From positions 1 to 26,696 of the IMG/VR virus record IMGVR_UViG_3300024336_000042: a stretch of 26,696 nucleotides of DNA; one strand, 5' to 3'. Every line of letters starts with the position of its first letter. The stretch's first letter is position 1. The notes beneath the pieces are model-generated. The model was not told the origin of the DNA, searched no databases, and saw only the letters and a list, made by a program, of their open reading frames with translations. Positions 1 through 26,696 of the stretch are shown here, piece by piece. This stretch comes from a virus. The position numbers and the translations under genes are program-made.

Positions 1-240
1 AGACTCACCAGGGCCAGCAGACTCACCAGGGCCAGCAGGGCCAGCAGACTCACCAGGGCCAGCAGACTCACCAGGGCCAGCAGAGCCAGCAGAGCCAGCA
101 GAGCCAGCAGAGACAGCAGCAGGTACAGCAGGTACAGCAGAGCCAGCAGAGCCAGCAGCAGGTACAGCAGGTACAGCAGAGACAGCAGAGACAGCAGAGC
201 CAGCAGAGCCAGCAGAGACAGCAGAGACAGCAGGTACAGC
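1..240. repeat. 9-bp minisatellite, possibly the end of a low-complexity coding region
   Basis: The stretch is built almost wholly from 9-bp units of five kinds (AGACTCACC, AGGGCCAGC, AGAGCCAGC, AGAGACAGC, AGGTACAGC), about 26 units, with two extra AGC triplets. All length changes are multiples of three, so reading frames survive. All three plus frames are open: one is Gln-rich and stops at 246-248, just after the repeat; one is Arg/Ser-rich and stops at 262-264; one is Ala/Pro/Glu-rich and stops at 323-325. The minus strand is also open in at least one frame (Ala/Gly/Ser/Val). It may be the 3' end of a gene that starts left of the window. I cannot choose the frame. Confidence 0.85.
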
Positions 241-323
241 TGCATTGATGACGTGCTTATTTGACAATGTTACCCTTATAATCTGTAGGTTTATACCAGT
301 AAAACCCCGTCATTCTTATCGTT

Positions 324-353
324 GACATTGATACATTATATGTTATCAATGTC
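324..353. promoter_or_regulatory. 30-bp inverted repeat, probable operator
   Basis: Arms GACATTGATA (324-333) and TATCAATGTC (344-353) are perfect inverted copies separated by 10 A/T-rich bases. The arm differs by one base from GACAATGATA of the direct repeats downstream, so the same protein might bind both. A TTGACA box at 322-327 with TATCAA 16 bases later overlaps the element, so it may cover a weak promoter. Confidence 0.5.
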
Positions 354-435
354 ACTGCACCAATTGCACCTTGCATCAATACGGGATATTGACTACTTTC
401 TTGTATTTATTCCATTTGCCATATTCTCCCGGGAA

Positions 436-449
436 GGGGTATATACCCC
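436..449. promoter_or_regulatory. Perfect 14-bp palindrome
   Basis: GGGGTATATACCCC is a perfect palindrome within otherwise A/T-rich intergenic DNA. It could be a dimeric protein-binding site. No U-tract follows, so it is not an intrinsic terminator. Confidence 0.4.
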
Positions 450-578
450 CATTTGAGGTGCAGTTGTCACAGGCTTGTAACCTATTGATATTACTACAAG
501 TATTTCATTGACAATGTTAAAACAGTACATAAGTCATTGATAGTTCGTCTGTACCACCTGGTGCAGGTGCATTGTCAA

Positions 579-621
579 ATAGAGACAATGATAACAATTA
601 TAGAGACAATGATAACAATTA
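579..621. repeat. 21-bp tandem direct repeat (two copies)
   Basis: Two identical 21-bp units read ATAGAGACAATGATAACAATT, followed by the first base of a third. The next GACAATG continues the 21-bp register at 626 although the flanks diverge. The 10-mer CAATGATAAC inside the unit recurs at 6202-6211 in the promoter of the primase gene. Confidence 0.85.
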
Positions 622-664
622 CTGTGACAATGTAAATAAACTGGATTATTTCTCTAAAAAGGTA

Positions 665-692
665 TTGACAATGATAATCTCTCATGTATAAT
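665..692 (+). promoter_or_regulatory. Sigma70-type early promoter
   Basis: TTGACA at 665-670 and TATAAT at 687-692 match both consensus hexamers perfectly, with a 16-bp spacer. It lies 64 bp upstream of the first small gene of the rightward early block. The -35 box is part of a GACAATG element, so a protein bound there would block or modulate the promoter. Confidence 0.8.
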
Positions 693-755
693 TCATTACA
701 TCAAAGCAAGCAGCACACTTTGATAACACAGCAACTACACAATGGAGATACGAAA

Positions 756-893
756 ATGTACAGTCCCTACAAAATGTATAAGTACAAAGTAGCAGTAAGC
801 AACAAGCTAAATGTTTTATTTTTGTTTAACCGTGACTTAAATGAGACCACCTGTAATCTCACGATTCACAATATAGAGAAGTTAGCACAATAG
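756..893 (+). CDS. Small hypothetical protein, 45 aa
   Basis: First gene after the 665-692 promoter. The start at 756 has GGAG at 744-747 with 8-nt spacing, in the leader AATGGAGA that recurs before many genes here. An in-frame upstream ATG at 684 sits inside the promoter -10 region and is not used. The product is basic in its N-terminal half and rich in Tyr and Lys (MYSPYKMYKYK), with a short hydrophobic stretch LNVLFLF. No known family is recognised. The stop codon lies in the first copy of the hairpin repeat unit. Probably an early host-takeover type peptide by position only. Confidence 0.55.
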   Translation: MYSPYKMYKYKVAVSNKLNVLFLFNRDLNETTCNLTIHNIEKLAQ

Positions 894-934
894 AGAAGTA
901 ACACCAACGGCCCAGGCTCGCACCTGGGCCACAA
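890..934 (+). repeat. Intergenic hairpin repeat, copy 1
   Basis: A 45-bp unit: leader ATAGAGAAGTAACACCAAC, then the perfect hairpin GGCCCAGG-(CTCGCA)-CCTGGGCC at 909-930, then ACAA. It separates two small early genes. The 8-bp G/C stem is strong but has no U-tract, so it is better explained as an RNA processing, stability or recombination element than as a classical terminator. Confidence 0.8.
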
Positions 935-958
935 GCAACCCAATGGAGAAGTAAGATA

Positions 959-1207
959 ATGAGTATCAAAGTAGAGGATTTCTCGAATATTCGAGACCTC
1001 CGAACAGCTCTAAAGATGGAGTGTGGGAGTGGAGAGGATGATGGATGCGGAGGCCGGGAGTGGATAACAGAAGAAAATGATGAGCGCACTACTGTTATTT
1101 CAGTTGAATACATGGGATACCAGACCCACTGCGTAACAACAACCCATGTATTCCACGCTGGAGCGATGAAGGCCGCAAGCTATCACCGTAACTTTGCATT
1201 TCTGTAA
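959..1207 (+). CDS. Hypothetical early protein, 82 aa
   Basis: The start at 959 is preceded by the leader AATGGAGAA at 942-950. The protein starts MSIK, as does the gene at 1554, which suggests shared leader and 5' coding sequence rather than overall homology. The middle is acidic and Gly-rich (GSGEDDGCGG), followed by a beta-rich segment with ERTTVISVEY. No transmembrane segment and no recognised domain. It lies in a run of small accessory genes between hairpin repeats, typical of phage early regions with variable content. Confidence 0.65.
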   Translation: MSIKVEDFSNIRDLRTALKMECGSGEDDGCGGREWITEENDERTTVISVEYMGYQTHCVTTTHVFHAGAMKAASYHRNFAFL

Positions 1208-1233
1208 TTAACTTAATGGAGAAGAAGAAGAAG

Positions 1234-1467
1234 ATGAAACTATCAAACAACAGCGTAGCTCAGGGATACAACGCATTACAAAACAGCGTGGACTGGATGA
1301 CAGCATCGACCAGTGCGCAGCATCGAGTATTGCTCTCTATGCGATCTCTGTTAGAAACAGCGGAGAACCATACCCCCATCTTTGACTTCTGTTGTAATAA
1401 TTCACGTCAAGCATGGGAACAACTACAGATCGTTAATAGCAGAATTACCCGTTTAATAGAGAAGTAA
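1234..1467 (+). CDS. Hypothetical early protein, 77 aa
   Basis: I start this gene at 1234 (MKLSNNSVAQ). The in-frame ATG at 1216 is part of the recurring ribosome-binding leader TTAATGGAGAAG and would give a spurious MEKKKK extension. The start region repeats almost exactly before the gene at 1885. The protein looks alpha-helical, with two Cys at CCNN and no recognised family. Its last codons (IEK and stop) are a partial copy of the ATAGAGAAGTAAC leader that begins the next hairpin unit, so the 3' end may have been made by repeat insertion. Confidence 0.65.
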   Translation: MKLSNNSVAQGYNALQNSVDWMTASTSAQHRVLLSMRSLLETAENHTPIFDFCCNNSRQAWEQLQIVNSRITRLIEK

Positions 1468-1472
1468 CAATA

Positions 1473-1517
1473 ATAGAGAAGTAACACCAACGGCCCAGGC
1501 TCGCACCTGGGCCACAA
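1473..1517 (+). repeat. Intergenic hairpin repeat, copy 2
   Basis: Identical over 45 bp to copy 1, with the hairpin GGCCCAGG-(6 nt)-CCTGGGCC at 1492-1513. A partial extra copy of the ATAGAGAAGTAACA leader lies directly before it (1456-1469) and overlaps the end of the preceding gene. Confidence 0.8.
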
Positions 1518-1553
1518 TATCAGCTAAATAAGTAAACCCAACGGAGAAAGAAA

Positions 1554-1808
1554 ATGAGTATAAAGATCGCAGCACTTGAAAACTGTTCATCACTCGAGCA
1601 AGTTGTCGAGTTGATTAACGATGAGTTCGCAACTGATGCAACTCCCGAACTTATAGCAGCAAAATACGCATATGATTCGTGCGCTGAAGCGGGTTACGGC
1701 TTTTCAGAAATGAATCTTGACGCTGCTTTTGATGCTCTGCTAAGGAGTGGGGCTAAGTTTGATTATGCAGAAGCATTGGAAATAGCATTAGAAGAGGCTA
1801 AAGATTAA
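1554..1808 (+). CDS. Hypothetical early protein, 84 aa, acidic helical
   Basis: The start at 1554 has CGGAGAAAG upstream with good spacing. The product is acidic and alanine-rich and probably all-helical (ends EIALEEAKD). No catalytic motif, membrane segment or known domain is visible. It shares only the MSIK start with the gene at 959. It lies between hairpin copies 2 and 3 and is probably a single-gene accessory cassette. Small acidic early phage proteins are often host-protein inhibitors or DNA mimics, but nothing here proves that role. Confidence 0.65.
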   Translation: MSIKIAALENCSSLEQVVELINDEFATDATPELIAAKYAYDSCAEAGYGFSEMNLDAAFDALLRSGAKFDYAEALEIALEEAKD

Positions 1809-1818
1809 GAGTAACACA

Positions 1819-1861
1819 ATAGAGAAGTAACAACCGGCCCAGGCTCGCACCTGGGCCACAA
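1819..1861 (+). repeat. Intergenic hairpin repeat, copy 3
   Basis: Same unit as copies 1 and 2 but with a slightly shorter spacer between leader and stem (43 bp). Hairpin GGCCCAGG-(6 nt)-CCTGGGCC at 1836-1857. It ends at the leader AATTAACTTAATGGAG of the next gene, which duplicates the leader at 1206-1221. Confidence 0.8.
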
Positions 1862-1884
1862 TTAACTTAATGGAGAAGAAGAAG

Positions 1885-2265
1885 ATGAAACTATCAATCA
1901 ACCTATATCAATTCCGCGACGCATTTATTGATATTCGCCCGGATAACTTCAGTTATGAGGGGTTAGAGTTGCTCTTCAACTGGTATGAGGAATATGAAGA
2001 CGGTACAGGTGAAGAGATGGAACTTGATGTTATTGCTATTTGCTGTGACTGGAATGAGTCAACAGTCGCTGCGATCATTAACGACTATATCGTATCAACT
2101 CACAACGGGAAGACAAGCGTATATAACGATGCTGTGAATGATGCTCTGGAAGATTGCGACGATGAAGAAGAAGAGAGAGCGGAGGTTATAGAAGAGTGGC
2201 TGCAAGATAATACTACGGTTGCTGGAGTAACTGAGAGCGGATCAATCGTATATATGGGGTTTTAG
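1885..2265 (+). CDS. Conserved-type phage hypothetical protein, 126 aa, acidic
   Basis: The start at 1885 (MKLSINLYQF) is preferred over the ATG at 1870, which is inside the AATGGAGAAG leader. The pattern INLYQFRDAF, then FSYEGLELLFNWYEEYE, then GEEMELDVIAICCDW, then the ending GSIVYMGF, resembles a small acidic protein family I remember as common in phages of enterobacteria and their relatives, with no proven function. There is a strongly acidic stretch DDEEEERAEVIEEW near the C-terminus. It is followed after two bases by the tiny membrane gene at 2268, and the genes continue without a gap into the clamp-like gene. Confidence 0.75.
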   Translation: MKLSINLYQFRDAFIDIRPDNFSYEGLELLFNWYEEYEDGTGEEMELDVIAICCDWNESTVAAIINDYIVSTHNGKTSVYNDAVNDALEDCDDEEEERAEVIEEWLQDNTTVAGVTESGSIVYMGF

Positions 2266-2267
2266 TC

Positions 2268-2378
2268 ATGAATGATCTAATTTTGATGGTATTAGGATTG
2301 ACAGGGTTAATGGTGACTGGTGCGGTCGTATGTGCTGCGCTGAAGGTTATGGAATGGATAATGGAGCTGAGAACATGA
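2268..2378 (+). CDS. Tiny single-span membrane protein, 36 aa
   Basis: Reads MNDLILMVLGLTGLMVTGAV and continues to MELRT. One hydrophobic helix covers roughly residues 4-25, followed by a short charged tail. Its TGA overlaps the ATG of the next gene (ATGA at 2375-2378), so the two are probably translationally coupled, and the GGAG used by the downstream start lies inside this gene. No strong Shine-Dalgarno precedes its own start, which lies directly after the stop of the previous gene, so coupling is likely here too. Function unknown; early phage membrane peptides can alter the host envelope. Confidence 0.55.
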   Translation: MNDLILMVLGLTGLMVTGAVVCAALKVMEWIMELRT

Positions 2379-2968
2379 AGATTGAAGGAAAAGTATTACA
2401 AGCGGTAGCACTCGCTGCTGCAGTAAAGGACGTGCGTTACTACTTAAATGGCGTACACGTTGATGACACGCACATTGAAGCGAGTAACGGACACATGGTT
2501 GCAAGATTAGCGCACAATACAGAGGTATCTGACTGGATGCCACAACATGGCGTGATTATCCCCAATGATGTCATCACTGGTTTGTTTCGTGGACTGACAG
2601 CTAAACAGAAACGAGAATGCGTAGTGGTACTGGATAAAGTGGACGGTAGGGTAACTGTATCAACTGAAGGTAGGACAATGATCGTTGATACGGATCACTA
2701 TAGTAAGTTTCCAGATATAGGGAGGGTGATACCAGAGGAACCCCACCATCTGGCAGTAGAGTCACCTTCCACTATTTGTTTTAATTGGGAATACATGGCG
2801 ACATTCCAGAAGATTAGACAGGTTATGGAAGGTAACACTAAAAAGGGTTTTGAAGGAGTAAGTTTAGAGACTCCGAAAGAATCAAACCCAATGGGATCAT
2901 GCAGAGTCACCTTCCCTGGGATGAGTGAGTTTGCTGGGGCAATTATGCCTATGGAGATTGCAGATTAA
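2375..2968 (+). CDS. Sliding-clamp-like protein (DnaN/beta-clamp-like), 197 aa
   Basis: Probable processivity clamp homologue. Two stretches recall beta clamps: RYYLNGVHVDDTHIEASNGH (about residues 22-41) matches the 'LnGv...i.AtDGHrl' element, and VIIPNDVITGLF followed by HYSKFPDIGRVIP matches the central 'iP...l..l' and 'FPdy..viP' elements. Bacterial beta is about 366 aa with three domains, so this one could hold only about two and would need a different oligomeric state. The start at 2375 has AATGGAG upstream; a longer frame from 2330 lacks such a site. By context it would partner the family B polymerase at 8930. I infer the family from motif resemblance only. Confidence 0.6.
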   Translation: MKIEGKVLQAVALAAAVKDVRYYLNGVHVDDTHIEASNGHMVARLAHNTEVSDWMPQHGVIIPNDVITGLFRGLTAKQKRECVVVLDKVDGRVTVSTEGRTMIVDTDHYSKFPDIGRVIPEEPHHLAVESPSTICFNWEYMATFQKIRQVMEGNTKKGFEGVSLETPKESNPMGSCRVTFPGMSEFAGAIMPMEIAD

Positions 2969-2993
2969 TTGCAGATTAATGGAGAATAGAAGA

Positions 2994-3329
2994 ATGAACG
3001 AGACAATATGGAATAACATGACTGACAATGAACTGATCAGTCACATAGGGTGGACCGCACCACCACTGGTTCAGTCACTGGCCGATAGGCTGGAGAGGGC
3101 AGCAGACAGAACCACCCTGCAGCAGGTCTCTGGTAGTCTGAATAATCTATTGGAGTATCTACCAGACCGCTTAGACAAGCTGCTGGACGCTGTAGAATCG
3201 ATTGATACGCTTGATGAATCAAGAGACGATATAGAAAAGCAACTAATGGGGGTATACAGGGATATCAAGGATGAACTCAAAGGACTCGATGCATTACTGA
3301 ATCAACTGAATGAGGAGGTGGAAGAATGA
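2994..3329 (+). CDS. Hypothetical coiled-coil protein, 111 aa
   Basis: The start at 2994 (MNETIWNNM) follows the leader TAATGGAGAATAGAAGA. Upstream in-frame starts, including the leader ATG at 2979, extend back into the clamp gene and are not preferred. After a short N-terminal segment the protein is almost all heptad-like helix, with repeated Leu and charged residues (LDKLLDAVESIDTLDE, then LKGLDALLNQLNEEVEE), so an oligomeric coiled coil is likely. No enzymatic motif. A small duplication (GCAGATTAAT twice, 2960-2980) precedes the start. The stop overlaps the start of the XRE gene (ATGA), so the two are coupled and may work together. Confidence 0.7.
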   Translation: MNETIWNNMTDNELISHIGWTAPPLVQSLADRLERAADRTTLQQVSGSLNNLLEYLPDRLDKLLDAVESIDTLDESRDDIEKQLMGVYRDIKDELKGLDALLNQLNEEVEE

Positions 3330-3529
3330 AACGACTAAAAGAATGGAGAGAGAGACTGGAGCTAACACCGCCTCAAATGGCGCGTTACGTGGGCGTATCG
3401 TATCACGCATGGTTAAGCTGGGAGAATGGCTCAAGATCCCCCAGGGGACCGGCTAAACGGCTGATGGAGGTACTACAGATGGTCGAGGTTATGGCACCAG
3501 TGGTGCATAGTAATTTAATGGGGGAATGA
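3326..3529 (+). CDS. XRE/Cro-type helix-turn-helix regulator, 67 aa
   Basis: Short DNA-binding protein. The segment ERLELTPPQMARYVGVSYHA followed by WLSWENGSRSPRGPAKRL fits the XRE HTH pattern (helix 2 'tppqmAryvGvs', recognition helix 'yhawlsWEnG.r.P'). It is little more than one HTH domain plus a helix, like Cro. SD AGGAGG lies at about 3313-3318, and the start overlaps the preceding stop (ATGA). It is the last gene before a strong hairpin, closing the early block. It is a candidate binder of the GACAATG elements or the 324-353 inverted repeat, but that link is inference. Confidence 0.8.
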   Translation: MKRLKEWRERLELTPPQMARYVGVSYHAWLSWENGSRSPRGPAKRLMEVLQMVEVMAPVVHSNLMGE

Positions 3530-3545
3530 TACCTGCAAAAATAAA

Positions 3546-3577
3546 CCCCGATACAGTAATGGAGAACTGTATCGGGG
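3546..3577. terminator. Bidirectional intrinsic terminator between convergent genes
   Basis: A perfect 12-bp stem, CCCCGATACAGT (3546-3557) with ACTGTATCGGGG (3566-3577), encloses an 8-nt loop AATGGAGA. On the minus strand the stem is followed by TTTATTTTTG, a proper U-tract, so it should end the primase transcript. On the plus strand the following CTTCGTGTT is poor in U, so rightward termination is probably weaker. The loop is the same AATGGAGA sequence used as ribosome-binding leader across the genome. Confidence 0.85.
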
Positions 3578-3626
3578 CTTCGTGTTGGTTGCAGCAAGAA
3601 CCAAGACAAGGTGAACTATATCATAC

Positions 3627-6170
3627 TCATTCTGGATCATCCATTGTTTCCGGATCATAACCTGGTATCAAAGGGCGGTTCCCACGGTCCCCTTTGCCCT
3701 TCTTCAATCCCGCATGGTAGATCAAGTCCTTGGTACGCTGCTTGGCCTTGATAACTGCTGTACGGTAGTCTTGGAACTGTTCAACGAGTAGAGGATTGAT
3801 GGACCATACAACGTGTCCCGTAGTGGCTTTATCTTCCACCAGCACAACCCAACCATTATCTTGTAGCATCGACATGGATAGCCTGACCTGTTCCTCGATT
3901 TGCCATGGTCGGAGGTTCTCCCAGTTACGTCTACCGGATCTTTTGATCTGGGATAGCGATATAGTCTCCTGCTGACCGGCCAGGTGGATCACATGGTTAG
4001 TTAGCCACACGTCAAGAGAATCGTCTGTATACCCGCCGATCTCCCCTAGGGTATACCTATAGGCCGGTATGATGTAAGTCTTGATAACCGCGATCACTTT
4101 GTCCACAATGGATACATCCACTTGGTTATTGTACGGGGTTTCGATGATGTGGAAGAGGAGCATCAAGCGGCCAGCAGTACCCTCAAGTTTACCGAAAGCA
4201 GTACGATATGCTTTATCCGATTGGACAATCCGCTCATCTTGTTTGGCACCTTCGTACCATGCCTGGAACTCCCTGAATCGCTTATACGCAGCAGGTGAGA
4301 GGGTGTATTTCTGAGACTGCAGGGAATACGCGGTTCTGATACATTGATCCCATACTGATTTGGTGGTGAGTGCGTCGGGTACAGGTTGCCCTAACTTGGT
4401 CATATTGGAGCGCAGAATAGCGGGGATGAACCGCTGGACCAGGCCATCGTCTGCAAGGTTGTTGATGTTGTCGCGGAATACTTGTGGCTGGATGTTCCCG
4501 TATATGGATATTGCGAAATTATCAGAGCGGATATTACCGGTACCGATACGATCCATGGTGTACTTCTTCCCCTCATAACCTACCACCCAGGTGGACCGGT
4601 CCTCTGCTCCCCATTTATTGGTCATTTTCTTGACCCATGAGTTCATTTCATCGAGGTAACAGAGTAAACCACGGTCCCTCTCTGCTGCTAGGTGTACCAG
4701 TTTCTGACTGGTGACATCCTGTACAGTAAGTTTCAAGGGTACGGGTTTAGATTCGAGATCAGGTACAGCCGGTATTGTGTCGTTATCCATTTGTGAAGTG
4801 GGATCAGCTGCATATTCGAGGAATGCTTTTTTCGACTCGTTGTACATAACCTCCTTTGCTTCCCACTGGAGCATTTCCCTGGAGAAACGAGGTCGGTCCT
4901 CCTCTTCCAGATCTTCGAGAATTTCCATCATTGGACGTGAACCAGGGGACTTTTTATCAGCTGGATCACCTACTGTCATCAACCACACGATAGGTGGTAC
5001 TTCAAAACCTGGTACCAATTCCAGCCTCGTTTGTGCATCGACTGCACCAGCAAGCGCACCTAGACCGGCGAACAATGGAACCAGAGGATCACAACCTACC
5101 TGGTCGCCCACCTCCTGCGCTCTTGTTGCCAGGACATCCGGCCAGTACTGGAGGTCAAGATTAGGTGAAGGGGGACGTAGACCATCGATCACATTGACCG
5201 GTGACTGCGGTGGAGTCTCCTCATTGATGGAGCTGAACAACTCAGAAGCGTCGGGAATAGGTCGAGTCCACCCGTAACTACCGGCGATGTGGAACAGAGT
5301 TCCCAGACTAATACCGCTATCGGCCTTGAACGATTGCCAGCAGGTGAGTATGTCATTCTTCCCTTGGTACTTAGTACCGGCTTGACTCCACTCGTTCCAT
5401 ATATAGAGTGCCTGATTGAGATCACCTGTATGGGTGCCTGTATGGTGTAACGCCATGCCGATATGTAACCATTCATCCCTGGAAACGTCGGGACTGATGA
5501 AGCCCATTGCCTGCTGGATCTCTTCCCATGATGCGTCGATGTTCGTTTCGTTCTTGATCGTTCGCTGCTTGTCCTGCTCCACAAGAGACCACCAGAGTGT
5601 TTCCAGTTCCTTGGGTAGCTGTGGAATCCTGCTCCAATGCCCCTTACCGCCCCACTGGTACGGTTGCTGGGTGATTGGATGGATACTTGGAGGCAGTACA
5701 TCCTGTGCCGTGAGACCGGTTACAGTGCCACACCGTAGCTCATAGGCTACCTGGTTGCTGTTGTGTGCGTCCTTGTAATGGATCTTTTTGGAAGGGAAGG
5801 CGATCCCGAACGGTAAACGGTAGATTAGCTTCCCTCTACCCTCTCTACCTGACTCAATGGTTACGGCATCATCGGCATTGTAGATTTGACTTAGATCAAT
5901 TCCATGTTCTTTCAGTAGTGAGTCAGCATAGGTCCAGTTATCAATATCAATGGCACAAGTACCACTGAATGAGTGGAGGAGACCGATTCCCCATCCACTA
6001 TGTAAATCTGATGCCTCTTTTAATTCATTCCCCCACTGGTTCCATCCTTTGTGCTGCGGACCTTTCGTACCAGGTGGGATTGGGACAAGTTTAAGTCCCT
6101 GTTTGATGTATGCCTCCACTGAGGCAGGGTGTGATTGTATCTGCTGCATAGGTTTCCTCTTGTTTTCCAC
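3627..6170 (-). CDS. PrimPol primase-polymerase with PriCT-2 and DUF3987 helicase-like domain, 847 aa
   Basis: Large replication initiator. Residues about 15-195 look like a bifunctional primase/polymerase (AEP PrimPol) domain: LVPIPPGTKGP, then CAIDIDNW with the metal-binding Asp pair D75/D77, then ELRCGTVTGLTAQDVLPPS. Residues about 213-301 match PriCT-2 (DEWLHIGMALHH ... GSYGW). About 335-760 resembles DUF3987/YfjI, with a degenerate P-loop GDPADKKSP; the second glycine is missing. It probably primes synthesis and may unwind or load at the origin. Start GTG at 6170 follows TAATGGAGAGGTG; an alternative ATG at 6149 has AGAGG upstream. It is the only leftward gene amid rightward early genes, with its own promoter and terminator. 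Confidence 0.85.
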   Translation of the reverse strand: MENKRKPMQQIQSHPASVEAYIKQGLKLVPIPPGTKGPQHKGWNQWGNELKEASDLHSGWGIGLLHSFSGTCAIDIDNWTYADSLLKEHGIDLSQIYNADDAVTIESGREGRGKLIYRLPFGIAFPSKKIHYKDAHNSNQVAYELRCGTVTGLTAQDVLPPSIHPITQQPYQWGGKGHWSRIPQLPKELETLWWSLVEQDKQRTIKNETNIDASWEEIQQAMGFISPDVSRDEWLHIGMALHHTGTHTGDLNQALYIWNEWSQAGTKYQGKNDILTCWQSFKADSGISLGTLFHIAGSYGWTRPIPDASELFSSINEETPPQSPVNVIDGLRPPSPNLDLQYWPDVLATRAQEVGDQVGCDPLVPLFAGLGALAGAVDAQTRLELVPGFEVPPIVWLMTVGDPADKKSPGSRPMMEILEDLEEEDRPRFSREMLQWEAKEVMYNESKKAFLEYAADPTSQMDNDTIPAVPDLESKPVPLKLTVQDVTSQKLVHLAAERDRGLLCYLDEMNSWVKKMTNKWGAEDRSTWVVGYEGKKYTMDRIGTGNIRSDNFAISIYGNIQPQVFRDNINNLADDGLVQRFIPAILRSNMTKLGQPVPDALTTKSVWDQCIRTAYSLQSQKYTLSPAAYKRFREFQAWYEGAKQDERIVQSDKAYRTAFGKLEGTAGRLMLLFHIIETPYNNQVDVSIVDKVIAVIKTYIIPAYRYTLGEIGGYTDDSLDVWLTNHVIHLAGQQETISLSQIKRSGRRNWENLRPWQIEEQVRLSMSMLQDNGWVVLVEDKATTGHVVWSINPLLVEQFQDYRTAVIKAKQRTKDLIYHAGLKKGKGDRGNRPLIPGYDPETMDDPE

Positions 6171-6203
6171 TGGTTCACCTCTCCATTAATGCGTGAACCT
6201 TCA

Positions 6204-6232
6204 ATGATAACCTCTATTTGAATTATTTTCAA
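6204..6232 (-). promoter_or_regulatory. Leftward sigma70-type promoter for the primase gene
   Basis: Read on the minus strand: TTGAAA (6232-6227), a 17-bp spacer, then TATCAT (6209-6204), 34 bp before the GTG start. The -10 region contains, on the plus strand, CAATGATAAC (6202-6211), the same 10-mer as in the 21-bp repeats at 579-621, which hints at shared control. Confidence 0.7.
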
Positions 6233-6237
6233 AAGAA

Positions 6238-6278
6238 GTGTTGACAAGTGTAAACAACTTGAGTATCTTTGTCTACAC
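6238..6278. promoter_or_regulatory. Operator-like inverted repeat spanning the rightward promoter
   Basis: GTGTTGACAA (6238-6247) and TTGTCTACAC (6269-6278) are inverted copies with 9 of 10 matching positions. They flank the rightward promoter so that the left arm covers the -35 box and the right arm begins at the end of the -10 box. An inner pair CAAGT/ACTTG is also present. It lies 23 bp before a ribbon-helix-helix gene, so autoregulation is a reasonable guess. Confidence 0.55.
6241..6269 (+). promoter_or_regulatory. Rightward sigma70-type promoter for the replication operon
   Basis: TTGACA (6241-6246), a 17-bp spacer and TATCTT (6264-6269), 32 bp before the start of the RHH gene. It is back to back with the leftward primase promoter, so PrimPol and the rightward replication operon start from one control region. 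Confidence 0.75.
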
Positions 6279-6301
6279 CAAATCACGAAACGAGAGGAAA
6301 T

Positions 6302-6505
6302 ATGTCAGACAAACCGAGTGTACATGCCACTACTATCATGTCAGTGCGTGTAACCCACAAGGTACGTGACAAGTTCCACAAGCTATCGCAAAAGTATGGT
6401 AAACCTTCTGATGTTCTAAAAGAGCTGGTGGAAGGTTTCGTGGAAGGTCGTGTATCAATACAGAAACCAGAAAAACCAATGGAGAAACTTTACAATGAGT
6501 CTTGA
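6302..6505 (+). CDS. Ribbon-helix-helix (Arc/CopG-like) regulator, 67 aa
   Basis: After a short N-terminal arm, TTIMSVRVTHKVRDKFHKLS looks like the RHH beta strand followed by helix 1, and GKPSDVLKELVEGFVEGRV like turn and helix 2 ('s.vlkelve.f'). RHH proteins bind DNA as dimers through the paired strands. The start at 6302 has AGAGGAAAT upstream; an in-frame ATG-like extension from 6269 lies in the promoter and is discarded. It is the first gene of the rightward operon, next to an inverted repeat covering its promoter. Its 3' end overlaps the next start by 11 bp. Probably a repressor of itself and perhaps of the divergent primase. Confidence 0.7.
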   Translation: MSDKPSVHATTIMSVRVTHKVRDKFHKLSQKYGKPSDVLKELVEGFVEGRVSIQKPEKPMEKLYNES

Positions 6506-6932
6506 ATCAAAAATCGATAAACTAATTGCCGCTGTTGAGGCTAACACTGCAGTACATCTATCAGGTGGTACAGTAGCTGCCCCTGCTGTAGAATCGGCTC
6601 CCGCTGCACCTGTGGCACCTGCTGCAGTGGCTCCCGCTGCACCTGTGGCACCTGCTGCAGTGGCTCCTGCTGCACCGGTTGCACCGCAGGTGACAGCACC
6701 AACACCTGCAGCACCGGCAGTTGCTCCTGCACCGGCAGTTGCTGCCAGTACTGCACCATTCGCAGATCACCAGGGTCTCATGACCTACATCATGGGTAAG
6801 TACCAGTCACTTGGAGCAGAGAAGGGTGGACAGATCCAGACTATCTTGGTCAATCTGGGGTTCAACAACATCAACGATGTGACTGCAGATAAGTATGGGG
6901 ATCTGCATAGTCAGGTGGAGGCGATCCAGTGA
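6495..6932 (+). CDS. Protein with Ala/Pro-rich linker between two small domains, 145 aa
   Basis: Start at 6495 (MSLESKIDKL), with AATGGAGAA at 6479-6487. Three parts: a short helical segment (about residues 1-20); an extended linker of APVAPAAV-type repeats (about 30-90), visible in the DNA as imperfect repeats of GCACCTGTGGCACCTGCTGC; and a C-terminal folded segment of about 57 residues (FADHQGLMTYIMGKYQSLG ... DLHSQVEAIQ). The layout suggests an adaptor joining a dimerising helix to a binding domain. It precedes the nuclease and SSB-like genes and overlaps the next start (GTGA), so a role in replication or recombination is likely. No family recognised. Confidence 0.75.
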   Translation: MSLESKIDKLIAAVEANTAVHLSGGTVAAPAVESAPAAPVAPAAVAPAAPVAPAAVAPAAPVAPQVTAPTPAAPAVAPAPAVAASTAPFADHQGLMTYIMGKYQSLGAEKGGQIQTILVNLGFNNINDVTADKYGDLHSQVEAIQ

Positions 6933-8191
6933 GTGATCACGCCCGACTAAGCCCTTCTGCTGCTTCCAGGTGGTTTCGATGCCCTGGCAGTGTCAGAGAA
7001 GAGGCTAAGTATGAGCGCAATTCTGGACCTGCTGCCGTAGACGGTACGCATACGCATACACTGGTCGAGAAGTGCATCAACAATGGTCTCATGGACCCTG
7101 TACTGATGGTGGGTACTGAGTTGTCTGATGATGACGGGAAGTTCACCGTTGACATTGAACGTGCCAAGCGTACGCTGGTAATGATCAACTACATTAGAGG
7201 AGCCAAGACAGAAAGCAGTGTAATATGGGCTGAACGTAAGGTTGATGCTGGATGGTGGATCGGACGCGATGACATCAATGGTACCGCTGACTGCATCATC
7301 TACGAGAAGGACGCTGGTACACTGGAGATCATCGACTACAAGGATGGGATGGTTCCCGTAGCTGTAGAAGGGAATCCCCAGCTGATGATCTATGCTCTTG
7401 GTGCCATACGTGCAACACTGGTTGAAGGTGAGGAGATTCCGTATAAGAACATCCGTATCACTGTTATACAACCGAAACTGGTGCTGAAGGGGATGGATGC
7501 AGTCAGTTACCATGAGATCACCATAGAGTCACTAATGGCGTTTAAGGATGAGCTGGTGCGATATGCTTCAGAGACTGATGATCCTGATGCGCCACTGGTT
7601 CCAGGTGAGGCACAGTGTAAGTGGTGCGATCATAAAGGTGCCTGTACTGCGATGGTTACTAAGTCCCTGGATGACAGTGGTATCTCTTTTGAGGATGTTT
7701 CCAAACAGGCCGCTGATAAAGAACCTACGGATATGACTGATGAGCAGATCAAAGAGATCATGGAAGCAGCGCCTCTCATTAAGCAGATGCTGGAGGGTGT
7801 TGCAGCAGAGGCTCAACGTCGTCTTGAGTCCGGTATTCAAGTCTCCGGTTTGAAGATGGTCAGGGGTCGGGGAACCCGTAAGTGGTCATTGGATGAAGAG
7901 GAGATGGCCGATAAGCTGAAGCGTATGGGTTTACCCAAAGGCGTGATCTATCCGACCAAGTTAATCTCACCTGCACAGGCTAAAAAGGTAGTCTGGGAGA
8001 AGAAGGACGGGACGAAGAAACAACTAAGCGAGCGTCAGATCAAGATGATGGAGACCAACTACATCACCCAAGGTGAAGGTAAGTTGACTGTCGCACTTGA
8101 ATCAGATCATCGCGAAGCTGTAGTGGTGGGTGCAGCAGATATGTTTGCACCGGTAGTACCAGTTCAGGATCTTCCTGACTGGATGAAGTAA
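6929..8191 (+). CDS. DUF2800 RecB-like (PD-(D/E)XK) nuclease, 420 aa
   Basis: The opening HARLSPSAASRWFRCPGSV, then AAVDGTHTHTLVEKC, are hallmarks of DUF2800, a phage family related to RecB/Cas4 nucleases. The nuclease core is visible as GTADCIIYEKD followed by LEIIDYKDG (D ... E-x-D-Y-K) and GNPQLMIYALGAI. A Cys cluster CKWCDHKGAC lies at about residues 230-239 and could be part of a metal site, as in Cas4-like enzymes. Start GTG at 6929 overlaps the preceding stop. Probably a recombination or end-processing exonuclease acting with the DUF2815 protein next to it. The C-terminus VQDLPDWMK resembles the tip of the next protein. Confidence 0.85.
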   Translation: MSDHARLSPSAASRWFRCPGSVREEAKYERNSGPAAVDGTHTHTLVEKCINNGLMDPVLMVGTELSDDDGKFTVDIERAKRTLVMINYIRGAKTESSVIWAERKVDAGWWIGRDDINGTADCIIYEKDAGTLEIIDYKDGMVPVAVEGNPQLMIYALGAIRATLVEGEEIPYKNIRITVIQPKLVLKGMDAVSYHEITIESLMAFKDELVRYASETDDPDAPLVPGEAQCKWCDHKGACTAMVTKSLDDSGISFEDVSKQAADKEPTDMTDEQIKEIMEAAPLIKQMLEGVAAEAQRRLESGIQVSGLKMVRGRGTRKWSLDEEEMADKLKRMGLPKGVIYPTKLISPAQAKKVVWEKKDGTKKQLSERQIKMMETNYITQGEGKLTVALESDHREAVVVGAADMFAPVVPVQDLPDWMK

Positions 8192-8218
8192 GAAACTATT
8201 AAACAAGGAAACTATGAA

Positions 8219-8860
8219 ATGAGTGACATTATTTATTTACAGAACGTACGTCTGTCTTTCCCTCACCTGACCGAGCCTCATGCGTCGGCGCAAGGTGCAA
8301 TCCCTAAGTTCGCTGCTGACTTCATCATGCCTACTGACCACCCTGGTTATCAGCAGTTCATGGCACGTTACGGCGAACTGGCTCTTGCTGAGTGGAAGGA
8401 ACACGCACAGCAAGTTATGACCATGATTCAAGCTGACCGTAAACTACGTAACTACGGTACGGGAGAGGAGAAGATCAACAAGCAGACTTTCCAACCATAC
8501 GACGGTTACGCTGGACAGGTGTGGATCATGGCTAACAACAAGAACATGCCTCAGATGATCAAGACTGATGGTGTTCAGGTTGATGCCGGTAACACGATGG
8601 AGGCACAATCTGTTACCCGTACCATGTATGGTGGTTGTTACGTGAATGCAGCGATCAAACCGTGGGTTCAGGATAACCAATTCGGCAAGGGCATCCGTTG
8701 TGATCTGATCGCGGTTCAGTTCGCCGGTGACGGTGAGGCGTTTGGTGAAGGCGCTCCCGATGCTAGTGGTATGTTTGGAGCAGTAGGTGCAGCAACACCT
8801 CCTGTAGCAGCGGCACCAGCGGCTCCTGTAGCACCTGAACTACCACCGTTCATGCAGTAA
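8219..8860 (+). CDS. DUF2815 ssDNA-binding-like protein, 213 aa
   Basis: Opening LQNVRLSFPHLTEP, then PKFAADFIMPTDHP, and later MYGGCYVNAAIKPWVQDNQF with RCDLIAVQFAGDGEAFG fit DUF2815, an OB-fold family held to be phage single-stranded DNA-binding proteins. After the fold (about residues 1-180) comes an Ala/Pro tail ending APELPPFMQ, an acidic-hydrophobic tip reminiscent of the SSB C-terminal peptide that recruits partners (DIPF in E. coli SSB). AAGGAA lies upstream of the 8219 start. It sits between the RecB-like nuclease and DNA polymerase, the usual DUF2800-DUF2815-polymerase order in phages. Confidence 0.8.
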   Translation: MSDIIYLQNVRLSFPHLTEPHASAQGAIPKFAADFIMPTDHPGYQQFMARYGELALAEWKEHAQQVMTMIQADRKLRNYGTGEEKINKQTFQPYDGYAGQVWIMANNKNMPQMIKTDGVQVDAGNTMEAQSVTRTMYGGCYVNAAIKPWVQDNQFGKGIRCDLIAVQFAGDGEAFGEGAPDASGMFGAVGAATPPVAAAPAAPVAPELPPFMQ

Positions 8861-8865
8861 GTTAC

Positions 8866-8906
8866 CCGACATGTCGGTGTTGTCCCTACCGAAACGAAAA
8901 GGGACA
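8866..8906 (+). promoter_or_regulatory. Two small inverted repeats in the polymerase leader
   Basis: A perfect 12-bp palindrome CCGACATGTCGG (8866-8877) is followed by TGTCCC (8881-8886) pairing with GGGACA (8901-8906). They occupy most of the gap before the DNA polymerase gene. No U-tract is present. They may set mRNA stability or translation, or bind a protein; either is only a suggestion. Confidence 0.35.
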
Positions 8907-8929
8907 TCTAATTCTAATGGAGAATGGCT

Positions 8930-10789
8930 GTGAACAACGATTACATCTACGACATCGAGACATACCCCAACTGCTTCACGTTGGCGGTAGAGAGTGCTGA
9001 TGCACCGTTCCAATGGATGTTTGAGATCTCACCCTGGAAGAACGATTCCAGAGGGATCATTGAGTTCCTACATGGAATCAAGGCCCAGAACGGGCGTATG
9101 GTCGGGTTCAACAATGTCGGGTTCGACTACCCTGTGATACATTCACTGGTCCAGATGGGTAACGCTACACCTCAAGCCCTGTACCAGAAAGCAATGGCTA
9201 TCATTGGTTCGCAGAACGAGGATCGGTTCGCTCATTGGGTCAAACCCTCTGATCGGTTCGTGGAGCAGCTGGATCTGTTCAAGGTTCACCACTTCGACAA
9301 CATGGCACGATCCACCAGTTTGAAGATTCTGGAGTTCAACATGAGAATGGACAACATCGAGGATCTACCGTTCCCTGTAGGTACTGAGTTGAACCAGCAG
9401 CAGATAGAGGTACTGAAGAAGTACAACAAGCATGATGTGAAGGCTACCAAACAGTTCTACCATGAGTCCTTGCCTATGATCTCATTCCGTGAGGAGCTGA
9501 CTCATAAGTACCAGCGTGACTTCATGAACCACAACGATACGAAGATCGGTAAGGATTACTTCCAGATGAAGCTGGAGGAGGCAGGTGTTCAACTGTACTC
9601 GTTCGGTCAAGGTGGACGTAGACCAGTACAGACTCCACGACCTGTGATCAAGCTGAACGAGTGCATATTACCCTCGATCCAGTTCGAGCAATCTGAGTTC
9701 ACCCGTGTACTAAACTGGTTGAAGAGTCAGGAGATTGTTGAGACCAAGGGTGTGTTCAAAGGTCTGATTGCTACCATTAAAGGGTTCCATTTTGTATTCG
9801 GTCTCGGTGGCATTCATGGATCAATTGACTCCGAGGTGGTGGAGTCCGATGATGAGTACACGCTAGAGGATTGGGATGTTGCGAGTTACTACCCTAACCT
9901 GGCAATCGCTAACAACTTCCACCCTGAGCACCTGGGAGACACCTTCTGCTCAATTTATAAGCACCTGTACGAACAACGTAAGGGTCACAAGAAAGGCACT
10001 GCCGAGAACGCCATGCTGAAGCTGGCACTCAATGGAGTGTACGGTGACAGCAACAGTAAGTTCAGCGTGTTCTACGATCCTCAGTTCACTATGAGTATCA
10101 CCCTCAATGGTCAGCTACTGCTGTGCAAACTGGCAGAAGAGTTAATGAAGGTTCCTGATCTGCGTTTGATCCAGATCAATACAGACGGTCTCACTATCCG
10201 CTATCCAAGGGGTTACAAGGACCATGTTCATTCAGTATGTAAGTGGTGGGAGGATATGACAAGGTTAGAGCTGGAGAGCGCGGTGTACTCTCGCATGTTC
10301 ATTCGTGATGTGAATAATTACATCGCTGAATACGAAGGTGGTGGGGTCAAGCGTAAGGGTACTTATGAGTATGATCTAGGGTGGCACCAGAACGCCTCTG
10401 CGCTGGTCATCCCAATGGTTGCCGAGCAGGTATTGTTGCATGGTGTGTCGATTCGGGAAACACTTGAGTCACATGGTAACAAGATGGACTTCATGCTGAG
10501 AACCAAAGTACCACGCAGCAGTAAGCTGGTACAGGTGAGTGAAGATGGTACTGACTACCAGATCCAGAATGTTACAAGATATTACATTGCGGAAGGCGGG
10601 AATAAATTGATAAAACTCATGCCTCCGACACCGAAGATGTTGAGTGAAGGTAAGACGGACTGGAGAAGGATCGGTATCGAGTCAGGATGGGGAGTACAGG
10701 TGTGCAACAATTTAGAAGATCAGGACTTGCCAATAGATTACAACTATTACGTGCAGGAAATAGAGAAAAGAATACTGGGGTTAGCATAA
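8930..10789 (+). CDS. Family B DNA polymerase with 3'-5' exonuclease, 619 aa
   Basis: Replicative polymerase. Exonuclease motifs: ExoI YDIETYP (D8, E10), ExoII GRMVGFNNVGFDYP, ExoIII YNKHDVKATKQF. Polymerase motifs: A DVASYYPNLAI (D316), B KLALNGVYGDSNSKFS (K364), C QINTDGLTI (D419). Motif C reads NTDG instead of the usual DTDS: the second, catalytic Asp stays and the first is Asn. It is short for family B. I prefer GTG at 8930, 7 nt after GGAG; the ATG at 8924 lies 1 nt after that GGAG and is probably part of the AATGGAGAATGG leader. The stop overlaps the next start (TAATG). Confidence 0.9.
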   Translation: MNNDYIYDIETYPNCFTLAVESADAPFQWMFEISPWKNDSRGIIEFLHGIKAQNGRMVGFNNVGFDYPVIHSLVQMGNATPQALYQKAMAIIGSQNEDRFAHWVKPSDRFVEQLDLFKVHHFDNMARSTSLKILEFNMRMDNIEDLPFPVGTELNQQQIEVLKKYNKHDVKATKQFYHESLPMISFREELTHKYQRDFMNHNDTKIGKDYFQMKLEEAGVQLYSFGQGGRRPVQTPRPVIKLNECILPSIQFEQSEFTRVLNWLKSQEIVETKGVFKGLIATIKGFHFVFGLGGIHGSIDSEVVESDDEYTLEDWDVASYYPNLAIANNFHPEHLGDTFCSIYKHLYEQRKGHKKGTAENAMLKLALNGVYGDSNSKFSVFYDPQFTMSITLNGQLLLCKLAEELMKVPDLRLIQINTDGLTIRYPRGYKDHVHSVCKWWEDMTRLELESAVYSRMFIRDVNNYIAEYEGGGVKRKGTYEYDLGWHQNASALVIPMVAEQVLLHGVSIRETLESHGNKMDFMLRTKVPRSSKLVQVSEDGTDYQIQNVTRYYIAEGGNKLIKLMPPTPKMLSEGKTDWRRIGIESGWGVQVCNNLEDQDLPIDYNYYVQEIEKRILGLA

Positions 10790-11070
10790 TGTTGGAAAAG
10801 ACAATAGAAAAGAAGGTCAAGGACTACGCGAAGAGCAAAGAGTGCCTGGCCTACAAGTTCACCTCACCTGCTAGACGATCAGTACCCGATGGTATGTTCA
10901 TAACCCCACTGGGTACAGTGTTCTTCATTGAGTTCAAGCAGCTCGGTAAGAAGCCAACACCAGGACAGGAGCGTGAGATCAAGCGACTACAGGAGCAGTA
11001 TGTTTCCGTGTTCATTGTGGACAATGTGGAGACAGGTAAGCAGATCATTGATGACATGGTGGCGTTGTGA
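10789..11070 (+). CDS. VRR-NUC domain nuclease, 93 aa
   Basis: Stand-alone VRR-NUC fold of the PD-(D/E)XK superfamily: P33-D34 in SVPDGMFI, the E48-F49-K50 triad in FFIEFKQLG, and Q60 in PTPGQERE, followed by a conserved-looking SVFIVDNVETG strand. The whole protein is little more than this domain, as is usual in phages, where such proteins probably cut branched DNA such as Holliday junctions. The start ATG at 10789 shares a base with the polymerase stop, and its end overlaps the next start (GTGA), so it is tightly coupled within the replication operon. Confidence 0.85.
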   Translation: MLEKTIEKKVKDYAKSKECLAYKFTSPARRSVPDGMFITPLGTVFFIEFKQLGKKPTPGQEREIKRLQEQYVSVFIVDNVETGKQIIDDMVAL

Positions 11071-11627
11071 AAGTTTTAGTCGCTTGCGAATACAGCGGAG
11101 TGGTGAGGGATGCTTTCACCAAGAAAGGTCACTTTGCTATGAGTTGTGATTTGCTACCTTCTGATGCACCAGACGGGTTTCATCATCAAGGTGATATGTT
11201 CGATATTGACTTTTCTCTATTTGATTTGGTTATCGCTCACCCTCCCTGCACCACTGTATGTGTTTCAGGCAATCGTCACTACGCGAACACACAAGATCGG
11301 TTAGATGGAGCAGAATTCGTGAAGAAGGTGTGGGAGATACCGGTAGATAAACTTGTCATTGAGAACCCAGTCGGTGTTCTCAATACGATGGTGTCAGAAC
11401 TACCTAAACCTCAGTACATTCAGCCTTGGCAGTTCGGTCACGGTGAAACAAAGAAGACGGGTTTGTGGAAGAGAGGTTTACCTGATCTGACACCCACTAA
11501 CGTGGTGGAAGGAAGAGATGATCGTATACATAAAATGCCTCCTTCAGAGGACCGATGGAAGATCCGCTCCACTACATACCAAGGTATCGCTGATGCAATG
11601 GCTGATCAGTGGGGTGGTTCATGCTAA
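11067..11627 (+). CDS. C5-cytosine-methyltransferase-like protein, 186 aa
   Basis: It starts VLVACEYSGVVRDAF (motif I-like AdoMet site), has SCDLLPSD (motif II-like), GDMFDIDF, then LVIAHPPCT with the PPC of the catalytic loop (C61) and VIENPVGVL (ENP, in place of the ENV motif). The target-recognition region and later motifs of full C5 enzymes, which are usually over 300 aa, are missing. Short proteins of this type are frequent in phages and annotated as DNA methylases; activity is not assured. Start GTG at 11067 overlaps the VRR-NUC stop, and the end overlaps the helicase start. Likely role: modification of phage DNA against restriction, or a relative with another base-modifying role. Confidence 0.7.
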   Translation: MKVLVACEYSGVVRDAFTKKGHFAMSCDLLPSDAPDGFHHQGDMFDIDFSLFDLVIAHPPCTTVCVSGNRHYANTQDRLDGAEFVKKVWEIPVDKLVIENPVGVLNTMVSELPKPQYIQPWQFGHGETKKTGLWKRGLPDLTPTNVVEGRDDRIHKMPPSEDRWKIRSTTYQGIADAMADQWGGSC

Positions 11628-13948
11628 CCCAAGATCTACTCCATCCCTACCAGCAGAAGGCCGTGACCTGGCAGTGCGACAAACCAAACAGTGCCATATT
11701 CATGGACATGGGTTTAGGTAAGTCAGTGGTTACGCTCACAAGCATGGTGAACCTGCTCAACAGCGGGTTCCTTAGAGGTGTACTTATCATCGCCCCTGTA
11801 CGTGTGGTACGTCTCGTCTGGAGACAGGAGTCTGTCAAGTGGGAGCATACGAAACACCTATCATTCTCCACGATGGTCGGCACCAAGGATCAGCGCACCC
11901 GTGCATTGTTGAGAGATGCTGATGTACACATGATCAACTATGAGAATATGGGGTGGTTGGCTGAGATGCTGAACACCTACTATATCTCCAAAGGGAAACC
12001 ATTACCGTTCAATGGTGTGGTGTTCGATGAACTGTCGAAGATGAAGAACAGTACCACTCGCAGAGTCAAGTCGTTCATGAAGATCCATAACCACTTCCAC
12101 TGGACCACCGGACTCACGGGTACACCAGCGAGTAACGGCTACAAGGATCTGCATGGTCAGTTCCTGGTACTTGACGGTGGTCAGAGATTGGGTCGCTACA
12201 AGACAGCGTTTAAAACCAAGTTCTACCGGAAAGTAGGACCGTATAAAGAGGTTCCTTATGATGACACAGAGGGTCGCATTACTCAGTTGATCGGTGACAT
12301 TACACTGGAGATGAGTGCAGAGGACTATAACCCTCTACCTGATCTGATGATGAACGACATCAAGCTGGACTTCCCTCCTAAGTTACGCACGAAGTATGAC
12401 CAGATGGAGAAGGACTTTTTCCTACAGCTGGAGAACGGTGACAGTGTAGAGGTGTTCAACGCAGCAGCTCTTACCAATAAGCTACTCCAGTTCAGCAATG
12501 GTGCTATCTATCCAGTAGCCGGTATGCCCCTCTGGGAGCCTCTGCACGACCTTAAACTGGATGCCCTTGATGACATCATAGAAGAGGCGGCGGGACAGCC
12601 TGTGCTGTGCTCTTACGCCTACAGGAGCGATGCCTCACGGATCATGGAGAGGTTCAAGGGCATTAGACCAATTAACCTGACTGACTGTAAGAGTGAGACC
12701 AGTTTGACAACAGCGATGCAGAGGTGGCGCGATGGTGACTGCCAGCTGATGATCGGACACGCTGCCTGTGTACATCCTAGGACTCAAGTGTTGATTGAAC
12801 GGCGAGGATGGGTTAAGATCGTAGACGTTAGACCACATGAGCGAGTGTTCGACGGTGTTGAGTTTGTGAACCATGATGGCTGCTCATACTCTGGTTACAG
12901 AGAGGTGATTGATCTATTTGGTATAACTCTGACACCAGATCACAAACTTCTAATTGATGATGAATGGGTGGAGGCACAGAATGTTAAAAGTACTGAGGAA
13001 GTTAGAAGAAAAGCGATTTACAGGTGGGAAGATGAGAACGCAGGCAGTGGTAGTATGCTTGAACTGTGGGGGGAGGCAGACCATGCTCCACCAGAATGCG
13101 ATGAGTCACAACAGAAAAGGAAGCACTCATTGTGCACTCTGTATAGACGAGACATTCCATCGGATGACCAATACCCGAATCTGGAGAATCTGGCAAGGAC
13201 TGAGACACCGAGCCAAGGATCGCTCGGACAAGAATTATGCGGGACGTGGGATAGCCTTATGTCCCGAATGGGAGGACTTCACCAACTTCTACGCCGATAT
13301 GTCAGAAGGCTACTCGGACGAATTGACCATAGAACGCATAGACGTCAATGGTCATTACTGCAAGGACAATTGCAGATGGGTTACGAACATGGAACAGCAG
13401 GCCAACAAGCGCAACAACAGATGGCTGGAATACCAAGGAGAGCGAATCCATTTAGCGGAACTGGTGCGCAGGAGCGGATTCAGCAAAATGATGTTGACCA
13501 TGAGACTCAATCGTGGGATGACAGCAGACGAAGCAGTGGAGAGCTGCAAGAACTCAACTTACGGGAAAAGTCAGAGTGCGGTCAACCGTCGGAGAAGAGA
13601 AAAGCGCAAGTCTACGACCTAGTGAACTGTGGGCCTCGTCATCGGTTCCTGATTCGTAACGATGAGGGTGAAATGTTCATTTCTCATAATTCGATGGGAC
13701 ATGGAATTGACGGATTACAGAAGAACGGACACACGCTTGTATGGTACGGACTCAACTGGAGCCTGGACCTCTATGAGCAGTTCAACGCACGTATTCGCAG
13801 ACAAGGACAAGGAACCCCTGTCATCTGTCATCGAATCATGGTTGATGGAACACTGGATCAAGCACAGGCTGACGCGCTTGATGGTAAGGCTACAACCCAG
13901 TCGGCACTGAGAGCAGCAATTAAGAATTATATGGAGAAGAAACTGTGA
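11621..13948 (+). CDS. SNF2/superfamily 2 helicase interrupted by an intein, 775 aa precursor (about 467 aa after splicing)
   Basis: Motif I MDMGLGKS (about 29-35), motif Ia-like LIIAPVRVVRLVW, motif II FDELSK (DELS at 136-139 in place of DEAH), motif III LTGTPAS (TGTP 166-169), and C-terminal motifs V/VI split by an intein: LMIGHAA | intein | SMGHGIDGLQ, then QFNARIRRQGQ. Joining the two sides restores the phage SNF2 pattern 'lmigHaaSmGHGidgLQ'. It probably remodels forks or protein-DNA complexes. I use ATG 11621 (MLTQDLLHPYQQ), which overlaps the preceding stop; a GTG at 11609 is an alternative. Intein residues are 383-690. An HNH gene overlaps the intein linker in the +1 frame. Confidence 0.85.
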   Translation: MLTQDLLHPYQQKAVTWQCDKPNSAIFMDMGLGKSVVTLTSMVNLLNSGFLRGVLIIAPVRVVRLVWRQESVKWEHTKHLSFSTMVGTKDQRTRALLRDADVHMINYENMGWLAEMLNTYYISKGKPLPFNGVVFDELSKMKNSTTRRVKSFMKIHNHFHWTTGLTGTPASNGYKDLHGQFLVLDGGQRLGRYKTAFKTKFYRKVGPYKEVPYDDTEGRITQLIGDITLEMSAEDYNPLPDLMMNDIKLDFPPKLRTKYDQMEKDFFLQLENGDSVEVFNAAALTNKLLQFSNGAIYPVAGMPLWEPLHDLKLDALDDIIEEAAGQPVLCSYAYRSDASRIMERFKGIRPINLTDCKSETSLTTAMQRWRDGDCQLMIGHAACVHPRTQVLIERRGWVKIVDVRPHERVFDGVEFVNHDGCSYSGYREVIDLFGITLTPDHKLLIDDEWVEAQNVKSTEEVRRKAIYRWEDENAGSGSMLELWGEADHAPPECDESQQKRKHSLCTLYRRDIPSDDQYPNLENLARTETPSQGSLGQELCGTWDSLMSRMGGLHQLLRRYVRRLLGRIDHRTHRRQWSLLQGQLQMGYEHGTAGQQAQQQMAGIPRRANPFSGTGAQERIQQNDVDHETQSWDDSRRSSGELQELNLREKSECGQPSEKRKAQVYDLVNCGPRHRFLIRNDEGEMFISHNSMGHGIDGLQKNGHTLVWYGLNWSLDLYEQFNARIRRQGQGTPVICHRIMVDGTLDQAQADALDGKATTQSALRAAIKNYMEKKL
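12767..13690 (+). mobile_element. Intein (Hint-type, 308 aa) inserted in helicase motif V
   Basis: The N-terminal splicing part starts at Cys1 (TGT 12767-12769): CVHPRTQVLIERRGWVKI, then block B GITLTPDHKLL with the T-x-x-H pattern. The C-terminal part is VYDLVNCGPRHRFLIRN, then GEMFISHN ending in His-Asn (block G), followed by Ser+1 of the extein (TCG 13691). These are the residues needed for class 1 protein splicing. The linker in the helicase frame (about 12985-13610) is Gln/Arg/Ser-rich, shows no LAGLIDADG or HNH pattern in that frame, yet has no stop codon. The insertion point lies in the conserved ATPase motif V, a usual kind of intein target. Confidence 0.88.
12981..13622 (+). CDS. HNH homing endonuclease encoded in the +1 frame inside the intein, 213 aa
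   Basis: Start ATG 12981 has GGAGG at 12970-12974 with a 6-nt spacer; an alternative ATG at 13032 has AGGTGGG upstream. N-terminal zinc finger C26/C29 (CLNCGG) with C51/C54 (HCALC). HNH core from about 60 to 146: HRMTNTRIWRIWQGLRHRAK, NYAGRGIALCPEWEDF, TNFYADMSEG, TIERIDVNGHY, NCRWVTNMEQQ. A C-terminal DNA-binding part (YQGERIHLAELVRRSG) ends in a basic tail. The core matches phage HNH homing endonucleases. It lies wholly between the two splicing halves and is +1 relative to the helicase/intein frame, so it cannot be part of the precursor without a frameshift. Confidence 0.85.
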   Translation: MLKVLRKLEEKRFTGGKMRTQAVVVCLNCGGRQTMLHQNAMSHNRKGSTHCALCIDETFHRMTNTRIWRIWQGLRHRAKDRSDKNYAGRGIALCPEWEDFTNFYADMSEGYSDELTIERIDVNGHYCKDNCRWVTNMEQQANKRNNRWLEYQGERIHLAELVRRSGFSKMMLTMRLNRGMTADEAVESCKNSTYGKSQSAVNRRRREKRKSTT

Positions 13949-14154
13949 CAACAACAAAAATCAAAGCCAGAGTAGACAGCGAGTTTGATCTGCTACTGAA
14001 CCGTACTCTTAAAGAGATGTCCTTGAACAACGAAATGCTACGACCAGAGGATATGGCGTACTTCGACCTGCAGGGGTACATCAGAGACGCAGCGGGGTAC
14101 CTCCACATTACCGATGAGCGGTTGATCGCCGATGTACAGGCAGAGTTGGCGTAA
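13945..14154 (+). CDS. Hypothetical protein, 69 aa
   Basis: Starts with GTG at 13945, overlapping the helicase stop (GTGA), so it is translationally coupled to the helicase; ATGGAGAAG at about 13930-13938 supplies the ribosome site. The protein is acidic and mostly helical (VDSEFDLLLNRTLKEM, then EDMAYFDLQGYIRDAAGYL). No catalytic or metal-binding residues and no known family seen. Its stop overlaps the next start (TAATG). Its place directly after the helicase suggests an accessory role in replication, but this is position only. Confidence 0.7.
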   Translation: MTTTKIKARVDSEFDLLLNRTLKEMSLNNEMLRPEDMAYFDLQGYIRDAAGYLHITDERLIADVQAELA

Positions 14155-14462
14155 TGCTTGACATGAACAAAAGCCAATCCATAAACTTTGTTATAAGAGA
14201 AGGTCTCTATAACTTCGGTAAATGGGCCACAGCCTCCGAGGCATTCAGCATGGTCAAAGACGAGCTGCCGTACACTCAGGGGCAGATCACCACCAAATTA
14301 AACGCGATGGGTAAGAGAGGAGCCATCTTGTCGCGTTTAGAAGAGGATGGGTCAGTAATGTACAAGTTCAAAGGTCATTCAGTGGCCTGTAAAAAAGAAC
14401 CAGCACCAGAGCCGTACGATAAGCTGATGTGGATGATTCACGCAGCGAGGTGGACAGCATGA
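14154..14462 (+). CDS. Hypothetical protein, possible winged-helix, 102 aa
   Basis: The start at 14154 shares a base with the preceding stop; ATG 14163 is an alternative. The part FGKWATASEAFSMVKDELPY, then TQGQITTKLNAMGKRGAILS, then a beta pair around EEDGSVMYKFKG, has the helix-helix-helix-wing order of winged-helix DNA-binding domains ('vs..l..m.krG.i.r...dg...Y'). A proline-rich hinge and a short Trp-containing tail follow. The family is not recognised and the winged-helix idea rests on pattern alone. Its stop overlaps the next start (ATGA). Confidence 0.7.
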   Translation: MLDMNKSQSINFVIREGLYNFGKWATASEAFSMVKDELPYTQGQITTKLNAMGKRGAILSRLEEDGSVMYKFKGHSVACKKEPAPEPYDKLMWMIHAARWTA

Positions 14463-14632
14463 ACCCCGCGAACCTATCAGGACTACTGCACAGCGTACGT
14501 ATGCAACTGCGACACACTAAAACCAAATACGCACAGCGACCCAACGTGTACTGGCACAATGAAATGAGGAAGTATGAGCTGGCCAGCGAGGTTATATCAG
14601 ACTATGTGGAGCGATCCAATAAAGGAGCATGA
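14459..14632 (+). CDS. Small hypothetical protein, 57 aa, basic helical
   Basis: The start at 14459 overlaps the preceding stop (ATGA); an upstream in-frame ATG at 14429 lies within the previous gene and is less likely. The protein is basic with a helical N-terminal half (LLHSVRMQLRHTKTKYAQR) and an amphipathic C-terminal helix (EMRKYELASEVISDYVE). No recognised domain. It is part of the chain of one- to four-base overlaps that marks this operon. Its length and charge would fit a nucleic-acid-associated protein, but nothing specific supports that. Confidence 0.65.
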   Translation: MNPANLSGLLHSVRMQLRHTKTKYAQRPNVYWHNEMRKYELASEVISDYVERSNKGA

Positions 14633-14633
14633 C

Positions 14634-15053
14634 ATGAAACTACATGGCGAAGAAATCAAAGTTGGTGACAAGGTTTGGGATATTATTGAGGGTTGGGGAA
14701 TAGTAGAGCGAATAGACTCAAACAATTTCCCGATTGTTGTTAGCGGACACTCATATAACAGCAAAGGGAAAGACAACACACTAGATATCAACCCCACTAT
14801 CTTCTGGGATGAGGTACATATCACTCCACCACCTACACCAAAACGTGAGATCGACTGGTCTAAAGTACCGGAGAATACGCTGGTTAGAGTGTGGGACAGG
14901 GATTGGGAGAACCACAGAATTGCTGAGTATTATACGTACGATACGGTTCAGGCACCCTACAATTACTTGGTGCAAGGGAGTAGCGGTCATCGCTGCTACA
15001 AACATTGCGAACTTCACGAATCAGTAACTCCACTGCGTGAGTGGTACAAATAA
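14634..15053 (+). CDS. Hypothetical protein with SH3-like repeat, 139 aa
   Basis: The start at 14634 has AAAGGAG at about 14622-14628. The N-terminal half (IKVGDKVWDIIEGWGIVERI) has the 'vGdkVwd...G.G.V..i' pattern of small SH3-like barrels seen in phage and transcription-associated proteins. The second half has another beta-rich segment (ENTLVRVWDRDWENHRIAEY), so there may be two barrels joined by a proline-rich hinge (ITPPPTPKREIDW). Two Cys near the C-terminus (CYKHC). No enzyme motifs. It is the last gene of the block before a 125-bp gap. Confidence 0.75.
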   Translation: MKLHGEEIKVGDKVWDIIEGWGIVERIDSNNFPIVVSGHSYNSKGKDNTLDINPTIFWDEVHITPPPTPKREIDWSKVPENTLVRVWDRDWENHRIAEYYTYDTVQAPYNYLVQGSSGHRCYKHCELHESVTPLREWYK

Positions 15054-15178
15054 AGAGAACACACGTTACTACTTAAACTTTAACATTTTTGAAGTTAGGC
15101 GTAGTGGCTAGAAGAGCAGAACCCGCGCTGTGAGATGTGTAAAAAGACGGGGACTAATTTAAGTCTAGGAGAGTCAAG

Positions 15179-15415
15179 ATGAGTGATTGGATAACTAAGC
15201 TGTCAAAAGAGGATCAATCGGCAATACGAACGCTAGGCGGTGCAATGTGGGATATGCCTAAACCAGAGGAATTTGCATCTTTAGCACACCTACTGCATGA
15301 AGTGAGAGGTCGTATTGGTTCTGCATCTTCACTTATTACACAAGCAGATATGGTCTTGAAGGGCGGTGAGTACTTCATGGGGCTTTATCGAACGACAACT
15401 GGAGAATCAAGATGA
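15179..15415 (+). CDS. Hypothetical protein, 78 aa
   Basis: First gene after a 125-bp gap. TAGGAGAG at about 15166-15173 gives a good ribosome site. The protein is a mix of helices (ITKLSKEDQSAIRTLG, then FASLAHLLHEVRGRIGSA) with no transmembrane segment and no recognised domain. It starts an accessory block of short genes linked by ATGA overlaps. The gap upstream (15054-15178) shows no clear promoter or terminator, only a weak hairpin and a possible 15-residue peptide. Confidence 0.7.
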   Translation: MSDWITKLSKEDQSAIRTLGGAMWDMPKPEEFASLAHLLHEVRGRIGSASSLITQADMVLKGGEYFMGLYRTTTGESR

Positions 15416-15624
15416 GTAAAGTTTGGGTAGTGACCCGAGAAATTAACGAGTACAACCAAGATGGTGAGTATTTTGTAGAGGCATTCAAAAACAAACCTAC
15501 ATTTCAGCAATTGAAAAAACTGCTTAATGGAGATGATGTGACCATTGATAAATTGACAAGAGGGGGTGGTAGACAAGGTACAGAATATGAGTGGTATAAC
15601 CTACTTGAGGAGGAGTTTCTATGA
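15412..15624 (+). CDS. Hypothetical protein, 70 aa
   Basis: Overlaps the preceding stop (ATGA). The pattern KVWVVTREINEYNQDGEYFV followed by AFKNKPTFQQLKKLL resembles small phage proteins of the 'VYVvt.eyNdY.qdGeYfvaaF..KPt...L' type, which I recall as frequent but of unknown function. A Gly-rich stretch (RGGGRQG) precedes an acidic C-terminus, whose coding DNA carries GAGGAGG, the ribosome-binding site of the next gene. Translational coupling to both neighbours is likely. Confidence 0.75.
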   Translation: MSKVWVVTREINEYNQDGEYFVEAFKNKPTFQQLKKLLNGDDVTIDKLTRGGGRQGTEYEWYNLLEEEFL

Positions 15625-15860
15625 ATAGCGAATATCAGGGTGGATGGATTAGCGTTGAGGATAAGCCTGTCCCTGTAGATGAAAAGGTAATGCTTTGCTT
15701 CCCCTTAGCTAATAATGAGTATTACATCTGCTCAGGTTATATTGCGCTTGAGGACGGATCTGTATGGGCTGATAGTGATGTTGGTGAGATAGGTTACCTA
15801 TCGTGTGATATATCACATTGGCAACCACTGCCTGAAACACCAAATACTGAAGGTATTTAA
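15621..15860 (+). CDS. DUF551 domain protein, 79 aa
   Basis: GGWISVEDKPVPVDEKVMLCF at the start and DISHWQPLPETP at the end are the signature of DUF551, a short domain widespread in phages of Gram-negative bacteria ('Wisv.drlP..g..Vlv ... iTHWmplPepP'). Function unknown; it is usually found among accessory genes near host-range or nucleotide metabolism genes. The start has GAGGAGG at about 15606-15612 and overlaps the preceding stop by 4 bp. Confidence 0.85.
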   Translation: MNSEYQGGWISVEDKPVPVDEKVMLCFPLANNEYYICSGYIALEDGSVWADSDVGEIGYLSCDISHWQPLPETPNTEGI

Positions 15861-15862
15861 TT

Positions 15863-15937
15863 ATGAAAATGAGAGATACAGAAGGCGACTCCTATATTGA
15901 GAGAGAGGCTGCGGCATACTTGAGGAGTCAGCAATGA
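15863..15937 (+). CDS. Very short ORF, 24 aa
   Basis: Reads MKMRDTEGDSYIEREAAAYL and ends RSQQ. It fills the gap between two genes exactly: it starts two bases after one stop, and its TGA overlaps the next ATG (ATGA at 15934-15937). A weak AAGG lies about 9 nt upstream. The overlap pattern, the same as for its neighbours, is the main support. It could instead be the remnant of a longer gene or only a coupling leader. Confidence 0.4.
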   Translation: MKMRDTEGDSYIEREAAAYLRSQQ

Positions 15938-16254
15938 ACCAAAAGTACGCCGAAACAATCATCAAGCGCCCGTCACTCTACGAAGCCCTGGAGGTGCATG
16001 GGGCTCGTGAATATTTCAGTGACAATGAAACCAGAGCCTACTGTGAGATAGATGACAAAGACCCAGACTTCTACTCCGTTTACATCCGGTACCACGACAG
16101 CCCAGAGGTTGAGTGTATAGGTGACTTTGACAGTCCAATAGATGCCAACAACTACGCCTCAGAAATCTCTGAGAAATATGGACTCAATTGGACTATCAAC
16201 TCATACCCACCACATGAATTATTTCGGCCTTTCATCGTCCGATTTGAAGTGTAG
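15934..16254 (+). CDS. Hypothetical protein, 106 aa
   Basis: The start at 15934 overlaps the preceding stop; TTGAGGAGT upstream is a good ribosome site. The protein is acidic and beta-rich with many Tyr and Asp residues (EIDDKDPDFYSVYIRYHDSP, then CIGDFDSPIDANNYASEI). No signal peptide, membrane helix or known motif. It lies between the DUF551 gene and the DNA methyltransferase gene, with a 29-bp gap before the latter. Confidence 0.7.
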   Translation: MNQKYAETIIKRPSLYEALEVHGAREYFSDNETRAYCEIDDKDPDFYSVYIRYHDSPEVECIGDFDSPIDANNYASEISEKYGLNWTINSYPPHELFRPFIVRFEV

Positions 16255-16283
16255 TTAGGCTGAAGCTAAAGAGAGATAAAGAT

Positions 16284-16985
16284 ATGACAACAAGATTAAT
16301 GAAGGGCGATTGCCTTGAAAGGATGAAAGAGATCGAAAGTGGATCGGTTGATATGATATTAGCTGATCCGCCTTATGGAACTACCGCATGCAAGTGGGAT
16401 TCTATTATCCCACTAGAGCCTATGTGGGAGCAGTTAAAGCGAGTGATTAAGCCTAACGGGGCTATTGTTATGACTTGTGCGCAACCATTCACAAGTGTGC
16501 TAGGGGCATCCAACATTAAAGATCTAAAATACTCGTGGGTATGGGAGAAAACAGCGGCAACAGGGCATCTTAACGCTAAGCGTATGCCAATGAAGAATCA
16601 TGAAGATGCGTTAGTGTTTTATAGGAAACCCCCCACGTATAACCCACAAGGGGTTGTGGCTTGCAATAGGGTGGTTAGGCGCGGGGGGAACGGGGGGTGT
16701 TATGGTAACAGCGGCAAAGAGAACGTACAGACACTAACAAACTACCCACGAACTATCCAACGATTCAAGAGTGCCAATTCCACTGTCCACCCAACACAGA
16801 AACCTGTAGCCCTGATGGAATATCTAATCAAAACCTACACCAACGAAGGTGATACGGTGCTGGATTTTACAATGGGTAGCGGAACCACCGGCGTTGCTTG
16901 CAAGAACCTAAACCGCCGATTCATAGGCATTGAATTAGATCCCGATTATTTCAAAATTGCGGAAGATCGGATTGATGCAGCCTAA
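16284..16985 (+). CDS. DPPY-type DNA methyltransferase (N6-adenine or N4-cytosine), 233 aa
   Basis: Catalytic motif IV ADPPYGTT (DPPY 28-31) precedes the AdoMet-binding motif I DFTMGSGTTG (194-203), the order of beta-class amino-methyltransferases. NSTVHPTQKPVALMEYLIK before motif I, and RRFIGIELDPDYFKIAEDRI after it, complete the pattern. The target-recognition region lies between (about 90-165). No restriction partner is next to it, so it is probably a solitary methyltransferase that protects phage DNA or marks it. AGAGAGATAAAG is a weak ribosome site. DPPY favours adenine as substrate. Confidence 0.88.
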   Translation: MTTRLMKGDCLERMKEIESGSVDMILADPPYGTTACKWDSIIPLEPMWEQLKRVIKPNGAIVMTCAQPFTSVLGASNIKDLKYSWVWEKTAATGHLNAKRMPMKNHEDALVFYRKPPTYNPQGVVACNRVVRRGGNGGCYGNSGKENVQTLTNYPRTIQRFKSANSTVHPTQKPVALMEYLIKTYTNEGDTVLDFTMGSGTTGVACKNLNRRFIGIELDPDYFKIAEDRIDAA

Positions 16986-17054
16986 CTAGATTTATACGGC
17001 ATACATGCCGCATAAGCAGAACATGAACCAAGCAAAAACAACGGATTGAGATTT

Positions 17055-17435
17055 ATGGACAACACGATTAAACAAGCAGTGGTATCAGTGGAGAAGCTGG
17101 AGGACTGGAAAATCAAAGCTCGGTACTTTGAGGATGACGCAGAACTGGATGCGCTTATTGATGATATGAACGTAGTCATCGACTCTGCTGAAGATGTGGA
17201 GCCCCATGCGTATACTTGGATAGATGACGGGAAAGGTTCTACCCAAGATCTACCACTCTATCTCCATCCAGCAACACCAACCGAGCGACTGAGTGATAAG
17301 GAGATTGAGGGAATTTTCAAACTATTCGTGCGTAAATTTTATAACACCTGGGGTTATGAAGAAGGTTTACACACAAATGATCTAGTGGACTTCGCAAGAG
17401 CCATTGAACGAAAGATTACGGAGAAGAAAAAATGA
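17055..17435 (+). CDS. Hypothetical protein, 126 aa
   Basis: I choose ATG 17055 (MDNTIKQAVV); an in-frame TTG at 17046 is the only longer option. The ribosome site is weak (GGATTGAG). The N-terminal half is helical and acidic. The middle HAYTWIDDGKGSTQ followed by DLPLYLHPATPTERLSD recalls Ea22-like phage proteins that carry an 'aw.y...g......PLYthP' segment. Then comes a helical C-terminus ending ITEKKK. The function of such proteins is unknown. The 69-bp gap upstream contains a small inverted repeat CGGCAT-AC-ATGCCG at 16997-17010. Confidence 0.72.
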   Translation: MDNTIKQAVVSVEKLEDWKIKARYFEDDAELDALIDDMNVVIDSAEDVEPHAYTWIDDGKGSTQDLPLYLHPATPTERLSDKEIEGIFKLFVRKFYNTWGYEEGLHTNDLVDFARAIERKITEKKK

Positions 17436-17596
17436 AACACTCATACTCGATCAAAAAGATATACCGTTTCACCTGTTATAAATGCAAAGCGTGGTGGTCA
17501 ATAGGAGACTGGCATCAGACTAGCTCATATATCACTGGTAAAGTGACCTGCCCCCATTGCGGAGCAACGTCTAACTATAAAGAGAATGAAGAATGA
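17432..17596 (+). CDS. Small zinc-ribbon protein, 54 aa
   Basis: Reads MKHSYSIKKIYRFTCYKCKA and later VTCPHCGATSNY. Two CxxC pairs (C15/C18 and C40/C43) about 22 residues apart form a classical zinc ribbon, with aromatic residues (WW, W27) between. Both ends overlap neighbouring genes by ATGA, so it is translationally coupled on both sides. Zinc ribbons of this size in phages often bind nucleic acid or a host protein such as RNA polymerase; nothing here decides between these. Confidence 0.7.
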   Translation: MKHSYSIKKIYRFTCYKCKAWWSIGDWHQTSSYITGKVTCPHCGATSNYKENEE

Positions 17597-17940
17597 GGCT
17601 GATTGATATGACCACTCAGAAGTGGGGGAGACTCACCCCGACCGAGTATGTAGGTGATCAACATTGGAGGTGTACTTGTGATTGCGGAAAGGTGGACATA
17701 TTCAAGGGCGCTCATTTACGGTCCGGCAATACCAAATCGTGCGGGTGCCTGTACTACGATGTGATGGCTGGTAGCAGTAATGCCGGTAAACCAATTACAC
17801 TTGATGGGGTCAATTATCCTTCTCACACTGAGGCGCGAAGAGCTTATGGTATTCACACTTCATCAGTGCGGAGGAGGATGGAGGAATATGGCTGGTCATT
17901 GGAGAAATCAATTACCACCCCATTGGGAGAAAGACGATGA
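17593..17940 (+). CDS. Zinc-finger/NUMOD-like protein, HNH relative lacking the nuclease core, 115 aa
   Basis: The N-terminal half GRLTPTEYVGDQHWRCTCDC ... SGNTKSCGC has the CxC ... CGC zinc-binding pattern that heads many phage HNH homing endonucleases ('W.C.CdCG....v....Lr.G.tkSCGCl'). The second half GVNYPSHTEARRAYGIHTSS plus VRRRMEEYGWSLEKSI looks like a NUMOD or HTH DNA-binding module of the same enzymes. No H-N-H residues lie between, so it may be a degenerate endonuclease or a DNA-binding protein derived from one. Both ends overlap neighbours by ATGA. Confidence 0.65.
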   Translation: MRLIDMTTQKWGRLTPTEYVGDQHWRCTCDCGKVDIFKGAHLRSGNTKSCGCLYYDVMAGSSNAGKPITLDGVNYPSHTEARRAYGIHTSSVRRRMEEYGWSLEKSITTPLGERR

Positions 17941-18407
17941 GTGAAGAGAAGAGCTGCAACAATTGCAAACATCTTGGTACCGACTGTGCAGAGATTGTGG
18001 GGATGTGTAGCGACTACATCAAATGGGTACCAAAAGCTGAAGAAGAGAAGAGCTGCAACACCTGTAATTTCTCGTGTAGTGAGAAAGAAACTGATATTTG
18101 CTTTCAAAGCGGGCATAAGTGCTGGGTTGCAGAAAAGCCTCGAATTTCCAGTACTGATGAGGTTCCCACCCGTGAATCTGTGGAGCCTGCCGCCGGGGAT
18201 GCAGTAGACCACCCGCGCCACTACACAAGTCACCCGTCAGGTGTTGAGTGTATCCAGATCACTGAGCATATGAACTTCAACTTAGGTAACGCGCTTAAGT
18301 ACATTTGGCGAGCTGACCTGAAGCATGACGATGGTGGGATTGAAGATTTGAAAAAAGCAGAGTTTTATATCAAAAGAGAATTGAAAAGGAGAAGTAAAGA
18401 TGTGTAG
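17937..18407 (+). CDS. DUF3310 protein with duplicated Cys module, 156 aa
   Basis: The C-terminal 70 residues (DAVDHPRHYTSHPSGVECIQ ... FNLGNALKYIWRADLKHD ... EDLKKAEFYIKREL) are a good match to DUF3310, the family that, as I recall, includes T7 gp1.7, a nucleotide kinase-like protein. The N-terminal half has two Cys modules, each opening EEKSCNxC, encoded by a 19-bp direct repeat (17943-17961 and 18042-18060) 99 bp apart, that is 33 codons, so an internal duplication. They may bind metal. Position before MazG fits nucleotide metabolism. It overlaps the genes on both sides. Confidence 0.8.
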   Translation: MSEEKSCNNCKHLGTDCAEIVGMCSDYIKWVPKAEEEKSCNTCNFSCSEKETDICFQSGHKCWVAEKPRISSTDEVPTRESVEPAAGDAVDHPRHYTSHPSGVECIQITEHMNFNLGNALKYIWRADLKHDDGGIEDLKKAEFYIKRELKRRSKDV

Positions 18408-18735
18408 AGACGATTTAATGAACGCGCCAGAAGTAAAAACACTAGAGCAGAAGGTACTAAAGTGGGCCAAGGTGCGGGGGATATTGAATAAATCAACACC
18501 GAAAGATCAGTTTCTCAAGGTTACAGAGGAGCTGGGAGAGGTTGCAGAGTGTCTAGCAAAGGGTAAGCCACTAAGTGAACTGGAACTCGAGATCGGAGAT
18601 TTGCAGGTTACTGTGATACTGCTGGCAGCTCTAAGTGGTACGTCTGCTGAGAGGTGCCTAGAGCGAGCGTACCACAAGATCGCGGACCGGAAGGGCAACG
18701 TGATTAATGGCGTATTCGTGAAGGAGGGGGATTGA
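18400..18735 (+). CDS. MazG-like nucleotide pyrophosphohydrolase, 111 aa
   Basis: KVTEELGEVAECLAKG supplies the EExxE metal-binding motif, and LELEIGDLQVTVILLAAL the second motif (ExxD); together they define the all-alpha MazG/NTP-PPase fold that hydrolyses (d)NTPs to monophosphates. One domain of about 100 residues is typical of phage MazG. It may clean non-canonical nucleotides or alter host ppGpp; which one is not visible. The start at 18400 has GGAG about 8 nt upstream and overlaps the DUF3310 stop by 8 bp. A perfect AGGAGG near its 3' end serves the next short ORF. Confidence 0.85.
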   Translation: MCRDDLMNAPEVKTLEQKVLKWAKVRGILNKSTPKDQFLKVTEELGEVAECLAKGKPLSELELEIGDLQVTVILLAALSGTSAERCLERAYHKIADRKGNVINGVFVKEGD

Positions 18736-18794
18736 TGGATTTAGGTCAGCAGTATATGGACGTATACGCTGGAACAGTGTACACTATAGACTAA
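18735..18794 (+). CDS. Very short ORF with strong ribosome site, 19 aa
   Basis: MDLGQQYMDVYAGTVYTID. The ATG shares a base with the MazG stop, and AAGGAGG lies 7-8 nt upstream, one of the best Shine-Dalgarno sites in the window. It is the last gene of the rightward transcript, 20 bp before a terminator stem. Without homologues I cannot say whether the peptide is functional. Confidence 0.45.
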   Translation: MDLGQQYMDVYAGTVYTID

Positions 18795-18812
18795 CCTTCC
18801 TCCTTTGGAGCT

Positions 18813-19187
18813 TTAACCCGCCCTACTCCCTAGTTCGGTGGGTTTCTTTTTGAGTGTTGGTTTCTCATGAAACAACCCGATTACCCAAGGTAACAAGAAT
18901 ACCAACAGCAACCCCCACCCCACCAGATCCAATAGTTGCTCTATCAGATCCATGGCTGTCGGGGGTTTCTGGTCAATAGTTTTATCAGCCACGACCGCAC
19001 CAGTAGCACCCCCCATCATAGCGCCTGTTATGCACCCTATGGGACCACCAATAGAGCAACCTATTGCAGCACCAGCACCAGCACCCCCAGAACCCTGTAA
19101 AGCTGTACCCACGTTGTTCACTGCTTTATCAATCATAGAGCAACCGGACAACAGGACTACCGCTGCAAAGATGAGACTCTTACCCAC
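18813..19187 (-). CDS. Glycine-rich lipoprotein with C-terminal membrane segment, 124 aa
   Basis: Starts GTG at 19187 with GGGGA upstream on the minus strand. N-terminal signal MGKSLIFAAVVLLSGCS with lipobox LSGC, Cys16 being the lipid site. A glycine-zipper stretch follows (GAGAGAAIGCSIGGPIG ... GAMMGGATGAVV, about 35-65), then a hydrophobic helix WGLLLVFLLPWVIGLF (about 93-108) and a basic tail. It could be a lysis-associated or virion membrane protein, for example spanin-like, but the family is not recognised. The last codons (KKKPTELGSRAG) are antisense to the rightward terminator. Confidence 0.7.
   Translation of the reverse strand: MGKSLIFAAVVLLSGCSMIDKAVNNVGTALQGSGGAGAGAAIGCSIGGPIGCITGAMMGGATGAVVADKTIDQKPPTAMDLIEQLLDLVGWGLLLVFLLPWVIGLFHEKPTLKKKPTELGSRAG
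18815..18850 (+). terminator. Intrinsic terminator of the rightward accessory block
   Basis: AACCCGCC (18815-18822) pairs with GGTGGGTT (18837-18844; one G-U pair), followed by TCTTTTT. It ends the plus-strand transcript just after the 19-aa ORF. The sequence also codes, on the other strand, for the end of the lipoprotein gene. Confidence 0.75.
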
Positions 19188-19348
19188 ACTGGTTCCCCTA
19201 TTGGTGTAACCTGACCGACCTCAACCGTAGCCTCTGGTTTGGTACAACTAACTAACAAAACAAAAGCGGCTACCCAGAGCAACACGACCATGATTGTGGT
19301 GGGGGTGAGGTTCTTATCCAGCCACTCAAGTATCTCGGTCTGTTTCAT
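19157..19348 (-). CDS. Small membrane protein, 63 aa, possible lysis protein
   Basis: Cytoplasmic N-terminal segment MKQTEILEWLDKNLTP, one hydrophobic helix TTIMVVLLWVAAFVLLVSC (about 17-35) and a soluble C-terminal part. LVSC at the end of the helix could act as a lipobox, although the N-terminal segment is long for a signal peptide. It overlaps the upstream gene by 4 bp and the downstream lipoprotein by 31 bp. Nested or overlapping small membrane genes next to a lipoprotein are common in phage lysis cassettes (inner and outer spanin), so a spanin or holin role is possible, unproven. Confidence 0.6.
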   Translation of the reverse strand: MKQTEILEWLDKNLTPTTIMVVLLWVAAFVLLVSCTKPEATVEVGQVTPIGEPVWVRVSSLQR

Positions 19349-19881
19349 TTGGCTACTCCGTCAACTATCAAGTGCCACATGCCATACAAAAATCCACCGA
19401 TGATGCCTAGAAACGCCAGCACTTTACCTACCCATTTACCCACTGGTGCCAACATATCCAGTGCTGGTTTGGCGTTGACTAACTTCTCATAGGTCTCAGT
19501 AAGCGGGGCGGTATTGGTCACCACCTTCTTCATCAACATGATTAACTGTTCCTGTGCTGCTAAGTTCTGAACTATGGTTATACTGTGCAGCTCTAGGGTT
19601 TCAGCGTGTTTCTCTGAGGATATAGCTTGCTCTTCTATGCGTTTATTGATTGTCTGGAATAATGTATTCCCCTGCTCCATAGATCTAGCAGTCTTCTCTT
19701 CAAAAGACTTCTGCCTTGCATCCCCCTGAGTCTGCATAAACGTCATCTCACTCAGCAGAGTCTCGTGTCCATCCAATTGATCTTGTGTAACTTTAAGGTG
19801 AGTCAGGCGTAGTTGCTTACCATCCTGAACCTCCCCCGACAGCTTATCAAGTGCCTCCTTAATCTCATCACTACTGCACAT
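19345..19881 (-). CDS. Coiled-coil protein with C-terminal membrane anchor, 178 aa
   Basis: A long helical domain with coiled-coil character (about 5-120; for example RLTHLKVTQDQLDGHETLL) is followed by APVGKWVGKVLAFLGIIGGF and LYGMWHLIVDG, a single membrane helix at the C-terminus. It carries no signal peptide, so it may be tail-anchored in the inner membrane or released late. AGAGGT lies about 9 nt before the ATG. It sits between structural and lysis-type genes and may be a holin-like or virion-associated membrane protein. Family not recognised. Confidence 0.65.
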   Translation of the reverse strand: MCSSDEIKEALDKLSGEVQDGKQLRLTHLKVTQDQLDGHETLLSEMTFMQTQGDARQKSFEEKTARSMEQGNTLFQTINKRIEEQAISSEKHAETLELHSITIVQNLAAQEQLIMLMKKVVTNTAPLTETYEKLVNAKPALDMLAPVGKWVGKVLAFLGIIGGFLYGMWHLIVDGVAK

Positions 19882-19884
19882 TAT

Positions 19885-20137
19885 TTAAGCACCTCTGATA
19901 ATCCTCTTAGCTAGAAGCTGTAGCCTCGCTGGGCTTAGTGACATGAAGAGCAAGCGGATAGTCCCTCTAGGTTCTGCTTTGAACTGATGTATGAAAGCCC
20001 GTAACTCACGATTGAGGGGTGAGCTGGAGTAGAACCTCATATCGTCTAAATGAAACTGCTCATGTGCCGTTACAGATACGCTCCTTTTCATCAGGGTTCA
20101 GGTCTTTATACCCTTCTGGTGCGTATAAGATAGCCAT
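19885..20137 (-). pseudogene. Frameshifted HExxH (zincin-like) gene
   Basis: Two short frames seem to be halves of one gene. From ATG 20137, one base overlapping the preceding stop, MAILYAPEGYKDLNPDEK runs on to a stop at 20060. In the +1 frame a second segment from about 20091 reads VTAHEQFHLDDMRFY ... FIHQFKAEPRG ... RLQLLAKRIIRGA, ending at 19885. Removing one base from the AAAA run (TTTT at 20085-20088 on the plus strand) joins them into a natural 83-residue protein with HEQFH, the HExxH zinc-protease signature. It may be a sequencing error, real inactivation or programmed frameshifting. The second frame alone has no ribosome site at its ATG. Confidence 0.5.
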
Positions 20138-20685
20138 TATTCAGGCCAGTCAATTACTGGTAGCTCTGGTTCAATCTCTTCGTAGCTTGCTGGAGCTTCG
20201 CGTGTACCTGCGTTCACTGCTGCGAGAATAGAGAGCAACGCTTCCCATGTCTGAGTCTGTAGCGTCTGCATGTAGATCGCTTCCAACGCCCACTTCTCAT
20301 TGGTTGAGTTGGTGTAGTTCAGCAGTCGGTCAAGGCTCTTGTAGCCACGCCCTTTTGCGGCATCTTCTAACCGCTTCTCTGTGGCCTCTTCTATGGAGAG
20401 CTTGAGAACGTCCATGTCTGCTGCCAGATCTTCCGCAGTCTTGTCTACCAGCTTATGAGGCAACACCCAATCACTACCCACTAGAGTAGGAGTCCACACC
20501 TTCTCGACCTTTTGGGTTGCTGTGGCCATGGGGTTAGCCTCTTTAACTGGATAAACGTTCATCCCTGCTAGAAACTCAAGGCTAGGATTTTTAGCGATTG
20601 GTGTCATAGGGTTTTCTTTTCTGAGCAAGCCGATTGTGTATGGATATTTCTCGACCTGACCATTGTTAGTTTTTACTAATAGCAT
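20137..20685 (-). CDS. Fibre-assembly or tail-associated hypothetical protein, 182 aa
   Basis: The N-terminal part VKTNNGQVEKYPYTIGLLRKENP ('YPYTigdLR.dNP') and the following FLAGMNVYPV are typical of small phage proteins that sit next to tail fibre genes. The C-terminal half resembles the DUF4376 type (KGRGYKSLDRLLNYTNSTNE followed by KWALEA, then a Trp). These are thought to help fibre folding or attachment, but the role is inferred from context. AAGGAAA is the ribosome site. It lies directly downstream of the LamG-like protein gene, 13 bp apart. Confidence 0.65.
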   Translation of the reverse strand: MLLVKTNNGQVEKYPYTIGLLRKENPMTPIAKNPSLEFLAGMNVYPVKEANPMATATQKVEKVWTPTLVGSDWVLPHKLVDKTAEDLAADMDVLKLSIEEATEKRLEDAAKGRGYKSLDRLLNYTNSTNEKWALEAIYMQTLQTQTWEALLSILAAVNAGTREAPASYEEIEPELPVIDWPE

Positions 20686-20698
20686 TTTTATTTCCTTG

Positions 20699-22813
20699 TT
20701 ATGGATTTACGTCAGCACCAGCGGTAACGGTTCCGTTTACTGTGAAGTTGCCACCTGTACCGTTATTGGTTCCAAGAGCATCAGTGTCATCAAACGGCAT
20801 GTAGATCAATGGCTCTGCAATCACACCGTCATCAATCTGTTTCTGTAGGTTCTTGGGGAAACCTAATTGATCGATGAAGAGATTACGGTTGGATTCTTGG
20901 GAGAAGTCGATGTATGAGTCGTCGAGATATACAAAACCAATATTCCCAGCAGCAGCTACGGCATTTGTATCTGCGAGGCCGATAGCAAGGTCTCTATCTA
21001 TGTTCATAGCGGAGTTAGTGTAAGTAGACCATGTAGCACTATCAGTACCGTCAACAAAACAATGCCTCTTGCCTGAATCACTGAGATCAATTGAAAACAG
21101 GAGTACGTGCCAACCATCGGCAGTTACTGTATGTGATTGAGCATCAAGCACCGCAGTATCCGAAGCGTTGCGGGCTTTAAAATAATAATACCCCGTGGTT
21201 GCATCATAAGTAATAAAGAACCCTGAGTTGCTATCGCCAGACGTGAATACGTCCAACACCCCCATCGTGCCGGAAGTTCCGCGTTGGACGGCTACAACTG
21301 CGGTCATAATCTTACTATCTGTAAAGGGGGCAGAAAGACTTAGATAATCTGAGGCGCTGCTGCAGTATACTGATCTCTGCCAATATTCTGAACCACCACG
21401 CGCACCGGTAAACGGCCCACTATAAACAGTAAAGTCACCACCAGTACCTAAGTTATTCCCTGCATCATCACCACGGATAGGTAGAGCAATCAGAGGCGTT
21501 GTACCTGTCTCTTCGATTACCTGTGCTACTGGTTTGGGGATGTTGTTATCAGCGTCCCAGAAGGGGTTGTCTGCTGAGAGGTCGGTGTAGGCAGGGTGGA
21601 AGTAGAGTTCACCGAGAACACCATCGAAGTAATTGCCTGATCCGTTAGCACACCCAACAAACTTCTTGCCGAAATCCGTTGTTAAGAACTCATTCGTGCT
21701 GAACCATGTAGGTGTACCGCCGCTTATACCGTTAATATACGTATGGACAGTCTGTGTGCTTGCTTTGGCTGAGATAGTTACACAACACTCTTTCCCTACT
21801 GGTATCTCTGCCGCACTGAAATTCACCCGTAGTACATTGTTATTAGAACCGTCTTTTGCGTCTAACTGTAACGCTCCTGATGCCGTTTGCAACATAAAGC
21901 GTTGGTTGTTTGTACTTTTATCTCTGAAGTCAATCAGGTATGTATAACTCCCCGCTACGTCTTTATTGATTATCAAAGACAGAGTGAAGAAATCTGTTGT
22001 ACTTGAATTCACTGTATCAGTGCGACCAACATAATCAGCACTACCATCAAACTCACTAGCCACACAATTCCACTGATTCGCCCCACGTTGAGCTGTATCA
22101 AGCACACCGTTGATTGTGAAGTCGCCACCCGTACCACTGTTATCACCGGCAGTATCTGCATCGGTCATTGGTAGGTAGAGGATAGGAGATAGCCCGCTTG
22201 CATCTACTGGGAAACCATCAGCATCAATGAACAAGCGGCGGTTGGCTTCTATGCTTAGATCGCGGTAGGTGTAGTCGAGGAAGAGGTTTGAGAGGCGGCC
22301 TTTCCCGTGAAAATTAGAACCGTTAGTGGTGGCTACATAGTGAGTACTGTTAGTGAAGTTTGTTGCGGAGGTGGTGGCGTACTCATGCGCGTAGCTGCTT
22401 GTTACTTCTCGGTCATTTAAATAAAACTCAAATACGTCTGTTGCCCGATTAAATGACAGCAGGACATGGTTGACAGTGTAGAGTGGCAAGTCTCCACGGA
22501 CTGTGCTTCTTATTGACCACAACTCTGAAGGTGATCCCGACGACCCAGAATCAAAATATAGACTCACTGTGCAGCCAGCGCTGTTAGAGCCGGGATCAAT
22601 GACAATATACGTAGTGCCTGTTCTGTATACTGTGAATTGATTATCTCCGAATGGAACATAGAAAAAGAACGAAACAGTAGTCGTTGTACTGTCGCTATTT
22701 CCTGTGAAATCTGACGACCTAACCATATTATCCTCATCGAACGATACGCCCTCTGGCCCACTCGCAGTGGCTATGGAGTTGCCAGCGGCGGCGAGTAAAT
22801 CTAAATTACTCAT
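20699..22813 (-). CDS. Virion protein with three LamG/concanavalin-like modules, 704 aa, putative receptor- or glycan-binding fibre protein
   Basis: Three jelly-roll modules of about 220 residues are signalled by repeated closing strands: TAGDNSGTGGDFTINGVLD, DAGNNLGTGGDFTVYSGPF and ALGTNNGTGGNFTVNGTV. Each follows a 'P.iYlPm.d.D' strand (PILYLPMTDADT, LIALPIRGDD, PLIYMPFDDTD). LamG-specific elements such as LSLIINKDVAGSY, HTYINGISGG and HCFVDGTDSATW are visible. No catalytic centre is seen, so carbohydrate or receptor binding on the particle is the likely role. Its start overlaps the preceding fibre gene (ATGA), and 'NLFIDQLGFPKN' and 'RLFIDADGFPVD' repeat the inter-module linker. Confidence 0.75.
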   Translation of the reverse strand: MSNLDLLAAAGNSIATASGPEGVSFDEDNMVRSSDFTGNSDSTTTTVSFFFYVPFGDNQFTVYRTGTTYIVIDPGSNSAGCTVSLYFDSGSSGSPSELWSIRSTVRGDLPLYTVNHVLLSFNRATDVFEFYLNDREVTSSYAHEYATTSATNFTNSTHYVATTNGSNFHGKGRLSNLFLDYTYRDLSIEANRRLFIDADGFPVDASGLSPILYLPMTDADTAGDNSGTGGDFTINGVLDTAQRGANQWNCVASEFDGSADYVGRTDTVNSSTTDFFTLSLIINKDVAGSYTYLIDFRDKSTNNQRFMLQTASGALQLDAKDGSNNNVLRVNFSAAEIPVGKECCVTISAKASTQTVHTYINGISGGTPTWFSTNEFLTTDFGKKFVGCANGSGNYFDGVLGELYFHPAYTDLSADNPFWDADNNIPKPVAQVIEETGTTPLIALPIRGDDAGNNLGTGGDFTVYSGPFTGARGGSEYWQRSVYCSSASDYLSLSAPFTDSKIMTAVVAVQRGTSGTMGVLDVFTSGDSNSGFFITYDATTGYYYFKARNASDTAVLDAQSHTVTADGWHVLLFSIDLSDSGKRHCFVDGTDSATWSTYTNSAMNIDRDLAIGLADTNAVAAAGNIGFVYLDDSYIDFSQESNRNLFIDQLGFPKNLQKQIDDGVIAEPLIYMPFDDTDALGTNNGTGGNFTVNGTVTAGADVNP

Positions 22814-23289
22814 ACAGAAGAGCCTACGTAGGCAATAAATAGTGTGGACCCTACTTTCGAGAAAACGAAAGTGTCATCCTCAGTGGCTGCTGGGGCTACA
22901 TTACCTGCGCTTGTGATCCACGTTGCAGTAGGCATTGTCACGGCATACGTAGCACCGTTCACGATCCGTAGGCGTACTGTCTGGCCGTCTGTGAGGGAGT
23001 CAGTGAGTGTCGCTGTAGCGGAGAGTGTCTTGGTCTGCTTGGCCCCATTGGCAGGGTCTACTGCTAATCCTGTTAGGGTGTAGGTTGTTTCTGTGGACTC
23101 TACGAAAGTAGCGTTACCTGTAAAGGTTGGCGAGGCTATGGGGGCTTTGAGAGCAACAGCATCTGCATTGACCTTCATCTGGGTATCGATGTCGTCAAAA
23201 TCTGTATTTAGCGCAGTTCCCCATACGTCTTCTGCGGCCCCGACCTCTGGTTTCTCAAGGTTATAATTCGTTGTGTATGTTGATGCCAT
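22810..23289 (-). CDS. Tail fibre/appendage protein, 159 aa
   Basis: Starts with YTTNYNLEKPEVGAAEDVWG followed by LNTDFDDIDTQM, a pattern frequent at the N-terminus of phage fibres ('TTNynl.kP..G....W...lN.dfd.id'), then APIASPTFTGNATF, the 'sPtFTGt' fibre repeat, and a beta-rich C-terminal domain. It probably attaches to the tail or capsid vertex and works with the LamG-like protein encoded directly downstream with a 4-bp overlap. AGAGGATTT is the ribosome site. Confidence 0.75.
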   Translation of the reverse strand: MASTYTTNYNLEKPEVGAAEDVWGTALNTDFDDIDTQMKVNADAVALKAPIASPTFTGNATFVESTETTYTLTGLAVDPANGAKQTKTLSATATLTDSLTDGQTVRLRIVNGATYAVTMPTATWITSAGNVAPAATEDDTFVFSKVGSTLFIAYVGSSV

Positions 23290-23300
23290 TTCTAAATCCT

Positions 23301-23591
23301 CTAAATATTACCTTCGTAGACCCGCAATTTACTGAAGTCTCTGGACTTCAGCATCATCATTACAATATCGTTGCGAGCCTCTTTGTCTTCCCACTTGACT
23401 CCACGTTCCTTCATCACGGATGCCAGCAGGTCAAGATCAATAGTTCCGACCATTTGTGAGTCACCGAACTTGCCGCCGTGCTGTCGCATCTTCTCTGCGC
23501 GCTGGAGGTTTTGGGTATAGTCGTGAACTTTCTGGTGGACTACGCGATCATTCTCATGGTCGTAGTGTAGTTTCTCAGCTATCGTCGCCAT
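23301..23591 (-). CDS. Hypothetical virion-region protein, 96 aa
   Basis: Helical, charged protein (EKLHYDHENDRVVHQKVHDY at the N-terminus) with a segment LDLLASVMKERGVKWEDKEAR; no known motif. The start at 23591 has GGAGG 6 nt upstream and overlaps the end of the preceding gene by 17 bp. Its place between capsid and fibre genes suggests an adaptor, head-completion or scaffolding accessory function, but only by position. Confidence 0.7.
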   Translation of the reverse strand: MATIAEKLHYDHENDRVVHQKVHDYTQNLQRAEKMRQHGGKFGDSQMVGTIDLDLLASVMKERGVKWEDKEARNDIVMMMLKSRDFSKLRVYEGNI

Positions 23592-23790
23592 TAGTGACCT
23601 CCATCTCAGCCTTGGTTCTACGCTTGCGGGTCTTGGTTACTTTGATGCGTGAGTCACGACCTGCTTCTGTGTCTCCTGCGAGAACCATGTCAGCGAGACC
23701 GGAGTCTATAGATTCAACCTCACCTTTGAGGCATTTGCGCCCGTTCAGGTAGATGTTGTTACAAAGAATTTCAGCTTTTACTTGAGCCAT
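23575..23790 (-). CDS. Hypothetical virion-region protein, 71 aa
   Basis: Directly follows the capsid gene after a terminator hairpin. AGAGGA is the ribosome site. The protein has a beta-rich N-terminal half (VKAEILCNNIYLNGRKCLKG, then VESIDSGLADMVLAGD) and a strongly basic C-terminal stretch KVTKTRKRRTKAEMEV. Such a short beta domain with basic tail would fit a small head protein or decoration protein, though no family is recognised. Confidence 0.7.
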   Translation of the reverse strand: MAQVKAEILCNNIYLNGRKCLKGEVESIDSGLADMVLAGDTEAGRDSRIKVTKTRKRRTKAEMEVTNGDDS

Positions 23791-23832
23791 ATTGTCCTCT
23801 CTGGTTTAACTATACCTCACGGCATAGGTAAA

Positions 23833-23850
23833 CCCCCTCCGAAGAGGGGG
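23833..23850 (-). terminator. Terminator-like hairpin after the capsid gene
   Basis: On the minus strand CCCCCTC-TTCG-GAGGGGG is a perfect 7-bp G/C-rich stem closed by a UUCG tetraloop, followed by TTTACC. The short U-tract suggests partial termination or 3'-end protection, which would keep capsid mRNA more abundant than mRNA of the genes downstream. Confidence 0.75.
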
Positions 23851-23865
23851 AGTCTAATCGACTAA

Positions 23866-24813
23866 TTAGCTGGTAGTACAGTCAAATACACCACCTGATG
23901 CGCCTTCGTTTTTAGCAACGAGGGTCAGCTCAGTGACAACCTGACGTTTGGTGTTATCACCGGTCTTAGCCAGCTCGTTGTTCTTAGTACCACGAAGAAC
24001 ACCGACACCCCACATATCATCCTGCAGGATAAGAACATCACGACTACGGTTCTCACGACTAGGCAGGAACTCAACAGTTCCCCAGGGAGTAACGTAAACG
24101 TCGAGGCTCTTAACAACCTTCTCATCACCAGCCTGTACTGTAGAACGCTGGTTGTTGTTACCGGTGAAACCCAGTGCCAGATTCATCTGGAAAGAGGAAA
24201 GGTAGACAGTGCTTGCCTTACCACCTGAAGCCCAGATCTCTTGCATCACAGTGTCGAAGTGAGCCTGAGTGAATGCCTCCTGAGTACCGTCTGTACGCGC
24301 GTCAGTACCGTCACCAGTAGCATCTGCACCGGAAGTACCAGTATAGGTATTAGAGGTCATCCAAGCGGGTACACCTGCCAACTCACGGGCTGTAGTGGCA
24401 TTACCAGCTACGCGCGCGTTATTGTCAAACAGTGCCTTCTCAATGTCCAGTTTCTGCTCTTTGGCGATCTTGAGAGTCTGGTATGCCATTTCTTTGGCAC
24501 GACCTGCCTTGTCAAGACCCTGGTCAGTGTCAGGAATAGTAACAGCGTTCTTGAAGATCTGAGTGTAGTTACCTAGGCGAGTAGTGGCTGTGCGAGCCTC
24601 TGCTGCTGTGTCATCACCTTCAATGTGAGCATTAGCTGCTGAAGCGCGAAGTGCGTCAGTCTGCCACTCATGGAGGGTGTTGGTCGCTTTCATCTTAGTA
24701 CAACCAGAATAGAACGGGGTCTCCTCTGGAGAAATGTCATAGATTACGTTTTCGAGGTCTTCACGAATGCCGACTGCGTCGTATGAGTCAAAAGTATTGG
24801 TTGGTTGTGCCAT
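23866..24813 (-). CDS. Major capsid protein, SU10/DUF5309-like, 315 aa
   Basis: Opening NTFDSYDAVGIREDLENVIY then DISPEETPFYSGCTKMKATN, and LHEWQTDALRA, are typical of the DUF5309 (phage SU10-type) HK97-fold major capsid proteins. The later AQEQKLDIEKALFDNNARV-type helix (here ILKIAKEQKLDIEKALFD) and the C-terminal VVTELTLVAKNEGASGGVFD also fit. Length of about 315 aa is normal for the family. It lies directly downstream of a scaffold-like gene and is followed by a strong hairpin. AAGGAAT is the ribosome site. It forms the icosahedral shell. Confidence 0.85.
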   Translation of the reverse strand: MAQPTNTFDSYDAVGIREDLENVIYDISPEETPFYSGCTKMKATNTLHEWQTDALRASAANAHIEGDDTAAEARTATTRLGNYTQIFKNAVTIPDTDQGLDKAGRAKEMAYQTLKIAKEQKLDIEKALFDNNARVAGNATTARELAGVPAWMTSNTYTGTSGADATGDGTDARTDGTQEAFTQAHFDTVMQEIWASGGKASTVYLSSFQMNLALGFTGNNNQRSTVQAGDEKVVKSLDVYVTPWGTVEFLPSRENRSRDVLILQDDMWGVGVLRGTKNNELAKTGDNTKRQVVTELTLVAKNEGASGGVFDCTTS

Positions 24814-24838
24814 TTTGAATATTCCTTAAAAGTTAAAG

Positions 24839-25807
24839 TTATGTTTCCATGATTAAACTGACAGCATCTTTAATGCTGCCGGTATTCTTCAGTTGCGCCT
24901 TTCGACGCTCTTGAGCCTTTCGCTTACCTGTACCAACTTTCTTACCACCCGGCTTAACGACTGGTTTTGCGCCTTTTGCTTTTCGATTCACTTTGCTTTT
25001 GCTCGCCATTAGCTTACGATACTTCAACGCATCATTCAGTAATCTTACCGCTCTATGGTCTGAAATACCACGGACTTCTTCATCAGTGAATCCGTAGTGT
25101 TCCTGACCACCTGCTGAAAGACCACCCCATAAATCTTGCGCCTTCTCAGGGTTTGCAAAATCTGGAATACTCTTCTGCAGTGCTTCCGCTTCTTTGGCAA
25201 CGTGAGCATTGAAAGATTCTTGTTCCGCTACAGCCTGTTTATCGGCTACGGACTTCAAACCAGTCATCTGCTTACTGTACTCACCCATCGCTACGTCGTA
25301 ACGAGCCTTCTGCTCCATGTACCCAATTGGGTCTTCATTCAGAAGATCAATCGGTGGCGCAGCAGGTTGGGTAGGCATACCCTGTCCACTCTGCATCTGT
25401 TGGTACAACTGAGCAATTTTCTGTTGCTCTGTCAAAAGGGATACTTTCAGTTCGTCCGCTTCTTTTTTAGCGGCAGCCGCCTCCTGCATTCCCTTCTGGA
25501 CGTAACTTTGACCGGAATATCCTCGCTTGAGGTCGTCAAGGGTGACTTGAACTTCCTTACCGTCTACTTTGACAGTGAGTAATTCGGGTTCCTCTGGACC
25601 GGCATCGTCTATTTCGTCAACATCGTCCTCATCGTCATCCTCTTCATCAGATTCAAACTCTTCGGTATCTTCGTCCTCATACTCCTCTTCGTCTTCGATT
25701 TGTTCGTCAACAATCTCTTCCGACTCTTCAGTTTCTAACTCTTCCGACACCTCTGCTGGAGCAATTACTTGATCCAGTACACTCGTAATACTATCAGTCG
25801 TTCCCAC
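24839..25807 (-). CDS. Putative scaffolding protein, 322 aa
   Basis: Extremely acidic N-terminus (about 20-72, mostly Glu and Asp), then a short beta element LLTVKVDGKEVQVTLDDLK, then a long coiled-coil region rich in Ala, Gln and Lys (about 95-215), then a strongly basic C-terminus (KSKVNRKAKGAKPVVKPGGK). Acidic/helical with a basic tail next to a major capsid gene is the usual layout of phage scaffolds, in which the basic tail binds capsid protein during procapsid assembly. Start GTG at 25807 with GGAG upstream on the minus strand. Confidence 0.8.
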   Translation of the reverse strand: MGTTDSITSVLDQVIAPAEVSEELETEESEEIVDEQIEDEEEYEDEDTEEFESDEEDDDEDDVDEIDDAGPEEPELLTVKVDGKEVQVTLDDLKRGYSGQSYVQKGMQEAAAAKKEADELKVSLLTEQQKIAQLYQQMQSGQGMPTQPAAPPIDLLNEDPIGYMEQKARYDVAMGEYSKQMTGLKSVADKQAVAEQESFNAHVAKEAEALQKSIPDFANPEKAQDLWGGLSAGGQEHYGFTDEEVRGISDHRAVRLLNDALKYRKLMASKSKVNRKAKGAKPVVKPGGKKVGTGKRKAQERRKAQLKNTGSIKDAVSLIMET

Positions 25808-25819
25808 GGTGCTGATCTC

Positions 25820-26044
25820 CTATTTACGATTACTTATCTTCTCATCCGTTAATACAGATTGGAAATGTTCATCTATTTTACCAAGCGCACGTACAATTCC
25901 GTGAGCCTCTTCCCTGTCCTCTATAGCAGAGGAAGGGTCCAAGAACACAGCAGCTTGCTGGTTCTTTACGTTCTGAATGACTTCCTTAAAGGTTTCATCA
26001 CTCATCAATATCTTGATTCTATCAGCATATCCGGAATTATTCAA
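25820..26044 (-). CDS. Hypothetical head-region protein, 74 aa
   Basis: Starts with TTG at 26044, overlapping the portal stop (TTGA), with AAGGT about 8 nt upstream. Helical protein (IKILMSDETFKEVIQNVKNQ, then HGIVRALGKIDEHFQSVL) of the sort found between portal and scaffold genes in podovirus-like genomes, where it may aid head assembly. No recognised domain or membrane segment. Confidence 0.7.
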   Translation of the reverse strand: MNNSGYADRIKILMSDETFKEVIQNVKNQQAAVFLDPSSAIEDREEAHGIVRALGKIDEHFQSVLTDEKISNRK

Positions 26045-26696
26045 AAGTTGTTACCTTGTTGCTGTTGCTGACCACCCGGTGCTTCACGGGGTTCGTTCTG
26101 CATCTGTTTCAATCTCTCAATATTAATCCTTGAATCATACTCAGCTTGCATCTGTGCTTGCTTAATCATCAAATCCTGGTCCATCTTATCACGCTGTAGA
26201 TCATCATTGGCGATTGCCTTATGTGCCTCTATCTGCATCTTCATCTGATCAGACTGTGATTTCTGCTGTGCCTTGATCTGTTCCGCTTGCAGGAACGCTT
26301 CTGCCTGTGGATCACCTTGCTGACCCTGTTGCGCTTGTGCCATTTGCTGCATGATCTGCTGCTCAATCTCCGGATTCATTTCTTTGTAATGACGATCCGT
26401 ATTACGAATACCAGAAAGTGCCAGTATGTCAGCAGCAGTGTTGCGGATATTGGTAAGAGAAACAAGACCATTGTTCGGTCCCGCTGTCTGCCATAAACCC
26501 ATCTGGAACTGCAGAGTGTTCTGGAGGGTCATCAGCTTCTCTTCTTCACGACCAGTACCAAGACCCACGTTCACGCTCACATCCATTGATGTGTTCCATG
26601 ATGCAGGGTCTACCGGAATATACTGACCGTTGAGGCGCATCATCTGTTCCTCATCCGTATTCTCATTGATAAGTTTGAGGATCAGCTTGAACAGTT
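26041..26696 (-). CDS. Portal protein, C-terminal part (5' end beyond window)
   Basis: The frame stays open to the right edge (LFKLILKLINENTDEEQ before the first internal Met), so this is only the C-terminal 217 residues or so. RLNGQYIPVDPASWNTSMDV, then VNVGLGTGREEEKL, is a recognisable segment of podovirus portals ('v.vnvGLGtG..eek'). It is followed by LTNIRNTAADILALSG and a long Gln-rich coiled-coil tail (MAQAQQGQQGDPQAEAF) ending QQQQQGNNF. Portal dodecamers form the DNA entry channel at one capsid vertex. Internal ATGs such as the one at 26643 are not starts. Confidence 0.85.
   Translation of the reverse strand, partial: LFKLILKLINENTDEEQMMRLNGQYIPVDPASWNTSMDVSVNVGLGTGREEEKLMTLQNTLQFQMGLWQTAGPNNGLVSLTNIRNTAADILALSGIRNTDRHYKEMNPEIEQQIMQQMAQAQQGQQGDPQAEAFLQAEQIKAQQKSQSDQMKMQIEAHKAIANDDLQRDKMDQDLMIKQAQMQAEYDSRINIERLKQMQNEPREAPGGQQQQQGNNF

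What the first reader, a model, noticed from the sequence alone, without database searches (positions are those of the whole stretch)
12767..13690. Intein whose homing endonuclease is nested out of frame: splicing domain and HNH nuclease encoded as overlapping genes
Seen: in the helicase frame there are complete splicing signals (Cys1, TPDH block B, SHN|S at the end). An HNH ORF with zinc finger and full core sits exactly between the two splicing halves, in the +1 frame, with GGAGG 6 nt before ATG 12981. Its stop (TAG 13620-13622) falls inside the VYDLV codons that open the C-terminal splicing segment. The helicase frame has no stop in the 214 overlapping codons; with uniform base use that has a probability of roughly (61/64)^214, about 3e-5, so it looks selected. 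Known: intein endonucleases are normally translated in frame as part of the precursor. Inference: here the nuclease is made as a free protein from an internal start, so dose and activity can evolve separately from splicing, and a Gln/Arg-rich overprinted linker joins the splicing halves.
Basis: partly seen in the sequence, partly recalled or inferred. Interest (0 to 1): 0.93.

Follow-up and report, generated by a model that had tools for sequence, protein, structure and literature searches.

The report
Intein with overlapping out-of-frame nuclease gene
A phage helicase gene carries a self-removing protein segment (an intein) whose DNA also spells, in a shifted reading frame, a separate nuclease thought to spread the intein; the same double-coding layout recurs in well over a hundred other phage inteins, with the nuclease never found in the intein's own frame, which departs from the usual picture of how such elements are built.

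Summary
The SNF2 helicase ORF (11609-13948) contains a 308-aa intein (12767-13690). An HNH-family nuclease gene (12981-13622) lies between the splicing halves in the +1 frame. A second assembly is identical across the locus, and a 63%-identical relative (L003) has the same layout. In 35 intact loci the intein frame has 0 stops across the HNH gene, against 297 expected from synonymous permutation; the third frame is not depleted. A survey of 159 further phage loci, found with splicing-domain queries only, gave HNH in +1 (78), +2 (65), in frame (0), mini-inteins (13) and broken intein frames (3). The overlap evolves as an HNH gene; the intein-frame linker is predicted disordered between two confident Hint halves. 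One relative lost the HNH by a clean 438-nt deletion that keeps the intein frame; three DNA polymerase loci look fractured into split inteins around an intact HNH. The nuclease's Shine-Dalgarno, start and stop come from intein codons. Splicing, translation and cleavage are inferred. Prior art: ShiLan (out-of-frame HNH, no splicing domains), APSE-1 and Sodalis SO-1 annotations, and an unreadable preprint. New variant of a known kind.

The parts
11609..12766 (+). N-extein of SNF2-family helicase (GTG start 11609, alternative ATG 11621)
   Evidence: Pfam PF00176 E 2.8e-17; phrog_62 DNA helicase; ends ...LMIGHAA before Cys1
12767..13690 (+). 308-aa intein (precursor frame)
   Evidence: Cys1, TPDH, SHN|S; relatives at the same helicase site
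12767..13033 (+). N-terminal splicing half, residues 1-89
   Evidence: AlphaFold2 pLDDT 82-95; Foldseek top hits are inteins and Hint domains
13034..13588 (+). overprinted linker in the intein frame, residues 90-274, Q/R/G/S-rich, predicted disordered
   Evidence: pLDDT below 50; composition Q 11.4%, R 10.3%; low conservation
13589..13690 (+). C-terminal splicing half (VYDLVNCGPRHRF...SHN)
12970..12974 (+). GGAGG Shine-Dalgarno-like site, formed by intein codons W-V-E-A
12981..13622 (+). nested HNH endonuclease gene, 213 aa, +1 frame, ATG to TAG
   Evidence: phrog_3377 E 4e-43, phrog_374 E 3e-38; conserved in relatives; AlphaFold2 mean pLDDT 86
13056..13142 (+). zinc-finger-like Cys cluster of the HNH protein (C26, C29, C51, C54)
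   Evidence: C26, C29 and C54 invariant in A6
13323..13421 (+). HNH core LTIERIDVNGHYCKDNCRWVTNMEQQANKRNNR
   Evidence: A6
13620..13622 (+). HNH stop TAG inside intein codons D-L-V
   Evidence: stop 65-68 nt before the intein end in most relatives
13691..13948 (+). C-extein of helicase (SMGHGIDGLQ...; insertion site in the HP[A/x]|S[M/A]GHG motif)
   Evidence: phrog_11354 E 5e-27; empty site in phage DSL-LC05 reads IGHPASMGHGIDGLQ

Best explanation
This is a mobile phage intein in a conserved motif of an SNF2 helicase. Two Hint halves, joined by a long disordered linker, splice it out of the helicase precursor. The DNA of the linker is a complete HNH-family homing-endonuclease gene in the +1 frame. 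That gene is translated independently from an internal start: the Shine-Dalgarno and start codon come from codons of intein residues 66-73, and the stop from the C-terminal splicing block. The free nuclease is inferred to cut intein-less helicase alleles so that repair copies the whole element. Selection holds the nuclease sequence and keeps the intein frame merely open. Shown: both ORFs, their conservation, the absence of stops, the substitution pattern, the predicted folds, and empty and HNH-deleted alleles. Inferred: splicing, translation of the nuclease, cleavage and homing.
For: Same layout in L003 at 62-63% identity in both frames and in about 35 loci. 0 stops against 297 expected; 0 against 616 in 143 further loci. 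143 of 143 HNH-bearing survey loci with an open intein frame have the HNH in +1 or +2 and none in frame. Substitutions concentrate at HNH third positions (0.32/0.25/0.53), and amino-acid divergence is 0.40 in the HNH frame against 0.64 in the intein frame. Intein model: confident Hint halves and a disordered linker. L006 against L023: 438-nt in-frame deletion in otherwise 93-95% identical DNA. The intein-free DSL-LC05 helicase branches with L018 inside the intein-bearing group. Shine-Dalgarno pairing at the HNH start far exceeds that at other ATGs (p=6e-8), with ATG or GTG at the same intein position in 25 of 25. The reading frame is a stable lineage trait: 2 changes on a 125-protein tree against about 40 in shuffles. 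No group I intron.
Against: No expression, splicing or cleavage data. The HNH core lacks the canonical His of the DHID motif, and neither profile nor fold search found a solved relative. The Shine-Dalgarno is not stronger than intein residues alone predict (p=0.16). No close intein-free allele of this very helicase was found; the nearest is 66% identical.
Confidence: 0.86

Rival explanations
1. Decayed or mis-assembled element: an HNH domain once in frame with the intein was thrown out of frame by indels, and the present overlap is a fossil or sequencing artefact.
For: A few relatives are genuinely broken (L024 1-nt shift, L048 degenerate).
Against: Identical second assembly; layout and frame conserved over dozens of loci with both ORFs intact; HNH under purifying selection; no in-frame relative found.
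Confidence: 0.02
2. Splicing-competent intein whose nested HNH ORF is rarely or never translated on its own, or is reached by ribosomal frameshifting so that an intein-HNH fusion is the active enzyme.
For: The HNH start signals are no stronger than intein coding demands; expression was not tested.
Against: The HNH sequence is conserved as a protein, so it must be made; the start codon position is constant and the HNH begins right there. No slippery site was specifically sought.
Confidence: 0.08
3. ShiLan-type insertion: an out-of-frame HNH gene in a host gene with no protein splicing, the linker being tolerated.
For: ShiLan and Pacc40 show that out-of-frame HNH insertions without splicing domains exist in phage methylases (PMC11855218).
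Against: Here the insert has Cys1, block B TxxH, C-terminal HN|S and a confident Hint fold, and it sits in a helicase motif where an unspliced 308-aa insert would be expected to abolish activity.
Confidence: 0.02
4. Group I intron carrying an HNH gene, as annotated for the homologous region in Sodalis phage SO-1.
For: GenBank note in NC_013600.1.
Against: No Rfam match at E up to 1 over 11500-14500; the insert is exactly in frame, stop-free and has protein-splicing motifs.
Confidence: 0.01

Closest known systems
ShiLan domain / hidden HNH insertions in mycobacteriophage methylases (PMC11855218)
   Same: HNH with zinc-finger region encoded out of frame inside an insert whose host-frame reading has no stops
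   Different: ShiLan has no splicing domains and is thought to stay in the protein; a GTG start without an RBS; here there is a Hint splicing domain and an RBS-like start
APSE-1 P45/P46 (NC_000935.1) and Sodalis phage SO-1 gp38/gp39 (NC_013600.1)
   Same: DNA polymerase intein with an annotated overlapping HNH gene; +1 in APSE-1, +2 in SO-1
   Different: Different extein and distant HNH; the records do not describe an intein with a nested nuclease, and SO-1 is labelled a self-splicing intron
Canonical large inteins with in-frame homing endonuclease (PI-SceI; HNH inteins as in Dalgaard et al. 1997, title seen only in the reference list of PMC5050341)
   Same: Hint splicing domain with a homing endonuclease between its N- and C-terminal splicing parts
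   Different: There the nuclease is part of the intein polypeptide; here it is a separate overlapping gene
Fractured genes: split inteins with a free-standing endonuclease between the halves (Dassa et al. 2009; from memory, paper not held)
   Same: Separate endonuclease gene between the N and C intein halves; L036, L189 and L226 look like this
   Different: In the window the intein halves are still one continuous open frame

Membership tests
Intein (Hint protein-splicing element) | Nucleophile at position 1, block B TxxH, C-terminal His-Asn followed by Ser/Thr/Cys | tested here: met
   CVHP..., TPDH, SHN|S; conserved in 24 aligned relatives
Intein (Hint protein-splicing element) | Hint fold of the splicing halves | tested here: met
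   pLDDT 82-95 in residues 1-89, about 90-93 from residue 281 on; Foldseek top hits nearly all inteins or Hint domains, probability up to 1.00, best E 2e-3
Intein (Hint protein-splicing element) | In-frame insertion at a conserved extein motif, absent from some alleles | tested here: met
   Same site in 25 helicases; empty in DSL-LC05
Intein (Hint protein-splicing element) | Excision and extein ligation | not testable with these tools
   needs expression
Canonical endonuclease-bearing intein | Homing endonuclease translated in frame with the splicing domain | tested here: not met
   HNH in +1
HNH homing endonuclease | Sequence membership in a curated HNH family | tested here: met
   phrog_3377 4e-43, phrog_374 3e-38; no Pfam family above threshold
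HNH homing endonuclease | Canonical catalytic His of the HNH motif | tested here: not met
   E-R-I-D in place of D-H-I-D; R119 invariant in A6; related nested proteins in APSE-1 and SO-1 also read DRI[ND]
HNH homing endonuclease | Cleavage of the empty site and homing | not testable with these tools
   only indirect: empty, HNH-deleted and occupied alleles
ShiLan-type out-of-frame HNH insertion | No splicing domain | tested here: not met
   splicing domain present
Split intein / fractured gene | Intein halves on separate ORFs | tested here: not met
   one open frame in the window; but L036, L189 and L226 have 17, 7 and 12 stops in the intein frame
Group I intron with HEG | Group I RNA core | tested here: not met
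   no Rfam match

The most novel reading that the evidence does not exclude
In a large group of phage inteins (helicase and DNA polymerase sites) the HNH homing endonuclease is, as a rule, not an intein domain but a separate overlapping gene locked in +1 or +2. Its ribosome-binding site, start and stop are supplied by the splicing blocks. This overprinted state is a route to split inteins with a free-standing endonuclease between the halves.
Probability: 0.55. Interest if true: 0.88.

Novelty: new variant of a known kind. Interest (0 to 1): 0.78.

Why it matters
Inteins are described as a splicing domain with an in-frame endonuclease. If the nuclease is a separate overprinted gene, then protein-family searches of the precursor miss it (P0002 gave no Pfam hit), mobility can be lost without touching splicing (as in L006), and splicing and nuclease expression are uncoupled. 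It also gives an ordered series that makes the origin of split inteins testable: nested, then HNH-deleted mini-intein or fractured gene. The paired frames, conserved over more than a hundred loci, are a clean natural system for studying overlapping genes.

Tried and rejected
Sequencing or assembly indel: rejected by an identical second assembly and many relatives. Chance open frame: rejected. Group I intron: no Rfam match. HNH against PDB by profile and by fold: nothing, so the nuclease assignment rests on PHROGs. Intein profile against PDB sequences: nothing, though fold search worked. Shine-Dalgarno selected beyond intein coding: not supported (p=0.16); in the polymerase loci the signal does not exceed the third frame (p=0.58 and 0.11). 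Genome scan for cellular relatives gave only two distant loci. Literature: 10 searches found ShiLan but no paper on splicing inteins with out-of-frame HNH; the one likely preprint (10.1101/2025.01.02.630785) and Dassa 2009 are not held.

Full report
OBSERVATION. The helicase ORF runs 11609-13948 and reads through an insert 12767-13690 that begins with Cys and ends His-Asn before Ser. A second ORF starts at ATG 12981, stops at TAG 13620-13622, and lies in the +1 frame. An independent IMG/VR contig (L004) is identical over window 8873-16945.

WHAT THE TWO PRODUCTS ARE. The host gene is an SNF2 helicase (PF00176; phrog_62, phrog_11354). The insert's termini carry intein motifs. AlphaFold2 on a 24-member alignment gives two confident segments, residues 1-89 and about 275-308, separated by a linker with pLDDT below 50. 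The Foldseek hits are nearly all inteins or Hint domains. The nested ORF is an HNH-family endonuclease by PHROGs, with a conserved Cys cluster and a confident model. Its core reads ERID rather than DHID, and no solved relative was found, so catalysis is likely by family but unproven.

CONSERVATION OF THE LAYOUT. Searching with the HNH or with the splicing blocks only retrieved the same layout in dozens of contigs. In L003 the HNH is 63% identical and again in +1. All helicase-site inteins sit at the same place, HP[A/x]|S[M/A]GHG. In 35 intact loci the intein frame has no stop across the HNH gene, against 297 expected under synonymous permutation of the HNH codons; the third frame has 531 against 501 expected. 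Substitutions fall on HNH third positions, and the HNH protein diverges less (0.40) than the intein-frame translation (0.64) over the same DNA. So the nuclease is under protein-level selection and the linker is constrained mainly to stay open.

GENERALITY. Named phages have the layout in their DNA polymerase inteins: APSE-1, Shewanella SFCi1, Caulobacter GB2A and Gardnerella AB1 in +1; Sodalis SO-1, E. coli Pubbukkers, Pseudomonas MR14, Vibrio 97.13 and EBPR siphovirus 2 in +2. Two further scans with splicing-block queries gave 159 loci. An HNH profile run on three frames found the HNH in +1 in 78, in +2 in 65, in frame in none, and 3 broken. The 13 loci without HNH are all mini-inteins. Intein-frame stops in the 143 nested cases: 0 against 616 expected. 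On a tree of 125 HNH proteins the frame changes only twice, against about 40 in shuffles. Caveat: the queries came from inteins already known to be nested, and only the best 80 loci of each scan were kept, so in-frame relatives further away are not excluded.

HOW THE NUCLEASE IS PROBABLY MADE. In the helicase-site group the start codon lies 214 nt after Cys1 in 25 of 25 sequences (23 ATG, 2 GTG). Pairing of the upstream region with the anti-Shine-Dalgarno is far stronger than at other ATGs (mean -7.4 against -3.0 kcal/mol, p=6e-8), but equal to what the intein residues W-V-E-A impose (p=0.16). The stop lies in the D-L-V-N codons of the C-terminal block in most loci. The intein's conserved blocks therefore supply the nuclease's expression signals, which would keep them under selection for splicing. 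This is inference from sequence.

NATURAL EXPERIMENTS. L006 and L023 are 93-95% identical, yet L006 lacks 438 nt inside the HNH gene; the intein frame and splicing motifs persist. L017, L007 and L009 are further shortened forms. Phage DSL-LC05 has the empty site and branches with L018 among the occupied helicases. Three DNA polymerase loci (L036; L189; L226, identical over this stretch to L229) keep an intact HNH and both splicing blocks but have 17, 7 and 12 stops in the intein frame. In L036 and L226 the C block is in a different frame from the N block; in L189 it is in the same frame behind the stops. These look like split inteins around a free nuclease gene, though decay is possible.

PRIOR ART AND NOVELTY. 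ShiLan (PMC11855218) established out-of-frame HNH insertions without splicing domains. APSE-1 and SO-1 records already annotate overlapping HNH genes, without describing an intein with a nested nuclease. A preprint cited there on non-canonical actinophage inteins could not be read. I found no held paper describing splicing inteins with out-of-frame HNH. I therefore file this as a new variant of a known kind, with priority uncertain.

Noticed in passing
L036:4001-5000, L189:2501-3600, L226:2501-3700: DNA polymerase inteins with an intact HNH but many stops in the intein frame, and C-terminal splicing blocks with possible starts of their own: candidate fractured (split) inteins.
   Followed up: partly
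window 17593-17940: 115-aa ORF matching only the N-terminal zinc-finger part of phrog_374 HNH endonuclease plus a C-terminal segment (phrog_1065); no HNH core: a remnant or a truncated HNH relative.
   Followed up: no
L037:1884-4154: One ORF carries two nested-HNH inteins in succession (both +1), in an open frame of 1484 codons from the first Cys1.
   Followed up: no
L019/L079 (IMGVR_UViG_3300034198_010819): One phage carries two inteins with nested HNH, one in the helicase and one upstream that was retrieved again with the polymerase-type query.
   Followed up: no
window 9-233: Tandem 9-nt/39-nt repeat array at the contig's left end, open in several frames.
   Followed up: no
window 8609-8872 against L004: The second assembly diverges abruptly left of window 8873 and is identical to the right: a recombination or assembly boundary.
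   Followed up: no
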